From Gemmatimonadota bacterium (lineage in GTDB: Bacteria; Gemmatimonadota; Gemmatimonadetes; Longimicrobiales; Gaopeijiaceae): a stretch of 64,000 bases of DNA. How positions within the stretch are numbered: position 1 is the stretch's first letter; each line of letters opens with the position of its first letter. Of this stretch, positions 1 through 64,000 are shown one piece after another. Where the stretch lies: contig JAJCZZ010000091.1 in the NCBI GenBank assembly GCA_029262115.1, positions 62,001 to 126,000 of the forward strand, written 5' to 3'. Made by a program: the position numbers and the translations under genes. Below the pieces are notes generated by a model. That model had not been told where the DNA came from. It searched no databases and worked only from the letters and a program-made list of their open reading frames with translations.

Positions 1-826
1 GATCGCGTCGGGTCACGAGCCGCCACGTCCGATGCAGACCGCCGCGGCCGAGGTGGAGACCGACGAGTTCCCCGGCATCGAGGCGGGGTCGGAGGACCCA
101 CGAGGCCATCACCGTGACCCCCAGTCCCGACATCACCGACGCGATCAGTGCCTCGGTCAGGCGAAGCTCCAGGATCCGTAGCGGTCGAACGCCGGCGGGC
201 TCCAGGAATTCCTGAACGACCACGCTGTTGCCTGGATCAGAATGGAGAAGGAGAACCTGATCGGAGAAGTCGCTCGGCTCGATCCTCTGCCGCGAGGCAA
301 GGGGATGGCTCGGCGGGACCGCCGCGAGGAGTTCGTCCTCGTACAGAACCTCCGACACCAGGTCGGGGTGCTCGACTGCCGTGTGCACGATGGCCGCGTC
401 CAACGTCTCGTCGACGAGCGCCCCAATCGGGTCGTCCGTGGCCTCGGTGGCGATCTGCACCGCCACCTCCGGAAAGCGCTCCTGGAAGTGGGCCAGGATC
501 GGAGGAAGCCAGTGGTAGCACGTGTAGCACTCCGTGGCGATGCGCATCGAGCCCACGTGACCGTCCCGGAAGAGTCGAAGATCCGCCTCGGCGTCACGGA
601 CCTGGTCGAGAACCACCCGCGCCGTGTCGGCCAGGCGGGTGCCCTCCGGCGTGATCTCCATTCCGCGGGGCTTTCGCCGGAAGAGCGAGACTCCGAGACG
701 CCCTTCGAGGTCGGCCAGCGCGTGGCTGACAGCGGGTTGCGTCAGATGGAGCCGGCGAGCGGCGGCAGTCACACTGCCGGCTCGGGCAATCGCGTCGACG
801 ATCTCAAGGTGGCGGACTTCGATCAT
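1..826 (-). CDS. LysR-family transcriptional regulator, MetR-like (3' end cut by window edge)
   Basis: Reads open from ATG at 826 to the window edge (275 codons), preceded by a G-rich Shine-Dalgarno. Residues 1-60 are a LysR helix-turn-helix (AGSVTAAARRLHLTQPAVSH). The co-inducer domain carries ECYTCYHWLPP at residues 99-109, which resembles the segment around the homocysteine site of MetR, so this is a MetR-like member rather than a generic LysR. MetR proteins are about 300 residues, so some 25-40 residues are missing. The family controls methionine or one-carbon genes, but none is visible here, so the target is unknown. A LysR regulator is near certain; the MetR ligand is inferred. Confidence 0.9.
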   Translation of the reverse strand, partial: MIEVRHLEIVDAIARAGSVTAAARRLHLTQPAVSHALADLEGRLGVSLFRRKPRGMEITPEGTRLADTARVVLDQVRDAEADLRLFRDGHVGSMRIATECYTCYHWLPPILAHFQERFPEVAVQIATEATDDPIGALVDETLDAAIVHTAVEHPDLVSEVLYEDELLAAVPPSHPLASRQRIEPSDFSDQVLLLHSDPGNSVVVQEFLEPAGVRPLRILELRLTEALIASVMSGLGVTVMASWVLRPRLDAGELVGLHLGRGGLHRTWRLVTRRD

Positions 827-908
827 TCCCCCCGCTACCGAGACACCTCGCTCATGTTCCGGAGGCCGGCCATGCATCCTCTGCATGGCGCTCACCACCG
901 CACCCCGA

Positions 909-1634
909 TCAGGCCAGCGCCAACTCCCGCAGGCGATACCCTCGGTTTCGGACCGTCTCGATCTCCAGCGTGAGGTCCGGGTGATCCTGGAGCGCCCGGC
1001 GAAGGCGGTAGACACAACTCCTCATCGCCGCGTCACCATCGGGCTGATCGGCCCACTGCACCGACTGCAACTCATCGAACGGGACGACCCGGCCTGTGGC
1101 TTGGACGAGTTGAAGAAGAACGCCGAATTCCCGAGGCCTCAGTTCCAGCTCGACCGGACCCAGGCGGACAGTCCTCGACCGCGGGTCGAGCTCGACCGCG
1201 CCATAGCGTTCGGACGGATCCGCTTCTCGCGGCACTCGTGCCAACGAGCGGAGCCGTCCCGAAACGCGCGCCGTGTCGTCCTCCAGGTGGAGCACATCGT
1301 CGGCGCCACGGTCGACGAGCGTGTCCGTGCGCGATTCGTCGGTGTCGTGGACGAGCGCGAGGAACGGCACGGATCGGTCAGAGCACCGAACCTCCACGGC
1401 CGCCGTCTCGGGGCCGCGGTCGCAGAAGCCGTCTCCGGAAAGGACCGGGCAGCGGCCGAGAAACCGGCTCGCCTCGACCGCCGCTTCCGGCGACGCCGCC
1501 AGGGTCACGAAGTGCCCCCGCTGACTGAGCGCGGTGGCCCACTCGGTGCCGACCGGACGCGTGGCAAGAACCACGACCGGCTGGGCAGGAAGCGCCCCGC
1601 CACCCTCTGCAGTAGTACCAGGAAATCCCACCAT
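909..1634 (-). CDS. OmpR/PhoB-type winged-helix regulator with degenerate N-terminal receiver
   Basis: Residues about 144-237 form a transcriptional-regulator C-terminal winged helix (ELRPREFGVLLQLVQ, then the recognition-helix segment MRSCVYRLRRALQ and the wing TVRNRGYRL). The N-terminal 120 residues have the alternating strand-helix pattern of a receiver (VVVLATRP, FLALVHDTD, GADDVL), but no clear phosphoacceptor aspartate with the usual acidic pair is seen. The protein is probably phosphorylation-independent. No histidine kinase is adjacent. The start is uncertain: ATG at 1634 has a GGGGGTGG upstream, and TTG at 1667 is an in-frame alternative. The gene lies downstream of the hydrolase gene on the same strand, after a gap of about 180 nt. 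Confidence 0.75.
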   Translation of the reverse strand: MVGFPGTTAEGGGALPAQPVVVLATRPVGTEWATALSQRGHFVTLAASPEAAVEASRFLGRCPVLSGDGFCDRGPETAAVEVRCSDRSVPFLALVHDTDESRTDTLVDRGADDVLHLEDDTARVSGRLRSLARVPREADPSERYGAVELDPRSRTVRLGPVELELRPREFGVLLQLVQATGRVVPFDELQSVQWADQPDGDAAMRSCVYRLRRALQDHPDLTLEIETVRNRGYRLRELALA

Positions 1635-1813
1635 ATCGTCGTCCACCCCCGCTCCCGTCATCGTCAATGTGGAATCGCGTGCCCAAGCTCCGGCGGCCGC
1701 CCTTTATACTGCACCATACGATAGCCTACCCTATGGCTTCGACTCATCCAAGCCCCAACCGGTTGCCCGGGGAGGAGACCCCCGCTCGCCGAACAGGCCG
1801 GTTCACGACGACC

Positions 1814-2812
1814 CTACGGGCCCTGCCGCGCGCGTGTTGCAACCGAAAGGAACTCGTTCACTGTACGCGCGAACCCACCCGGATCTTCGATGAACGGGAA
1901 ATGCCCTACCCCAGGCAGGACGACCAAGCGGGCGGAAGGAAGCGCGTCGCGTAGCCTCTCGTGCGCTTCCTTGGGGAAGATGGAACGGTCGCCGGTGAGG
2001 ATGAGCGTGGGGGCTGCCACCATGTCCAGGCTGCCGAAGAAGTCCCAGTCTCCCAGGGACTCCCGGACTGCCGTCGCCGTCGCCGGGTAGTTCCCGTACA
2101 CGTCGTGCTCCAGGCCGAGCATCAGGGCCCGTCCCGCCTTGCGGTTCCCGAAGTATGACTGCATGCGCGCGACGGAGTAGATCTCGAGCGCCCGAGGATC
2201 CGTCTCCCAGCCAGGGGCGCCCGAGGCCGACGCCATGACCGCACGGTCTTCATCGGTCGTCCGACCCTCGATGATGCCGGCGTGGCGCATCCAGAGGTCG
2301 CGGCTCGCCGGGTCGGGGTCCAGGAGGATCAGGCCGGCGACCCGACTCGGGTACGCCACGGCGTAGCGTAACGCGACGAGACCGCCGAAGGAGTGCCCCA
2401 TGAGGAAGACGCGATCCCGCCCGGTCGCGGCGCGGACTTCCTCAAGGTCACGGACGAATCGGTCGAAGTTGAGCGAATCCGGATGTTCCGCCCCGGTCGA
2501 CCGGCCGCTCCCGCGCTGGTCGTACACGACCCATCGGTACCCGAGCGGGGGGAAGCCGGGAACCGGCGGGGACGCGAGGAAGTACGTCGCGCCAATGCCA
2601 GGTCCCCCGTGCACGAAGATCACGGGCGGACCTCCGCCCCGGGTCGCGTATCGGAGATTCGCACCCGGAACCGCAAGAAAGCCCTCGGATCCGAGGCCTC
2701 GGACGGGAGTCTCCTCCGACCCGCACCCAGACAAGGATGCCGCTATCGCCATCACTACCCCCCCCGACCGACGCAGCCACGCATGCGAGGACGCGTTCAT
2801 CTCGTCTCTCAT
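1814..2812 (-). CDS. Lipoprotein alpha/beta hydrolase, proline iminopeptidase-like
   Basis: A 332-residue alpha/beta hydrolase. A lipobox (SLSGC, Cys30) follows a basic and hydrophobic leader, so it is probably a lipid-anchored periplasmic enzyme. Family motifs are in order: HGGPG oxyanion loop (residues 68-72), DQRGSGRS (98-105), nucleophile elbow GHSFGG with Ser141, a late Asp in LTGDRS and the catalytic His in GVGHFPF. HGGPG plus DQRG is typical of the proline iminopeptidase/epoxide hydrolase branch, so peptidase or esterase activity is likely but the substrate is unknown. The chosen ATG has AGGA 8 nt upstream; ATG at 2800 is an alternative. It is divergent from the PadR–permease operon. 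Confidence 0.85.
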   Translation of the reverse strand: MRDEMNASSHAWLRRSGGVVMAIAASLSGCGSEETPVRGLGSEGFLAVPGANLRYATRGGGPPVIFVHGGPGIGATYFLASPPVPGFPPLGYRWVVYDQRGSGRSTGAEHPDSLNFDRFVRDLEEVRAATGRDRVFLMGHSFGGLVALRYAVAYPSRVAGLILLDPDPASRDLWMRHAGIIEGRTTDEDRAVMASASGAPGWETDPRALEIYSVARMQSYFGNRKAGRALMLGLEHDVYGNYPATATAVRESLGDWDFFGSLDMVAAPTLILTGDRSIFPKEAHERLRDALPSARLVVLPGVGHFPFIEDPGGFARTVNEFLSVATRARQGP

Positions 2813-2918
2813 TGGGCGGATCCTACCCGGCCGCGGTCGGGCGAACAACGCCGGAGTCCATGCAGTGGAGGCATGCCCTCGATGGGCGGCTTCCGAAACT
2901 ACGCTAACATCGCTACCG

Positions 2919-2959
2919 TATGGTATCAGTATCACATGATATCAACATGATGGCACCAT
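2919..2959. promoter_or_regulatory. AT-rich inverted repeat, likely PadR operator/promoter
   Basis: In an otherwise GC-rich region this 40-bp stretch is AT-rich and carries nested symmetry: outer arms ATGGT (2920-2924) and ACCAT (2955-2959), and an inner perfect TGATATCA (2937-2944). It ends on the PadR start codon. PadR proteins commonly autoregulate from dyads upstream of their own gene, so this is the expected operator. Assignment is by position and symmetry only. Confidence 0.5.
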
Positions 2960-3281
2960 GATTTCGACTCCGATGAAACACCAGTGGTTCCTGATCCTGC
3001 TCTCTCTCGCAGAGGGCCCTCTCCACGGATACGGGATCCAACGGGCCGTGCTCGACCGCACCGGCGACCGGATGCGGTTGTGGCCGGCAATGCTCTACCG
3101 CTCCCTGTCGACTCTCGAGGGCGAAGAGCTGATCGAGCAGGTGCCTGCCCCGGACGACCAGCCGGACGACGAGCGAAGACAGTACTACGCGCTCACAGGC
3201 AAGGGCCGGGAGCGTTTGGTGACTGAAGGCGAAGCGCTCGCGGTCTGGGCCGCGGACGCCCGAAAGGCCGACGCGCGCTGA
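2958..3281 (+). CDS. PadR-family transcriptional regulator
   Basis: A short (107 aa) PadR regulator: winged helix with the hallmark LLSLAEGPLHGYGIQRAV, then LYRSLSTLEGEELIE and the wing with QYYALTGKGRERL. The C-terminal dimerisation helix is short, as in the small PadR subgroup. The stop codon overlaps the next start by one base, coupling it to an ADOP permease. This PadR–ADOP pairing recurs at 57.6-60.6 kb and is characteristic of Acidobacteria and Gemmatimonadota. It probably represses its own operon from the dyad at 2919-2959. No strong Shine-Dalgarno is present; ATG at 2973 is an alternative start. Confidence 0.9.
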   Translation: MISTPMKHQWFLILLSLAEGPLHGYGIQRAVLDRTGDRMRLWPAMLYRSLSTLEGEELIEQVPAPDDQPDDERRQYYALTGKGRERLVTEGEALAVWAADARKADAR

Positions 3282-5932
3282 TGGACGAGCCGAGTCGCCG
3301 AAGGGTGTTCCGTACGCTGCTCCACCTCTTCCCTCGATCGTTTCGGGATGAGGCCGGGCGGGACATGGAGCACGTCTACGCCGACATGTACGACGAATGG
3401 GAGCGGGAACGGGAAGGGGCGGGACTCCGGTTCTGGCTCTCCCTGGTGTGGGACGCTGGGCGGCACGCCGCCGCCGTGCACCTCGATCGAGCCATACGCA
3501 ATCCGTTGACGGGGGGTGGAGGAGAGATGATGGGATCCGTTCTGGGAGATGTCCGGTTGGGGCTGCGGCAACTCGTGCGCCACCCCACCTACGCGCTGAC
3601 GGTCGTAGTCCTCGTGGCGGTGGGGATCGCAGGAAACGCCGCCGTCTTCCGGGTCTTCAACGGCCTCTTTCTCCGGCCCCTGCCGTTCGAGAACGCGGAG
3701 CGGCTCGTGGACCTGGACGAACGCGCGGACGCCTGGGACCTCGAGTACACGGGCGTCGCGTGGCCGGACTACGTCGCCTGGTCGGAGGGCAATCGGACCT
3801 TCGAGGCCATGGCCGTCTACACCGGGGTCGGTCGGAATCTCGCGGACGACGGCGAAGCGGAACGGATCGACATGATTGCCGCCACGCACACGATCGACGA
3901 CGTACTCGGAATCGCTCCGATCCTCGGTCGGATGTGGTCGGCGGCCGAGGACGTGCCCGACGGCCCTCGGCTCGTCCTCTTGACGGAAGGCTTCTGGAAC
4001 GACCGGTACGCTCGCGACCCGGGCGTCTTGGGCACGGCAATCACGCTGGACGGACAGGCCTACGAGATCATCGGTGTCCTACCCGCCGTGGCCGAGTTGC
4101 TCGACGGCGCGGATGTCTGGAGCCCCCTTCAGGGCGACGGCGATGGCTGGTACCTCACAGGACTCGGCCTGCTACGCGAAGGATTGAACCTCGCGCGCGC
4201 CGCCGAAGATCTCACGGCCGTGCACAAGGGCATGATCTCCGAGCGGGACGTGAACGAGGTCACGACGCCTGTCGTGACACCGCTGCGCGACCGGTACCTC
4301 GGAGAGAGCCGGCTCGGGGCAGAACTTCTCCTGGCCGCGGTGGGCCTCGTCCTCCTGATCGCGTGCGCGAACATTGCCGGGTTGGCCACCGCCCGCGCCC
4401 TGTCGCGATCGGGCGAGCTCTCGGTGCGCCGTGCCCTCGGCGCGCCACGCGGCCGTGTCGCCCGGCAGCTCCTGACCGAGAGCGCGGCGCTCGGCCTGGT
4501 GGGAGGCGCGATCGGTCTCGCGCTCGGCGTCTGGGGATCCCGCGCGGTGGTGGAAGCCCTGCGCGCCCGCGGAGACTTTCCGGCATGGGTCCAGTTCGAC
4601 CTGGATGCCCGTTTTCTCCTGGTCGTGGCCTCGGTGACGATCGGCTCCTCCCTCCTGTTCGGAATCGTGCCGGCTCTGCGCTCGACGCACGCGCCGGGTC
4701 GGTCGGCGAGCGGTCGGGTCACCGGCTCGCGTGTCCGGCGGCGCGGCACAGCCACCCTCGTGATGGGCGAGGTGGCCCTTGCGGCCGTCCTCCTGGTCGT
4801 GGGTGGGCTCAGCCTCCTCGACATCTCCCGCTTGAACCGTGTCGATCCGGGCTTCACGACGGAGAACGTAATCGCGTATCGGTACCAGCTCCCGCGGCTG
4901 CGGTACCCGGACCAGGCCGCCGCCGTAGCGTACGCGGACCAGGTCGTGGCAAGCCTGGAGGGCCTGCCCGAGGTCGAGTCGGCCACGGTAGCCAGCCTCC
5001 TGCCGCTCTTCGATCATCGGGGCTGGTTCTTCGTGGCGGAAGGGGCTCCCCCTCGCGCGGACGACGAGCCGAATCCGGTCGTCCTCACTCGGTCGGTGGG
5101 CCCGAACTACTTTAGGACGCTGGGAATCCGCATGCTCCAGGGCCGAGCGTTCACCGACCGGGACGGCCGGGAGGACGAGTCCTGGGTGATTATCGTGAAT
5201 GAAGAGTTCGTGGCCAGCCACCTGGATGGCGACCCGGACCCGATCGGGCGTCGTGTGGCGAACGGCACCGGTCCTCCATCGAGCGACGACCGGTGGTTCG
5301 AGGTTATCGGCGTGGTGCGCGACGTCCGGCACTACGGGGTGGACCAGGCCATGCGGCCGGGCGTGTTCCTGCCCTACCGGTCGCAGGGATCTCGCTACGC
5401 GCAGATCGGCGTGCACACACGTGGCGACGCATCGGAAGCCATGGCGAAGGTCCGGCGAGTCGCACTCGACGTGGATCCGGAGGTTCCGCCGTTCGGGATG
5501 ATCCTCATGGAAACCCGCTTCGCCGACACCCTCTTCGTCCGAAGGGCGTCCTCTCTTCTGTTCGGGGTGTTCGCCGCGGTGGCGCTCCTTCTGGCGGTCG
5601 CGGGAATCTACGGCGTGGTCTCCTACGGGGTCGGACAACGTCGGAAGGAGATCGGCATCCGGATGGCCGTGGGAGCCAACGCCTCCGAAGTGCTCGCGCA
5701 GGTCGTCCGTAGGGGGATGGCTCTGGTGGTTCTCGGCATCGGACTCGGGCTCGTATCCGCCTTGCTGGCGGCTCGACCCATGGCCTCACTCCTGGTCGAT
5801 GTCCGACCGAGCGAGCCGTTGGTCTACGGCCTGGTAGCGGGCATTCTCCTGGCGGTCGCGGCGCTCGCGAACTACCTGCCCGCGCGGCACGCCGTCACAT
5901 CGGACCCGATGGGCGTGTTGCGAGACGAGTAG
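3281..5932 (+). CDS. ADOP-family ABC transporter permease (MacB/FtsX type)
   Basis: An 883-residue permease with the ADOP layout: a short soluble N-terminal segment (LFPRSFRDEAGRDMEHVYADM), a transmembrane helix near residue 110, a MacB-type periplasmic core domain beginning around LFLRPLPFENAERLV, a three-helix FtsX block (about 345-480), a second periplasmic domain and a C-terminal FtsX block (about 775-880, ending ARHAVTSDPMGVLRDE). No ATPase gene is adjacent, which is the 'orphan' feature of the family. ADOP proteins are thought to act with separately encoded MacB-like ATPases in efflux or lipoprotein handling; the substrate is unknown. It is translated from an ATG overlapping the PadR stop. 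Confidence 0.92.
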   Translation: MDEPSRRRVFRTLLHLFPRSFRDEAGRDMEHVYADMYDEWEREREGAGLRFWLSLVWDAGRHAAAVHLDRAIRNPLTGGGGEMMGSVLGDVRLGLRQLVRHPTYALTVVVLVAVGIAGNAAVFRVFNGLFLRPLPFENAERLVDLDERADAWDLEYTGVAWPDYVAWSEGNRTFEAMAVYTGVGRNLADDGEAERIDMIAATHTIDDVLGIAPILGRMWSAAEDVPDGPRLVLLTEGFWNDRYARDPGVLGTAITLDGQAYEIIGVLPAVAELLDGADVWSPLQGDGDGWYLTGLGLLREGLNLARAAEDLTAVHKGMISERDVNEVTTPVVTPLRDRYLGESRLGAELLLAAVGLVLLIACANIAGLATARALSRSGELSVRRALGAPRGRVARQLLTESAALGLVGGAIGLALGVWGSRAVVEALRARGDFPAWVQFDLDARFLLVVASVTIGSSLLFGIVPALRSTHAPGRSASGRVTGSRVRRRGTATLVMGEVALAAVLLVVGGLSLLDISRLNRVDPGFTTENVIAYRYQLPRLRYPDQAAAVAYADQVVASLEGLPEVESATVASLLPLFDHRGWFFVAEGAPPRADDEPNPVVLTRSVGPNYFRTLGIRMLQGRAFTDRDGREDESWVIIVNEEFVASHLDGDPDPIGRRVANGTGPPSSDDRWFEVIGVVRDVRHYGVDQAMRPGVFLPYRSQGSRYAQIGVHTRGDASEAMAKVRRVALDVDPEVPPFGMILMETRFADTLFVRRASSLLFGVFAAVALLLAVAGIYGVVSYGVGQRRKEIGIRMAVGANASEVLAQVVRRGMALVVLGIGLGLVSALLAARPMASLLVDVRPSEPLVYGLVAGILLAVAALANYLPARHAVTSDPMGVLRDE

Positions 5933-5963
5933 CGCCCCGGCGCGCCGGACCGTAGCCTGCGGC

Positions 5964-7253
5964 ATGACGATCCCACGACTGCGGTTTCTGACGCTCCTTT
6001 CCCTGCTGGCCTTCCCCGCGTGCCAGGGGGACGACCCCGGTGCGGCCGCCAGTGGCTCCGGCTCCGTGGCCTACACCGGCGCGACCGTCTGGGACGGCAC
6101 GGTCGCTGACCCGATACCCGACGCGACGATCGTCGTGCGGGACGGTCGGATCGTCTCCATCGAGGCGGGAGGTTCCGTCCCGCGCGGTGCGGAGGAGGTC
6201 GACCTCACCGGGAAGTACATCATGCCCGGACTGATCGACGCACACGCGCATGTGTCGGGGCGGTGGGCTCCCGACGACGTGAATGACGAGGCCGAACGCG
6301 TCCGCGCGGACCTGCGCCTGTTCGCGCAGTACGGTGTCACCACGGTCAACAGCCTGGGCGGAGAGCCCCCTTCCGCGGTCTCGGTGCGCGATGCCCAGGA
6401 CGTGGCCGCCCCGGGGCGTGCCCGGCTGTATCTGGCCGGAGCCGTCGTGACGGGCCCCACGCCCGAGGAGGCGGAGCGCCAGGTCATCCGCAACGCCGAG
6501 CAGCAGGTCGATTGGATCAAGCTGCGGGTCGACGACAACCTCGGGACGGCCGAGAAGATGTCGTGGCCAACCGTCGAGGCGGCCGTCACGACCGCCCACG
6601 GCCGGGGGCTACGCGTGGCCACACACCTGTTCTATCTGGCCGACGCCGAGCGGCTGCTCGACCTCGGAACCGACCTGATCGCGCACTCGGTCCGCGACAC
6701 CGAGGTCACAGAGCAGTTCGCGATCCGACTTCGGCAGGAAGGGGTCTGCTACGTCCCGACGCTGACCCGCGAAGTGACCACGTTCGTCTATGCCGCCCGA
6801 CCGCCCTGGTTCGACGATCCGTTCTTCATGCGGTGGGCGAAGGAGTCCGAGGTCGCCGCCCTGACGGACCCGGACTTCCAGCAACGCATGGCCGACAGCC
6901 CGGCCGCCGCCCGCTACCGGGAGGCGCTGACCCAGGCTCAGAGGAATCTGGTCGTGCTGTCCGATGCCGGCGCACCCATCGCCTTCGGCACCGACTCGGG
7001 CCCTGCCGCCCGCTTCCCGGGCTACCTGCAGCATCTCGAACTCGAGTTGATGGTGGAGGCGGGTCTCACCGCGCGCCAGGCGCTCGAAGCCGCGACCTCC
7101 GGCGCCGCCGCGTGCCTCGGCCTGACCGACGTCGGAGTCCTGGAGACAGGTCGATGGGCGGACTTCCTCGTTCTGGACGAAAATCCTCTGGTCGATGTCC
7201 AGGCCACCCGCTCGCTATGGTCGGTCTACGTCGGGGGGGCACGCATCGAGTAG
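5964..7253 (+). CDS. Lipoprotein metal-dependent amidohydrolase
   Basis: A 429-residue amidohydrolase with a lipoprotein leader ending in FPAC (Cys20). Metal ligands are recognisable: HAH (His94, His96) in GLIDAHAHV, candidate bridging Lys186 in DWIKLR, His221 (ATHLF), His241 (IAHS) and Asp344 in AFGTDSG. The beta-sandwich halves flank the barrel, ending ETGRWADFLVLDENPL. This matches the imidazolonepropionase-like/prolidase-type branch, which hydrolyses cyclic or peptide amides; the substrate is not deducible. The last codons lie inside an imperfect direct repeat whose second copy is 2.6 kb downstream, across the arsenic island. Confidence 0.88.
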   Translation: MTIPRLRFLTLLSLLAFPACQGDDPGAAASGSGSVAYTGATVWDGTVADPIPDATIVVRDGRIVSIEAGGSVPRGAEEVDLTGKYIMPGLIDAHAHVSGRWAPDDVNDEAERVRADLRLFAQYGVTTVNSLGGEPPSAVSVRDAQDVAAPGRARLYLAGAVVTGPTPEEAERQVIRNAEQQVDWIKLRVDDNLGTAEKMSWPTVEAAVTTAHGRGLRVATHLFYLADAERLLDLGTDLIAHSVRDTEVTEQFAIRLRQEGVCYVPTLTREVTTFVYAARPPWFDDPFFMRWAKESEVAALTDPDFQQRMADSPAAARYREALTQAQRNLVVLSDAGAPIAFGTDSGPAARFPGYLQHLELELMVEAGLTARQALEAATSGAAACLGLTDVGVLETGRWADFLVLDENPLVDVQATRSLWSVYVGGARIE

Positions 7254-7352
7254 GCGGGGAGGAAGCCCCACCTCCTACCGGAGGTCCGGCAGCGGATACC
7301 GCTCCAGGTAGTTGAGGTCGAACGGGTCGAACGCGACGACGTACAGCGCGTC
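7188..7352. repeat. Left copy of direct repeat flanking the ars island
   Basis: This 165-bp segment holds the true 3' end of the amidohydrolase followed by a truncated copy of the 3' end of the beta-propeller gene found intact at 9893-11059 (shared GTCCGGCAGCGGATACCGCT and the following 55 bp). The matching right copy is at 9802-9970. Matches continue through both gene tails with scattered substitutions and small indels. After position 7352 the similarity stops and island sequence begins. Confidence 0.85.
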
Positions 7353-7402
7353 GGGGTACCGACGGGCCCGCCACGCGAGCCGGGTTCCCCCGGAGCGAAT
7401 GC

Positions 7403-8158
7403 TTACTCTGGAGAGGCCCCACCAGACTCGAGTTGCACGGCGAACGCGTCAGGCAGTGTACTCTTGTGGATCGCCCGCATGGCCGCTTCCAGATCGTAAG
7501 CGACTCGGACGAACTCGACCGACATGTCAGCCTCATCCACCGTCAGGCGCACGTATCCCGCCCGCGGATCCCCATCCTTCGGGCGACCCACGGAGCCCGC
7601 GTTCACGAACCGCACTCCGTTCACCTGACGGGTCCATGGCATGTGTGTGTGTCCGAAGGCGATCAGGTCTCCGGCCCTCGCGCCCACGCGCTCGGCCATC
7701 TTCATGCAGAAGCTGTCGTCCCTGTCCTCGGTCCAGTAGAAGGTGTTGAGGACCGGATTCCCGTGGACGAGGATGATCCGGGGACCGACGGCGTGTCCGC
7801 CGAAGGGCCGTATATCCAACCTGAACGGCAACGCCCGCAGGTATCGCTTGGTTTGCTGAGATACTTCAGACCGTGTCCATTCGTAGCTCTGATGGCTAAG
7901 GCCGTCCTGCACGGGGTCCTCGTAGCGGCACCCACAGTTCTTGTGGTCGTTGGCCGTGGTGGAGTCGTAGTTACCTGCCACGCCCATGACCCCGCCCTCC
8001 GTGAGCGTATCGACCACTTCATTGGGCCAGGGTGCGTACCCCACCAGATCGCCGAGATGGTAGATAGCATCCGCGTCCCCGCGCTGGTCGACGTGGGCGA
8101 GCACAGCTTGGAGGGCCGGAAGATTGCCATGGATATCAGATAAGAGGACGATGTTCAC
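7403..8158 (-). CDS. Calcineurin-like metallophosphoesterase in ars operon
   Basis: A 251-residue metallophosphoesterase with the dimetal ligands in order: SDIHGN (Asp8, His10), GDLVGY (Asp37), GNYD (62-65, the usual GNHD with Tyr replacing His), LVHGNP and GHTHMPW. It resembles the YfcE/MJ0936 phosphodiesterase branch. The GTG start is chosen because AAAGGTGG lies 6 nt upstream and GTGA overlaps the acr3 stop by 4 nt; a longer in-frame reading would run inside acr3. Its place in an arsR-acr3 operon suggests an arsenic-linked role, perhaps on arsenylated metabolites, but this is inference. The Tyr substitution at a catalytic-site position deserves attention. Confidence 0.88.
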
Positions 8159-9294
8159 GACAGACCACCTTTCCCAGGATTTTCGCTTGCTGGGGCACCG
8201 ACGCCCGCGGGAACCGCACAATTCGATACGCTGGCGACGGTCCCCACCGAGCCGGGGAAGTAGCGAGCCCGCCACCTCAGGGCCACCGACACCAGCCCAA
8301 TGAGGACGGGGACCTCGACGAGGGGGCCGATGACGGCGGCGAATGCCGCCCCGTGTCCGATACCAAAAGTGGCCACAGCAACGGCGATGGCGAGTTCGAA
8401 GTTGTTCGAGGCAGCGGTGAAGGAGAGCGTCACCGTCTTCGGATAGTCGGCGCCCATGCGTCGGCTCATAAAGAACGACACCGTAAACATCAGGACAAAG
8501 TAGATGAGCAGCGGCACCGCGATTCTCAGCACGCCCACCGGGTCCTGAATGATGGGCCGGCCCTGGATGGAGAACATCACCACAATCGTGAACAGCAGTG
8601 CGACAAGCGTCAGCGGGGAGATCCGCGGAATGAACCGTTCGTGGTACCACTCCTTGCCCCGTGCCCGGATGAGCACGAACCGCGTCAGCATTCCGGCCAG
8701 GAACGGGATACCCAGGTAGGTGAACACGCTCTGGGCTATCTCGCCCATGGTGATGTCCACCACCACACCCTCCATTCCCAGCAGCCCCGGGAGGAACGTG
8801 ATGAAGAACCACGCATACACGCTGTAGAAGAGCACCTGGAAGATGGAGTTGAAGGCCACCAAGCCCGCGGCGTACTCCGAGTCACCCTCGGCCAGGTCGT
8901 TCCAGACGATGACCATAGCGATGCACCGGGCGAGGCCAATGAGGATCAGCCCCACCATGTACTCCGGGTAGTCCCTCAGAAACACCACGGCCAGGGCGAA
9001 CATGAGCGTTGGGCCGATAACCCAGTTCTGCACAAGGGACAGGCCCAGAACCCTACCGTTCCTGAACACGTCACCCAGTTCCTCATACCGTACCTTGGCC
9101 AGGGGCGGATACATCATGAGGATGAGGCCGATGGCGATGGGCATCGATGTGGTGCCGATCTGCGTGCTCTCGTTGAGCGTCCGGATGGCGCCGGGCCAGA
9201 TGTATCCGACCCCCACCCCCAAGGCCATGGCCAGGAAGATCCACACGGTGAGGTAGCGGTCGAGAAAGGAGAGCTTCTTGGATTCGGTGCTCAC
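8155..9294 (-). CDS. acr3: ACR3-family arsenite efflux permease
   Basis: A 379-residue membrane protein of the BART superfamily with about ten helices. The ACR3 signature is clear: [16 protein letters not shown] with the essential thiolate Cys124, [10 protein letters not shown] near residue 60, and the conserved glutamate in [13 protein letters not shown]. It exports As(III) as arsenite anion, driven by proton-motive force. GTG start; a GGGAT lies about 8 nt upstream. It sits second in an arsR-acr3-phosphoesterase operon, with a probable ArsR site directly upstream (9333-9348). No arsC is in the island, so arsenate reduction must come from elsewhere if it occurs. Confidence 0.95.
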
Positions 9295-9332
9295 TTGTTG
9301 ATCCCGTTGGCTGCAATCGTGCCGGTAGTCAT

Positions 9333-9348
9333 ATCAACGACGACTGAT
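9333..9348. promoter_or_regulatory. Probable ArsR operator upstream of acr3
   Basis: ATCAA (9333-9337), 6-nt spacer, CTGAT (9344-9348). This is the same 5-6-5 architecture and, apart from one base, the same arms as the perfect site upstream of arsR at 9729-9744. It lies 39 nt upstream of the acr3 start, in the 97-nt arsR-acr3 gap, implying direct ArsR control of acr3 as well as arsR. Confidence 0.6.
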
Positions 9349-9391
9349 ACGTTCGGACAAAAAAAGTGCCGGAGCGTAAGGAGGACAATCC

Positions 9392-9718
9392 TCAACATCG
9401 GCTCGGGTGAGGCGACACGGCCCGTGCTGTCTCCCTGGCTTCCGAGAGCCACCGCCCTGCCCTCTCAAGTACCTCATCTGACAGGGCGTAGTGGACCCAC
9501 CGTCCGTCCCTCCTTGAGCGAACCAGCCCCGCCTCCCGTAGCACTCTCAGGTGGTGCGAGAGCAGGGACTGACCGAGACCCAGCGACGACTGGAGGTCGC
9601 ACACGCATCGTTCACCCTGCTGCAACACCTCGATGATCCGTAGACGGTTCTCGTCCGCCAGCGCTTGGAACACGCCCAAGACAGCGGTGGGACCCGGACG
9701 GAGTTGTGACCTGACCAT
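9392..9718 (-). CDS. arsR: ArsR/SmtB-family arsenic-responsive repressor
   Basis: A 108-residue winged-helix repressor: FQALADENRLRIIEVL, the metal-binding ERCVCDL (Cys38 and Cys40) at the start of the DNA-recognition segment, and LLSHHLRVLREAGLVRSRRDGRWVHY. The CVCD motif is the As(III)/Sb(III) site of classical ArsR proteins; binding releases DNA. An additional Cys is the last residue and could contribute a third thiol. It opens the arsR-acr3-phosphoesterase operon, preceded by a perfect ATCAA-N6-TTGAT operator. Confidence 0.93.
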   Translation of the reverse strand: MVRSQLRPGPTAVLGVFQALADENRLRIIEVLQQGERCVCDLQSSLGLGQSLLSHHLRVLREAGLVRSRRDGRWVHYALSDEVLERAGRWLSEARETARAVSPHPSRC

Positions 9719-9728
9719 TCTTCAATAT

Positions 9729-9744
9729 ATCAATTTCGGTTGAT
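9729..9744. promoter_or_regulatory. ArsR operator upstream of arsR
   Basis: A perfect inverted repeat, ATCAA (9729-9733), 6-nt spacer, TTGAT (9740-9744), ending 10 nt upstream of the arsR start in an AT-rich pocket. The near-identical site at 9333-9348 supports the assignment. Confidence 0.75.
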
Positions 9745-9801
9745 GTAACCACCACCCAGAGCCACCCTGGCGGGAGTTCCCGTCCATCGGACTCTCGGCC
9801 C

Positions 9802-9970
9802 CTGTTCGATAGCAACCGGCCACCCGATCGCTCTCGTCGGTCTGCGTCGGCGGGGGGCACATCGAGTAGGGCGGGGAGGGTGCCCTGCTCTCCTACCGGA
9901 AGTCCGGCAGCGGATACCGCTCCAGGTAGTTGAGGTCGAACTGGTCGAACGCAACGACGTACAGCGCGTC
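9802..9970. repeat. Right copy of direct repeat flanking the ars island
   Basis: The first part (9802-9870) is a degraded copy of the amidohydrolase 3' end, including GGCACATCGAGTAG matching GGCACGCATCGAGTAG on the left, with indels that destroy the reading frame. The second part (about 9884-9970) is the genuine 3' end of the beta-propeller gene. Each copy therefore keeps one intact gene tail and one relic. Confidence 0.85.
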
Positions 9971-11059
9971 CTCGCCGAAACCGACGACACGCTTCCCGTG
10001 CTCCATGGCGACGGTGCCCACCCGGTCGCCGGTCCGATCGAATACGTCGTACGTGGACGGGGCGCCCGCCTCGCCGTGACGACGCACCCACGCGCGCGCC
10101 CGTCTGTCGACCGGAATCCGTCCCCCGAAGATCGGCGCCATGGTTTCGGGCCACTGATACTGGTCCGTCGCCCGGGCCGCGCCCGCGCCCCCTCGTTGGA
10201 AGGACATGGAGGCCTGGCCGTTCATCATCTCGACAGAGATGCCGATCCCGCCGCCGACCCGCTCGCGCTCCGCGACCCATTCGTCCTTTTCGGCCTGGCG
10301 GATCCGCACGGGCTCGGTCCGCACGGGCCGGCCTCGCGTCCTGGTCCCGTCGGGTGTGAACCACTCGACGTGGTAGTCCCCCGCACGGGCCACGACAACC
10401 GAGCCGTCATCGGCCACCCCCCACGCGTCCTGGGGCGAGAGCGGAATCGGAGACATCGACACGTTCTGGTTGTCCCGGCCGCCCGAGCGCGTCACGGTTC
10501 GGTCCTCGATCTTGACCCGGGTCACCACCTCGCTCGAGCCATCGGGCATCAGGCGGAGGACGTCCGCCGAATCCGTGGGGGCCTGCCCCGGGCCCATCCC
10601 CATGGATCGAAAGTAGATATTCCCGGACCCGTCCACTCCCTGAGGGAGCGCCACCACGAGCGGAGCGCCCGGCCGCATCGGCCCGCCTTGCGAGATCGGA
10701 CGCGTGCGATGGAAGACCATGTCCGGCGCGATCACCGTGAGTCGTCCGTTGCCCAGGTCCACCAGGAGGGTGGAGTCGCCCGGAAGCGGCCATACCGCGT
10801 CCGGCTGGCGGTACTCGTCCGGCCCCTGCCCCTCGGCTCCGACGACGGTGCGTGTCCGGGCGTCCATGTCCACCACGAAGAGTTGCTGCCCCAGCGGGTC
10901 CGCCACCATGACACGGCCGTCCGGGAGTTCGCGGACGGTCTGGATGGTCCCGAAGTCGGCGGGGAAACGGGCCGGCGCGGCACCGAGCTGGACGGTCTGG
11001 CCCGCGACGGGAGCGGCGATGGCCAGAGCGAGGAGTGCGGGGTTCAGGCGAAGGTGCAT
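9893..11059 (-). CDS. Secreted 6-bladed beta-propeller protein
   Basis: A 388-residue exported protein. A signal peptide (residues 1-20, cleavage near AAPVAGQT) is followed by NHL/6-bladed-propeller-like blades with repeated patterns such as IQTVRELPDGRVMVADPLGQQLFVVD, DGSGNIYFRS and WGVADDGSVVVARAGDYHVEWF. Such proteins are abundant in Gemmatimonadota and Bacteroidota; none has a settled function. It faces the amidohydrolase across the arsenic island, and the flanking repeat shows the two were once direct convergent neighbours. No catalytic residues are recognised. Confidence 0.75.
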   Translation of the reverse strand: MHLRLNPALLALAIAAPVAGQTVQLGAAPARFPADFGTIQTVRELPDGRVMVADPLGQQLFVVDMDARTRTVVGAEGQGPDEYRQPDAVWPLPGDSTLLVDLGNGRLTVIAPDMVFHRTRPISQGGPMRPGAPLVVALPQGVDGSGNIYFRSMGMGPGQAPTDSADVLRLMPDGSSEVVTRVKIEDRTVTRSGGRDNQNVSMSPIPLSPQDAWGVADDGSVVVARAGDYHVEWFTPDGTRTRGRPVRTEPVRIRQAEKDEWVAERERVGGGIGISVEMMNGQASMSFQRGGAGAARATDQYQWPETMAPIFGGRIPVDRRARAWVRRHGEAGAPSTYDVFDRTGDRVGTVAMEHGKRVVGFGEDALYVVAFDQFDLNYLERYPLPDFR

Positions 11060-11257
11060 GGGGCGTGACGCTCCGGAGCGGACGGTCGGCGTTCTGGAAC
11101 CATGTTGACGGATAACGGACCGTAGGGGCCGCTACCACTCTCGGTAGTGTCGATGCGAGCCCGGCGTTTCAGGGTTGTCTGCCGAAGGCGGTCGCGTCCG
11201 GTGACAGAGCGTGGCTGGCTGTACCCGGGCGGCACCAAAATGCGCGACTTGCGAACA

Positions 11258-11668
11258 TCAGCTACGCGGCGCGATCCTCTCCCGCAGGTATGCAGATACC
11301 ATCTGATCGCCGCCCTCGCCCACGGCCACCTTCATGCAGAGGGCGAAGAGCTCCTTCGACGGCGCGTGGATCTCGTACCCGTTCAAGGCGAGGAAGACGA
11401 GGGCGCAGGCCAGCCCCGTTCTCTTGTTCCCGTCACGGAATCCCTGGGAGCGGGTGAAGCCGACGAAGTATGCGGCCGCCAGGTCGGAGAGATCCGCGGT
11501 CTCGTCATACGACCAGAGGTTTCGTGGCCTGGCGAGGGCGGAACCCACGACATTCTCATCCAGGACGCCGTGCGCGCCGCCGTACTTCTCGATCTGGCGC
11601 GCGTGAATCATCAGGAGGATCGACTCCGTGATCCATCGAGGCTCGTCTCGAGCCCCGGCGTCGCTCAC
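11258..11668 (-). CDS. doc: Doc-like Fic-domain toxin with altered catalytic motif
   Basis: A 136-residue death-on-curing protein. The core helix reads SQGFRDGNKRTG (74-85), matching the Doc/Fic motif HxFxDGNKR except that the catalytic histidine position is Gln75. Doc of phage P1 phosphorylates EF-Tu with that histidine, so this copy may be inactive, slow or act differently. The rest of the fold is intact (GGAHGVLDENVVGSALARPRN near the N terminus, YFVGF before the motif). GTG start overlaps the stop of the upstream AbrB-type antitoxin gene by 4 nt, the standard coupled toxin-antitoxin arrangement. Confidence 0.85.
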   Translation of the reverse strand: MSDAGARDEPRWITESILLMIHARQIEKYGGAHGVLDENVVGSALARPRNLWSYDETADLSDLAAAYFVGFTRSQGFRDGNKRTGLACALVFLALNGYEIHAPSKELFALCMKVAVGEGGDQMVSAYLRERIAPRS

Positions 11669-11898
11669 CTGGCCAGTTCTCGGAATACGCTGTCATATTC
11701 GGCCATGATGGCCTCGTGGGCGTCTAAAGCCTCGGCCAGATCATCGCTGTGAGGCACGACCCGGAATCCGCCGAGCCCGTCCGCAATCCAGTGGAGTTCC
11801 CGGCCCGCCGGAAGCCCCAGGCGGCGGACGACCTCCGCCGGCAACGTCGTCACGATGGACGCCCCCTGCGCACGGGTCCTGCTCGTCAGTGTACTCAC
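11665..11898 (-). CDS. AbrB/MazE-type (SpoVT-AbrB fold) antitoxin
   Basis: A 77-residue protein: swapped-hairpin AbrB domain (TRAQGASIVTTLPAEVVRRLGLPAGRELHWI) followed by an acidic helical tail (DDLAEALDAHEAIMAEYDSVFREL) suited to neutralising the partner toxin. The GTG start at 11898 is chosen because AAGGAGAG sits just upstream; longer in-frame reading has no such signal. It precedes and overlaps the doc-like gene by GTGA and would autoregulate the pair by binding its own promoter. Confidence 0.85.
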   Translation of the reverse strand: MSTLTSRTRAQGASIVTTLPAEVVRRLGLPAGRELHWIADGLGGFRVVPHSDDLAEALDAHEAIMAEYDSVFRELAR

Positions 11899-11914
11899 GC
11901 TCTCTCCTTGCTGA

Positions 11915-13711
11915 GTGTCACTTAAGTTACACCCGCATGGAGCGGCCAGTCCAGAGGGTGATGGCCGCGTGTCAGGTTCTGGCCGATGGCCGCGTCGATC
12001 GCCCCCAATCAGTCCGGACCCGACGCCCAGCACGCCGCGCACGGACGTGGGCACGTCAAACCCTTCGGGGGCCATTGCCGCCGGCCTGGCAGCGGGGAAG
12101 GACTTTTTCGTATTCCCGTTCAAGAGCTACGGTGCCTGGGGCGCCCGCATCGACCTCGACAGTTACGTGAGTCATCCCACCAAGAAGCTGATCCTCCGGG
12201 GCGCCGGTGGGTCGATCACGACGGTGAACTCCTCCGGGAACGGGTTCTTCAAGGGTGGCGCGGGCTGGAGCATCCTCGTCGATGGGATCGAGTTCAGGGG
12301 CGCTGATGACCCTCCACTAGAAACCGAGCCGCTCTGCTCCTTCGTCAACTTCGTGCTGTTCAAGGCGTACAACTCGAAGTGGGTGAGTGGAGGTGACACC
12401 GGCCTCTCGCTCTCGGCGCCTTCGGCAAACCTCGGCCGGCGAGGTGGACATCTTCCACTGCATCTTCGACAAGAACGTCGTGCACGGATTGGAGATGGAT
12501 GAGGTGGGGGAACTTCAACCTCATCAAGGCGATCGCCCAACGGAACACCGAGGGCTACGGCATCTTCTGCCACGACAATCGCACGTCGGGCATCATCAGG
12601 GGTGCGCACGTCGAGGGCCACGACGGCTATAACCCGCACCGCACCGTCGGACTGGGGGATCAACGTCTCGATCGGTAAGAGTGTAGGGGTGTATGAGGTC
12701 TACTGCGCCGAGTCCCGCATCTGAGTCGATCATTCGAGCTGTGAGGTAAGGAACTGCGGCGTGCTTGTGCTCGGCACCTACAGGATCGCCCCCGTTTTCA
12801 CGGTCGCTACTGGGGGTCAGCCCGGCGACAGGTCGATGATCTGCGGGTCGGCACAGAAGGAGATGGCCATGGCCTGCCCGCCTTTTACCAACACGGCAGA
12901 GAAGAAGGTCTCCACCGAGAGCGAGTTGAGGAACGCGCTGCTCGTGGACGGCCACACCTGGATCCGGCTCACCGCCAACATCACGCTGACGCAGGAGTTG
13001 GACCTGTCACCTCTCGTGGACTGCAGGGGTCATCAGTTCCTCCGCATCGAAGCCGACACGGATTCGAACCCGAGCCAGGTATATACGTTGACGAGGGGCT
13101 TTTCGGGCGGCGCGATGATCGCGTGGCGCCAGAACCAGTTCGGTGGCGACGGGTCCAAGTTCTTCACGATGCATCTGTCGCTGAGGAACCTCATCTTCGA
13201 TGGAGCGAACCAGGCGGGCAACCTGGTTGAGATCCACCAGAGCGACGCGAGCTTCTACCGCAACTGCAACTTCCGCAATAGCGGCGGCGACGGCCTGGTG
13301 ATCGGACCACCTCAGACGCCGCCAGGGCAGTATGCGGTTCCCGAGAGTGTCGGAGCTAACCAGGCGAGTTGTGAAGATGAAGATACCTATCAGAACTCGA
13401 TGATGCTCATCCTGGACTGCATTTTCGACAGCAATGCGGGAGTAGGACTTCGGTTGACTTCAGCCATTGACGTCACCGTCCTGGACGGTGGCACGAATGG
13501 GAATGCCACCGATCTTTCGTGGGTGGGCCCGTCGCAGAACGACGGTTGCCAGGGCGCCAAGAAGTACTTCCGGGGCATCGGCTCGGTCGTCGGCTGGAAC
13601 GCGAGCAACGCGTCCTTGGACCACGTCTACGGAATCCACACGGAGGGTTCCATGCCACCAGCCTCAACGGCGCTCGGCTCCGACGTGCGCTGCCTTGACT
13701 TGAACCCGTGA
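11915..13711 (+). pseudogene. Right-handed beta-helix (pectate-lyase-like) protein, frameshifted
   Basis: One protein can be followed across several frames: GAIAAGLAAGKDFFVFPFKSYG and LILRGAGGSITTVNSS (to about 12440), then GEVDIFHCIFDKNVVHGLEMDE, then NFNLIKAIAQRNTEGYGIFC, then INVSIGKSVGVYEVYCAES with an in-frame TGA near 12722, then a long open stretch (12761-13711) with beta-helix rungs such as LIFDGANQAGNLVEIHQSDAS and MLILDCIFDSNAGVGLRL. All three shifts are in the same direction (one extra base each); one falls in a G5 run near 12503-12511. The start of homology is unclear before about 12040. Pectate_lyase_3/parallel beta-helix proteins bind or cleave polysaccharide; no catalytic residues were assigned. 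Decay or assembly error are both possible. Confidence 0.7.
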
Positions 13712-13717
13712 GGCGGC

Positions 13718-14014
13718 ATGTGGCACCGGGTTAGCAGGCCCGCAGGAAATGCGGCAGACCGGAGAACGCTCACCGCCGTGCTCATGGGCGCCGCACTCGT
13801 CGCAGGCGGCTGCAGTGAATCCACCGGTCCCGATCCCAGCGAGCTTGCGCAGAAGGCCTTGGTGCGTGGATCGGTCCAGACGGATGTAGGCGACAGTGAC
13901 GAAGTAGGCGGCGGTGGAGTGCCATCGCGCGTCGAGCCCACAGTCAGTGCATTCGTCGGTGTCGGCGCCTTTCTGAGGAGACCCTGTGCGGTCTGCGAGA
14001 TGACGGTGTGGTAG
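13718..14014 (+). pseudogene. Vestigial copy 1 of RCC1-repeat lipoprotein family
   Basis: Encodes a lipoprotein leader (MGAALVAGGC) and ALVRGSVQTDVGDSDE, corresponding to the N terminus of the two following genes (EVRGIVRTDVDD, EVRGVVRTDVDE), then jumps to sequence that in another frame reads LCGLRDDGVV, a piece of an RCC1 blade. It is best read as an internally deleted first member of a tandem triplication rather than a real 98-residue protein. Confidence 0.6.
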
Positions 14015-14040
14015 TGATCCTTCCTCCTCGGTGGCGTGGC

Positions 14041-15347
14041 ATGCTCGCTCGCGCGCTTCTTCTTGTCCTCACGGCATGCGGCGACGCCACCGCACCGGGC
14101 TGCCCCGACTGCTCGCTGGTCGCGGAGGTGAGAGGGATCGTCCGTACCGATGTCGATGATCTCGTGGAGGGAGCCCGAGTGCGGGTCCGCGCGGTACGCG
14201 CGCCCACCGGGTCGTGCGACGAGGTAAGCGGCAGCGCCGGCCAGGCGACTGAGATCGAGACGGACCGCTTCGGGGGCTTCTCGGTCCTGCTCAATACGCC
14301 ATCCGGCGAGGCGCCGATGTGCGTCGAGGTCGCTGTCGATCCGCCGGCCGCCTCGAGCCTCGCGCCAGTGACGGATACCTTTCCGACCGCCTTCGTACCC
14401 GGCGGCGTGACGCTTCCTCTCACCGATGTGACGATCACGCTCCATGGGGATGGCTAGTCGAGGTCGCCGCGGGCGACGTGCATACCTGTGCGGTCCGCAC
14501 CGACGGCGTGATCGAGTGCTGGGGCGACAACAGCAGGGGGCAGGCGCCGGCCAGGCGGAAGGCCGGAGAGGGTCGCTTCACCAAGGTGAGCGCTACGTCC
14601 GGCCACACCTGCGGCCTACGGGACGACGGACTCATCGAGTGCTGGGGCGACTCGTTCACCCGGCGCCTGTCAGCATCCGCCCAGGTCTCTCGTGCCTCGG
14701 GCTCCCCCGAGTTCACGGGGCCCGCGCCCTTCACGAGGGTCGTCGCTTCCTGGTCTGCCTGCGCCCTCCGAGCCGATGGCCTGGGCGAGTGCTGGTGGGG
14801 ACCGACGGGTGGCACTTCGATCCCCGAGTTCGATTTCGAGCCACCCTTCTTGCTCCCTGAACGAGGACGGCTCATCGAGGTAGCGATGTTTTCCAATACG
14901 GCTTGTGCCCTCCGTGACGACGGGGTCGTCCAGTGCTTTGGCATGCACGCCGCCCTTCGGAACGCACGAGAGGGGCGATTCGTCGGGCTCGATGCGGGCT
15001 TCGGGCATGTGTGCGCCATGAGGTACGACGGGGCGGTCGAATGCTGGGGCGAGGTGGATGGTCCCTACGCTCCGCCCCTGCGAACGGCGGTCGCCGGGCG
15101 GTACGTGCAGGTCTCAGCAGGGCGGTTCTTCACCTGCGCTGTTCGAGACGACAGCGCGGTGGAGTGCTGGGGCTCGAACGACGAGGGCCAGGCGCCCGAG
15201 CTGGTGAGGCCCGTGCGAGAAGCGTTCACGCAGGTGAGCGCGGGAGGAAGGCATGCCTGCGCCCTGCGCGAAGATCGCGTCGTCGAATGTTGGGGGGATG
15301 ATCGACGGAGCGAGGCGCCCGCCGTTCGGCGAGCGGGAGAGCCGTAG
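14041..15347 (+). pseudogene. RCC1-repeat lipoprotein, copy 2, single frameshift
   Basis: ATG at 14041 starts a lipoprotein (LLVLTAC) with an Ig/carboxypeptidase-regulatory-like domain (VRGIVRTDVDDLVEGARVRVRAV to ITLHGDG). The frame ends at 14457, and the adjacent -1 frame continues with VEVAAGDVHTCAVRTDGVIECWGD and five to six further RCC1-type blades (HTCGLRDDGLIECWGD, HACALREDRVVECWGD) to 15347. Comparison with copy 3 places the lost base in or beside the GGGG near 14446. RCC1-type beta-propellers with CALRxDGxxxCWG rungs are secreted or lipid-anchored proteins of unknown role; a cysteine pair per blade suggests disulfides. If the shift is an assembly error, the gene is intact. Confidence 0.75.
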
Positions 15348-16773
15348 TGCTCCGAGCTACCGTCTCGACAGCTGGCCTGGGGCGCCACTCGGCGTCAGGC
15401 TGGCCGTCGCGCAGCTTCCGCCGTCTCGCACGGCCGGGCTTTGCGGCCCTCTCGACGCTGCTCGTCGCCGCCTGTGGAGGGGACGCCACCGCACCCGACC
15501 CGGCGGACCGCCCCTTGGTGGTGGAGGTGCGGGGGGTCGTGCGCACCGACGTGGACGAGCTGCTTCGCGACGTTCTGGTCCAGGTCGCGCTGTTGGACGG
15601 AGTCGCAGGGTCTTGCAGGGAGCCGGCCGTCGTCTCGGGCGAAACGATCGAGGTCCGGACCGACCGCTACGGACGCTTCACTTCACTGCTCTGGCCGAGG
15701 GGTCGCCCGATGCGTCGCCTTCGTGCGTGACGGTGGCCGCCCTCCCTCCCGCTGAGTCAGGCCTCGCCCCCACTGCGGACACGATCGAGACGGAGTTCGC
15801 CCCGCCGGGTGAGGCCCGTCGCGTTGTGAACGTCATCCTGACGTCGCATGGGGAGCGCTTCGTGGAAGTCGCCGCGGGAGCGGCGCACACCTGCGCGCTC
15901 CGGAGCGACGGCGTCATCGAGTGCTGGGGCGAGGACAGAGCGGGACAGGCGCCTTTGAGGCGGAAGGCCGGCGAGGGGCACTTCGAGCAGGTGAGTGCGG
16001 CGGCGGCTCGGAGCTGCGCGCTCCGGAACGACGCCACGATCGAGTGCTGGGGTGATGTACCGGTGGGGATGCGACGGATCACGATCCAGATCGGCCGCTG
16101 GAGCCTCTGGGGGCCCCTCACCCGTGTGAGCGTAGGGGCGTACGTGTGCGGCCTGCGGATGTTCGTGAAGGAAGACGCCGGAATCCGCGATGGCGCGGGC
16201 CAGTGCTGGTGGGCGTCGCCGCTCGATCCGACAGTCACCCCGCACGTCCTGCGAGGAGAGGACCCGGACGATTACCGGTCGATCTCGCTCACCGAGGTCA
16301 CGATGTTGACAACTCAGGGCGCCTGCGCGCTCCGGGAGGACGGAGCCGTCCAGTGCTGGGCGGTGGACGGCCCGCCGGTCCGGAGAGCCGAGCTCGGCTC
16401 CTTCATCACTGTGGACGCAGGGGCAGAGCACGTTTGCGCCGTCCGCGAGGACGGGACGGCGGAATGCTGGACAGGTGGCGAGCCCACGCCAGCCGCGCCG
16501 CCCGTCCGGAGCGCCACAGTGGGAACCTACGTCGCGGTGTCGGCGGGGACCGACTTCACCTGCGCCCTCCGCGACGATGGCGCTGTCGAATGTTGGGGAT
16601 CGAGCAACTGGGGGCAGGCGCCAGCCCTCGCCACCGCGGCGGAGCGCTCGTTCACACAGGTGAGCGCAGGCGGCACGCACACCTGCGCTCTCCGGCACGA
16701 CGGCGTCATCGAGTGCTGGGGGCTCAACGACCAGGGTCAGGCGCCGGCCATCCGGCGGGCAGGCGACCCGTAG
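15347..16773 (+). pseudogene. RCC1-repeat lipoprotein, copy 3, single frameshift
   Basis: GTG at 15347 overlaps the copy 2 stop (TAGTG), so the copies are translationally coupled. The N terminus carries a lipobox (LLVAAC) and domain VVEVRGVVRTDVDELLRDVLVQVAL. The frame breaks near the GAGGGG at about 15697 and continues in the -1 frame as SPDASPSCVTVAALPPAESGLAPTADTIE, then about seven RCC1 rungs (HTCALRSDGVIECWGE to HTCALRHDGVIECWGL). The break is at a different point from that in copy 2, though both need the same -1 correction. It is the longest member of the family here. Confidence 0.75.
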
Positions 16774-17289
16774 GAGTAGCGGGTCCGGCGGCCATCAGGA
16801 CCCCTGCCCGCCCTCGGCGTCGAAGCGGAGCAGCCCCGGGGACCCGCGCCGAAGGCGTGGGCGGTAGGGTGGCCAAGGTATCTGCTCTTCGTGCAATGCC
16901 AGGCGCATGTGCGAGGTCGCCGGCCGCACCTCACGGACCATGTGCTACCGCACGTTCCGGCTCGCCAGTGGGTGCTGTCCCGAAGCGCATATGTCCCTAC
17001 CTCCCCCACGACGTGCGCGTCGCCAGCGCCGTGCTCCGGATCTTGCTGCGCGCGATTCGTACCACGCTCCGGCGCACGAGCCTCGGAGCGCCGCCTCATG
17101 CCCAGCTCGGAGCCGTCAGCTTCTTCCATCGCTCCTCGGGCCCCCCTCGGCCTTCGCCTGCTCCCTCGAAGACCGCCGACCTCGCCGAGCACATCGCCTG
17201 AGCTACCTCGTCTATTTCCACGACAGCCCCTATGATGTCTGTCCGTTGGCGGCCCTGCGCATAAGCACCGCCTCAGCTGCGATCGCACC
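16774..17289. other. About 515-bp gene-poor interval
   Basis: No open frame on either strand here shows a recognisable domain, a lipobox or a convincing Shine-Dalgarno; the longer frames are low-complexity readings of GC-rich DNA. It lies between the end of the RCC1 cluster and the convergent ElyC-like gene. No clear terminator hairpin with a T-run was found. Confidence 0.5.
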
Positions 17290-18045
17290 TCACACCTGAC
17301 CACGCAGCCGCACCCACACGGCACCGAGGATCTCGTACCAGAGCTGCCGCGACCGAATCAGGGCCCCCTCACTGGGCAGGAGTTGGCGGTAGTCGAAGCC
17401 GACACGTCGGGGCGCGAGGTGGCCGGTGGGCGCCGCGACCGGTGTGAGACCCTGCGCGCGGAAGAGCGCCATGGCCCGGCGCATATGCGAGGCCGACGTG
17501 ACCAGGGCGAACGGGCGGCCCTCGACGAGCGGTGCGATCAGACGCGCCTCGGCCGCGGTGTCGACCCCCCGAGGCTCGAGTACGATTCGGGTCGGGTCGA
17601 GGCCCAGCCCGACGGCCACGTCCTGATACGCCTCGGCATGCGAGATCGGATCGCCGCCGCCGTACCCGGATAGGATGACCTGGGCCCACGGCTGCTCGTT
17701 GGCAATGCGGAGCCCCTCCGCCAGTCGGTAGAGGGCGGGACCCGACAGTCGAGCCCCCGGTGGCACCTCGGGGTCCGAGACGTGCCCGCTGCCGAGCACG
17801 ACCACCGCAGCGACCGAGTCCTGCGGGAAGACCGGATAGCCACGCTCCAGCCGCCGGATGCCGGCCTCGGTGAGCGGCTCGCACGACGCCGCCCAGAGGA
17901 GAAGCGCAGCACCGATGAGCAGGCCGCGCGCCAACCGGGGGCGAACTCCGCGATACCGAAGCGCCGCCCCGGCTCCCGCCATCAGGAAGATGACTGGGAG
18001 GGGCATCACGACCGCCCCGATGAACTTCTTCAGGAAGAATCCCAT
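17290..18045 (-). CDS. YdcF/ElyC-family (DUF218) envelope protein
   Basis: A 251-residue protein with two N-terminal membrane helices (residues about 8-30 and 40-56) and a DUF218 domain: AAVVVLGSGH, GPALYRLAEGLRIA, VILSGYGGGDPISHAEAY, PRGVDTAAEARLIAPLV, and FALVTSASHMRRAMALFRAQG. In Enterobacteria ElyC supports peptidoglycan and lipid-carrier metabolism, and SanA/YdcF are relatives; the biochemical reaction is unresolved. Length and architecture fit ElyC rather than soluble YdcF. The META-domain lipoprotein gene is 8 nt upstream on the same strand, so they are probably cotranscribed. Confidence 0.85.
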   Translation of the reverse strand: MGFFLKKFIGAVVMPLPVIFLMAGAGAALRYRGVRPRLARGLLIGAALLLWAASCEPLTEAGIRRLERGYPVFPQDSVAAVVVLGSGHVSDPEVPPGARLSGPALYRLAEGLRIANEQPWAQVILSGYGGGDPISHAEAYQDVAVGLGLDPTRIVLEPRGVDTAAEARLIAPLVEGRPFALVTSASHMRRAMALFRAQGLTPVAAPTGHLAPRRVGFDYRQLLPSEGALIRSRQLWYEILGAVWVRLRGQV

Positions 18046-18053
18046 CCGTCCCG

Positions 18054-18959
18054 TCAGGGCGGCGAGAGCGTGGCCACGGCGCCCGCCTCACCCATGAGTT
18101 CGAGGACGGACGGACGGAATCGGTAGCTCCCCACCCGCCCGAGCGCGGCCAGGAAGGCCGCGTGCGCGTCGGCGTGTTCGCACATGCCGACCTGGCCGTC
18201 CAGACCGTAGAAGCGAAGACGTGTACCTGCCCACTCGTATCGACCGACGAGATCCCTGCACCCCGTGTATCCGGAGACCCCGCCGTCGTCGCCCAGTCGG
18301 ATCCAGGCACCCACCGCCGCGAACGCGGGGTCGGGAGCCGGGAGGCCGGTCAGCTGCCAGGCGGTGCCCTCCAGCGGTTCCGAGAGCCGCTCTCCGGGGC
18401 AAACCGGTTCGACGCCGACCGTGAGGACCGAGTCGACCACGAGGCGGGCGCCCCGGGCTGAGCTCCCTCCGGACGCGGACGCACCCTCCACGTGCGCCCG
18501 CACCGTCGCCAGGGCGGGCTCGGTCCCACCGCCACCCTCCAGCAGATAGCGCTGCCTCAATTCCTCGGAACGGCCCCCGGGGGCGACCGGAATCACGACC
18601 GGCCGCTCGCACGGCGTGAAGGCGGCGCCCTCCGCGAGGATCACGTAGAGTCCGGTGATCGGTCCGCCTTCCGGCGGGAGGAGGTCGGACAGATCCATGT
18701 CGACGGGGCGCTCGCCCCCCGCGTCGGCGATCGACTGTGCTCCCATCGAATCCGTGCTCGCCTCCGAAGACGTCGCCGCCCCGTCCGTGGAGTCTCCCTC
18801 GGGACTGTCCTGGCTACACCCAGCGGTCAGCGCCACCAGGCCGGCCACGACCACATGGAGCGGTGGGACCCGACGGGCACCGTCCCGCAGGTACCCGGGA
18901 CACCAGCCCAACCCTGCCCGCCGTCCCGACCGACCCCGCCCCCTACGCGCTGATCTCAT
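18054..18959 (-). CDS. META-domain (HslJ-like) lipoprotein
   Basis: A 301-residue lipoprotein: Arg-rich leader, lipobox ALTAGC (Cys48), a Ser/Asp-rich linker, an NlpE-like segment (GPITGLYVILAEGAAFTPCERPVVIPVAPGG with a downstream YLLEGGGG), and a C-terminal META/HslJ domain (LEGTAWQLTGLP, RLGDDGGVSGYTGCRDLVGRYEWAG, CEHADAHAAFLAALGRV). HslJ-type domains occur in envelope-stress and heat-shock lipoproteins. ATG at 18959 overlaps the 3' end of the symporter gene by 17 nt; a GTG at codon 37 would leave too short a leader without basic residues, so the longer start is preferred. Confidence 0.8.
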   Translation of the reverse strand: MRSARRGRGRSGRRAGLGWCPGYLRDGARRVPPLHVVVAGLVALTAGCSQDSPEGDSTDGAATSSEASTDSMGAQSIADAGGERPVDMDLSDLLPPEGGPITGLYVILAEGAAFTPCERPVVIPVAPGGRSEELRQRYLLEGGGGTEPALATVRAHVEGASASGGSSARGARLVVDSVLTVGVEPVCPGERLSEPLEGTAWQLTGLPAPDPAFAAVGAWIRLGDDGGVSGYTGCRDLVGRYEWAGTRLRFYGLDGQVGMCEHADAHAAFLAALGRVGSYRFRPSVLELMGEAGAVATLSPP

Positions 18960-20664
18960 GCGCCTCGCCCGCGCCCCTCGGCACCCGGATCAGTTCGACC
19001 ATCCGCTGCACCTCCGGAGGGGGCGCCTGCGTGAACCGCGACACGGCTATCGCCACGCCGAAATTCAGCAGCATACCCAGCGTCCCGATCCCCTCGGGCG
19101 AGATCCCGAACCACCAGTGCTCGGCCGAGTTGAGTTCCGGATGGATCAGCTTGAACCAGACGATGTAGGTGGCCGTGAACGCGATCCCCAACACCATACC
19201 GAGGACGGCCCCCTCCCTCGTGGTCCGCTTCGAGAAGATGCCGAGGATGATGGCCGGGAAGAACGAGGACGCCGCCAGACCGAACGCGAACGCAACCACC
19301 TGAGCCACGTACCCTGGCGGGTTGATGCCCAGGTACCCGGCCACGATGACCGCGAAGCCGGCGGCGATCCGCGCTGCGAGGAGCTCACCCTTCTCGGTGA
19401 TGTCAGGCCTCAATGCACGCTTCAGGAGGTCATGGCTGACCGCGGACGACACGACCAGAAGCAGCCCGGCGGCGGTCGACAGCGCAGCCGCCAGAGCTCC
19501 GGCTGCCACGAGCCCGACGACCCAGTCGGGCAGGCCGGCGATCTCGGGATTGGCCAGCACCATGATGTCGTTGTCCACCGTGAGCTCGTTCGGGATCGGC
19601 GCTCCCGCCCCATCGACGGCGTTCGGCCCCACGTACTGGATGATCCCGTCACCGTTGGCGTCGTCGAACGAGATCAGCCCGGTGCCCTCCCAGGTGGTGA
19701 ACCACTCCGGCACGTCGGCGTACGGCCGGCCCGCGACACTCCCGAGGAGGTTGGCCCTCGCAAAAACGGCGACCGCCGGCGCCGTCGTGTACAGGATGGC
19801 GATGAACACCAGCGCCCAACCGACGCTGATGCGCGCATCACGCACGCGGGGAACGGTATAGAAGCGGATGATCACGTGGGGGAGCCCGGCCGTCCCGACC
19901 ATCAGCGCGGCCGTGATGAAGAACACGTCGAGTGTCGACTTCGAGCCCGAGGTGTACGCCGCGAATCCGAGTTCGGTCGACAGGCCGTCCAGTCGCTCCA
20001 GAAGCGCCATTCCCGAAGCCTGGTCCACCCCACCGAGCCCCAGTTGGGGGATGGGATTCCCGGTGATCAGGAGCGACAGGAAGATAGCGGGCACCATATA
20101 CGCGAAGATCAGGACGCAGTACTGCGCGACCTGTGTGTAGGTGATGCCCTTCATGCCTCCGAGCACCGCGTAGAAGAACACGATGGCCATGCCGATGAGC
20201 ACGCCGGTGGTGACGTCCACCTCCAGGAAGCGGCTGAAGACGATGCCCACCCCTCGCATCTGACCGGCCACGTAGGTGAACGATACGAAGATCGCGCACA
20301 CGACCGCTACGATGCGTGCGGTTTGCGAGTAGTACCGATCGCCCACGAAGTCGGGCACGGTGTAGGCGCCGTACTTTCGTAGATAGGGGGCGAGCAGGAG
20401 CGCCAGGAGCACGTAGCCGCCGGTCCACCCCATCAGGTAGACGGAGCCGTCGTACCCCGTGAATGAGATGAGCCCCGCCATCGAGATGAACGAGGCCGCG
20501 CTCATCCAGTCGGCGGCCGTGGCCATACCGTTGGCGAGCGGGCTCACACCGCCTCCCGCGACGTAGAATTCCTTCGTGCTGCCCGCGCGTGACCAGATCG
20601 CGATCCCCAGGTACAGCGCGAAGGAGAGCGCCACCATCAGGAATGTCCACGACGTCACGTTCAC
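18943..20664 (-). CDS. Sodium:solute symporter, large subunit (SSS family, DUF4212-linked)
   Basis: A 573-residue transporter with about 13 helices. SSS-family features: GNMATAADWMSAASFISMAGLI-like segment (here ANGMATAADWMSAASF), GWTGGYVLLALLLAPYLRK, YTVPDFVGDRYYS, GGMKGITYTQVAQY and TAGLPHVIIRFYTVP. The pairing with a DUF4212 small subunit places it in the VC_2705-type subgroup, related to ActP-like carboxylate symporters. A hydrophilic insertion with DDANGDGIIQYVG (about 275-335) lies between helices and may face the periplasm. The GTG start at 20664 overlaps the small-subunit stop by 4 nt. Substrate unknown; a carboxylate is the best guess. Confidence 0.9.
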   Translation of the reverse strand: MNVTSWTFLMVALSFALYLGIAIWSRAGSTKEFYVAGGGVSPLANGMATAADWMSAASFISMAGLISFTGYDGSVYLMGWTGGYVLLALLLAPYLRKYGAYTVPDFVGDRYYSQTARIVAVVCAIFVSFTYVAGQMRGVGIVFSRFLEVDVTTGVLIGMAIVFFYAVLGGMKGITYTQVAQYCVLIFAYMVPAIFLSLLITGNPIPQLGLGGVDQASGMALLERLDGLSTELGFAAYTSGSKSTLDVFFITAALMVGTAGLPHVIIRFYTVPRVRDARISVGWALVFIAILYTTAPAVAVFARANLLGSVAGRPYADVPEWFTTWEGTGLISFDDANGDGIIQYVGPNAVDGAGAPIPNELTVDNDIMVLANPEIAGLPDWVVGLVAAGALAAALSTAAGLLLVVSSAVSHDLLKRALRPDITEKGELLAARIAAGFAVIVAGYLGINPPGYVAQVVAFAFGLAASSFFPAIILGIFSKRTTREGAVLGMVLGIAFTATYIVWFKLIHPELNSAEHWWFGISPEGIGTLGMLLNFGVAIAVSRFTQAPPPEVQRMVELIRVPRGAGEAHEISA

Positions 20665-20957
20665 GCGTCGCTGACCTCGTCGACGTCGAACTCCCGGTCG
20701 AGTCGGTTCATGAGCACGACGTACACGAAGATCAGGATGACGAAGACGTAGATGCTTCCCTGCTGCGCAAACCAGAAGCCCAGCGGGAAGCCGGTCCCCG
20801 GAATCGTGACGGCGTTCAGCGGCTCGGCCAGGATGATGCCGAAGCCGTACGACACCACGAACCAGATGGCCAGGAGGAAGGCCAGGTAGCGGACATTCCT
20901 CCGCCAGTACTCCTCCTCCCGTCGCGTGGACTCTCCGGTGGGTGGGGACGATTCCAT
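20661..20957 (-). CDS. DUF4212 symporter small subunit
   Basis: A 98-residue protein with two helices (YLAFLLAIWFVVSYGFGIILA and FWFAQQGSIYVFVILIFVYVVLM) and the family features REEEYWRRNVRYL and GFPLGFWFAQQG. DUF4212 proteins are the obligate small partner of the SSS subunit that follows with a 4-nt overlap. ATG at 20957 is chosen for GAAGGA about 8 nt upstream; an upstream in-frame ATG at 20996 is less well placed. Confidence 0.92.
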   Translation of the reverse strand: MESSPPTGESTRREEEYWRRNVRYLAFLLAIWFVVSYGFGIILAEPLNAVTIPGTGFPLGFWFAQQGSIYVFVILIFVYVVLMNRLDREFDVDEVSDA

Positions 20958-21120
20958 CGCACGATCCTTCGAAGCATGAGGTGGGGACCGCGCCATGGTA
21001 GCTGAGGCGGGGTGCGCATGCCACGGGTTTCCCGCATGATTTTTCGTCGATCGAGCTGCGTAATGATCTCGACCCTTGCCCCTTCATGAGTTCAGGCCAG
21101 TGATATCCGAGGAAACCGAA

Positions 21121-22446
21121 GTGAACGACCGAGCCTGGACGGCCCGGCACCACGACCTGACGCACGAGGTGGAGCTCATCATCTCGGCGGGCCTGCTCTT
21201 CGGGCTACTCCAGACGCCCGGCCGTCTCAACGCGCTCTTCGACGGCGTTCAAGCCGGGCTGAGCGGAGTGCCGTGGACGGTGGTGTTCGTGGGCTGGTAC
21301 TACGCGACCCTCATCATCTACACACTGACCCTGGCGTTCGGAGTGCACATTCTCTCGCGGGGCTACTGGGTCGGGCTGGTGGGACTCGATTCCGCCTTTC
21401 CCCGCGGGATCCGCTGGAGTGATCTCCGGTACGGGCCGATCGCCAAGGACTTTTACAGAGAAGAGGTTCCGCCCGTACCGACCCTCGCTCGGCGCGTCGA
21501 CCGGTTCTGTTCCAGCATCTTCGCTATCGCCTTCTGGATCGCCGCGCTCTTCGCCATGTCCGTGGTTGTGGCGGGCGGCATCGGCCTGGCTGCGCTGGCA
21601 CTTGAACGTGTCTTCCCCGGCATCGATTCGAGCACCTTCTGGCTAGCTCTGATGGTAGCGGTCGGCTCCGTCCCCATAGGCATCATCTTCTTCGACCGCG
21701 TGTGGGGACCGAAGCTGGCGCGGGACGGCGCTGCGGCTGGACGTTTGAAGCGGGTGCTCCGAGTCTTTCACCGCTCGGTCGGCGGCAACCTCATTCTCCC
21801 CATCCAGTTCACGCTGTTCAGCAACTTGCCCCGTACGATGATGTGGCCGTTCTACATCGGGACGATCGTGGTACTGCTGAGCGCGTTCCTCGGCGGCCAG
21901 GTGATCCGCTCCAAAACCTTCATCGTCGCGACCGCCGAGTTGCTTCCGACGCGGCCTACCGCCCGGACGGTGGACCGGCGGAGCTTCGCCGACTCCCGAT
22001 CCGCCTCAGACCGCACGGGGTCGGCGCCCTTCATCCAATCGGAGATCGTTACGGGGCCTTATGTCCGGCTCGAGCTGCCGTGGGTGGCGCGCCGACACGG
22101 TGATCGCCTCGGGGAACTGTGCGAGGGAGAGGAGGCGATCGGCAGTCGCGGGCTGACCGAGAGTCGATCGACGAGCACTCCCGCCGACGCGGCCGCGATC
22201 GATACCGTGCTGGAATGCATGGGCCGCATGTGGACGGTCGAGCTCGACGGGCGCCCGGTGGACATCGAGTGGGACTTCCGCTGGGAGCCAGGTCGCGGTG
22301 TGACAGCCGTCGTGGGGTATATCGCGACGGCCGGGATAGACGCCGGTGCCCATACGCTGGTGGTCTCGGAGGAGGAGACGGCAGATCCGGACGACGACGG
22401 CGACGAACCCTCCGTCCGGCGGCACTTCATCCGCTTCAGACTGTAG
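21121..22446 (+). CDS. Multi-spanning membrane protein of unknown function
   Basis: A 441-residue protein not assigned to a family. It has a helix near residues 20-35, a strong helix VVFVGWYYATLIIYTLTLAFGVHIL, helices near 140-165 (SIFAIAFWIAALFAMSVVVAGGIGLAALAL), 180-200 and 250-280, then a soluble C-terminal domain of about 150 residues (ELPWVARRHGDRLGELCE to VRRHFIRFRL), apparently beta-rich. The GTG start is preferred because GAGGAA lies just upstream. It is divergent from the DUF4212/SSS operon across 160 bp and stands alone. A role in sensing or trafficking is possible, but nothing in the sequence decides it. Confidence 0.7.
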   Translation: MNDRAWTARHHDLTHEVELIISAGLLFGLLQTPGRLNALFDGVQAGLSGVPWTVVFVGWYYATLIIYTLTLAFGVHILSRGYWVGLVGLDSAFPRGIRWSDLRYGPIAKDFYREEVPPVPTLARRVDRFCSSIFAIAFWIAALFAMSVVVAGGIGLAALALERVFPGIDSSTFWLALMVAVGSVPIGIIFFDRVWGPKLARDGAAAGRLKRVLRVFHRSVGGNLILPIQFTLFSNLPRTMMWPFYIGTIVVLLSAFLGGQVIRSKTFIVATAELLPTRPTARTVDRRSFADSRSASDRTGSAPFIQSEIVTGPYVRLELPWVARRHGDRLGELCEGEEAIGSRGLTESRSTSTPADAAAIDTVLECMGRMWTVELDGRPVDIEWDFRWEPGRGVTAVVGYIATAGIDAGAHTLVVSEEETADPDDDGDEPSVRRHFIRFRL

Positions 22447-22486
22447 GCGGCCCGCTCCGCACTGGCGCGCCCGAATCGCGTCCCGA

Positions 22487-23455
22487 TCAGTGCTTCCAGT
22501 CCTTCTCCCCAGCGGTGACGGCCAACACCAGGCGGTTGTCCCGACTGGGTAGCGGGCACGTGGCGAACTCGCTCCAGACGCACGGCGGGTTGTAGGCCAG
22601 GTTGAAGTCGATGGCGACGCGGCCGTCCGCGTCGGGCCGTCCGACCCAGACGTACCGCCCGCCGCCGTACGTCTCCCGGCCGGACGTCGAGTCCGCGAAG
22701 ACGATCATGAAGCGCTCGTCGTCGGCGTCTCCGGTGAGGTCCAGCGCATGCGGCTGACCGTCGACCCAGAACTCCAAGCGGGCGGGTGACTGCGCCTCGG
22801 CCACCGTGCCGAGCACGTTCGGAACAGCCACCGTCTTTTCCTGCGGCACCCAACGCGCCGTGACCCGCCACTCGGGATCGACCAGATAGCGTTCAATGCC
22901 CTGGAACGCGGAGTAGGTCTCGTCCTGGTTGTCGCGTACGCGCAGTGCGACCCGGTCGCCGCGCCGGACGGTGATCCAGTTGAGTGGCCCGTGGCGGAGC
23001 ACCACCGACTTCCCCGACCCGATGTCCTCGGTCAGGACCGCTTCCCGCACGGCTGGGTCACGTGACACGTCCGGAGGGCGCGGCCCGGTCGCGGCGGACA
23101 GGGAGAGGGTGGAGTCCACCCCCTGCGTGATGGTCACGCCCGGCTCAGTGATCCACCGCACGTCGGTACCGTCGACCACGACGCGACCCAGCCGCGGCGC
23201 GGCCTTGTCGGCCGGAAGGACGACGTCGTTGTCGGCCGCGCCGCCCACCGTGCTCTCTCCCTGGGGAAGCCAGTGGAGGCCGATCAACGCCAGCCAGGAG
23301 TCGGGCGCCTCCAGCTCGCCGACGCGGCGTGCGTGCCAGTCGTCGATGTCCGCGCGATGCGCGGCAACGTCGATCGGGAGTGGTTCGGGACGGGCGTCGG
23401 CACACCCGGCCGAAACCGCCGCGACCATGACCGAAGCGAACCGTCGTGCGGCCAC
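22487..23455 (-). CDS. DUF1684 lipoprotein
   Basis: A 322-residue DUF1684 protein. Lipobox VSAGC follows a basic leader. The family core is plain: SWLALIGLHWLPQGESTVGG, NWITVRRGDRVALRVRDNQDETYSAFQGIERY and the C-terminal NLAYNPPCVWSEFATCPLPSRDNRLVLAVTAGEK with its invariant Cys pair. The family's function is unknown; the AYNPPC motif is strictly conserved and may bind a ligand or metal. GTG at 23455 has AAGGGG about 8 nt upstream; TTG at 23461, overlapping the cyanophycinase stop, is the alternative. It is the last gene of the cyanophycinase-linked run. Confidence 0.85.
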   Translation of the reverse strand: MAARRFASVMVAAVSAGCADARPEPLPIDVAAHRADIDDWHARRVGELEAPDSWLALIGLHWLPQGESTVGGAADNDVVLPADKAAPRLGRVVVDGTDVRWITEPGVTITQGVDSTLSLSAATGPRPPDVSRDPAVREAVLTEDIGSGKSVVLRHGPLNWITVRRGDRVALRVRDNQDETYSAFQGIERYLVDPEWRVTARWVPQEKTVAVPNVLGTVAEAQSPARLEFWVDGQPHALDLTGDADDERFMIVFADSTSGRETYGGGRYVWVGRPDADGRVAIDFNLAYNPPCVWSEFATCPLPSRDNRLVLAVTAGEKDWKH

Positions 23456-23457
23456 CC

Positions 23458-24357
23458 TCAATTCCCCTTCGGGCGCACGTTCTCGGCCGGTCGGAAGCTC
23501 CGGGCGGGGCGCATGGCCTCGCGCGTGGCCAGGTTGAAGCGGTCGCCCGGCGCCAGGAAGTAGAACGGCCCGCCGTACGCTCCCACCTGGCTGCGGTTGT
23601 CGTAGATCAGCGCGTACGACGCCCCCAGAACCTCCGCGTTGTCGCCTTGAACGATCAGCGCCGTGTTCTCGTCCAGGCCGATCCCAAGAAGCTCGGGGTG
23701 CGCCTCCATGACCTCGATCAGGTCGAAGTGCCGATTCCGGCGGAGAACGTGCTGGTCGATGCCAACGTTACGCAGGTATCCGAAGCCGCGAACGTGGTCA
23801 CCCATCATTGTCGCGTTGGTGCGCGTGTCGCCGCGGACGAGATAGGAGCCCTGGATCGACGCACCCGCGGACGAACCGCCGATGACCCCGCCTCGTTCCA
23901 GGACCTGCCGAATGGCCGTTTCCGTCCGCGTGTCGCCGTAGGCATCGACCAGGCGCCACTGCCGCCCGCCCCCGAAGAACACGCCGCCCGCCTCACGGAT
24001 CGGCGAGACGAAGGCTTCCGTGTTCGCCACGGCTGGATCGGTCGTGTGGAGCACCCGGATGTTGCGGGCACCGTTCTCGCGCCACGCGTTCAGACAAGGA
24101 CAGAAGTCGTCATAGGCGTCCCCGCCGCCCGCCGTCGGGATGTAGAGGATCAGCGCGTCCGGACCTCCCGCCAGCTCGATGAAGCGCTCGTAAATGGCCG
24201 GGTCCTGCATGGCGCCGCCTGCGACCACCAGCGATCCGTTGGCCGGGCCCACCTGAGGGGCGCCTGTCTGGGCGCCGACGGAGTCCACCGAGAGACCGGC
24301 GCACAGGGCCGTGATGAGGACAGCGACAAGGGGCGAGGAAGAGAAGCGGGTACGCAT
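23458..24357 (-). CDS. Secreted cyanophycinase-like serine peptidase (S51)
   Basis: A 299-residue peptidase S51 protein with a signal peptide (residues 1-30, cleavage near VGAQT). Motifs: GSLVVAGGAM, LYIPTAGGGDAYDDF, GGVFFGGGRQWRLVDA, and the nucleophile motif VIGGSSAGASIQG, followed by GFGYLRNVGIDQHVLRRNR and GIGLDENTAL. Cyanophycinases hydrolyse the Asp-Arg polymer cyanophycin to beta-Asp-Arg; the export signal implies extracellular or periplasmic action. Its position downstream of a TonB receptor and an SSS symporter suggests scavenging of the polymer or of isoaspartyl peptides. Other S51 enzymes (dipeptidase E-like) remain possible. Confidence 0.87.
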   Translation of the reverse strand: MRTRFSSSPLVAVLITALCAGLSVDSVGAQTGAPQVGPANGSLVVAGGAMQDPAIYERFIELAGGPDALILYIPTAGGGDAYDDFCPCLNAWRENGARNIRVLHTTDPAVANTEAFVSPIREAGGVFFGGGRQWRLVDAYGDTRTETAIRQVLERGGVIGGSSAGASIQGSYLVRGDTRTNATMMGDHVRGFGYLRNVGIDQHVLRRNRHFDLIEVMEAHPELLGIGLDENTALIVQGDNAEVLGASYALIYDNRSQVGAYGGPFYFLAPGDRFNLATREAMRPARSFRPAENVRPKGN

Positions 24358-24485
24358 GTCCGAACCTTCTGTCAGGGGATGAAGCTGCGCAGAGGCGGTC
24401 GATCTCCTCCGAGGTCATGGTCGGGAAGCCGCCACGCGCTGGGCCACACGAACAGTTGGCCGCCTGCCGGCCGACGACGCAAGGC

Positions 24486-25976
24486 TCACGTGCCCTCGCC
24501 GTACACCAACCGCTCGACCTCGCCGTGTACACGCCGCACCGTGTCGGCGGATGGCGGCTCGGTGAAGGCCGACACCGTCACGGCTGCGAGCGAGTTGAGC
24601 AGCAGCGCCCAGATTCCGCCGTGCATCCCCAGGGGATGCGGTACGAGCACGAGCGTCACATACAATGTGATCATCCCGACGGCCAGACCGACGAGGACGC
24701 CCGCCCGCGTGAGTGTGCGCCCGCCCGGGAAGCAGACCCCCAGGATCGCTGGCATGAGCTGGAGCGCGCCCGAGCCGGACAGCGTGACGAGCACGACCAG
24801 GAAGTCGAAGGTGCGCACGCTGAGCGCGTAGCCGACGACGAGAAGTCCGAGAACGATGAACCGCCCGACCGTCACGTAATGCCGCTGGCTCCGGTCCGGT
24901 GCCACGTAGCGCTGATAGATGTCGCGCGTGAGCACCGTCATGTTGGCATGGAGGATCGAATCCAGCGTCGACATCGCGGCCGCGGTCGCCCCCGCCAGGA
25001 TCAGCCCTGTGAGCCACGCCGGCGCGTACCGGAAGAGCAGCTCCGGAAACACCTGATCGGGGATGGCCAGGTCGGGAAGCACGAGCGCGCCGCCCAGACC
25101 GACCAACGCGGCCGGGATGTACAGCGTCATCAGGTAGATCGGCGTCGTGGCACCGAGGATCCGAAGCGTGCGCGCGTCCACCGCAGTGTAGTAGCGGATC
25201 ATCATGTGCGGCTGGAACACGATGCCGAACGACAGCGTGATGGTCATCCCGATCCACATCCCCGGCGTGAAGAATCCCCGGGGGCCCGGCATGGACAGGA
25301 GGTCCGGCCGCTGCTCCGAGACGGCACGCCACAGCTCCAACGGGCCGCCGAAAAGGTGGAACGAGAGGTAGAGGGCGCCGACCCAGACGGCCACGTACAT
25401 CCAGACGCCCTGGAGCACATCGGTCCAGTAGACGGCCCGGAGCCCTCCCGCCATCAGGTAGATCGCTGCCACGACCAGGAGGACCAACGTCCCGACTTCG
25501 AGCGACACCCGGCCGCCCGACGCCACATTGATGATGTAGCCGAGCCCCTGTGCCTGGACCTGGATGTAGAGAATCGTGAACACCACGCTCACGATGGCCA
25601 CACTCACGCGCACGGCTTCCGACTCGTAGAAGTCCGCTAGCATATCCGCGGGCGTGATGTAGCCGAACGCCTTCCCCAGCGCCCAGATCCTGGTGCCGAG
25701 CACGTACGTGATAGCCCCGACCAGGACCGTCCACGTGCCGGCCGCCCAGAAGCCGATGCCGTGGCTGTAGAAGAATCCCCCGGAACCCAGGAAGGCAAAC
25801 GCCGAGTGGAAGGTGGCCACCACCGTGAGGTACAGAACGATGAAGCCGGCCTTCCGCCCGTACAGGAGGAAGTCCTCCATGTCGACGGTCATCCGGCGGT
25901 TCGCCACGATGCCGAGGAGGATCGTAAAGACGAGGTAGAGGCCGATCAGGCTGGTCGCAACGACCCAGGTCTCCAT
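24486..25976 (-). CDS. Sodium:solute symporter (SSS family, DUF3311-linked)
   Basis: A 496-residue transporter with 13 predicted helices. SSS features include EDFLLYGRKAGFIVLYLTVVATFHSAFAFLG, YITPADMLADFYES, GGLRAVYWTDVLQGVWMY, and FGIVFQPHMMIRYYTAVDARTL. The start ATG overlaps the DUF3311 stop by one base, the usual small-large subunit arrangement of this branch (pantothenate/proline-like symporters). Substrate unknown; the neighbouring secreted peptidase suggests an amino acid or dipeptide product. Confidence 0.9.
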   Translation of the reverse strand: METWVVATSLIGLYLVFTILLGIVANRRMTVDMEDFLLYGRKAGFIVLYLTVVATFHSAFAFLGSGGFFYSHGIGFWAAGTWTVLVGAITYVLGTRIWALGKAFGYITPADMLADFYESEAVRVSVAIVSVVFTILYIQVQAQGLGYIINVASGGRVSLEVGTLVLLVVAAIYLMAGGLRAVYWTDVLQGVWMYVAVWVGALYLSFHLFGGPLELWRAVSEQRPDLLSMPGPRGFFTPGMWIGMTITLSFGIVFQPHMMIRYYTAVDARTLRILGATTPIYLMTLYIPAALVGLGGALVLPDLAIPDQVFPELLFRYAPAWLTGLILAGATAAAMSTLDSILHANMTVLTRDIYQRYVAPDRSQRHYVTVGRFIVLGLLVVGYALSVRTFDFLVVLVTLSGSGALQLMPAILGVCFPGGRTLTRAGVLVGLAVGMITLYVTLVLVPHPLGMHGGIWALLLNSLAAVTVSAFTEPPSADTVRRVHGEVERLVYGEGT

Positions 25977-26209
25977 CAGACGCCGCGCCGCAAGGCCCAG
26001 AGGAGCACGCCGATGAGCGCCACATACACGATGAGCAGCACGGCGTAGAAGAAGGGGAGCCCGAACAGCCAGGGGTCGGTGCGGTTCAGCAGCACGTGCG
26101 TGACCGGAGGCATGCAGAGGGCGAACAGGGCCGCGAACAGGGTCGTGGCGATCCAGCCGTCGCGTGTGCGCGGGCGGAAGTGGGACCGGAACTCAGGGCG
26201 ATCGCTCAT
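25976..26209 (-). CDS. DUF3311 symporter-associated small membrane protein
   Basis: A 77-residue protein with two helices (GWIATTLFAALFALCMPPVTHVL and LPFFYAVLLIVYVALIGVLLWAL) and the DUF3311 signature around PWLFGLPFFYAVLL. It is the small partner of the following SSS symporter, overlapping it by one base. No good Shine-Dalgarno precedes either candidate start (26209 or 26221), suggesting coupling to the TonB receptor gene that ends 40 nt upstream. Confidence 0.85.
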   Translation of the reverse strand: MSDRPEFRSHFRPRTRDGWIATTLFAALFALCMPPVTHVLLNRTDPWLFGLPFFYAVLLIVYVALIGVLLWALRRGV

Positions 26210-26249
26210 GGGCGCGAACATGGCCGGGGGCGCGCCACGTCGCCAGCCT

Positions 26250-28280
26250 CTAGAAGACCTGCACCTGGAAGCGGAGGAGCCGTCCCGGGCGGGGCAACCC
26301 GCACTGATCGTAGAGCGCGGTATCCGACAGATTCGTGGCCGACACCGACGTCCGCACATTCCGCCCACCGCCGCCCCATACCTTCGAGAACACCGCGTTC
26401 AGCCACGTGCCACTCTCGAGCTCCACGTCTGCACCGGAATCCGGATCCTGGCAGAACTGCGCCCCGGTGTACTCGGCCTCACCCGTGGCGGAGATCCCAC
26501 CGAAGATAGGGACGCGCACGTACGCGTTCGCGATCTGCTCCGGCAGGTTCTCCGGCCGCGTGGACCTCCCTGGGGAGGCCGGAGCGGACAGGGACACCGA
26601 CTGAAGGGTCAACTCGCCGCCCACAGAGAACGGGCCGAAGTCCTGAGAGGCCAAGAACTCGATGCCGACGCTCCTCAGCTCCTCCGAGTTGACCCGCTGA
26701 CGCCGCCCGCTGTCCAATGTGACCCGTCGAATGGCGTCGCTGAGACGGTGGTGGAATCCGACGACCTGCACCTCGCCATTGCCGATCCGGGAGGTCACGC
26801 CGGTCTCGAACGCCACGAGATGCTCGGACATCAGGTCGGGGTTCGGCTCGAATCGATTCAGCGCCTCGGAGTACGTCTCCCGAAGCGATGGGAAGCGACC
26901 TCGTCGGCTCACCCCCGCGTGGATCAGGGTGCCGCCATCGTTCGCGACGGCGGAAAGACCCAGGCGGGCGCCCCAGTCGCCGAGCGCGCCGAGAGACGTC
27001 CGACCGCCGGTCTGAGGAGTCGACGCTCGATCGTACGCCGCACCCACGCTGAGGCGTAGTCCCTCGATCGGCCCGTCACCGTACTCGATCATCCGCCAGA
27101 CGGTCTCCACGCCTGCACTGAACAGGCGCTGCTGATACGTCAGGGTGGATCCGTCGGTGGTCTCATCGTGGTGGATATCGGCAAACGTGAGCGCCGACCG
27201 CAGTTCGGCAGCGCCGCCAAGCGTGTGATCGCCCAGAAGGCGGACGGTGGCCGTCCGCGCATCTCCGACCTCAGTCCCGTCGACCACGTCGTAGGCGCGC
27301 GTCTCGAACGACTCGATCGACGTCGTCCCGAAGTCCACGCCGACGCTGGCTTCCAGGTCGCCGTGGCCCCAGGGCGTGCCCCGCTCACCGGTACCCCCAG
27401 CCAACGCCAGGATCGTCCGATCGATGCCGGGATACCGCCACAGGCGGGGGTCGCTCGCGCCCAACTCCGCCGCGATGCCGCGCTCCGCTCGGTGGCTCGC
27501 CGCCGAAAAGCTGCCCCACCCGCCATCATCGCCGGCAAAGCGGAGCGCCAGGAATCCGTCGACGTTCTGCATGTCGGTGTTCGAGCGGAGATCGCCGTCG
27601 GGCCGCGGCTCCACGATGCCGTCGGCCAGCGGCAGTCCGGGCCCGTCCCGGAAGCCGCCCCCGGCTCGGATCATCCCGCGCCCGTCGTCCGTTTCGAACG
27701 GCGCGGTGACCGACGCGGACGTGGCGTAGCCACCGAGGTGATCAACGCTGGCCGCGGCCTGAGACGACCGGACGTTGGGGAAGCTGCTTCCCCGGGCCAC
27801 GTTCATCTCAACCACGCCCCCCAGGACGTTCGGACCGTGCAGAATCGACGAAAGGCCCCGCACGAACGTGACTTCTTGCGCGGCCCCGGCGGGGAGCACC
27901 GACACGTCGGTCCGAGCGTCCCACCCGAGCGTCAGGGGCACCCCGTCCAGAAGCACCGCGACCTGTCGCGACTCCGAGCCCCGAACGGAGATCTCCGCTT
28001 GCCCACGAGAATTCGTCCGTACGTGGACGGACGGAAGCTCCCGGAGGATGTCCTCGGCGGTAGGCGCCGCGGGCAGTCCCAGCGAATCGACGGTAACCTC
28101 GACCGCGCTCGCCCCACCGATCGTCGTCACCGGACGCTGAGCCTGGATGCGGATCCCTTCGATCCGGAAGACCGTGGTGTCCCGACGGATCGAGTCGGGT
28201 TGCTGCGCCTCGGCGTCGAGGGGAAACAGCACCGTCGCGGCTAGGCCGAACATGGTCAGGCGGCGGAGTACCAACAGCAT
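26250..28280 (-). CDS. TonB-dependent outer-membrane receptor
   Basis: A 676-residue receptor. Signal peptide (to about ADAEAQQ), a TonB-box-like region near RIEGIRIQAQRPV, a plug domain (EDILRELPSVHVRTNSRGQAEISVRGSESRQVAVLLDGVPL and GLSSILHGPNVLGGVVEM) and a beta-barrel ending in an aromatic residue (RFQVQVF). It is the first gene of the run with DUF3311, SSS symporter, cyanophycinase and DUF1684. The substrate is probably a peptide or polymer fragment handled by those genes, but receptor sequence alone cannot tell. Size is typical for vitamin B12/colicin-type receptors. Confidence 0.92.
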   Translation of the reverse strand: MLLVLRRLTMFGLAATVLFPLDAEAQQPDSIRRDTTVFRIEGIRIQAQRPVTTIGGASAVEVTVDSLGLPAAPTAEDILRELPSVHVRTNSRGQAEISVRGSESRQVAVLLDGVPLTLGWDARTDVSVLPAGAAQEVTFVRGLSSILHGPNVLGGVVEMNVARGSSFPNVRSSQAAASVDHLGGYATSASVTAPFETDDGRGMIRAGGGFRDGPGLPLADGIVEPRPDGDLRSNTDMQNVDGFLALRFAGDDGGWGSFSAASHRAERGIAAELGASDPRLWRYPGIDRTILALAGGTGERGTPWGHGDLEASVGVDFGTTSIESFETRAYDVVDGTEVGDARTATVRLLGDHTLGGAAELRSALTFADIHHDETTDGSTLTYQQRLFSAGVETVWRMIEYGDGPIEGLRLSVGAAYDRASTPQTGGRTSLGALGDWGARLGLSAVANDGGTLIHAGVSRRGRFPSLRETYSEALNRFEPNPDLMSEHLVAFETGVTSRIGNGEVQVVGFHHRLSDAIRRVTLDSGRRQRVNSEELRSVGIEFLASQDFGPFSVGGELTLQSVSLSAPASPGRSTRPENLPEQIANAYVRVPIFGGISATGEAEYTGAQFCQDPDSGADVELESGTWLNAVFSKVWGGGGRNVRTSVSATNLSDTALYDQCGLPRPGRLLRFQVQVF

Positions 28281-28379
28281 CGACGAAGGTCCTTGGCGGT
28301 TGATCGGTCACGGGAAGGGGTCGAAGCACCGTCCGGGGAGACACCTTCGTACGATCGTCCGTTGGTAGGGGTCCCTCCG

Positions 28380-28665
28380 TCACTCCGCCCGAAGCGCCTC
28401 CACCGGATCGACCCGGGTCGCGCGGCGTGCAGGAACGTAACTCGCCAGAGTCACCACGGTGAGCAGCAGGGCCGCACTCGCGACGAACGCGAGCGGGTCT
28501 CGAGGGCTGGTACCGAAAAGGAACGCCTCGAGCAGGTCCACGCCCACCCACGCCAGTCCGAGGCCCACCACGACGCCGACCGCTGCGGCGACCACGCTCG
28601 AACGCACCACCATCCGGAGCAACCGACCGTTGCCCGCGCCGAGTGCGGAGCGGAGCCCAATGATC
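28380..28665 (-). pseudogene. 3' remnant of an ADOP/FtsX permease
   Basis: About 95 codons matching the extreme C terminus of ADOP permeases: IIGLRSALGAGNGRLLRMVVRSS, AFLFGTSPRDPLAFVASAALLLTVV and the family ending ASYVPARRATRVDPVEALRAE, comparable to the ends of the intact permeases in this window. The frame is closed by a stop just upstream and no other permease sequence precedes it, so it is a deletion remnant between the TonB receptor promoter and the FG-GAP gene. Confidence 0.85.
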
Positions 28666-28849
28666 GGTCAGATGATCGAGCGGATCGCGCGCGCCGTCTT
28701 CCGCGTCGCATGGCTCGCGTCATCGCAGGACTCTGGAGCCAACGTGCGATCGCGCGCCGTGGCGGCTCTCGTGCTCCGTAAGAGATGAGCCCGTGGTTCG
28801 TACATGCCCCGAACCCCCAATCCCGCCAATAGCCCGTCCGGAGTCGTCC

Positions 28850-30538
28850 GTGCGCCCCAGCCTCGTCCGCCTGCTCGCCGTCGCCGTCCTCGCACTCCAC
28901 CAACCGCTCACCGCCCAGGACGCCCCGACACTCCAACGCGGCATCGCCCTGTTGAACCAGGGAGATCCGGCGGGTGCGGTGGAGGTGCTTCGAGAGGTCA
29001 CGAAGGCCGAGCCTGAGAATGGGCCCGCCTGGACGGCCCTCGGCTTTGCTCTGAGGATCGTGGGTGAGTACGCGGAAGCCGCAGCCGCCTACGAGATCGG
29101 ACTCCCCCTACGCGGAGATCCGCCGCCGATCAAGGTCCAGGGCGCCATGGCGCAGGCCCAGGCCGGCAATCTCGAGCGTGCCTTCGAGTGGCTGCTGGAG
29201 GCGAAGGCCGCCGGCTTCGACGTCACGTCCGTGGACGGGAACCCGGCCGCCGATCTCCTGCGCGACGACCCACGCTACGTGGGACTGATGCCCTCCCCCG
29301 AAGAGTTCGCCGAGCCCTTCGTGGAGGCGGTGGAGATCCTCCACGAGTGGAGGGGTGAGCGGCGCGGCGACCAGTTCGGGTGGATCGCGCGGAATATCGG
29401 AGATGTCGACGGAGACGGCGTGAATGACGTCACCACGTCGGCGCCCACGTGGTCCAGCGCCGAGGGCGCCCAGGCGGGGCGCATCTACGTCTACTCAGGT
29501 CGTTCCGGGACGCTCCTCTGGACGGCGGACGGCAACCCCGGAGACCAACTCGGCCTGGGCATCGAAGCTGCGGGCGATGTCGACGCGGACGGCGTGCCCG
29601 ACGTGGTGGCGGGCGGCCCGTTCGGCGATCGCGCACTGGTATACTCCGGGCGGGACGGCGCCGTGCTCCTCGAGTTCCACGCGCACCAGCCCGGAGAGGC
29701 GTTCGGACGCCGGGTTACGGATCTGGGTGACATCGACGGTGACGGTCACGACGACGTCCTCATCGCGGCCCCGCTGAACGACGAGGCGGGACAGGACGCG
29801 GGCCGGGTGTATGTGTACTCCGGGTGGGACGGCGCCCTCATGCTCGCGTTGAGCGGGGAGAAGGCGGGAGATCAGTTCGGCTCCGCGGCGGCCGGTGCCA
29901 CCGAGGACGGGCGAGCGACGATCGTCGTGGGTGCGCCGAACGCCGGACGGGGCGGGCGCGGTCGAACGTACGTGTATCACGGCGTGACGACGGAGCCCAC
30001 CTTCGTCATCGAGTCCGACTCGGTCGGCGCTCAACTCGGCGGGATGTTCGTGTCGACCGTCGGGGACGTCGACAGCGACGGTGCCACGGACGTGTACGCC
30101 TCCGACTGGAGTGCCGCGGCGGACGACGGGCGGCAGGGTGTCGGGCGTGTGTACATCCACTCCGGCCGCACTGGGGAACGCCTGTATGTGTTGTCGGGCG
30201 AAGCCACCGGCGACGGCTTCGGGATCGGGGTGGCGGACGCGGGCGACGTGGACGGCGACGGGCACGCCGATCTCGTGGTCGGAGCCTGGCAGCACGCGTC
30301 GGCCGCCCCCTCCGGCGGGAAGGTATATCTGTACTCGGGCGCCACCGGTGAACTGCTGCGCGTCATCACGGGTCGCGTTCCGGGCGAGACGTTCGGCTTC
30401 GACACCACCGGAATGGGCGACGTGAACGGAGACGGCGTCATCGACTTCCTCCTCACGTCGGCGTGGAGCGCGGTCAACGGGGGCAGATCCGGTCGGATGT
30501 TCATCGTCTCGGGAACGTCGGGATCGCCGCCGGCTTGA
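28850..30538 (+). CDS. Secreted TPR + FG-GAP (integrin-like) repeat protein
   Basis: A 562-residue exported protein. Signal peptide (VRPSLVRLLAVAVLALHQPLTAQ), a TPR segment (LQRGIALLNQGDPAGAVEVLREV to AAAYEIGLPL, about 25-100), then an integrin-alpha-like beta-propeller of about six FG-GAP repeats. Each has a DxDxDG calcium loop: DVDGDGVNDV, DVDADGVPDV, DIDGDGHDDV, DVDSDGATDV, DVDGDGHADL and DVNGDGVIDF, plus phrases such as GRIYVYSGRSG and GDQFG. GTG at 28850 has GGAG about 6 nt upstream and puts the signal peptide at the N terminus. Probably an extracellular adhesion or binding protein; ligand unknown. Confidence 0.87.
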   Translation: MRPSLVRLLAVAVLALHQPLTAQDAPTLQRGIALLNQGDPAGAVEVLREVTKAEPENGPAWTALGFALRIVGEYAEAAAAYEIGLPLRGDPPPIKVQGAMAQAQAGNLERAFEWLLEAKAAGFDVTSVDGNPAADLLRDDPRYVGLMPSPEEFAEPFVEAVEILHEWRGERRGDQFGWIARNIGDVDGDGVNDVTTSAPTWSSAEGAQAGRIYVYSGRSGTLLWTADGNPGDQLGLGIEAAGDVDADGVPDVVAGGPFGDRALVYSGRDGAVLLEFHAHQPGEAFGRRVTDLGDIDGDGHDDVLIAAPLNDEAGQDAGRVYVYSGWDGALMLALSGEKAGDQFGSAAAGATEDGRATIVVGAPNAGRGGRGRTYVYHGVTTEPTFVIESDSVGAQLGGMFVSTVGDVDSDGATDVYASDWSAAADDGRQGVGRVYIHSGRTGERLYVLSGEATGDGFGIGVADAGDVDGDGHADLVVGAWQHASAAPSGGKVYLYSGATGELLRVITGRVPGETFGFDTTGMGDVNGDGVIDFLLTSAWSAVNGGRSGRMFIVSGTSGSPPA

Positions 30539-30583
30539 CGGGGACCCCACGGTCTGACGGTGGCCGCCCGCCTGACGTTGAGC

Positions 30584-30605
30584 GCAGGGCGGGCGCCCGC
30601 CCTGC
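30584..30605 (+). terminator. 22-bp perfect GC palindrome, probable terminator hairpin
   Basis: Arms GCAGGGCGG and CCGCCCTGC around a GCGC centre form a perfect stem, 45 nt after the FG-GAP gene stop. No T-run follows, so it would be an imperfect intrinsic terminator or an mRNA-stabilising hairpin. Confidence 0.5.
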
Positions 30606-30692
30606 CTGACCGGGAAACGGCACAGAAGCCCGTCCTGGAATGGGGACATCCCGGCCCGGTCGCCACACGGACAGACGGGACCGTGCATCAAG

Positions 30693-30721
30693 GCTAACCC
30701 CATACCGTTATGTCGGTTAGC
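30693..30721. promoter_or_regulatory. Inverted repeat upstream of outer-membrane-like gene
   Basis: GCTAACC (30693-30699) and GGTTAGC (30715-30721) are perfect inverted arms separated by 15 nt of comparatively AT-rich sequence. The site lies 100 nt upstream of the gene starting at 30821 and resembles a dimeric repressor or activator site. No regulator is adjacent. Confidence 0.4.
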
Positions 30722-30820
30722 ACACCACTGCTCGGACCGCGGCGATGGGGGCATGTCGCGTGCATCTTCCTGAATCAAGCCCCCTCGGGGGAGGTCCAAC
30801 GCCTTTCAGGATGGCGACCG

Positions 30821-31633
30821 ATGAAGCGCGGTGTGATGACGGGTGCGGTGGCGGCGGTTCTCGTGGCAGTCAGTGTGGCGCCCGCAGACGGCCAGTGGCG
30901 CGGACAGCGTGATCGGAACGAGCGGGCATACGATCGAGTGAAGGCGAGCCCGGCCGTCGGCTTCGCGCTGATCGGCGCGGATCCCGTCGGCGAAATGGGT
31001 CAGCTGGTCGACGGCGGCCTGGGTGGGCAGATCTTCGGTACCGTCCCGTTGGATCGGGCCGGCCACTTTCGAATTCGCGCGGACGCCGGCCTCATGATCT
31101 ACGGTCACGAGCGCCAGCGCCTCTGCTTCAGCGTGCCGATCGGATGCCGGATCGAAACCGATCTGACCACGACCAATTCGATCGCCTTCGGTGGGCTCGG
31201 TCCGGAGCTCGTGCTGCTCACGGGCGGATTTCAGCCGTACGTCAACGGCTCGGTCGGCTTCTCGTACTTCGTCACCAACTCGTCGCTCAGCGGGGCGAAC
31301 GACTACGACGACTTCGGCAACACGACCAACTACGACGACCTGGTCATGGCGTGGCGGGCGGGCGGCGGGCTGCGCTTCCGCGTCGCGGACGGGCGGAGGC
31401 CGCTCTGGATCGACCTGGGCGTCGAGCGCCACGAGAACGGCCTCGCCGACTATCTGACCGAGGGTGATATCGCCGACCACGCGGACGGCAGCATCACGCT
31501 CTTCCCGACCCGCAGCGAAGCGAACCTCGTGGCCTTCCGCGTGGGAATGACCGTCGGAATGGGTCGGAGTTACGACAACGACCGCAGGGACCGCGACGAC
31601 CACAAAGATCGCCGGAGGCGCCACCGCCGGTAG
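30821..31633 (+). CDS. Putative outer-membrane beta-barrel protein
   Basis: A 270-residue exported protein. Signal peptide (MKRGVMTGAVAAVLVAVSVAPADGQ), a barrel-like pattern of alternating residues (FRIRADAGLMIYGHERQ, NSIAFGGLGPELVLLTGGFQPYVNGSVGFSYF, GGGLRFRVADGRRPLWIDLGVERHENG, LVAFRVGMTVGM) and a strongly charged Asp/Arg/Lys tail of about 20 residues ending HKDRRRRHRR. The start has AGGATGG upstream. The polar tail after the last strand is unusual for an outer-membrane barrel, which normally ends in an aromatic residue. No family assigned with confidence. Confidence 0.7.
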   Translation: MKRGVMTGAVAAVLVAVSVAPADGQWRGQRDRNERAYDRVKASPAVGFALIGADPVGEMGQLVDGGLGGQIFGTVPLDRAGHFRIRADAGLMIYGHERQRLCFSVPIGCRIETDLTTTNSIAFGGLGPELVLLTGGFQPYVNGSVGFSYFVTNSSLSGANDYDDFGNTTNYDDLVMAWRAGGGLRFRVADGRRPLWIDLGVERHENGLADYLTEGDIADHADGSITLFPTRSEANLVAFRVGMTVGMGRSYDNDRRDRDDHKDRRRRHRR

Positions 31634-31732
31634 CTACCGATCGTCATCGGTTCGCGGGTGGGGCCGCTCCGTTTATCCGGACCGGTCACCAACCCAGGAG
31701 TGTGTTTCCGCCCGCGGGCCGGTGTCGATGGC

Positions 31733-33067
31733 TCAGGGAGTGTCGAGGAGGGCCCGGACCTGCTTTCGGTCCACCTTTCCGTTTGCGTTGAGGGGGATGG
31801 CCGCGACCAGGCACCACCGCCGAGGTCTCCGGGGCGGACCCACCTGTTCGCGGACCCACGCGTCGACCGCGTCCAGATCGAATGTGCCCTCGACCGGCAC
31901 CACGACGGCCCCGACGACGTCTCCCCACTCCGCGTCGGGAATACCCGCGACCGCGACGTCGGCGATATCCGGATGGACGCGCAGAGCCTCCTCAATCTCT
32001 CGTACCGACACCGTCACGCCCCCTGTGATGATCCGGTCGGACCGGCGGCCCGTCACCCACAGTCGGCCCTCCTCGTCGACGTGCCCCAGGTCACCGGTAC
32101 GATACCAGCCGTCCGGCCCGGCCAGCGGCGCTGGATCGCCGACATAGCCGATCGCCATCGTGCGCCCGCGTGTGAGGACCTCACCGCCCGGGGCAATCCG
32201 CACCTCGACACCGTCGAGGGGGCGGCCGACCGAGCCCGGTGCTTCGCGCACCGTGTCGGGAGCGGCCGTGCAGACCTGCGACGACATCTCCGTCATTCCG
32301 TAGGTCAGCGCCACCGGCCATCCCCCTGACAATGCCCGCTCCAGCAACGCCGCGGGCGTGTGCGCACCGCCCAGGACGAGGCACCGAAACGACGGAGGCG
32401 GCGGAGCGCCACCGAGGTGGTCGAGCAAGCGGATGAGCTGCGTGGGAACCAGCGACATATGGGTGACGGGCCCCCCGGTTCCCGGCGGAAAGCCTGCGCG
32501 GCTCAGAAGTCTAGCGACTCGCTCTGGCGCGACCGTGCCGGGCAGGACCAGCGAGCCGCCAAGAAGGAAGGGGCGCGTGAGCAAGGCCAGTCCGCCGACG
32601 TGCGCGGGCGACAGTGACGCGAGCCAGCGATCTTCCACCGAGAGGTCGAGTCGCTTGGCCACGGCCTCCGCACTCCCGAGCAGATTGTCCGCCGACAACG
32701 CGACACCGCGCGGCGTCCCGGACGTGCCCGACGTCCACAAAATCGCTTGGGGGCCCGCTACCGCCGAGGCGAGGAGTTCGACGGCCCGCTCGCGCTCGCC
32801 CCGGGTCAAGCCCGCGTTCAGCGGGGCCGGCGTCACGCCCATCCGCCAAAGGGCGAGCAACGACAGGAGCGAGCTCAGGTCGGGCGCAACGGTGAGCGGG
32901 TGAACGGTACCCGCCCGGATTCCATCGTCAGCGAAGCGGTCGCACCGTCGATCCACCAGCCACGACAGGTCGTCGAAGTCGAGCGCCGCGTCGGAGGTCA
33001 CGACCAGCGGACGCGTACCCGACGCGTGCCGCGCCGCCCACTCCAGGAGGTCGATCGGTCCGCTCAT
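31733..33067 (-). CDS. menE: o-Succinylbenzoate-CoA ligase
   Basis: A 444-residue ANL-superfamily adenylate-forming enzyme. Motifs: P-loop ILWTSGTSGTPRGVALS, YGMTEMSSQ, YRTGDLGHVDEEGRLWVTGRRSDRIITGGVTVS and the catalytic Lys near NANGKVDRKQ. It activates o-succinylbenzoate to its CoA thioester in menaquinone synthesis. ATG at 33067 overlaps the menA stop by 4 nt. Other acyl-CoA ligases share these motifs; the short length and men neighbourhood make menE the clear choice. Confidence 0.92.
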   Translation of the reverse strand: MSGPIDLLEWAARHASGTRPLVVTSDAALDFDDLSWLVDRRCDRFADDGIRAGTVHPLTVAPDLSSLLSLLALWRMGVTPAPLNAGLTRGERERAVELLASAVAGPQAILWTSGTSGTPRGVALSADNLLGSAEAVAKRLDLSVEDRWLASLSPAHVGGLALLTRPFLLGGSLVLPGTVAPERVARLLSRAGFPPGTGGPVTHMSLVPTQLIRLLDHLGGAPPPPSFRCLVLGGAHTPAALLERALSGGWPVALTYGMTEMSSQVCTAAPDTVREAPGSVGRPLDGVEVRIAPGGEVLTRGRTMAIGYVGDPAPLAGPDGWYRTGDLGHVDEEGRLWVTGRRSDRIITGGVTVSVREIEEALRVHPDIADVAVAGIPDAEWGDVVGAVVVPVEGTFDLDAVDAWVREQVGPPRRPRRWCLVAAIPLNANGKVDRKQVRALLDTP

Positions 33068-33972
33068 CCGAGGCCCAGCGTCAGTCCCAGGACCACCCCG
33101 TACAGGGCCACGACGCGGGCGGTCTGACCAAGCGCGGGCAGGAGTTCTTTCGGCTCCTGAAACCGCATGACGGTGCGGAAGGGACCGAGCGAGAGCGGCA
33201 CGATGCCTAGGGTTGCCAGGGAGATGACGGGCCACGCAAGTCCCACCACTCCTACAATCGGTACCGCGAAGCCCACGAGCATGAGGAGCGCATACTCGAT
33301 CTGCGTTCCCCGGCGGCCGAGACGCACGGCGAGCGTGCGTTTGCCTGCTCGTCGGTCGGTGTCGATGTCGCGGAGGTTGTTCACCACGAGAATGGCCGTG
33401 CTGAGGGCTCCCAGCCCCACTCCGGCGAGCACCGCGCCGGGAGGCCAGACTAGACCCTGGACCCAGTAGGTGCCTCCGACCGCAACCAGGCCGAAGAACA
33501 CGAAGACGAATACGTCGCCCAGGCCGTGGTACGCGAGCGGAAACGGCCCGCCCGTGTAGAGGACCGCGCACGCGAGCGAGGCGAGCCCGATCCAGACGAT
33601 GGGCCACCCCCCGACCGACACGAGGTAGACGCCGACGAGGAGCGCCGCCGCGAGGGTCATGAGCATGGCCCGAAAGACCGTCCCCGGCGCCACGAGGCCG
33701 GCCTGGGTCACCCGTGTCGGACCGACCCTCTCCTCCGTGTCCCCCCCGCGAACGAAGTCGTAGTAGTCGTTGGCGAGATTGGTCGCGATCTGGATCAGCA
33801 CGGCCCCCACGAGCGCGGCCAGAGCTGGCAGGAACTGGAAGACACCGTGATGCGCGGCCAGCCCCGTACCGGCAGCAACCGGAGCGACGGCTGCCGGAAG
33901 CGTCTTGGGCCGCGCGGCCATGATCCAGGCGCGCGCCCGCGAAATCTCGGAATCGGGGGGATGGTTCGGCAC
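33064..33972 (-). CDS. menA: 1,4-Dihydroxy-2-naphthoate prenyltransferase
   Basis: A 302-residue UbiA-family membrane enzyme with about nine helices. AARPKTLPAAVAPVAAGTGLA starts the fold; the first Asp-rich motif NLANDYYDFVRGGDTEER and the second, NNLRDIDTDRRAGKRTLAVRLG, bind Mg2+-prenyl diphosphate. It attaches the prenyl tail to dihydroxynaphthoate. GTG start with a weak ribosome-binding site. A 31-codon ORF and a perfect palindrome lie upstream and may control this menA-menE pair. Confidence 0.95.
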   Translation of the reverse strand: MPNHPPDSEISRARAWIMAARPKTLPAAVAPVAAGTGLAAHHGVFQFLPALAALVGAVLIQIATNLANDYYDFVRGGDTEERVGPTRVTQAGLVAPGTVFRAMLMTLAAALLVGVYLVSVGGWPIVWIGLASLACAVLYTGGPFPLAYHGLGDVFVFVFFGLVAVGGTYWVQGLVWPPGAVLAGVGLGALSTAILVVNNLRDIDTDRRAGKRTLAVRLGRRGTQIEYALLMLVGFAVPIVGVVGLAWPVISLATLGIVPLSLGPFRTVMRFQEPKELLPALGQTARVVALYGVVLGLTLGLG

Positions 33973-34028
33973 ACCGGGAACGTACTACCTCGCCGGGCGC
34001 CCGGAAGGGGGGGCGTCGGGTGCCCGGT

Positions 34029-34124
34029 CTAGCGGGATCGTACCGCCGTTCCGCCCTGGCAAGCCACGAGCAGCACGGTCGCCCCCGCGGCTACGAGCCC
34101 ACCACCCGGCTGCACCATCCCCAT
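34029..34124 (-). CDS. 31-residue lipoprotein-like peptide, small ORF upstream of menA
   Basis: A 31-codon ORF starting at ATG 34124 with an excellent Shine-Dalgarno (AAAGGAGGAG, ending 3 nt before ATG). The peptide is MGMVQPGGGLVAAGATVLLV followed by ACQGGTAVRSR: a hydrophobic stretch ending in a lipobox-like LVAC, which would leave a ten-residue mature lipopeptide CQGGTAVRSR. The n-region lacks basic residues, so export is not assured. A perfect 23-bp palindrome sits directly upstream of the Shine-Dalgarno, and menA begins 56 nt after the stop. It could be a real small lipoprotein or a leader peptide for menA-menE. Confidence 0.55.
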   Translation of the reverse strand: MGMVQPGGGLVAAGATVLLVACQGGTAVRSR

Positions 34125-34135
34125 ACTCTCCTCCT

Positions 34136-34158
34136 TTGTATTGTATCATACAATACAA
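34136..34158. promoter_or_regulatory. Perfect 23-bp AT-rich palindrome (operator)
   Basis: TTGTATTGTAT (34136-34146), one central C, ATACAATACAA (34148-34158). It abuts the Shine-Dalgarno of the 31-codon ORF and contains -10-like TATGAT/TACAAT hexamers on the minus strand. The TGTAT...ATACA pattern is reminiscent of sites for PadR or BlaI-type winged-helix repressors. It probably gates the small ORF and, by read-through, menA-menE. Confidence 0.7.
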
Positions 34159-34186
34159 TACGTCTCGGAGAATGGGCAACTCGCTC

Positions 34187-34966
34187 CTACCGCGCCTGAC
34201 GCCCCAACCAGCCCACGGAATACAGCAGCACCGCGAACTCGTGCTCACGCGACTCGCCCGGTTGCACGAAGACGATCGCCTCCAGGAGGTCGAGCGGTAC
34301 CTGGTTGATCAGTTCCGTGGGAATCCGTCCGCCGTCGAGGAACACCGGCGCGCACGATCCATTTCGGAAGATGAAGCACGGATTCTGCTCGTCCGACATC
34401 CGGACGATCATGCCCGACACGTTGGAGGAACGGATCAGGTCCGACGTGCGCTGGGTGCGCTCCGCCGCGTTCATGATCCGGTCACGGTAGAGGGGCATCG
34501 AGCGGAGCGTCGACGGGCTGGTACCCAGCATCAAACGGAGTTGGCGGTTGATCTCGCGACGACGCTCGACGGTGACGTCGAGTCCCTCGATCGAAAGCGC
34601 GGACGGCGCCACCATGAGCGGCAGGTCGTACACGCCGTCGGCATCGTCCAGATCGACCTCCTTACGCTGATAGTCCTCGAAGCCGATGCGCGACGGGACC
34701 ACCACGTAGCGTCCCGGTGCGGGCGCCCGGACCGCATAGCGCCCCTCGTCGTCCGCGATCGTAAGCGCCCGTAGCGAGCCGCTCATGTCGAGCAGGCGCA
34801 CATACACGCCGGGAACGGTCTGCAAGTTCGACGCATTCATGATGGTGCCCTGAAGCGTCTGCCCGCGTGTGTCCACCGGCGTAACGCTCAGGATGGCGGC
34901 GAGCGCGAAGGCGGCGCCTGCAAGACCAACGGGAAAGCTTCGGGGCGGAGTCGTCGTAATCGTCAT
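34187..34966 (-). CDS. Secreted CarboxypepD_reg-like + orphan plug-like protein (copy 2)
   Basis: A 259-residue exported protein. Signal peptide (about 1-35, SVTPVDTRGQT), a carboxypeptidase-regulatory-like beta-sandwich (LQGTIMNASNLQTVPGVYVRLLD to PLMVAP), a linker (LDVTVERRREINRQLRLMLG), then sequence resembling the second half of a TonB plug (CAPVFLDGGRIPTELINQVPLDLLEAIVFVQPGES) but no barrel. It is a paralogue of the upstream gene. ATG at 34966 is preferred over GTG at 35002; neither has a strong ribosome-binding site. Role unknown; it may be a decoy or partner of a SusC-like receptor. Confidence 0.7.
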   Translation of the reverse strand: MTITTTPPRSFPVGLAGAAFALAAILSVTPVDTRGQTLQGTIMNASNLQTVPGVYVRLLDMSGSLRALTIADDEGRYAVRAPAPGRYVVVPSRIGFEDYQRKEVDLDDADGVYDLPLMVAPSALSIEGLDVTVERRREINRQLRLMLGTSPSTLRSMPLYRDRIMNAAERTQRTSDLIRSSNVSGMIVRMSDEQNPCFIFRNGSCAPVFLDGGRIPTELINQVPLDLLEAIVFVQPGESREHEFAVLLYSVGWLGRQAR

Positions 34967-35038
34967 GGAATTCTGGCGGGGTGATGTCGGGTTTTCAGCC
35001 ACGCTGTTACACCAGCGGCGCCGGGATGTGCGCCGCGG

Positions 35039-35791
35039 TCATCGACCGGTCCGCACCCATCCGGCCGTGAACAGCAGGATCGCACCGCCACCGTACTGCA
35101 TGGTCTCGTTGGGTTGGAGCACAACGACGGTCTCGATGGCGTCGAGAGGGAGGACCGGAACCAGCTCCCGTCGAACCGGGGCGCCATTCAGGAAGACGGG
35201 CAGGCAGTTGTAGAGCCGAAACTGGAAGCACGGCCCCCTCGTCGGATCGTCGATCACGACGATACTTGGTAGATTCGACCACCGAAGAAGCGCGGTGATG
35301 TCATGCCCCTTGATCAGATGCTCGTCGATGGTGGGCCGGAGAATCGGCCGGTAGCGAATGGACGCCACAGCGACGCCCAACTCCAACTGGAGGCCCCGCT
35401 CGATCTGCTCCATCCTCTCGGTCGTCACCTCGAGCCCCGGAAGCTTGATCGGCTGCGCTCGCACCAACAAATCCACCTCATAGGTGGCGCCCGCCCGACC
35501 CAGCACCACCTCTCCCGAGCGATAGGGCGCATACCCGATCCGCTCTCCCTCGACCACGTAGGTCCCCGGAGATGGAGCCGACAGCGAATACCCGCCGTCG
35601 AGGGACGAGATCGACAGATCGACGGCCTCGCCGCTCGCGTCGAGCAAGCGGATCACCGTCTGCGGAACCGCCTGGCCAGTCTCCCCGTCGAGGACCCGCC
35701 CCTGAAGGATCTGGGCGGCTGCGGGGGACGCCGCGGCCCACCCCATCGTGACGAGCCAACCGGCGAGGGTGGCCTGGGCGAGCGAAGTCAC
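35039..35791 (-). CDS. Secreted CarboxypepD_reg-like + orphan plug-like protein (copy 1)
   Basis: A 250-residue paralogue of the next gene with the same order: signal peptide (ending PAAAQ), beta-sandwich (ILQGRVLDGETGQAVPQTVIRLLD to EVDLLVRAQP), linker with LEVTTERMEQIERGLQLELG, and plug-like C terminus (CLPVFLNGAPVRRELVPVLPLDAIETVVVLQPNE). Both copies conserve a Cys pair (GPCFQFRLYNC here, NPCFIFRNGSC in copy 2) suggesting a disulfide. The GTG start overlaps the cyclophilin stop by 4 nt (GTGA), so folding helper and substrate may be cotranslated. Function unknown. Confidence 0.75.
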   Translation of the reverse strand: MTSLAQATLAGWLVTMGWAAASPAAAQILQGRVLDGETGQAVPQTVIRLLDASGEAVDLSISSLDGGYSLSAPSPGTYVVEGERIGYAPYRSGEVVLGRAGATYEVDLLVRAQPIKLPGLEVTTERMEQIERGLQLELGVAVASIRYRPILRPTIDEHLIKGHDITALLRWSNLPSIVVIDDPTRGPCFQFRLYNCLPVFLNGAPVRRELVPVLPLDAIETVVVLQPNETMQYGGGAILLFTAGWVRTGR

Positions 35792-36477
35792 CGGCCCCAC
35801 GTCTGCGTCACCCTCGTCGAGATGATCGAATCCAGATGCGGGAACGTCCGCGTCAGATACGAGTTTCCAAAGGCCCGGATCGAATCCTGCCGCGGCGCCT
35901 GCTCGGAATAGGCGTCGTAGAACCCATCGATCGCCCCAACCCCCTCGCGGATCCGCCCGATCGGCGGATAGCCCTCGATGCCCGACGCCTCGGCCGTATC
36001 GAGTCGAGTGTTGTCGGCGAGGTTCACGAACATCGTGTACGACCGCGTCTCCGGTCCCGGACGAGCGAAGCTGATCGTCCCCCGCGTATTGGACTCGACG
36101 ACCGGCTCGTCTTCCAAACGCCGGCTCACCCAGATCGAATCGAGGTGCGGCAGACCGCTGAATCCCCACTGCGCGACGAACCCAGGAACCACCCGATAGA
36201 AGCGCGCGCCCGCATAGAAGCCGTTCGCGAACAAGTAGTACGCCCGACCCACCCCCAGCGGCGACCATGATCGGTGAAAGACCGCCTCGAAGGCTCCCTC
36301 GGATGTAAGAAACTCCACCGTGAACGAGTCTGGCGCTGCGGCAGTGACCAGATCCTCGTCCGGCTCCCATAAGGGGCCCGCTGAAGCGCACGCCCCCGCA
36401 AGCAAAACCGTATTGCCGAGCAGGACCGTCCCCATCCCGAAACGCCACCGCCTCGAACGATCAGCCCAGAAGTCCAT
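35788..36477 (-). CDS. Cyclophilin-type peptidyl-prolyl isomerase, lipoprotein
   Basis: A 229-residue periplasmic cyclophilin. Leader with lipobox LLAGAC, then AFEAVFHRSWSPLGVGRAYYLFANGFYAGARFYRVVPGFVAQWGFSG, GTISFARPGPETRSYTMFVNLADNTRLD and the late IREGVGAIDGFY. The catalytic Arg and FYRVVPGF segment are conserved; TMFVNLADN corresponds to the usual QFFI. It catalyses cis-trans isomerisation of Xaa-Pro bonds during folding of exported proteins. It heads a run with two orphan plug-like proteins. Confidence 0.88.
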   Translation of the reverse strand: MDFWADRSRRWRFGMGTVLLGNTVLLAGACASAGPLWEPDEDLVTAAAPDSFTVEFLTSEGAFEAVFHRSWSPLGVGRAYYLFANGFYAGARFYRVVPGFVAQWGFSGLPHLDSIWVSRRLEDEPVVESNTRGTISFARPGPETRSYTMFVNLADNTRLDTAEASGIEGYPPIGRIREGVGAIDGFYDAYSEQAPRQDSIRAFGNSYLTRTFPHLDSIISTRVTQTWGR

Positions 36478-36505
36478 GGCTCAACTTAGGAGCCCCCGCC
36501 CCCCG

Positions 36506-36815
36506 GGGTCCAGCGAAGCGGAGACCCCGACCCTGGTGGATCGTTCAGGTATTCGTCAGCGCGGCACGCGAAGGCGCGACCCGTCGTTGGGCGAGGGCGG
36601 GTGGACGGGTCCAGCACGGCGGAGTGACGGATGCCTCGGACGAGTGCTACCGAACCGGCACTATTTCGGGTCCAGCATGATCGGGTGACGAACGCGGGGA
36701 ACGAGTGCTATCGAACCGGCACTATTTCGGGTCCAGCACGATCGAGTGACCGGCGCGGCCGACGGCGGCGACCGAAGAGGGGCGGTGGACGGGTCCAGCA
36801 TGGTGGAGTGACGGT
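36506..36815 (+). repeat. Intergenic repeat family B (61-62-bp period)
   Basis: Four units with GGGTCCAGCA cores at 36607, 36668, 36729 and 36791, each followed by an AGTGAC-like element and joined by GAACGAGTGCTATCGAACCG / GCACTATTTC-type spacers. A separate core at 36506 belongs to the hairpin type of family A (GGGGTC at 36505-36510 pairing GACCCC at 36523-36528). No ORF explains the periodicity. Confidence 0.85.
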
Positions 36816-36884
36816 GCGGCTCAACGCGGCAGGACACCCGCGAGCGGAGCGAGTCGGTCGCCGATATAATGCGCCCCTCCCTGA

Positions 36885-37119
36885 GGGTCCAGCGAAGCGC
36901 CGACCCACCACCCGCACGCTCAGATATCCCGAACGAGAAAGAAACGTCCGACCGGGGTCCAGCGAAGCGCCGACCCCGATCGCCCGCACGCTCCAGACGT
37001 CTCGAACGTAAAGAACGTCCGACCGGGGTCCAGCGAAGCGGAGACCCCGACCGTCCGCACGCTCCAGACATCCCGAACGCAAAGAACGTCCGACCGGGGT
37101 CCAGCGAAGCGCCGACCCC
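36885..37119 (+). repeat. Intergenic repeat family A (70-71-bp period, hairpin core)
   Basis: Four units with GGGTCCAGCGAAGCG cores at 36885, 36955, 37026 and 37097. Except in the first, weaker copy, each core is a hairpin: GGGGTC ... GACCCC enclosing CAGCGAAGCG. The loop contains GCGAAGC, a sequence known to form an exceptionally stable DNA mini-hairpin. Spacers are near-identical (CCGCACGCTCCAGACATCCC, GAACGCAAAGAACGTCCGAC). It lies between the cyclophilin gene and the end of menB. Confidence 0.9.
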
Positions 37120-37190
37120 GACCGCCCAGATCTCCCGACCGCACCCACGTACCAACGCCCCGAACCCCCGAACAGTTCGAGGTGCGTCAG

Positions 37191-37289
37191 ATTGGATGCT
37201 AGGCAAGGAAGCTGAGCACCGGATTCCGAGGAGTAGCGAAAGCTACTTCGCAGGAAACGGAGCGGAAGCAGACGCAGCATAGCGCCAAT
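37191..37289 (+). ncRNA. Candidate structured RNA element with GAAA-capped hairpin
   Basis: About 99 nt that folds on itself by inspection. Closing stem: ATTGG (37191-37195) with CCAAT (37285-37289), then GCTA (37198-37201) with TAGC (37280-37283). Inner arm: GCT (37211) with AGC (37261), CCG (37219) with CGG (37258), TTCC (37224) with GGAA (37253), a GA/GCA internal loop, and an 8-bp stem GGAGTAGC/GCTACTTC (37230-37249) capped by GAAA. The sequence following it, CGCCAATATGACGCGCCCCT, has a near copy at 36859-36882. It is either a structured RNA or a folded mobile repeat; no known family recognised. Orientation is chosen from the GAAA loop. Confidence 0.5.
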
Positions 37290-37305
37290 ATGACGCGCCC
37301 CTCCC

Positions 37306-38145
37306 CTACCAGGGGAGCCACGGATACTGTGAAAAATCCGGCTCCCTCTTCTCATTGTAGGCGTTCTTCCCTTCCTGCCCCTGCTCGGTCATGTAGAACA
37401 ACAGCGTGGCGTTCCCCGCCAGCTCCTGAAGCCCGGCCTGTCCATCCACGTCCGCATTGAAGGCGCTCTTCAGCAAACGAATGGCCAGCGGAGACTTCTT
37501 CATGATCTCACGCGCCCAGGCCCATCCTTCCGCCTCGAGTTCGTCGATGGGAACGACCTTGTTGACCAGCCCCATCTCATAGGCTTCGTCGGCGGAATAC
37601 TGGCGGCACAGGTACCAGATCTCGCGGGCGCGCTTCTGCCCGACGATGCGCGCCAGGTAGCTCGATCCGAAGCCGCCGTCGAACGAGCCCACGATCGGAC
37701 CGGTCTGCCCGAACACGGCATTGTCGGCCGCGAGGGTCAGGTCGCATACGACGTGGAGCACGTGCCCGCCGCCGATCGCGTAGCCCGCGACCAGAGCGAT
37801 GACCGGTTTCGGCATGGAGCGGATGTAGCGCTGGAGCTCGAGGACGTTCAGACGCGGCACGCCGCTCTTCCCCACGTATCCCGCTTCCCCTCGGACTTTC
37901 TGGTCGCCCCCGCTGCAGAAGGCGTACTTCCCATCCTTCGCGGGGCCGTTTCCGGTCAGGAGCACGACACCGATCGAGATGTCCTCGCCGGCGTCCCTGA
38001 AGGCCTCCTGCATCTCCAGGAGAGTGTCGGGCCGGAACGCGTTCCTCACTTCGGGACGGTTGAACGCGATCCGCGCCACACCGTCACACTTGTGATAGGT
38101 GATGTCGTCGAACTGCTTGACTTCCTTCCAGTCGGGCTTGGTCAT
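37306..38145 (-). CDS. menB: 1,4-Dihydroxy-2-naphthoyl-CoA synthase
   Basis: A 279-residue crotonase-fold enzyme. MenB-specific features: [90 protein letters not shown] and the C-terminal [15 protein letters not shown]. It closes the naphthoate ring from o-succinylbenzoyl-CoA. It is the last gene of blaI-menF-menD-menB, overlapping menD by 4 nt (ATGA). Confidence 0.97.
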
Positions 38146-39998
38146 GATGTGGGATTTCCGTTGGGTTTTTGTTCGAAATGATCTGCAAGAGCCTCTCGCA
38201 CGGCTTGCGCAACCATCGACGCGAACGCCCTCCGAGCTCGATGAGCATGTCCGCTGTGGGCCCGGACGCGAACGATCCGGGTGCCGCCGGCCTCGAGGGC
38301 CAATCGTACGGTCCGGCCCACTTCTCCGATCGCGGCATCGACCAGCGTTACTCCGTGGAGCGCGGCAGTGTGCGCGAAGTCCAGACCGTGAGGGGTCGTG
38401 AAGTATGTGGTGAAGTGCGGGTCGTGCTCCGCAATCGGAAGCATCCCGAAGATACCCCCGCCGTCGTTGTCGATCAGCACGAAGACGACCGGAAGGTCAG
38501 GCTCACGCGCGAACAGGAGCCCGTTCTGGTCATGGAAGAGCGCGAGGTCGCCGAGCACGCAGACGGTGGGCCTCTCGGCGGTCGCCGCGCCGAAGGCGCT
38601 ACTGACGATGCCATCGATCCCGCTCGCGCCCCGGTTGCCCACGATGCGGACGCCGTGGTCCCTCGGAAGGAGTCGCGCATCGAGGTCCCGCACCGGCATT
38701 GAGCTCGACACGAACAGGGTCGCTCCATCCGGGAGGGCGTCCGCGACGAGGGCGGGAACCGCACCTTCGTCGGAGGCACCAGCCGCCCCCTCGTCCGGCT
38801 CCATACCGGCGCCGACGTCAGCCGCCGCTTGGAACAGTTCCCGCACCGCGGTGCCTGCGTCGAACCACGGAGACGACGCTCGGGCGCGCACGTCCCCTCC
38901 GCCCAACTTCTCGGGACCGAGCGAGGCCAACCCGTCCAGCACCTCCGCGGGATCGCACGGCACATAGCCATACGCGAGCGCCGCGTGGTCCTTCCAGCGC
39001 CCCCCGTCGTCGACGACGATCTGCTTGGTACCCCGATGCTCCGACAGCCAGGTCAGCAGCGACGCCGATGTCGGGGCGGCGCCGACCCGCAGAATGAGGT
39101 CCGCCTCGAGGCCTGCCCGCATCTCCGGCTCACGGAGAAAGAGGTCGTAGCCGGCAACCGCCACCGCTTCGCACCCATCGGCCTGACGCGCTCCGGACAG
39201 GGGGTCTGCCAGCACAGGCACGCCCGCTGCTTGGGCGAAGCGGACGACGGAGGCGCCCAACCGGTCCGGGTCGGGCCGGGGTCCCGCCACGAGCACCACC
39301 CGACTGGCCGACCTGACCTCGTGCGCCAGTTCTGCCAGATCTCGTGAACCAAGCCGCCGAGGGGAAGGGGCCGCGGCCACGAACGGCACCCCGTCGGGTC
39401 GCCCGCTGCCGGCCGTCGGCGCCGCTTCCAGAAACGCGAGGATCGCAGGATCGTCGGTCCCGGGCTCGAGCGGCTTGTCAAACGGGAAATTCACGTGCAC
39501 GGGACCGGCGGGCGCCCCGCGCGCCGCAAGTACCGCCCGGCAGGCCAGCATCCGGAGAGTTCGAAACGCCCCTTCCGATAACTCCGGTAGGCCGGTGTCG
39601 AAGAAGGCGCGCGGATACTCTCCGTAAAGCCGCACCTGGTCGATGGTCTGGTTTGCGTCCAAGCCCCGCGCGCCCGGCGGCCGGTCGGCCGTCAGGAGCA
39701 GAAGCGGGACCTCCGACTGCGCCGCCTCGATCACAGCCGGATACAGATTGGCCGTGGCCGTCCCGGACGTCGTGACCACGGCGGCTGGCCCCCGCCCCAC
39801 CTTCCCCACACCAAGTGCGAAGAAGCCGGCCGATCGCTCGTCGAAGTGGACGCGCATGCGGAAGCCGCCATGATGCGCCATCGCCATGACGAGGGGAGTC
39901 GACCGGCTTCCAGGAGCCACGACGACGTCGCGGACGCCGCAGCGCGCCAGTTCGTCGACGAACGCGCGGGCCCACAGAGTGGTGAGGGCTGCGCTCAC
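38142..39998 (-). CDS. menD: SEPHCHC synthase
   Basis: A 618-residue ThDP-dependent enzyme. N-terminal ThDP domain ([61 protein letters not shown]), a middle domain, and the C-terminal Mg/ThDP domain ([49 protein letters not shown]). It joins isochorismate and 2-oxoglutarate with loss of CO2. About 50 residues longer than typical, in part an Ala/Asp-rich segment around [19 protein letters not shown] overlaps couple it to both menF and menB. Confidence 0.96.
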
Positions 39999-41485
39999 GC
40001 GCGGTCGGCGGCCGAGGTCTCGGCGGTCGCGGGGTCGTCAACGATCACGGCGCTCACAGGCTCGCCAACGACCCCGGCGGTCGACGGTTCGTCCAGGCCC
40101 ATGCCGCTCGCGGGCTCGTCCAGGACCACACCGCTCGAGCGCAGCGCTTCGAGCACGGGCGTGAACTTGATCCGCGTCTCCTCCCACTCGAGCGCCGGAA
40201 CGGATCCGTCCACGATGCCCGCGCCCGCGAACAGGCGCCAGGCTCCGTCACGGAGGACCGCCGTCCGCAGCGCCGGGGCGAACACTCCGTTCCCATCCCC
40301 ATCAAACCACCCCACCGGTCCGGCATACCACCCCCGGTCGAACGGTTCCTCTTCCGCGAGGACATCGAGCGCCGCGTCCCGCGGGAGACCGCACACCGCG
40401 GGAGTCGGATGGAGCAGGCGGAGCAGGTCGAGGATCCCGGTTCCCGCCCCCACGCTCGCGCGGATCTCCGTCTCGAGATGCTGGATGCGGGCGAGGGTCA
40501 GCACGTGGGGCTGTGGGTCGGTGCGGATCTGGTGCGCCACCGTTTCGAGCCGAGCCACGACATCGTCGCGCACCACCCGCTGCTCTGCCCGATCCTTCTC
40601 GCTGGCCAATAGGGCGGCGGCCAGTTCGGCCTGTTCCCGCAGACTTCCGCCACGGCGGATAGAGCCCGCCACGGCGGTTGCATGGAACACACCGTCGCGT
40701 AACGTCACCACCGTCTCCGGCGCGGCTCCGACCAGCGCGGCGCCCGGCATCGGTTCGAACAGGAACACATGGCTGCCCCGGTTCTCGACCCACAGGTGCG
40801 CCACCACGTCGACCGGATCGAGCGCTCCTTCGATCTGAACGTCCAACGTCCGAGCGAGAACGACCTTGGCCACCCTCCCCGACTGGATCGCTTCGAGCGA
40901 CTCCTCCACCGCACGCTCCCATGCAGGCCGATCTGTGGCCGACACTCGACCCAGAACGCGAGCCGCCGCCGCCCGGGCAGGGAGCCCTCGCGAGGCGAGG
41001 TCGGCACGGAGCGCCTCCGCTTCACGCCGGAGCCGAACCGCGGCGCTGGCCTCCTGGCCGGGATCCACCAGTTCGCGGATCCGAAGCCACGCATCTCCGG
41101 ATGCATCGCCCTCGAGTTCCATACGTGGTAGGTGGAAGAGGGCCGGCGGGAAATCCTGCCACACATCGTCCGCGCGGTGGTCCGACCGAAACGACATCCC
41201 CCCGTAGAACCGAGCGCGAGGCGCCCGCGTGGTGCCCACCAGGATCGGGTGGCGCACGATGGCGGCCGCGGCCTCTCGCACCCGACCGTACCGGTCCCCA
41301 TGTGCCGCGTCGGATACCACCACCTCGGCGACCAACCCGCCGTGAGCGACCCAGCGATCTTCCCGGGCCCAGAATCCGCGAGGCCCGCCGGCCATGTGCC
41401 GCAGGAACGGCTCCGGACGGAGATCCGGCGCAGGCACCGTGACAGTCGCGAGGCGCCGCGCGGCGGGGTCGGGGGTGGAAATCAC
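39995..41485 (-). CDS. menF: Isochorismate synthase
   Basis: A 496-residue chorismate-utilising enzyme. The C-terminal catalytic domain has KVVLARTLDVQ, VFLFEPMPGAALVGAAPETVV, AVAGSIRRGG, HPTPAVCGLPRDAALDVL and FDRGWYAGPVGWFDGDGNGVF. It converts chorismate to isochorismate, the committed step to menaquinone; a role in siderophore synthesis is unlikely given the men neighbours. The GTG start has AGGAG about 8 nt upstream. A Pro/Val-rich tail (SSGVVLDEPASGMGLDEPST and onward) is an unusual low-complexity extension. Confidence 0.95.
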   Translation of the reverse strand: MISTPDPAARRLATVTVPAPDLRPEPFLRHMAGGPRGFWAREDRWVAHGGLVAEVVVSDAAHGDRYGRVREAAAAIVRHPILVGTTRAPRARFYGGMSFRSDHRADDVWQDFPPALFHLPRMELEGDASGDAWLRIRELVDPGQEASAAVRLRREAEALRADLASRGLPARAAAARVLGRVSATDRPAWERAVEESLEAIQSGRVAKVVLARTLDVQIEGALDPVDVVAHLWVENRGSHVFLFEPMPGAALVGAAPETVVTLRDGVFHATAVAGSIRRGGSLREQAELAAALLASEKDRAEQRVVRDDVVARLETVAHQIRTDPQPHVLTLARIQHLETEIRASVGAGTGILDLLRLLHPTPAVCGLPRDAALDVLAEEEPFDRGWYAGPVGWFDGDGNGVFAPALRTAVLRDGAWRLFAGAGIVDGSVPALEWEETRIKFTPVLEALRSSGVVLDEPASGMGLDEPSTAGVVGEPVSAVIVDDPATAETSAADRA

Positions 41486-41502
41486 GCGGTCGGCTCCTGG
41501 AC

Positions 41503-41886
41503 CTACCGGCCCTCGGACTCCGCTCGATCGATGAGCGCGCGGATACGGGCGAGTTCGCCCGCGTCGACTTCGTCAGCACGCACGAGGTGGGTCATCAGAG
41601 CGGCCGGGTCGCCCCCGAACAAGCTCTCGGTGAGCTCTTTCACCTTGGATCGGCGCACTGCGGCGCGAGACACGGCGGCCCGATACACGTACTGCCGCCC
41701 CTGACGTCGGTGCGCGACCACGCCCTTCTTCTCCAGCCGGGTGAGAAGCGTCGCGACGGTCGTCAGCGCCAGCGAACGGTCGCCGTCCAGACCGTCCCGG
41801 ACCGCCTGGGTCGTCGCCTCTCCCGCATCCCAGAGCACCTGGAGGATGGAGAGCTGAAGCCCTGTGAGCCCGACGGTCTCTTCCAA
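41503..41886 (-). CDS. BlaI/MecI/CopY-family transcriptional repressor
   Basis: A 127-residue winged-helix repressor: LTGLQLSILQVLWDAGEATTQAVRDGL, SLALTTVATLLTRLEKKGVVAHRRQGRQYVYRA, and a dimerisation tail with LTESLFGGDPAALMTHLV. BlaI relatives repress adjacent genes and are often released by a BlaR-type protease, but no blaR-like gene is next to it. It lies 17 nt upstream of menF on the same strand, an unexpected partner for menaquinone genes. TTG start is inferred because GGGAGG precedes it and no ATG or GTG is available in frame. Confidence 0.88.
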   Translation of the reverse strand: MEETVGLTGLQLSILQVLWDAGEATTQAVRDGLDGDRSLALTTVATLLTRLEKKGVVAHRRQGRQYVYRAAVSRAAVRRSKVKELTESLFGGDPAALMTHLVRADEVDAGELARIRALIDRAESEGR

Positions 41887-42005
41887 CCTCCCTTCTCCTC
41901 GCCGAGTGGATGCGTCACTCCGAGCGGCCGTTTCGCGCGCGCGCCGGCCCTTAAGGGTGCCAATCTACCACCGGAGCAAGGGAAGGTGCACCACGAGCCG
42001 AGTGG

Positions 42006-42458
42006 CTACCGAGGCGTCGGAACGGCGACGATCTCGTACCCGCTCTCCTCGTCGGCGATCTCCCGCGAGTAATCGATGAAGAAGTCCATGGGGATGCCCG
42101 TGGTCGGATCCCACACCACCTGAATCTCGTCGGCCCGCCTCGCGACGGCGTCTTCGAGCACGTCGAAGAGGCCGTCCACCGATGGGAACACCGACGCAAA
42201 GTCCCGAGGCACAGCCTCGCCCGTGTCAACGTAGACCCGCCCGACGACCGTGGAACCACTGACCTCGACTTCGACGGGCCCCCGTGCCTCTGCGCCGCAA
42301 AAGCACTGACGGTGGATCGAATACCGGTAGGACGCGGGGCGGTTCGCCCGCCAGACGGCCCGATTCACCTCGATCTCGTCCGAAAGGCCCGGAGGCGGTC
42401 CCTGATCGGAGCACGCGACTGTGCCGAGGAGAAGCGCGAGAAGGCAACGGCGGAGCAT
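42006..42458 (-). CDS. DUF6174-type lipoprotein
   Basis: A 150-residue lipoprotein: leader MLRRCLLALLLGTVAC with lipobox, then NRAVWRANRPASYRYSIHRQCFCGAEARGPVEVEVSGSTVVG, VFPSVDGLFDVLEDAVARRADEIQVVWDPTTGIPMDFFIDYSR. The YRYSxxxxCFC motif and VDGLFDVLEDA segment match the DUF6174 family, small lipoproteins of unknown function. ATG at 42458 is chosen for AAGGGA upstream and the correct leader. Confidence 0.8.
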   Translation of the reverse strand: MLRRCLLALLLGTVACSDQGPPPGLSDEIEVNRAVWRANRPASYRYSIHRQCFCGAEARGPVEVEVSGSTVVGRVYVDTGEAVPRDFASVFPSVDGLFDVLEDAVARRADEIQVVWDPTTGIPMDFFIDYSREIADEESGYEIVAVPTPR

Positions 42459-42647
42459 CGGAGGTCCCTTGATATGGGTCTGGTGCGGCGTACCCGCCGG
42501 TGTCGGTACCCGGCGACCGCGTGATCGCGCCACTATAACGACGAAGGCCCAGTACATGTGACGGCGCCGCGCAACCTTTCGCCCGGCCCACCGCCCGGCA
42601 CATTTTTGGGCCGTTCCCCTTTCCCATCAAGACTGGCTGCATCGCCG

Positions 42648-44606
42648 ATGAGCAACCCAGACGACCGGGCCGTACCCGTGCGGGCGTCCCGCGCCCCGCT
42701 CTCCTGGCCGCCCCCTGGACTGGAGCGGATGCAGGGCCGTCTGTGGCGCGTGATCGGTCTGGTCTGGGCCGGCGGGCTCATCCTGATCGTGCCGCTCCTC
42801 TGGGAGTTGGCGACGGAGCAGCCATTCTGGAGCCTCGGCCCGTTCGAGGGCAACTGGGAGGTGGGGATGGCCATCGCCGGGCTGGGGCTGCTCATCCTGA
42901 CCGTGGGTTTCGGCTACCTCCTTGCCCTGTTGAAGGACGCCGCCGCTGCCGCCACGTCCGGGTACGGGACGACCACCATTCTCGAGGTGGCGACCGATCT
43001 TCGGCGGGACACTGGGTTTCTCGTCCAGGGATTGCGGCACTTTGGCGGCATGGACACGGCGTACCGCACTTCGGTCGTGCGCGCGCGGATGTACGGAGCC
43101 GGCCTGGTGTTGGGCGCCGGTGTCTGGCTGGCCTTCGGCTTCGGCGTGGCCGTACTGCTCGCTGCGCGCGGCTTCCTGACCGCGTCCGGCGTATGGCTCA
43201 CCACGGTCGGCCCCGCCGCGGTGATGCTCGCGGTCGGAGCATGGTTTCTCCTGGTGCAGAGCACCCGCGTCCGGAGCGCCCACCATGCGTGGACGGGCCA
43301 GGAGGGAGAGGAGCGCATCCGACACGAGGCCGCTGCGTGGGCGGGACGGCTGGACGACGCTGGCGACCGGGTCGCCCTCGGTTCGGGCGCAAAGGGGCAG
43401 GCCGCCCGCTTCACCACTTGGGCGCTGGCCGTGGCAGTACTCTTCGTCATCGCCGTCGTGCCCACCGCCATGGTGGCGATCACGGGGGCAATCGGACCCA
43501 TCTTGGCCGAGACCGCCATACCACAGTTCCTGTCCGTGCAGGAGATGGCGGGCGCGGCGGAGGTTCTGAGGCGCTATCGCCTGGAACAGGATGAAAACAT
43601 CCCCGCCGGCGAGGCGGGCGGCGCGCTCCAGAACCTGGCCTTCGTCGGACTCGCTGGCGATCCCGAGCCGTGGGAGCGGGCCCCGGCCACCCGATACGAC
43701 CAGGCGTGGTTTCCCGACACGGACCGGTTTCCCGACGCGTTCTCGGAAACGGTGGCGGTCGACCTGATGTCGCGTGCGCTGTCGGACTTCACCGTCGAGG
43801 AGCAGGCCGCGCTCCGGCAGGCCGCCGCGCACCCCGCCCAGGCGGAGTTCGCGACCCTGTCGCGGGCTCGTCTCGTCGACGTCGTCGCCACACGGTGGGA
43901 GCTGCCGTTCCCCGACACGCTGGACTTCCGAGGCCTCCCGTGGCCGCGCTTCGCCGCCTTCCGCGCTGCGGGTTTAGCGCGAGTGGCCAAGGCGGCGGTC
44001 GAAGCCTCGTCCGGAGATGTCGATGCGGCGGAAGCCACGCTCCAGGAGCTGATCTCCACGGGATTCCTGCTGATCGACGAGGGCCCGACCCTCATCGACA
44101 ACCTCATGGGGGTTGTCCTGGCCAACATGGGTGGGGACGCCCTTGAGACATTCTACGCTCGAAGCGGGCGGGCGGCCGACGCTCAGGCGCTGGAGTGGTC
44201 GCGCGCCGGTGCGAAGGAGGCCGCCCGAAAAGCGCGCGCCGGCCTGGTGAGCGAGGACATCCACTCGCTCCTGCAGGGCATTCCGGATCTCGTCGTCGAC
44301 GAAGAGCCACTCCGCGGGCTGCGCTGGGAGTACTTCGCGACGTTCAACATGCTCGCGCCGTGCATCAACGTGCACAAAATGGTGTTCGGGCCGGATGAGA
44401 CGTACGACGAGTGGCGACTGGACGCACGCGACGCACTCGTGCGTGTGCGGGGAGAAGTGGAACTGTTCAAGCTCGCCGAGGGATCCACTGCGGCGTCGGA
44501 TGGGCAGCTTCGAGGAATCCTGCCTCGGCTACTGCGTACAACGTTGGGGGGCGGCGGATCGCCGGGAAGCTGCGCATCGCTGGTCAACGCGTATGAAGGA
44601 GGGTGA
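42648..44606 (+). CDS. Multi-pass membrane protein with large soluble domain, function unknown
   Basis: A 652-residue protein. Two N-terminal helices (VIGLVWAGGLILIVPLLWELA, AIAGLGLLILTVGFGYLLALL), two more near 150-210 (LGAGVWLAFGFGVAVLLAA, TVGPAAVMLAVGAWFLLV) and one near 260-285, then a soluble C-terminal region of about 320 residues that is helix-rich (EEQAALRQAAAHPAQAEFATLSRARL, VAKAAVEASSGDVDAAEATLQELI), ending with two Cys (CINVH and SCASLVNAYEGG). No family recognised. The soluble region has the feel of TPR-like helical repeats. It is followed closely by a TolB-like lipoprotein gene. Start uncertain: GTG at 42558 is an alternative. Confidence 0.65.
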   Translation: MSNPDDRAVPVRASRAPLSWPPPGLERMQGRLWRVIGLVWAGGLILIVPLLWELATEQPFWSLGPFEGNWEVGMAIAGLGLLILTVGFGYLLALLKDAAAAATSGYGTTTILEVATDLRRDTGFLVQGLRHFGGMDTAYRTSVVRARMYGAGLVLGAGVWLAFGFGVAVLLAARGFLTASGVWLTTVGPAAVMLAVGAWFLLVQSTRVRSAHHAWTGQEGEERIRHEAAAWAGRLDDAGDRVALGSGAKGQAARFTTWALAVAVLFVIAVVPTAMVAITGAIGPILAETAIPQFLSVQEMAGAAEVLRRYRLEQDENIPAGEAGGALQNLAFVGLAGDPEPWERAPATRYDQAWFPDTDRFPDAFSETVAVDLMSRALSDFTVEEQAALRQAAAHPAQAEFATLSRARLVDVVATRWELPFPDTLDFRGLPWPRFAAFRAAGLARVAKAAVEASSGDVDAAEATLQELISTGFLLIDEGPTLIDNLMGVVLANMGGDALETFYARSGRAADAQALEWSRAGAKEAARKARAGLVSEDIHSLLQGIPDLVVDEEPLRGLRWEYFATFNMLAPCINVHKMVFGPDETYDEWRLDARDALVRVRGEVELFKLAEGSTAASDGQLRGILPRLLRTTLGGGGSPGSCASLVNAYEGG

Positions 44607-44628
44607 CCGTTCTCATGGGGGGAGATCG

Positions 44629-45564
44629 ATGGAGATGAGATTCGTGGGGATGTGCTGCTGCCTGCTGCTGATCGGGTGCGCCGAGGCCGACACGGAGGGT
44701 GCGGGACCGGATTCCGATGGAGATGGCGCCGCGGCCGCATTCGACCTCAACGAAGGCACCGACATCTGGGTGGCCGATCTGAGCGCCTCGGCGGAGGGAG
44801 CGCTCACCGTCGGTGAGCCGGTCAACGTCACCGACCGACCCGGCTACGACAATCAGCCCCACTTCCTCCCGGACGGCTCGGGGCTCTGGTTCACCCGCAT
44901 CGACGAGGCGGGTCAGGCAGACATCTGGAAGTGGGACGCCGCCAACGGTGGCCTGGCGCCCGTCACGTCCACCGCCCCGGAGAGCGAGTACTCCGCCACG
45001 CCGCTCCCGGACGGGTCGGGATTCTCCGCCGTCCGGGTGGAAGCCGACTCCGCGCAGCGGCTGTGGCGCTTCGCGGCCGACGGAACGGATCCGGCGGTTC
45101 TACTCCCCGCGCTTCGACCCGTCGGCTACCAGGCCTGGTCCGGCGACCGAACGCTCGTCCTGTTCGTCCTGGGCGATCCCGCCACCCTGCAGATCGTGGA
45201 CGCCGTCACCGGGGAGGCGCGCGTCGTCGCACGCGACGTCGGCAGGTCGATCCAACCGGTTCCCGGCAGCACGGACGTCAGCTACGTCCAGAGGATGGAC
45301 GGAGGCACGGAGATCCGGAGGCTGGACCCCGCCACGGGGAACCACGAGCCGATCGCGCCGGGCATCGGTGACGGCGACTTCCACGCATGGACACCGGACG
45401 GCGTCCTCCTGCAGGCGGAGGGCGGGCGACTCATGGAGTGGCGTGACGATCATCCGATGTGGATGCCGGTCGCGGACTTCACGCCCATGGGGATGCGCCT
45501 CAGCCGGCTGGCCGTGAGCCCGGACGGTCGGCGGCTGGCGCTGGTGGCGGAGCCGGCGGGATAG
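44629..45564 (+). CDS. TolB-like beta-propeller lipoprotein
   Basis: A 311-residue lipoprotein: MEMRFVGMCCCLLLIGCAEA gives a leader with lipobox LLIGC, then an Asp/Gly/Ala-rich linker and WD40-like/PD40 blades (DIWVADLSASAEG, NQPHFLPDGSGLWFTRIDEAGQADIWKWD, SATPLPDGSGFSAVRVEADSAQRLWRF, RLAVSPDGRRLALVAE). The Shine-Dalgarno GGGGGGAG precedes the start. It starts 22 nt after the membrane-protein gene, so the two probably act together. Ligand unknown. Confidence 0.82.
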   Translation: MEMRFVGMCCCLLLIGCAEADTEGAGPDSDGDGAAAAFDLNEGTDIWVADLSASAEGALTVGEPVNVTDRPGYDNQPHFLPDGSGLWFTRIDEAGQADIWKWDAANGGLAPVTSTAPESEYSATPLPDGSGFSAVRVEADSAQRLWRFAADGTDPAVLLPALRPVGYQAWSGDRTLVLFVLGDPATLQIVDAVTGEARVVARDVGRSIQPVPGSTDVSYVQRMDGGTEIRRLDPATGNHEPIAPGIGDGDFHAWTPDGVLLQAEGGRLMEWRDDHPMWMPVADFTPMGMRLSRLAVSPDGRRLALVAEPAG

Positions 45565-45634
45565 CGCGACCATCGTAGGGCGTGTGACGGTGGTCGCACG
45601 CGTGACCATGGTCGGACGCTTGACCATGGCAGAT
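45565..45634 (+). repeat. Short 18-bp imperfect tandem repeats
   Basis: About four units of the type CGCGTGACCATGGTCGGA starting just after the TolB-like gene stop (CGCGACCATCGTAGGG, CGTGTGACGGTGGTCGCA, CGCGTGACCATGGTCGGA, CGCTTGACCATGGCAGAT). Units contain the palindrome GACCATGGTC or relics of it. The location, 80 nt upstream of the next gene, would fit a multi-site operator. Confidence 0.6.
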
Positions 45635-45712
45635 GTCTCCGACCGGACGCACCTTCGGTAGGCCGAACAAACCAACGCCTCACATCAGACGCTTCACTTC
45701 GCAGGAGCTCCC

Positions 45713-47755
45713 ATGCGCTCGACCCGGTCCGTAGCCTCGACCCTCCTGACCGCGCTCGCCCTGCTCGGTCCGATTCCCGCTGCCGCGCAGGACGCCCCGA
45801 CGGTTCGCCGCTTGGTCGCCACTCCCGCTTCTGTGGTCGTCACCTCCGGCCAGTCGGTGTCGCTCACCGTGGCCGCCGTCGACGCGCGCGGGAACACCGT
45901 GGATGTTCCCGTCCGGATCGTGGGCGCGCGTGGCGGCGTCCGGATCACGGACGGCTCCCTGACCGGTCTGGAGCCGGGCGACTACGAGATCATTGCCAGC
46001 GCGGTGCTGCCGGCCGGTCAGGAGGCCGTACAACTGCGGATTCCCGTGGTCGTGTCGTGGCCGCGCGTGGCCGACGTCACGGTCCGGACGGACGACAAGC
46101 TGTGGGCCGGCACGACGGTGCCTCACACCGCGGTCGCCGCCCACGCCGACGGCTCCGTGCGACCCGAGCCGGAGGTCACCTGGGCCTCGTCGGACCCCAG
46201 CGTCGCCACCGTGGACGCCTTTGGAAACGTCACGGCGGTCGGGAACGGCACCGTACGGATCATCGGCACCGTGGACGGCGTGCGCGGGAGCATCAACCAC
46301 CGCGTCGAGACCTTCCCGGGCGCCTCGATCACCCTGACGGGCGGCGCGGAGCAGGCCCGCACGGGCGACGTCGTCCGCTGGAACGCCGAGGTGCGCGACG
46401 CGAGGGGACGTGTCCTGTCGGACATCCCCGTGACCTGGTCCAACGCCTATGCCGCGCCCCGGTCCACGGTGGGCAACCAGGCGCCCGGTCAGGTCCGGGA
46501 CGGCGCGTATGTCGCCGACCTGCCGGGCATCCACACGGTCGTGGCCACGGCGGGCCCGCTGACGGCACAGCAGAGTTTCGCGGTCGAAGCGCGCGACGTG
46601 GTGCAGGAGGTCGAGGTGACCGGGCACAACCTGGAGACGTGGTACCGCACGACCGATCTGTGGGTCTACGAGGCACGCGACGGGCGGGACTACGCGGTCA
46701 CCGGCTCGAAGGTCTCGGGCGGCTTCGCCTTCTTCTACGATGTGACGAACCCCGCGGCCATCTCCAAGATCGACTCGGTGCAGGTCGATGCCCGCACCGT
46801 GAACGACGTGAAGGTGTCGCCGGACGGGCGCTACGCCGTTCTGTCCCGCGAGGGCGCGACCAACCGCCGCAACGGCCTGGTCATCATCGACCTGGCCAAC
46901 CCGATGAAGCCGACGGTGGCGTCGATCTACGAGGACGGGATCACCGGCGGCGTCCACAACATGTTCGCCACGGACGACTACCTGTACGCGCTGTCGGACG
47001 GCGACAAGTACGTGATCGTCGACGTACGCGACATCTACGAACCGCGCTACGTGTCGGAGTACAACCACCCGGAGAGCCGCGTCCACGACGTCTGGGTCAA
47101 CGACGGACTCGCCTACTCCGCCGAGTGGGGCTCCGGGGTGGTCGTGGTGGACGTCGGCAACGGGCGGTGGGGCGGATCGCCCGAGAACCCCGTGTTCGTC
47201 ACCTCGTTCAACACGACGTCGGACGCCACCCACGCGGTCTTCCCCTACTTCCAGGAAGAGACCGGCAAGACGTATCTGTTCGTCGGCGACGAGATCATGA
47301 ACCGGCGCGGCCTGCCCTGGGCCGGGTATCCCAGCTCGATGGGCTCGTACTCCAACCGGTACGACCCGGAGACCGGCACCGGCGGGATCCCACTCGTTAC
47401 CCGCGGCACCATCCAGATCGTGGACTTCACGGATCCCACCGACCCCGTTCAGGTCGCGCGTTACGAGGTCCCGGAGTACGGCACGCACAATATCTGGGTC
47501 GAGGACGACAAACTCTACCAGGCCTATTACGAAGGCGGCTTACGCGTCGTGGACGTCAGCGGCGAACTGATGGGTAACCTCTACACGCAGGGACGGGAGA
47601 TCGCCGTGTTCAAGTCGGCCTCGCCCGCCGGATACACGCCAAACGCCACGATGGTGTGGGGAGCGCAGCCGCACAAAGGTCACGTGTTCTTCGCGGACAC
47701 GAACTCGGGTCTGTGGGCCGTGAGGCTGTTGCCGAAGGATCGGCCGGTCTCGTAG
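45713..47755 (+). CDS. Secreted Ig-like (Big_2) + LVIVD beta-propeller protein
   Basis: A 680-residue exported protein. Signal peptide (to IPAAAQD), two to three Ig-like domains including a Big_2 type (VTWASSDPSVATVDAFGNVTAVGNGTVRIIG), then a propeller from about residue 300 with LVIVD-type repeats (NGLVIIDLANPMKPTVASIYEDG, DKYVIVDVRDIYEPRYVSEYN, GVVVVDVGNGRW, TIQIVDFTDPTDPVQVARYEV, GGLRVVDVSGEL). Blades contain conserved His residues (VHNMF, VHDVWV, THAVFP, THNIWVED), a possible metal cluster. LVIVD proteins are cell-surface or choice-of-anchor proteins with no fixed function. Confidence 0.85.
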   Translation: MRSTRSVASTLLTALALLGPIPAAAQDAPTVRRLVATPASVVVTSGQSVSLTVAAVDARGNTVDVPVRIVGARGGVRITDGSLTGLEPGDYEIIASAVLPAGQEAVQLRIPVVVSWPRVADVTVRTDDKLWAGTTVPHTAVAAHADGSVRPEPEVTWASSDPSVATVDAFGNVTAVGNGTVRIIGTVDGVRGSINHRVETFPGASITLTGGAEQARTGDVVRWNAEVRDARGRVLSDIPVTWSNAYAAPRSTVGNQAPGQVRDGAYVADLPGIHTVVATAGPLTAQQSFAVEARDVVQEVEVTGHNLETWYRTTDLWVYEARDGRDYAVTGSKVSGGFAFFYDVTNPAAISKIDSVQVDARTVNDVKVSPDGRYAVLSREGATNRRNGLVIIDLANPMKPTVASIYEDGITGGVHNMFATDDYLYALSDGDKYVIVDVRDIYEPRYVSEYNHPESRVHDVWVNDGLAYSAEWGSGVVVVDVGNGRWGGSPENPVFVTSFNTTSDATHAVFPYFQEETGKTYLFVGDEIMNRRGLPWAGYPSSMGSYSNRYDPETGTGGIPLVTRGTIQIVDFTDPTDPVQVARYEVPEYGTHNIWVEDDKLYQAYYEGGLRVVDVSGELMGNLYTQGREIAVFKSASPAGYTPNATMVWGAQPHKGHVFFADTNSGLWAVRLLPKDRPVS

Positions 47756-47834
47756 GCGGCTGGTCGTCTCCGTGAGCCGGTCGCGCGTCGCTCGACCCTC
47801 GAAACCCTCGCCGACCCCGGCGCGTTGACGCTGC

Positions 47835-49082
47835 GTGCATCCCCCGCTCCTCGTCGTATTCGCCCTGGTCGTCTTCGGGTTCGGTCTCGTGGCCAGACGG
47901 GTCGAACGCATGCCGCTCACCGCGCCGATGGTCTTCGTGCTTCTCGGCGTCGTTGTCGGACCACTGGGGGTGGGCCTCGCCCGGATCGACCTCGAAGCCG
48001 AATGGGTGCTCTACCTCGCGGAGATCACACTCGGGCTGATCCTCTTCACGGACGCCTCGCGCATCCACCTCGATCATCTGCGAGAAGAGGGGGTCCTGCC
48101 GCTCCGGTTGCTGAGCTTCGGGATCCCGCTGGCCGTGCTGTTCGGAACGGGGCTGGCGGCGGTGCTCCTCCCCACGCTGGGTCTCTGGGAGATGGCGATT
48201 CTGGCCACGATCCTCGCACCGACGGATGCCGCCCTGGGTGAGGCGGTCCTCACCCATCCGCGGGTGCCGTCGCGCATCCGTCAGGCCATCAACGTCGAGG
48301 CCGGTCTGAACGACGGGTTGGCGCTCCCGCTCCTGTTCGTCTTCCTGGCGCTCGCGTCGCCCGGAGGACCGGAGCAGACCGGCACCGAATGGGCGACCGC
48401 CCTGGCGATCCAACTGGGGGGAGGTGCCCTCGTCGGTGTGGCCGTCGGGTGGGGTGCGGGGACGGCGCTCAGTCAGGCCGCCGCTCGTGAATCCACGACC
48501 CCCGCCTTCGAGAAGCTGGCCATCCTGGCCGCCTGCCTGATCGCGTTCGGTGCGGCAGAGATGATCGAGGCGAACGGCTTCATTGCCACATTCGTAGGGG
48601 GGCTCGCGCTCGGGAACACGTTCCGGGACGGCTGCTCGAGCCTGTGGGACTTCGCGAAGACGGAGGGGCAAGCCCTCGCGCTGGTGGTGTTCACGGTGGT
48701 GGGCGCGGTGCTCACCCCCCGGCTGGTGGAGGGGTGGAGCTGGTCGTGGCTCGCCTACGCGGCGGGAAGCTTGCTGCTCGTCCGTATGCTCGCCGCCGGC
48801 CTGTCACTGGTGGGAAGCGGCCTCGGCCGGTCGTCGATCCTCTTTCTCGCCTGGTTCGGCCCGCGCGGCATCGCGACCGTCATCTTCCTCATGCTCGTGC
48901 TTCACGAGGCGGCGCTCCCGGGCGAGCGGGAGATCGTCGGCGTGGTCACCGCTACCGTACTGCTGAGCGTCGTCCTCCACGGTGTGACCGCCGCCGCGTT
49001 CGCGGACCGGTATGCCGATCGGGTCGAGCGGATGCAGGAGGAAAGCCTGGAGCATCACGGGGTGAGGGAGATGCCGGTGTGA
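47835..49082 (+). CDS. CPA1-type cation:proton antiporter
   Basis: A 415-residue antiporter with about 12 helices. Family core: LYLAEITLGLILFTDASRI, ILATILAPTDAALGEAVLTH and VEAGLNDGLALPLLFVFLAL, which contain the Asp residues of the ion path (ND signature). Also NGFIATFVGGLALGNTFRD and FLAWFGPRGIATVIFLMLV. It exchanges Na+ or K+ for H+ across the inner membrane. GTG start with a weak ribosome-binding site. It stands alone between the LVIVD protein gene and the convergent SRPBCC gene. Confidence 0.9.
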   Translation: MHPPLLVVFALVVFGFGLVARRVERMPLTAPMVFVLLGVVVGPLGVGLARIDLEAEWVLYLAEITLGLILFTDASRIHLDHLREEGVLPLRLLSFGIPLAVLFGTGLAAVLLPTLGLWEMAILATILAPTDAALGEAVLTHPRVPSRIRQAINVEAGLNDGLALPLLFVFLALASPGGPEQTGTEWATALAIQLGGGALVGVAVGWGAGTALSQAAARESTTPAFEKLAILAACLIAFGAAEMIEANGFIATFVGGLALGNTFRDGCSSLWDFAKTEGQALALVVFTVVGAVLTPRLVEGWSWSWLAYAAGSLLLVRMLAAGLSLVGSGLGRSSILFLAWFGPRGIATVIFLMLVLHEAALPGEREIVGVVTATVLLSVVLHGVTAAAFADRYADRVERMQEESLEHHGVREMPV

Positions 49083-49094
49083 GGGGGGTGCTCC

Positions 49095-49547
49095 CTACGA
49101 TCCCGCAGCCGCCTCCACGAGTTGGTCCAGACACGCCGCCCAGCCCGAGCTGTGCCCCTCCGCCTCCCCGGGCGAGGGAAGGCCGGAGTGCACGACCACG
49201 ACCTCGGTGCCGCCATCGACCTCCTCGAAGGTGACCGTGACCACCGTCTCGATCCCCATTCGCGGTCCGTCCTCGATCCAGTCGAAGGTGAACACGAGGC
49301 GCCGCGGCGGATCCACCTCGGTGTACCGTCCGGTACACGTGTACACCGCACCGTCCGGGGCGTCCATGCGGACGCGCCACGCTCCACCCTTTCGCACGTC
49401 CACCTCCACCGACCCCACGCTGGCGGGCGCGGGCGCGTACCAGCGTTTCAGGATGGTCGGGTCCGTCCACGCGGCGAACGCGCGGTCGGCGGGCGCCGGC
49501 ACGAGCCGGCTGAGGCGTAGGGAGTGCTCGCTCGTTTCGGTCGTCAT
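49095..49547 (-). CDS. SRPBCC/AHSA1-domain protein
   Basis: A 150-residue START-like domain: LSRLVPAPADRAFAAWTDPTILKRWYAP, VEVDVRKGGAWRVRMDAPDG, LVFTFDWIEDGP, TEVVVVHSGLPSPGEAEGHSSGWAACLDQL. The final GW...L helix is typical of AHSA1 proteins, which form a hydrophobic ligand cavity. It follows an ArsR-family regulator with a 4-nt overlap, the commonest context for this family; the pair is usually regulated by the ArsR partner. Ligand unknown. Confidence 0.9.
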   Translation of the reverse strand: MTTETSEHSLRLSRLVPAPADRAFAAWTDPTILKRWYAPAPASVGSVEVDVRKGGAWRVRMDAPDGAVYTCTGRYTEVDPPRRLVFTFDWIEDGPRMGIETVVTVTFEEVDGGTEVVVVHSGLPSPGEAEGHSSGWAACLDQLVEAAAGS

Positions 49548-49897
49548 CTCTTGCTCCTCGTTGTGTTATCCGGCTTCTCGAAGACCCGCACCAGCGCGTC
49601 GAGGCGGTCAGACCAGAACTGGTGGTGGTCCGTGATCCAGGTAAGGGCCGGCCCGAGCGCCTCCGGTTCCGGCGAGCAGCGCAGTACCCGCCCGTCACGC
49701 TCCCGCCGTACGATGCCAGCCTTCTCCATCACTTTCAGATGCTTGGAGATGGCCATCAGGGACACGTCGAACGGCTCGGCCAACTCGCTCACCGTTGCCG
49801 AACCTTCCCGCGCCAGCCGCGAGACGATCGACCGCCGCGTCGGGTGCGCCAGGGCGGCAAACGTCAGGTCCAATCGATCCGAGGGCAGCGCCTGCAT
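49544..49897 (-). CDS. ArsR-family regulator paired with SRPBCC protein
   Basis: A 117-residue winged-helix protein: TFAALAHPTRRSIVSRLAREGSATVSELAEPFDVSLMAISKHLKVMEKAGIVRRERDGRVLRCS. It lacks the CVCD metal motif of arsR at 9.4 kb, so it is a metal-independent member. The start at 49897 has GGAG about 6 nt upstream. A TAAAC-N6-GTTTA dyad at 49911-49926 is its probable operator, controlling the ArsR-SRPBCC pair. Confidence 0.9.
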   Translation of the reverse strand: MQALPSDRLDLTFAALAHPTRRSIVSRLAREGSATVSELAEPFDVSLMAISKHLKVMEKAGIVRRERDGRVLRCSPEPEALGPALTWITDHHQFWSDRLDALVRVFEKPDNTTRSKR

Positions 49898-49910
49898 GCC
49901 ATCTCCATAG

Positions 49911-49926
49911 TAAACGTGTTGGTTTA
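49911..49926. promoter_or_regulatory. Inverted repeat operator of the ArsR-SRPBCC pair
   Basis: TAAAC (49911-49915), 6-nt spacer, GTTTA (49922-49926), in an AT-rich pocket just upstream of the regulator start. It has the same 5-6-5 spacing as the ars-island operators but different arms, consistent with an ArsR-fold protein of different specificity. Confidence 0.6.
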
Positions 49927-50023
49927 GTATTGAGTCGAATCGACCGATCGTCAAGGCGAACGGTCCATGGGTTCGAGCGTTCGGCGCGAGGCCGCCGAGA
50001 GAAGTGGCGTTTCGGGCGGTCGC

Positions 50024-53008
50024 TCAGTTGCGCAGATCGAGCGCCGCGCGCTCAGCACGTGCTGCCGACAGGTGAGAGGCCAGCGCGGGGTCCGCCCGGA
50101 CCCACAGCGCCTCGAACCGCTCGTACTCGGCGTCCGCCTCACGGTCACGTCCGAGCTCGGCAAGCAGCCGGGCACGCCGGAGCGCCACGAGGCCGCGCAG
50201 CGCCAGGCCAGGGTACTGGTCCTGAACCACCGACCCGTACCATCCCAGGGCTTCTTCGGATCGACCGGCCTCGCGCATCAATTCGCCGACCCAGAACGGA
50301 AGCGCCCACCGGATGATCTGCCGCGGGTTGGGGTCCGGAACGATAGGACCGAGTCGTTCCAACGCGGCGGGCGCCCCGAGCATGCGGTAGACCTCGGCGC
50401 TCGCAATCAGATCCTCGGCGGCCGTGAATTCTCCGGGCCACCGCTCCGCCTCCATGAACCCCCTGCGCGTGAGGTCGACGACCGCGGCCTCACCCGACAA
50501 CGCGGCCAGAAAACCCAGGGCGCCGAGCCGCCCGGACGTACTGATCGGCCGACCTGCGGCGCCTCCCACGCTCGACTTCGGAGGTCCCTCCCCGACCAGC
50601 AGCGCCACGCCGTCGCGGAGGACGGCGGCTCTCAGCCCGTCCAACTCGGCAAACTCGGGTGCCACGGCCAGGTGCGCCCGTGCGACCCAACCGATCCAGG
50701 GGCTGAGCACGGTCGCCTCGTCAGCTCGTTCGAGCGCGGCCCCGATCCGACCTGCGGCCGCCTCAGACTGGGCCTGGAAGTACGCGGCAACGGCCCGGAG
50801 ATCATCGGGGTGATGGGGCTCACCGGCGAGGGCCACGACCGAGGCCGCCATGTCGGGCCGCGGCGCGAAGCCGACCGCCCGCCACACCGTGCCGGCGAAG
50901 GCGGCCGCGTCCACCGTTCCCAGCGCGGACCGGGCCGTGGCAAGGGCTCCCGCGTCGCTCGTCCAGACGGCGCGATGGGCAGACAGTTCGGCATCGCTCA
51001 CGTCCGCGGACCGGTCCACCAGAGGGGCAGAGACCGCTCGCGCCTCATCCAGCCTTCCCTGCACCGACAGGATGCGAACCAGATGGAGGCGGGCCGCCCG
51101 GTGCCGTTCGTCCAGCGCCAAGACACGCCGAAATCCGTCCGCCGCGCTATCGACCGGTATCCCGTCCACCTGCCCGTAGTGGAACGTGAGATCGGCCAGT
51201 TCGTACGTCGCCTCGACGTCCTGCGGATAGCGCGCGAGAATCAACCGGTACAGCCTCGCCGCTTCCCTCACGTCGTTGTCCCAGAAGCGCGCCTTCGCGT
51301 CGAGGAGCAGTCGGATCCGTTCGGGCAGGGCGGCGGAACGGGCGGTCGCACCGGCCGTTCCGACGCGCACGAGGGAGTCGCGCACGGTCCATTCGGCCGC
51401 GCGGGCCAAGCCGTAGTACGCCAGCGCGAACGCGGTGTCGGCGGCAACCGCCTGGCGAAAGGCGTCCTCCGCCTCCGAGAACCGGCCATCCTGGAAGGCC
51501 GCCTCGCCCGCGAGATACGCGCGGAGCGCCCCGAGTTCGGTGGTGGTGCCTGCGGCGGCCTGCCCGAGCTCGCCCGACGGTGGTGACGCCGCCCCGAGGA
51601 GTTGGGCGGCCAATCGGTCCACGGCGGAGAAGAGTCCGGCCTCATCCTCGGCGTCGACGGCGAACGAGCGCGGCCTCTGCCCCGGCCGACGCAGCTCGGC
51701 GCTCATCCGGAGGCGCCCACCGGCCTCGACGATCGAGCCGACGACCCACGCTGAAGCGCCGAGGTCTCCCGCCGCCGTAGCAGCGAGGCGTGCGTCGCCC
51801 AGAAGCCCCGGCGTCCGCCGGGCGGACGCTTCAGAGCTACGCGGATCGACGGATCGGATCACGTCCGGGATGTCGAGGCGGTTGGCCAGCAGTCTCGGGA
51901 GCCCTTCCCCCAGGTAGGACAGGTCCTCCCCCCCGATGACCGTGAACGGGAAGTAGGCTACGACGGGACCGGCGGAGTCGGGAGTCGCTGCTCCGCCGGG
52001 AACCGCGCCGCCGACCCCACCCCGGCCAACGACGATCAGGATCACAATGGCGGCCGCGGCGGCGACGAGGGCGGACACACCGTCAACTCGCGACCGGGTG
52101 GGGGTGGTGGGAGCGGGCGCCCCTCCGACCCCGTGGTGCGACACTGATGGCGCGCTCTCTAGCGGTGATCGTCCGCCGGCCGGGATCGCGTGTGCTTCGA
52201 CCGGGGCCGCGTGACCAGGGGCGGAGGCCGGGTGTGGGTCGACCGGACCGACGGGGCCGACCGGCACGACCCGAGGAGCCTCCGCCCGATGCACCGGAGC
52301 GCGGGGCACGTCCATGACCGCCGCGGTCTCTGGCGCGGGAACCGCCCCGAACTCGACCGCCAGCCGTTCCGAATACCGTGAGAACGCCTCGTGCGCACCG
52401 GCTTCGTCCCCGGCGTCCCGAAGAAGGCAGAGCAGGAGGCGCAGCGCGGGCTCGTCGAACGGCTCGATATCTACGGCCCGGCGCGCCAGCGCCACGGCGT
52501 CGTGGATCCGGTCCTCATCCGCGGCCAGATTCGCGGCGGCGCGTGCGGCGTCGGCCGCAGTTCGTCGCAGCGCCGCGCGTTCGCGGTCCAACCACTCCAT
52601 GAACGGGCCCGCCTCGTCCACGTGGAGGCCGGGCGCCAACTCCCCGCCGTACACCTCGACCGCATGGGCGGAATCTCCGCTCGCCAGAAGCGCCAGGAAA
52701 AGGCCCACGTCCGTGTCGAGCACGTCCGGGTCGAGGCCGATCTCCCGGCGACCCCGGTTCACGATGGCCTCAGGAAGGGTCGCCCGGAGCGAGTGGAGCA
52801 CCGAGCGGAGGGCGGACCGGGCCTTCCGGTCCGGAGCCTCGGGCCACAGGAGGGCCAGCACCTGGTCCCGAGCCCGGAACCCACCCCGCCCGGCGGTGGC
52901 CAGGTAGGTGAGCAGGGCCAACCGCTTCGCACCACGAACCGCGCCGTCGCCGTTCGCTCCGGCGTGGGCACCCAGGTCGATCCGACCGAGAAGGCGCAGC
53001 GTGTTCAT
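50024..53008 (-). CDS. BTAD-domain transcriptional activator with TPR-rich sensor region
   Basis: A 994-residue protein. N-terminal winged helix of the SARP/BTAD type (MNTLRLLGRIDL, AKRLALLTYLATAG, RDQVLALLWPEAPDRKARSALRSVLHSLRATLP), BTAD helices (about 100-235, LARRAVDIEPFDEPALRLLLCLLRDAGDEAGAHEAFSRY), a Pro/Ala-rich linker, a hydrophobic helix (SALVAAAAAIVILIVVGR, about 320-340), an adenylate-cyclase-associated-type beta domain (VVAYFPFTVIGGEDLSYLGEGLPRLLANRLD) and 8 or more TPRs. The membrane helix would separate a cytoplasmic DNA-binding half from a periplasmic TPR half. It is divergent from the surface-protein genes starting at 53131, the probable targets. Confidence 0.85.
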   Translation of the reverse strand: MNTLRLLGRIDLGAHAGANGDGAVRGAKRLALLTYLATAGRGGFRARDQVLALLWPEAPDRKARSALRSVLHSLRATLPEAIVNRGRREIGLDPDVLDTDVGLFLALLASGDSAHAVEVYGGELAPGLHVDEAGPFMEWLDRERAALRRTAADAARAAANLAADEDRIHDAVALARRAVDIEPFDEPALRLLLCLLRDAGDEAGAHEAFSRYSERLAVEFGAVPAPETAAVMDVPRAPVHRAEAPRVVPVGPVGPVDPHPASAPGHAAPVEAHAIPAGGRSPLESAPSVSHHGVGGAPAPTTPTRSRVDGVSALVAAAAAIVILIVVGRGGVGGAVPGGAATPDSAGPVVAYFPFTVIGGEDLSYLGEGLPRLLANRLDIPDVIRSVDPRSSEASARRTPGLLGDARLAATAAGDLGASAWVVGSIVEAGGRLRMSAELRRPGQRPRSFAVDAEDEAGLFSAVDRLAAQLLGAASPPSGELGQAAAGTTTELGALRAYLAGEAAFQDGRFSEAEDAFRQAVAADTAFALAYYGLARAAEWTVRDSLVRVGTAGATARSAALPERIRLLLDAKARFWDNDVREAARLYRLILARYPQDVEATYELADLTFHYGQVDGIPVDSAADGFRRVLALDERHRAARLHLVRILSVQGRLDEARAVSAPLVDRSADVSDAELSAHRAVWTSDAGALATARSALGTVDAAAFAGTVWRAVGFAPRPDMAASVVALAGEPHHPDDLRAVAAYFQAQSEAAAGRIGAALERADEATVLSPWIGWVARAHLAVAPEFAELDGLRAAVLRDGVALLVGEGPPKSSVGGAAGRPISTSGRLGALGFLAALSGEAAVVDLTRRGFMEAERWPGEFTAAEDLIASAEVYRMLGAPAALERLGPIVPDPNPRQIIRWALPFWVGELMREAGRSEEALGWYGSVVQDQYPGLALRGLVALRRARLLAELGRDREADAEYERFEALWVRADPALASHLSAARAERAALDLRN

Positions 53009-53130
53009 TGGAAAAGCGATTCCGTGAGGTGTCGCGTGACGGTGGGCTCACGCTCCCCGTGCATTGTGCCCCACCCGAGTATGGGCCGGTACGTCCGCGG
53101 CCTGCAAACGTTTTCAGCGAGGTGCGCTCC

Positions 53131-54297
53131 GTGGCAGACGTCCACTCTCACCGGAGACCCCGGAAACATGGGGTCATCGGCGCCTGTATCCTGGTCCTTC
53201 TCGTCGGAGCCTGCGGGGGAGGCGACGGCGGGGTGACAGAGCCCGACCCGGACCCTCCGCCCGACCCCGACACCCCACCCGCCGACACGGCGACGACCGC
53301 GAAGCCCGCTGCGCTTCCGGCCCTCGCCGATGTGCGCCTCTACCGATCCGACAGCCCGTTCAATCAGGCCATCGCGGCCGGGACGCCCACGGATCCGGGC
53401 TCGGGCGCCATGGTGGCCGGTCTCATGCAGGCCGCTGCCGACGGGTTCGTCCTGACGTGGCGCCAGTACTCCGCCCCCGTGTTCGTCGCCGACGCGACCA
53501 CCCCGCGTCACGACGTACAACTCCAATGCGCCGGACAGTGGGAGCTCGGCGTGTCGCAATTGACAGGGGTTCCGATCCCGAACTGGGCGGAGCCCGCGTT
53601 CGATACCGACGGCGCCGACGACCCGCCCGTCGGATGCGGGGAAGACTCGGGGCAGGACAACCATATGGTCGTCCTGGATCTGGTGAACCGGTGCGAGTAC
53701 GACTTCTGGCAGACCCGTAGGAGCCCGGCCGGCGCCTGGTCGGCGAGCTGGGGCAACGGCACATCGCTCGACGGCGCCGGCGTGTACCCCCTGGCTCTGT
53801 CCACCCGGGGCTCGGGCTTTCCCTTTCTGGGCGGACTCATCTGGCCCGACGAGCTGGCGGCAGGCCGCATCGGCCATGTGCTGGCGTTCAACTACCCGTG
53901 GACGCGATCCGGCGGCCCGGTATCGCCAGCCACCGACTCGGACGGAATCACCCAGGGCGACCACACGATTCCGATGGGCGCCATCGTCCAGTTGGACCCC
54001 ACGCTCGACCTGAACAGCCTGAGCCTGGAGCCCTGGGTCCGCACGGTGGCCCGCGCGCTCCAGGAGTACGGGATGCTCCTGGTGGATACGGGCGGCGAAG
54101 GCGCCGTCGGCCTGTACGGCATCGATCCGAGGAGCGTCGAGGGAAACCCGTACGAGGGTGTGTTGCCCGACGACGATTGGCCGACCCTCGACGGCATCCC
54201 CCTGGACCGATTCCGCGTCCTCGCAACGGGACCCCAGGACGCCAACTGGGAGTCCGGAATCGCAGTGGCCCCCAATGCGTGCGCCCCCTTCCGATGA
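53131..54297 (+). CDS. Secreted lipoprotein of unknown function
   Basis: A 388-residue lipoprotein. Leader ADVHSHRRPRKHGVIGACILVLLVGACGG with lipobox LVGAC, then a Pro/Asp-rich tether (TEPDPDPPPDPDTPPADTA) and a globular domain beginning LADVRLYRSDSPFNQAIAAGTPTDPGSGAMV. Later blocks: WELGVSQLTGVPIPNWAEPAFDTDG, DNHMVVLDLVNRCEYDFWQTRR, GSGFPFLGGLIWPDEL, GDHTIPMGAIVQLDPTLDL. No family is assigned. The SPFN / DPxS opening resembles uncharacterised actinobacterial secreted proteins by memory only. The GTG start is preferred for GAGG 7 nt upstream. Confidence 0.7.
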   Translation: MADVHSHRRPRKHGVIGACILVLLVGACGGGDGGVTEPDPDPPPDPDTPPADTATTAKPAALPALADVRLYRSDSPFNQAIAAGTPTDPGSGAMVAGLMQAAADGFVLTWRQYSAPVFVADATTPRHDVQLQCAGQWELGVSQLTGVPIPNWAEPAFDTDGADDPPVGCGEDSGQDNHMVVLDLVNRCEYDFWQTRRSPAGAWSASWGNGTSLDGAGVYPLALSTRGSGFPFLGGLIWPDELAAGRIGHVLAFNYPWTRSGGPVSPATDSDGITQGDHTIPMGAIVQLDPTLDLNSLSLEPWVRTVARALQEYGMLLVDTGGEGAVGLYGIDPRSVEGNPYEGVLPDDDWPTLDGIPLDRFRVLATGPQDANWESGIAVAPNACAPFR

Positions 54298-54366
54298 CGG
54301 CTTCGCGGTGCCTGCACGGCGCCCATCGTCATCACCCCACCAGAACCGACCTCCCGGAGTGAACCC

Positions 54367-56595
54367 ATGCGACGCATGCTGACCCTTTCGATCCTGGCCC
54401 TGACGATGTCTGCCTGCGGCGATGGCGACGAAGGCCCGACCGGTCCCGACGCCCCGCCCGCCGTGGCGACCGTGACGGTCACGCCGAGCACCCTCGATCT
54501 CGTGGCCGGCCAGACCCACCAGCTTCAGGTCGCGCTGGCGGACGGGAATGGAAACACGCTGACGGGCCGGATCGTCACCTACCAGTCGTCCGCGCCTGAC
54601 GTGGCGACGGTCTCGTCCAGCGGCCTGGTGACCGCCGTCGCCAAGGGCAGCGCCACGCTCACGGCCACCAGCGAGTCGGTAAGTGCCAACGCCGCGGCAG
54701 CGGTGGCGTGGCCCGCGTTCGAGCCCTCGGCGGCGACCACCCTGTCCGGCGCGATGACGTTCACGACGTTTACCGTGCCCGAAGGCGTCGAGGTCACGCT
54801 CTCAGGCGAGACGACCATCGTCTCCGAAGCAGGAATGGTCGTGACCGGCCGGATCAGCGGCGACTGCATGCCGCTCCACATGATGGGCGCTACCGTGGCG
54901 GTGAGCGGGTCGATCAGCAATGTGTGCGCCGCGGCAGGCGCGGCCGACTTGACCATCGTGTCAGGCAGCACCCTGATGCTGAGCGGAGCGGAGCTGGGGT
55001 CATCGGGCAACGTGGTACTCACGAACGACACCACCCTCACCGATGCCGACTTCGAACCGTCGACCGCGCCCGCGCGGGCGGCCGGCGCGTTTGAAGTGAT
55101 GTGCGTGCTGGACGGTCTGATCCCGGTGCGCGGCGGCGTCGAGCGCGCCCGCGACGGGACCGACAGCGGGGAGCAGGGAGGCGACGGCACGGACGGCGGC
55201 AACTGGCGGCTCGACTGCAACGGCGACACGGACATCGACGGGAATGCCGACCTGAACGGCGGTACGGAGATCGACACGCCAGACGCCGGGCACGGGGGCG
55301 ACGCCGTGGACGAGGACGCGCAGGACCCGAACAAGACGGACGTGAAGGGCGGTCCCGGAGGCAATGGCGGTCAGCTTCGGATCCGGGCCACCGGCAACAT
55401 CAACTTCCAAGGCACCGCCACCAGTCCGACCCGCATCCTGCTCGCGGACGGTGGCGCGGGCGGCGCGGCGGTTATGGTGGCCACCGCGCCCGGGGGCTCC
55501 GCGCAAGCCGTGGGCGGCGACGGGGGTGACTCGGGCACGCTGGACGTGCGTGCGGCTGGAGGGATCAACATCGCGAACCCGGGCGGCTTGGAAATCGTGG
55601 TCGGGCGGGGCGGTGCGGGAGGCGGCGCCCGGGCGCAGGGCGCCGACGGTGCGGACGCGGGGGCCGCCGCGGCCCAGAACGGCGGGGACGGCATCGCGCA
55701 GGCGGGCACGGGCGGCAGCACGCCGCTCGCCCAGCTCCGTGCCCGCGGGGTCACCGGCTCGGCCAACATCGTCATGACCGGGGGCGACGCCGGACTCGGC
55801 GGCCAGGCCGTGGCGACCGCCGGCAAGGGCGGAGACGGCAACGAGGCGTTCAAGGACGGCGCCGCCGGTGGGACGGTCCTTGCGCAGGGCGGCGCCGGCG
55901 GATCGGCACAGGTCACCGATCTGGCCGGCTTTCCCGTCGGCACGGACGGGAGCGGCGGCGACGCCTCGTTCGCCGGTGCACAGGGCGGGTTCGGCTTCGA
56001 CGGCTGCTCGCTCACGCCCCCGGTCGCGGGCGGCAACGGCGAGGCTGGCGGACGGGCCTCCGGCTTCCCCGGCAGTCCGGGCATGGGCGCGGGGGGCGGA
56101 GCGCCCGGCGCGGCCTCCGTGGTGGCCAGCACGGGGGACGGCGGCAACGGCGGCAACGGCGACGCGCCTGGGACCGGGGGAGCGGCCGGCGCTGACGACA
56201 TCACGCTCCCCGCGGGCGCGACCCGGACGGACGGCGGGCCGAACTTCCGGGCCGGTTCGGACGGCGCCGGCTGTCCCAACTTCGTCGTGGACGACTCGGG
56301 ACTTCCCGCCGACTTCACGCACTTCGTCGGCGTCACGCCGTGTCCGCAGACAGTCGGGACGATCGTGATCACCAACAACTCGACGAGCGTGCCCCTCTCC
56401 TGGGTGGCCACCACGGCCCCGCCGCTCCAGATCTCGAGCGGCAGTGGCACGGTGGCACCGGGCGCCTCGGTCACGCTCACGGTGCGCTTCGACTGCTCGC
56501 AAGCGACATCGTTCGACCGCGTGGTCGAACTCGTGGTCATCCAGGCCAATCAGGAGTTCCCGAAATCCTACCTTATCCGCGGCAACGTCAACTGA
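54367..56595 (+). CDS. Glycine-rich (PGRS-like) lipoprotein with Ig-like domain
   Basis: A 742-residue lipoprotein. Lipobox LTMSAC, a Big_2-type Ig domain (VTVTPSTLDLVAGQTHQLQVALADGNGNTL to LTATSESVSANAAAAV), a beta-rich segment (120-260), then about 370 residues dominated by GG, GGxGG and GAGG motifs (KGGPGGNGGQLRIRA, GGDGGDSGTLDV, GKGGDGNEAFKDGAAGGTV, STGDGGNGGNGDAPGTGGAAG), and a C-terminal beta domain (GTIVITNNSTSVPLSWVATT to FPKSYLIRGNVN). The middle resembles parallel beta-helix-forming Gly-rich regions such as PE_PGRS or Myxococcus/Sorangium surface proteins. A surface or matrix role is inferred. Confidence 0.75.
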   Translation: MRRMLTLSILALTMSACGDGDEGPTGPDAPPAVATVTVTPSTLDLVAGQTHQLQVALADGNGNTLTGRIVTYQSSAPDVATVSSSGLVTAVAKGSATLTATSESVSANAAAAVAWPAFEPSAATTLSGAMTFTTFTVPEGVEVTLSGETTIVSEAGMVVTGRISGDCMPLHMMGATVAVSGSISNVCAAAGAADLTIVSGSTLMLSGAELGSSGNVVLTNDTTLTDADFEPSTAPARAAGAFEVMCVLDGLIPVRGGVERARDGTDSGEQGGDGTDGGNWRLDCNGDTDIDGNADLNGGTEIDTPDAGHGGDAVDEDAQDPNKTDVKGGPGGNGGQLRIRATGNINFQGTATSPTRILLADGGAGGAAVMVATAPGGSAQAVGGDGGDSGTLDVRAAGGINIANPGGLEIVVGRGGAGGGARAQGADGADAGAAAAQNGGDGIAQAGTGGSTPLAQLRARGVTGSANIVMTGGDAGLGGQAVATAGKGGDGNEAFKDGAAGGTVLAQGGAGGSAQVTDLAGFPVGTDGSGGDASFAGAQGGFGFDGCSLTPPVAGGNGEAGGRASGFPGSPGMGAGGGAPGAASVVASTGDGGNGGNGDAPGTGGAAGADDITLPAGATRTDGGPNFRAGSDGAGCPNFVVDDSGLPADFTHFVGVTPCPQTVGTIVITNNSTSVPLSWVATTAPPLQISSGSGTVAPGASVTLTVRFDCSQATSFDRVVELVVIQANQEFPKSYLIRGNVN

Positions 56596-56606
56596 GGACG
56601 ACGACC

Positions 56607-57593
56607 ATGACACAGCGCACTTCGATGCACGGCCTCTGGCCCTTCGCGGTGGCCGTCGCGCTGGCGGCGTGCGCCCCGGAGGCGTCCACGGCGCAGCAGG
56701 ACATCGACGGCAGCGCCGACCACCCGCTGATCTCCCGGTTCGAAGGGGCCCGGATCGTCGGATACGACCGGCGCGCGTTCGATCGGTACGGGCTGGCGCT
56801 CGGGCGCGCGCTCGATGTCGAAACCCTGGCCGAGTCCCTGGAGATCGAGGGCGCGGTCACCCGGATCCTGTACCTCGCGCCAGCCGAGCGCGGGAGCCTG
56901 GAGGTCTTTCGCAACTACGAGCGTGCCCTCGCCGCTGCGGGCTTCGAAACGCTCTTCCACTGCACAGGCAACGGGTGCGGCCGGCTCTTCAAGTACGTCC
57001 AGCCGACGGGGTCGGAGCTCGTGCCCTACGCGTTCAAGGGCTTCAGCCGCGAATGGGAGTACATGGCGGCCCGCGGACAGGGGCCGGACGGCCCCGTCTA
57101 TGTTGCGCTACACACGGCCATCCATGAATCGCCACTGTCGTGGATGGCCGGCCGCGCCATGACTCGTCTGGACATCATCGAGGTCGAAGCGATGGACGAA
57201 GGAATGGTGGTGGTGGATGCCGACGCCATGCGCGCGGATATCGAGACGAGCGGTCGGTCCGTGCTCTACGACATCCAGTTCGAGACGGACCGTTCGGAAC
57301 TGCTTGCCGAGTCGGACGCCGTACTGACGGAGATTGCCGAGTTGCTCGAGCGGAATCCCAGGTTGGCGCTGCTCGTGGTCGGTCACACGGACGACCAGGG
57401 AGCCATGGGATACAACCTGGACCTCTCCGCGCGGCGCGCCGCGGCGGTCGCCGACGCACTGGTGGCGCGGTACGGCATCGAGGCGGCGCGACTGGCGGCC
57501 CACGGCGTCGGGCCGCTCGCCCCGGTGGCCGCGAACGGCACCGAAGCCGGGCGTACGCTCAACCGGAGGGTGGAGTTGGTGCCGGTGCGGTGA
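56607..57593 (+). CDS. DUF4892 + OmpA-domain lipoprotein
   Basis: A 328-residue protein. Leader with lipobox ALAAC, a DUF4892 domain (ADHPLISRFEGARIVGYDRRAFDRYGLALGR, EGAVTRILYLAPAERGSLEVFRNYERALAAAGFETLFHC) and a C-terminal OmpA/MotB peptidoglycan-binding domain (LYDIQFETDRSELLAESDAVLTEIAELL, LLVVGHTDDQGAMGYNLDLSARRAAAVADALV, NRRVELVPVR). The Asp and Arg that contact diaminopimelate (TDD, NRRVE) are present. It anchors outer membrane or surface protein to the wall. It follows the Gly-rich lipoprotein gene by 11 nt and is probably cotranscribed. Confidence 0.9.
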   Translation: MTQRTSMHGLWPFAVAVALAACAPEASTAQQDIDGSADHPLISRFEGARIVGYDRRAFDRYGLALGRALDVETLAESLEIEGAVTRILYLAPAERGSLEVFRNYERALAAAGFETLFHCTGNGCGRLFKYVQPTGSELVPYAFKGFSREWEYMAARGQGPDGPVYVALHTAIHESPLSWMAGRAMTRLDIIEVEAMDEGMVVVDADAMRADIETSGRSVLYDIQFETDRSELLAESDAVLTEIAELLERNPRLALLVVGHTDDQGAMGYNLDLSARRAAAVADALVARYGIEAARLAAHGVGPLAPVAANGTEAGRTLNRRVELVPVR

Positions 57594-57604
57594 GGGCCGG
57601 CGCC

Positions 57605-60259
57605 TCACTCCGCCCTGAGAGCCTCCAGAGGGTCGGTCCGGCCGGCTCGGCGCGCGGGGAGCCAGGAAGCTAGAGCGGCGGTGATGAGAAGTACCAGCGA
57701 AGCGGTTGCCAGTGTGACCGGATCCGTGGCGCCAACGCCCCAAATCCGACTCTCCAGGATCCGACCGCTGAGGAAGGCGCCCGCGAGGCCGATCGCGACT
57801 CCGGCCGCTCCAATCCCGAGCCCGGCTCGGAGGAGTTGTCGCTGAAGGCCCGCCGGCGATGCGCCCAGCGCCAACCGAATCCCCATCTCCCTCCGCCTCT
57901 CACCCGCGAGGAACAGGAGCGCACCGTACAACCCCGCGGCCGCCAGCAGGAGCGCCACGAGCGCGAAGGCGCCGTACAACGCGGAGTCGAAGCGGCGCCC
58001 CGCGGTGGAGCGGTCGACGGCCTCCCGCATCGAGCGGATCGTAGGCACTGGCAGCGCGGGGTCGACCGACCAGATGGCCTCGCGCACCGCCCGTACCACA
58101 TCAGTTGCCCCGGTCGAGCCCGTGGTGAACGCGACGTTCGCCTTCGAGATCGGGCCGGGCACGAGGTCGAACGGCACGTGGGCGTACATTCCGTGATCCG
58201 ACTCCAACCCGAAGTGGTGGTGGTCCTTGGTCACCCCTACGACCGTCAGCGTCCGGCTGCCTCCATACGTCACGGCTCGACCAACGGCCGCGTCCGCGCT
58301 TCCGAACAAGGACACCGCGAGAGGCTGACCGAGAACGATCGGCGGGGGATCCGCTTGCCCGGCTTTCGCGCCCCAGCCGGCACCGGCCGCGAATTCGATT
58401 CCGAGCGTCGAGAAGTAGGTCTCGTCCACCACGTGTAGTAGCGTGTTGTCGGGATCCTCGCGCTCCTCGCCATACGGCTGGATATCCCCTCCCCAACAAC
58501 AGCGCGACCCGCCGGTCATCTCCAGCGGCATGGTCAGCCCGTACGTTGCGGCCGTGACTCCCGGCACCGATGCGACCGCGTCACGCACCCGGTGCATCAA
58601 GCCTGCCAGCTCCTCGCGGCTCTCCGGCCTGGTTGGTGTCAACGGAACGGTCCACACGCCTTCGATATCGAAGCCGGCGTCCTGCGCCCGAACGGACATC
58701 AGACTCCGCAGGAAGAGCCCCGCGCTGGCCACCAGGACCAGCGAGAGCGCGACCTCGGCCGAAACGAGCGCGTTTCTGAGCCGGGCCACGCCGCGTCCGC
58801 CGGTGGCACCTCGGCCGCCACCTCGCAGGTGGTCGGCGACGCCGACCTTCGAGCCCCTGAGAGCGGGGAGCAACCCGAAGATCACGGATGTCGACGACGC
58901 GGCGAGAAGGGCGAAGATCAGGACGCGGCCGTCCAAGGCGACGGATCCCCCGCGGGGGAGGGCCGTCGGATTCAGCGCCTCGAACGCCGCCAAGGCTCCC
59001 CACGCCACTCCGATACCCACGACGCCCCCGGCCAGCGCGACGACCAGGCTCTCCGCCAACAGTTGTCGGATCAACGTCGCGGAACCCGCTCCGAGGGCCC
59101 GGCGCACCGCCATCTCCCGAAGCCGACCCAGACCGCGTGCCAGGAAGAGGTGGGCCACATTCGAGCATGCAATGAGCAACAGCATGCCGACCGCGGCCAT
59201 CATCAGGTAGAGCGCCGAACGAACCGGCTGATCCACCGTAGCATCCGCTAGCGTCGCGAGCGGGAGGTCCCGAGGACCGCCGTCGTCGTCCTCGAAGTTG
59301 GCGTCCTCTGCGGCCAGCGACGCGACGGTCGCGTCCATCTCATCCTGCGCCGCTTCGAGGGTGAAGCCCGGAGCGAGGCGTCCGGCGATGGTCAGTACAT
59401 GGACATCCGACGAGACCATCCATTCGTGCGCCCAATCGATCGGACGCCATAGATCGATGGACGCGCCCACGAGAGCCTCCGGCAGCGCAAGGGCCGGGTC
59501 GAGGATGCCGACCACCACCACCGGGCTCCCATCCAACGAGACAGAACGCCCAACGATGCCCGGGTCGGCCGCGAATCGTGACACCCAGGTCGGGTAGCTC
59601 AGGACGGCGACATCCGGACTGGTGAAGTCGGTCGGTGCGAATAGCCGACCGAACGCGGCCCGTCCCCCGAAGAGAGCGAAGAAGTTCTCATCGACCCGGG
59701 CCTGTTGGAGCCGTTGAGGGTCACCGGTCCCCGTCAGGATGACAGCGCCGGTCATGCTGGCAGCCCATTGGTCGACACTCGACTGGGTTGAGATCGCCTG
59801 GAAGAACGGCCCCGAATGCGACGGACTCCCCACCCAGACGAGGCGCTCGGCGTCCGGATAGGGGAGCGGTCGGAGCAGCACATGGTCCATCAGCGTGAAG
59901 ACCGCGGTGACCATCCCCACGCCCACGGCCATGAGGCCGACCGACATCAGGGTGAAACCCGGCGCGCGCCGGAGCGTGCGAACGGCGTAGCGGATATCTC
60001 GTGCGAAGCCCATCCCCCCTCCCCTTTCCCTGGAGCCGGACTTGCGGCTCACGTCGACGAAGTCGATCCACTCGACGACAATCACTCCCGGGAGCCGGAC
60101 GAGGCTCCACAGGAGAACGACCAGCACGGCTCTCGGTCCGGACGCCCCGCGCACCATCTCGGACAGTGTCGTGACCATCCTCCCACGATCGTCCCGGGCC
60201 CCCGGTGGAAGCAGGCTGGCGAGGGCTCGGTAGAAGGCGAGCCCCAGTCGGGTGAGCAT
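57605..60259 (-). CDS. ADOP-family ABC transporter permease
   Basis: An 884-residue ADOP permease, second in the window. Soluble N-terminal segment (LAFYRALASLLPPGARDDRGRM), then FARDIRYAVRTLRRAPGFTLMSVGLMAVGVGMVTAVFTLMDHVLLRPLPYPDAERLVW, MacB-type periplasmic domain, FtsX block (about 395-520, with VAHLFLARGLGRLREMAVRRALGAG), second periplasmic domain and a final FtsX block ending ASWLPARRAGRTDPLEALRAE. The start is either GTG at 60265, giving a 4-nt overlap with the PadR stop, or ATG at 60259. Substrate unknown; no ATPase adjacent. Confidence 0.92.
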   Translation of the reverse strand: MLTRLGLAFYRALASLLPPGARDDRGRMVTTLSEMVRGASGPRAVLVVLLWSLVRLPGVIVVEWIDFVDVSRKSGSRERGGGMGFARDIRYAVRTLRRAPGFTLMSVGLMAVGVGMVTAVFTLMDHVLLRPLPYPDAERLVWVGSPSHSGPFFQAISTQSSVDQWAASMTGAVILTGTGDPQRLQQARVDENFFALFGGRAAFGRLFAPTDFTSPDVAVLSYPTWVSRFAADPGIVGRSVSLDGSPVVVVGILDPALALPEALVGASIDLWRPIDWAHEWMVSSDVHVLTIAGRLAPGFTLEAAQDEMDATVASLAAEDANFEDDDGGPRDLPLATLADATVDQPVRSALYLMMAAVGMLLLIACSNVAHLFLARGLGRLREMAVRRALGAGSATLIRQLLAESLVVALAGGVVGIGVAWGALAAFEALNPTALPRGGSVALDGRVLIFALLAASSTSVIFGLLPALRGSKVGVADHLRGGGRGATGGRGVARLRNALVSAEVALSLVLVASAGLFLRSLMSVRAQDAGFDIEGVWTVPLTPTRPESREELAGLMHRVRDAVASVPGVTAATYGLTMPLEMTGGSRCCWGGDIQPYGEEREDPDNTLLHVVDETYFSTLGIEFAAGAGWGAKAGQADPPPIVLGQPLAVSLFGSADAAVGRAVTYGGSRTLTVVGVTKDHHHFGLESDHGMYAHVPFDLVPGPISKANVAFTTGSTGATDVVRAVREAIWSVDPALPVPTIRSMREAVDRSTAGRRFDSALYGAFALVALLLAAAGLYGALLFLAGERRREMGIRLALGASPAGLQRQLLRAGLGIGAAGVAIGLAGAFLSGRILESRIWGVGATDPVTLATASLVLLITAALASWLPARRAGRTDPLEALRAE

Positions 60260-60261
60260 GG

Positions 60262-60576
60262 TCACGACGGGACGGCAGGGCGCGCCTGAACCAGAATGCG
60301 TTCCAGCCGCCGCAGCTCCGCGGCCAGGACGGCGCGTCCGGCGCCCGTAATTCGGTACGTGCGCCGACGGTCCGCGCCGTCGATCTCCTCGATCCAATCC
60401 AAGCCCCGCATCCGACGCAGGACGCGATACAGATTGGCGGGATCGAGCAGGACGCCCGACTCGGAGCGCTCCTCCACGGCTTTGATCAGTCCGTAGCCGT
60501 GGAGCGGGCCCTCGGCCAGAACGGCTAGGATCATGAGGTCGCGCGGGGCGAGCGGCAGGTACTCGGACATGTCCAT
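60262..60576 (-). CDS. PadR-family transcriptional regulator
   Basis: A 104-residue PadR protein: LAPRDLMILAVLAEGPLHGYGLIKAVEERSESGVLLDPANLYRVLRRMRGLDWIEE, RRRTYRITGAGRAVLAAELRRLERIL. It is coupled to the ADOP permease gene, duplicating the arrangement at 2.9-5.9 kb. The start at ATG 60576 (or 60570) has only a weak GGAT upstream. It probably binds the GTTATC/GATAAC dyad just upstream. Confidence 0.9.
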   Translation of the reverse strand: MDMSEYLPLAPRDLMILAVLAEGPLHGYGLIKAVEERSESGVLLDPANLYRVLRRMRGLDWIEEIDGADRRRTYRITGAGRAVLAAELRRLERILVQARPAVPS

Positions 60577-60577
60577 A

Positions 60578-60618
60578 GTTATCCGTCGGATGACTGATAC
60601 TGTCACTCTACAGATAAC
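60578..60618. promoter_or_regulatory. Probable PadR operator
   Basis: Inverted arms GTTATC (60578-60583) and GATAAC (60613-60618) bracket the presumed promoter of the PadR-ADOP operon directly upstream of its start codon. Arm spacing (29 nt) is comparable with the outer arms at 2919-2959. Confidence 0.45.
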
Positions 60619-60646
60619 AAGGGGAGCGGCGGAGCGGAAGACCCCT

Positions 60647-60662
60647 TACCGCTTGCGCGGTA
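60647..60662 (-). terminator. Hairpin downstream of the cco operon
   Basis: TACCGC-loop-GCGGTA, a perfect 6-bp stem with a 4-nt loop, lies 34 nt beyond the ccoS stop on the minus strand and before the PadR-ADOP operator region. No T-run follows, so it may stop or merely stabilise the cco transcript. Confidence 0.45.
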
Positions 60663-60695
60663 GAACGCTGCGGCTCGCGAGACAGCCCCGCTGCC

Positions 60696-60833
60696 TCAGT
60701 CGTCCTGAAGGATCCTTCGCGGTGGATCATCCAGGTCGTCGAACTGCCCGTCCTTCACCGCACGCAGGAACAGGTAGAGGAAGATCCCGGCCAACCCCAG
60801 AGCCACGGGAACAAGGAACACGATCGCGTTCAT
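60696..60833 (-). CDS. ccoS: cbb3-type cytochrome oxidase assembly protein CcoS
   Basis: A 45-residue single-helix protein: MNAIVFLVPVALGLAGIFLYLFLRAVKDGQFDDLDDPPRRILQDD. The helix followed by the F..GQFDDLDxPxxRIL cytoplasmic motif is diagnostic of CcoS, required for heme and copper insertion into cbb3 oxidase. Its ATG overlaps the stop of a short ORF that looks like a partial duplication of its own start. Confidence 0.95.
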   Translation of the reverse strand: MNAIVFLVPVALGLAGIFLYLFLRAVKDGQFDDLDDPPRRILQDD

Positions 60834-60907
60834 GCTGGCACCGCCACAGGTCGGTCCGCGTGCCCATGCCATGCTCGGCCGGGAACGACGCACTCGATCG
60901 CGTTCAT
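60830..60907 (-). other. 25-codon ORF, relic of a duplicated ccoS start
   Basis: Opens with MNAIECVVPGRAWHGHADRP, sharing MNAI with ccoS, and its upstream GTGGCGGTGGCAGC is nearly identical to the GTGGCGGTGCCAGC before ccoS, a direct repeat about 74 nt apart. It overlaps the ccoI stop (ATGA) and the ccoS start (ATGA). It is probably a by-product of a short tandem duplication that keeps translational coupling through the gap. Confidence 0.5.
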
Positions 60908-63243
60908 GCTGCCACCGCCACGGGAGCGGAGTCGTGCACACGACCCGGGCGGTGGGCGCCCCGCACCCGCTTCTCCGCCGCCCGGACACGCGGCTCCACA
61001 CGACTCGCTCCCCAGAGCACCAGGAAGCTGGACACCGACATCAGGACGGCGGCCACGAGCGGGTTGACCCACCCGGCAGCGGCGGCCCCGACCGCGACGA
61101 CGTTGTACGCAAGGGACGCCGTCTGGCTGATGCGGATCTGCCTATGCGCGATCCGGCTGGCGAGGACGGCGGACGCCAAGGGACGGATCGAGCCGCCTAC
61201 CAGCACGGCGTCGGATACCATGATGGTCGACGCCACCCCCCCGCCCATCGCCACGCCGACGGACGCGGCAGCCAGCGCCGGTGCGTCGTTCACGCCGTCG
61301 CCGACGAACAGCACCCGTCGGCCCTCCGCCTCCCGGGCCGTGACCCACTCCACCTTCGCCTCCGGCAGCATTCCGCCCATCGCCGCTGAAATGCCCGTGC
61401 GGCGGGCCACGGCCCGGGCAACGCCCTCGTCGTCTCCGGACAGCAGGTGTACCTCCAGACCGACGGCTTCGAGGGCACGCACGCCGTCCGCCGAGTCCGA
61501 ACGCACCGAGTCGCCGAGGTTCAGGAATGACGTTCCGCCCCGATCGTCGTGGAGGGCGATGCGCCCCGCCCCCGCGGAGGCGAGTCGCCACTGGCGCCCG
61601 TCCACGACTCCCGACACGCCGACGCCCGCTTCCTCGACGATGCCTCGAGCCACCGGAAGAGGGATGTTTCGGGCGGCGGCCTCCCGCAGGACCGCGCCGG
61701 CGACCGGGTGGGGACTGAACCGTTCGAGTCCGGCCGCCACCCGTAGCGTGGCGTCGTCCGCCGAAACGATGTCGAGGTCCCCCACGGTGACGGTCCCCGT
61801 CTTGTCGAGGCCGACCTGGTCGACGGTGGCAAGATCCAAAAACGCGTCCGCGGAGCGGACCAGCACCCCGCGACGCGCGGCAGCGCCGAGCCCGGCGGCC
61901 GCGCACAGCGGGCGGGACAGCGCGAGGGCGCACGGGCACGCGACCACCAGGACGGACACCATGACCGGAAGCGCACTGGACAGCCCCACGGCCAGCCACC
62001 ACACGACGAGTGCCGCGGCCGCCACGGCCAGGGTCGTCGCGGTCACCCACGGGGCGAGTCGATCCAGGGAAGTGGGACGGGCCTCGCGGTCGGCCGCGGC
62101 CCGCACTTGATCCGCCATTCGGTGGACCATCGTCTGGTCGCCCGGCTCCGTCACCCGAACACCGAGGCCTCCATCGATCAGGACGGTTCCGGCCCAGACG
62201 GGATCGCCCTGGTCCACCGCGAGTGGGGCCGACTCGCCCGTGAGATGCGCCATCCGTACCAGCCCATCGCCCGACTCGACGGTGCCGTCCGCCGGGATCT
62301 CGTCGCCGGGTCCCACCACGACCTGGTCTCCGGGCCGCAATGCGTCGGCCGCCACTACTTCGATCCGACTGCCGCGGACGCGGCGCGCCGTGGCGGGAAG
62401 CGAGGCGGCAAGAGTGACCGCCGCCTCCGCGGCCCGTCGACGTTCCCGTCCTTCGACGACCCGACCGGTCAGGAGAAGCGCCACCAGCATGGTCATGGAG
62501 TCCAGATACGTATCGCTCCCCCTGATCGTGCCGAGAACCCCGTGGACGTAGAGCACCGTGACGGCCAGGGCGATGGGGACGTCCATGTGCAGGACCCGCG
62601 CGCGCAGGCCGGCCAAGGCACCGGCGAAGAACGGCGCCGCACACCACAGCGCGACCGGCGTCGCCAAGGCCAGCGATAGCCACCCGAACAGCGCCTCGAA
62701 GCGCGGCGCCATCCCGCCGAGCCACCCCGCGTACCGTGCGGCCGCGAACATCATCACGTTGGCGGCGGCGAACGCGGCCACACCCAGGCGCATGAGAAGG
62801 TCCCGATCCGGACGGCCTTCCTGACCGAGAACGCGCGGCGTGTACCCGAGCGTCGCGACTCTGCCGGCCACGTCCGAGAGCGATACGACCGACGGGTCCC
62901 AGGCGATGGTCGCACGCCCCGACCCGTAGCTCACATGTGCTTCGCGTACGCCTTCGGTTCCCTGAAGAACGTGCTCGGTGACCCACACACACGAAGCGCA
63001 TCGCATTCCGTCGATCGTGAGGCCCATGCGGCACAGACCATCGGTACCCGTTTCCACGGGGATGGCGTCCCAGCCCCCGTCCAGCCCACTCGGACGGGGT
63101 GCGGGTTCCGTGCGCTCCGTGTAATACCGCTCCAGCCCCGCCCCCCGGATGATGGCGTCGGCCGCCTCGCATCCGGCGCAGCAAAACGAGGGTTCCGACC
63201 CCTCGACCAACGCTCCGCAGTGCGGGCAACTCGACGTGTTCAC
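60904..63243 (-). CDS. ccoI: Copper-transporting P1B-ATPase for cbb3 oxidase maturation (CcoI)
   Basis: A 779-residue P-type ATPase. N-terminal zinc-ribbon/Cys motif (CPHCG, FCCAGCEAAD), a heavy-metal-associated domain with GMRCASC, TM segment CPC (VVACPCALALS), phosphorylation DKTGTVTV, HPVAGAV, GDGVNDAPAL and eight helices. The extra N-terminal Cys-rich segment plus the neighbouring ccoG, ccoH and ccoS identify CcoI (FixI), which exports Cu(I) for the CuB site. It overlaps the downstream short ORF by ATGA. Confidence 0.95.
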   Translation of the reverse strand: MNTSSCPHCGALVEGSEPSFCCAGCEAADAIIRGAGLERYYTERTEPAPRPSGLDGGWDAIPVETGTDGLCRMGLTIDGMRCASCVWVTEHVLQGTEGVREAHVSYGSGRATIAWDPSVVSLSDVAGRVATLGYTPRVLGQEGRPDRDLLMRLGVAAFAAANVMMFAAARYAGWLGGMAPRFEALFGWLSLALATPVALWCAAPFFAGALAGLRARVLHMDVPIALAVTVLYVHGVLGTIRGSDTYLDSMTMLVALLLTGRVVEGRERRRAAEAAVTLAASLPATARRVRGSRIEVVAADALRPGDQVVVGPGDEIPADGTVESGDGLVRMAHLTGESAPLAVDQGDPVWAGTVLIDGGLGVRVTEPGDQTMVHRMADQVRAAADREARPTSLDRLAPWVTATTLAVAAAALVVWWLAVGLSSALPVMVSVLVVACPCALALSRPLCAAAGLGAAARRGVLVRSADAFLDLATVDQVGLDKTGTVTVGDLDIVSADDATLRVAAGLERFSPHPVAGAVLREAAARNIPLPVARGIVEEAGVGVSGVVDGRQWRLASAGAGRIALHDDRGGTSFLNLGDSVRSDSADGVRALEAVGLEVHLLSGDDEGVARAVARRTGISAAMGGMLPEAKVEWVTAREAEGRRVLFVGDGVNDAPALAAASVGVAMGGGVASTIMVSDAVLVGGSIRPLASAVLASRIAHRQIRISQTASLAYNVVAVGAAAAGWVNPLVAAVLMSVSSFLVLWGASRVEPRVRAAEKRVRGAHRPGRVHDSAPVAVAA

Positions 63244-63253
63244 GGCTCGGGGC

Positions 63254-63514
63254 TCACCGCTCTCCGAGGATGTAGGAAGGCGCCACGCTGTCGGCTCCGT
63301 TCACGGCGACGTAAATGAAGAGAACGTTGACCAGGACTACGACCAGCAGCCCGACGGTGATCAGCACGGGCCAAAGGAGGTCGCCGTTCAGGGTCACGGT
63401 CGAGCGCCGAGGGAGCGCACCGTCGCCCGAGCGTGCTTCGCGCCGCGCCCTCGTTTCACTTCCAGGCTCGGGGTATGCCGCAGGCCGACCGTCCTTCCCA
63501 CCACGCTCGTTCAT
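63254..63514 (-). CDS. ccoH: FixH/CcoH-like protein, truncated form
   Basis: An 86-residue protein: an Arg/Gly-rich cytoplasmic start, one helix (LLWPVLITVGLLVVVLVNVLFIYVAV) and a short tail NGADSVAPSYILGER. Helix and the VNxxFIYVAV and PSY segment match the beginning of FixH/CcoH, but the usual beta-rich periplasmic domain of about 100 residues is absent. Between ccoG (4-nt overlap) and ccoI (10 nt), its position is exactly that of ccoH. Confidence 0.75.
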   Translation of the reverse strand: MNERGGKDGRPAAYPEPGSETRARREARSGDGALPRRSTVTLNGDLLWPVLITVGLLVVVLVNVLFIYVAVNGADSVAPSYILGER

Positions 63515-64000
63515 GCTCCCCCCACGCTCCTCGGCGTCTTGAAGGTCGTCGGCAACAGAAGTTGCCCGCCCGGACCGTCGATCCGCACGCGGAACGGAAT
63601 CGTGCGGGCGAGCGCATCATCTCCCTGGATCCGAATGACCAGGGGCACGGTCAGTGTCTGCTCCGGGGCCAGTCGGACCTCGTCGGTCAGCAGTTCCGCG
63701 CCGTCCAAGCCGTCCAGGGAGATCTCGTACAAGTCAGTGGCCGCGGCGGCGTCGTTGTTGGTGATCTGGAGCAGGTATGTATTCCGCACCCACCCCTGGG
63801 CGTCGAGCTGATAGAGGGAGCCGGGGGCGCGGTTCACGGAGGCCTCGAACGGCACGCGAGTCACCAGCAGGATAACGGCCGCAATCACGAGCGTCGACAT
63901 CAGCCCCGCGTACACCCACCGCCTCGGGTGCATTCTCCGCCCGGCACGCCCCTCGTCCGCCGCGATCGAGCTATACCGAACCAGGGTGGGCTGGTCGAAG
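63511..64000 (-). CDS. ccoG: CcoG (FixG), C-terminal part, cut by window edge
   Basis: Reads open from the window edge: FDQPTLVRYSSIAADEGRAGRRMHPRRWVYAG, then a transmembrane helix (LMSTLVIAAVILLVTRV) and the FixG_C Ig-like domain (RAPGSLYQLDAQGWVRNTYLLQITNND to LPTTFKTP). The FDxPTLVRYSS sequence corresponds to the segment after the ferredoxin domain in CcoG, so the polyferredoxin half lies beyond the right edge. CcoG is a cuprous-oxidase assembly factor that reduces Cu(II). An internal ATG at 63933 must not be taken as the start. Confidence 0.92.
   Translation of the reverse strand, partial: FDQPTLVRYSSIAADEGRAGRRMHPRRWVYAGLMSTLVIAAVILLVTRVPFEASVNRAPGSLYQLDAQGWVRNTYLLQITNNDAAAATDLYEISLDGLDGAELLTDEVRLAPEQTLTVPLVIRIQGDDALARTIPFRVRIDGPGGQLLLPTTFKTPRSVGGA

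Follow-up and report, generated by a model that had tools for sequence, protein, structure and literature searches.

A conserved palindromic element behind menB of a Gemmatimonadota bacterium is probably one copy of a mobile repeat family found in several phyla

Results

Fold and extent of the element behind menB

The window analyzed here, a stretch of 64,000 nt from a Gemmatimonadota bacterium, carries an imperfect palindrome immediately behind a minus-strand gene (Table 1), which we take to be menB from its operon context and from knowledge of the sequence, and which the first-pass annotation had correctly given as the neighbor. Orthologues of menB are present in 49 of 58 genomes of the family. 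That annotation had proposed a 99-nt structured RNA, or folded repeat, closed by ATTGG/CCAAT and GCTA/TAGC and containing an 8-bp stem with a GAAA loop, with more structure than expected by chance. All of these stems are found at the positions it gave, and as RNA the stretch 37191-37289 reaches a minimum free energy of -41 kcal/mol; 200 dinucleotide shuffles gave -24.4 (sd 2.9), corresponding to z -5.8, and not one of them folded as well. However, the outer arms had been missed: folding of 141 nt revealed nine further pairs outside the 99-nt stretch, between GGTGCGTCA and TGACGCGCC, and the element is therefore 119 nt long, with z about -5.4 to -5.8 against shuffles. Covariance models of the element match the window copy at 37180-37301 with 120-136 bits. 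With menB on the minus strand, the strand folded in the first-pass annotation would appear in a menB transcript as its reverse complement.

Table 1. Features of the element and its surroundings in the window
Feature	Position	Strand	Basis
Whole element, imperfect palindrome	37181-37299	+ (folded strand; antisense to menB)	141-nt RNA fold, covariance model match, homologous copies
Outer stem, 5' arm GGTGCGTCA	37181-37189	+	Pairs with 37291-37299; outer pairs vary two-sidedly between copies
Outer stem, 3' arm TGACGCGCC	37291-37299	+	141-nt RNA fold
ATTGG arm, then a bulged A (37196) and a U.G wobble	37191-37195	+	Fold; copy alignments
Apical hairpin GGAGTAGC-GAAA-GCTACTTC	37230-37249	+	Fold and alignments; corresponds to cross-phylum motif GAGGMGTA..TACKYCGCAG
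menB (1,4-dihydroxy-2-naphthoyl-CoA synthase, presumed)	37306-38145	-	Open reading frame; TAG stop 37306-37308, 6 nt from element
Apparent end of a second, truncated element copy beside the hairpin array	36859-36881	+	Repeat match, own-genome BLASTN

The flanking sequence CGCCAATATGACGCGCCCCT had been reported as repeated next to a hairpin array and as linking the two. The repeat is real, with a second copy at 36859-36878 carrying 3 mismatches (chance 0.01) and 87% identity over 23 nt, but it looks more like the end of a truncated copy of the element than like a connection to the array. The array itself, three tandem units of 71 nt at 36943-37155 that each hold a GGGGTCCAGCGAAGC..GACCCC hairpin, belongs to a distinct repeat family; this hairpin occurs in five copies from 36503 on, and three tandem units of 61 nt beginning with CGGGTCCAGCAYGRYSGRGTGAC lie at 36606-36788.

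Copies in Gemmatimonadota and in other phyla

A BLASTN search of the own genome with the element as query returned about ten copies or fragments, and two successive covariance models, R1 and the 122-nt model R2, extended this count. R1 found 12 copies in the own genome and matches in 14 of 59 relatives, while R2 detected the element in 32 of 298 Gemmatimonadota genomes, from six families, with 52 matches in G038, 28 in G011, 20 in the genome of the window and 18 in G029. The element is thus short, non-coding and multi-copy (122-nt model, up to 52 matches per genome), as expected of a MITE. About 20 copies are scattered over this genome, and the one behind menB belongs to them; it is not an RNA specific to menB. 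The copies in G038 are closely similar to each other, and G011 carries tandem arrays of the element with a period of about 134 nt. A second hairpin, GGCGACCCRCTCGC..GCGGGTGCC, is nested within several of the own-genome copies (L006, L007, L009, and L002).

Scanning with GAGGMGTACN(4-6)GTACKYCGCAG, a pattern that describes the apical stem, gave at least 118 DNA stretches, which by their record titles come mainly from Desulfobacterota, with others from Nitrospirota, Bdellovibrionota, Myxococcota, Acidobacteriota, Methylomirabilota, and Rokubacteria. Of 79 loci searched with R2, most yielded full-length elements (81 matches). The family occurs in at least seven bacterial phyla. Common to the phyla is the sequence CAAGGC ... 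GAGGCGTAC/GTACG.CGCAG ... AACGC.G, of which the apical part was contained in the search pattern while the CAAGGC and AACGC parts were not. No match to the element was obtained in collections of plasmids and phages, and no Rfam family reached its gathering score at the element in the window, in relatives or in the ten loci scanned from other phyla. In a Thermodesulfovibrio locus (L403:4331-4744), a tRNA gene (4500-4586) lies between two copies of the same orientation.

Covariation and the folded strand

In seven aligned own-genome copies, 97.6% of the cells of 43 pairs are paired, and 22 pairs show two-sided changes compared to 9.2 in shuffles. Among 61 copies, 41 of the 43 pairs differ on both sides and 91.8% of cells are paired; shuffles reach 66.7%, and controls with slid partners 33-45%. 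The alignment of the 61 copies was fitted to the model and leans toward structure, yet the slid controls remain far off. In an alignment of 81 copies, nearly all from outside Gemmatimonadota, two-sided change is seen at 39 of 43 pairs. Compensatory changes, which the first-pass annotation had named as support for its stems, are thus strongly present in the own-genome, Gemmatimonadota and cross-phylum alignments, indicating that the structure is real and conserved.

The strand folded in the first-pass annotation is the more stable of the two by folding energy in 55 of 61 copies of one set and 67 of 72 of another, and both the bulged A and the U.G wobble are conserved among Gemmatimonadota copies (U.G in 49 of 56). 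In the other phyla, G.U pairs are commoner than A.C (218 versus 55) and G.A mismatches commoner than U.C (244 versus 34); the model biases the first of these counts to some extent, whereas the second should be much less affected. Taken together, the lower energies, the kept U.G and the excess of G.U and G.A most likely identify the folded strand as that running antisense to the upstream gene.

Position behind stop codons

A copy was scored as stop-adjacent when a reading frame of 100 codons or more ended at a stop codon within 11 nt of the antisense-side end of the element. This applied to 19 of 61, 27 of 77, 19 of 30, and 29 of 81 copies in alignments A3, A4, A5, and A8, respectively (A4 and A5 have G038 copies in common), as compared to 4, 2, 1, and 3 copies on the other side and 2-3.5% of random positions. 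Outside Gemmatimonadota, the folded strand was antisense to the gene in 29 stop-adjacent copies versus 3. TAG was enriched among the adjacent stops (39 of 77, background 125 of 399). Exceptions with the same sense as the neighboring gene are the composite elements of G029 and some copies of G000 and G214. Element copies sit within operons that we take, from knowledge of the sequences, to be nuo, suf, atp, and gro, as well as within presumed ribosomal protein clusters.

Insertion sites and ends

A search of 29 loci from other relatives found no copy of the element behind menB; there the gap to the next gene is usually no more than about 120 nt. In G320 (L233), from another genus, the sequence TAG followed by ACGGGGGCGTGAAATCGGC behind menB resembles one arm of the element and is possibly a decayed copy.

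At the nuoI/nuoJ junction the element is present in G000, G014, and G033, whereas the two genes abut or overlap in most readable relatives, including G001 from the genus of the window and G305 from the genus of G014. Between sufB and sufD, G000 and G014 carry it in one orientation and G305 in the opposite one, while G001 is empty. For both junctions, the most plausible reading is that the element entered independently in different genera. Such independent entry, together with the absence behind menB in the relatives, argues that the element is mobile. Vertical inheritance of the shared junctions was considered as well and is ruled out at nuoI/nuoJ and sufB/sufD by the empty or differently oriented congeners. 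Given the many copies per genome, the relatives without one behind menB and the insertions elsewhere, a menB-specific RNA can be set aside; nothing ties the element to menB, and of the first-pass description the fold and the second option, a folded repeat, have stood, the repeat being dispersed and mobile.

The same junctions are used repeatedly (nuoI, sufB, ychF); ychF directly adjoins the element in three genomes of two phyla (L345, L410, and L417). Between nusG and rplK, G161 and G212 each carry a copy, and these have different stems that are both well paired, which may reflect either selection since the insertion or the substitution of one copy by another.

Two subfamilies have terminal inverted repeats (TIRs), as MITEs do, namely AAGGGTGTTGCGAAAAGGGGG and AAGGCYGTTGAWAAA; the window copy has paired outer arms only. 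In G029, a full element of about 270-380 nt has inverted ends AAGGGTGTTGCGAAAAGGGGG, flanks CTAG/TTAA/TTAG and two modules in inverted orientation, and in G038 the element reads CTAG, AAGGCCGTTGATAAATCG ... AACAGCCTT, CTAG, so that YTAR (CTAG/TTAA/TTAG) stands on both sides in both subfamilies. Inverted pairs of elements occur in G029, G018, G144, and G188. No clear target duplication was seen at the window copy or at the other 122-nt copies checked.

Discussion

The window feature is probably a copy of a non-coding, MITE/ERIC-like mobile palindromic element of about 120-170 nt per module, and the element is best regarded as non-autonomous, with an unusually conserved, strand-specific folded core. 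We base this on the dispersed copies, the independent entries, the covariation, the siting at stop codons with the antisense strand folded, and the TIRs with YTAR flanks in two subfamilies. In this lineage, the element would have entered directly behind the stop codon of menB. An enzyme acting in trans would recognize the ends and the folded core and insert at TA/CTAG-like sites, and stop codons would survive such insertion because TAG, TAA or TGA is preserved at the junction. Against this reading stand the absence of a recurring transposase or recombinase family near the copies, the DUF772 loci without matching ends and the missing target duplication at the 122-nt copies checked; moreover, a plain TIR element entering the palindromic CTAG should give both orientations. 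The near-fixed orientation cannot follow from a symmetric target alone; it could be due to selection on the transcript, comparable to ERIC at the 3' ends of Yersinia genes, or to an insertion step acting on the folded antisense strand. Once inserted, the element would be cotranscribed as its reverse complement and form a 3' or intercistronic hairpin. Quite tentatively, a folded single strand conserved across phyla might be what defines a whole class of mobile elements; a widely shared enzyme would read the folded antisense strand in concert with transcription or replication of the upstream gene and insert these elements behind stop codons in a fixed orientation.

Several features of the element would also suit a functional cis-acting RNA, located in 3' UTRs or between cistrons and selected at operon junctions, for instance for mRNA stability or processing. 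The strong covariation, the fixed orientation behind stop codons, the filling of the same junctions in several genera and the nusG/rplK pair, still paired despite differing sequence, are consistent with such a role. However, the element is patchily distributed and missing from congeners at junctions that are filled elsewhere, the strand that folds better and carries the wobbles runs antisense to the transcript, and the G038 copies are numerous and closely similar, making this explanation unlikely. The covariation could in turn arise without selection, if template switching perfected quasi-palindromes, and the own-genome changes are indeed nearly all two-sided with few wobble intermediates; yet the bulged A, the U.G, the CAAGG/CAACG loop and the GA loops have been retained uncorrected across many lineages, and we consider this process very improbable as the source.

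A family of intrinsic transcription terminators would account for hairpins immediately after stop codons, and A5/T5 tracts are present in the outer stem of several subfamilies. The window copy nevertheless lacks a T-tail, no site with a GC hairpin and T-run was found at the element, and copies lie inside the nuo, suf, gro, and atp operons. Downstream genes are co-directional in 32 of 45 cases, near the baseline of 344 of 442, which speaks against a terminator role, and there is accordingly little probability left for it. Even less probable is mobilization as a REP/REPIN-like repeat, with a Y1 (RAYT) transposase working on folded single strands, although the element resembles REP/REPIN/BIME sequences in being palindromic, extragenic, strand-asymmetric, sited behind genes and, in the four genomes named above, arranged in inverted pairs. 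It is several times longer than the 20-40 nt of REPs (PMC3733652), and the absence of Y1_Tnp from most carriers (G000, G011, G014, G029, G038, G214, and G141) largely refutes this idea.

Known bacterial MITE-like repeats are usually described from a single genus or family and as linked to a local insertion sequence. Integron attC sites, a system of another type, lie behind a stop codon and use the antisense (bottom) strand for folding, as our element most likely does; the element differs in having a conserved core instead of a variable tip and mostly solitary copies behind core genes, and inspection of the alignments revealed no invariant attC core sites (GTTRRRY/RYYYAAC), the end columns varying freely. 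The nearest functional precedent, by analogy, appears to be ERIC (IRU/RU-1), an imperfect palindrome of about 127 bp that is dispersed, intergenic and MITE-like with TA ends, and that at the 3' end of Yersinia genes has an orientation-dependent effect on mRNA stability (PMC2229807, PMC10969869). On the published descriptions, ERIC and the element are alike in size, palindromy and dispersal, and ERIC's orientation effect is a further parallel. In contrast to ERIC, described from Enterobacteriaceae and Vibrionaceae (PMC10969869), the element spans many phyla and has copy-specific outer stems. Correia/NEMIS and RUP are MITEs as well, foldable repeats of 100-200 bp with TIRs and TA ends, RUP being linked to IS630-Spn1 (PMC2229807). 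The G029 and G038 subfamilies share with them the TIRs, here flanked by YTAR, whereas the strand-specific folded core is conserved across phyla and no cognate insertion sequence was found for the element.

Our search of open-access PMC papers turned up no account of an element of this kind from Gemmatimonadota, or of one that has these ends, and the family appears to be previously unlisted. Its interest lies in a single folded core that at least seven phyla share, with the sequence conserved and the pairing kept by compensatory change. The core is very often beside stop codons, there nearly always in one orientation, and has entered the same core-gene junctions repeatedly. If confirmed, it would be a mobile element of wide range and a natural source from which core operons gain 3' and intercistronic hairpins. 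With the covariance model, the family can be searched for at once.

Clustering of the genes near the copies gave no recurring transposase, recombinase or partner gene, and G029 holds no long TIR pair enclosing a transposase gene. DUF772 transposases are present in 9 of 24 genomes, and an IS5/IS1182-type partner was dropped as a candidate since no ends matching the element's TIRs were found at these loci. Because few transposase families were covered, the failure to find a cognate insertion sequence is not proof of its absence. In a single case, an IS110-type transposase adjoins one copy of the element in G025, with a partial second copy (L105:2275-2464) just upstream of the transposase gene.
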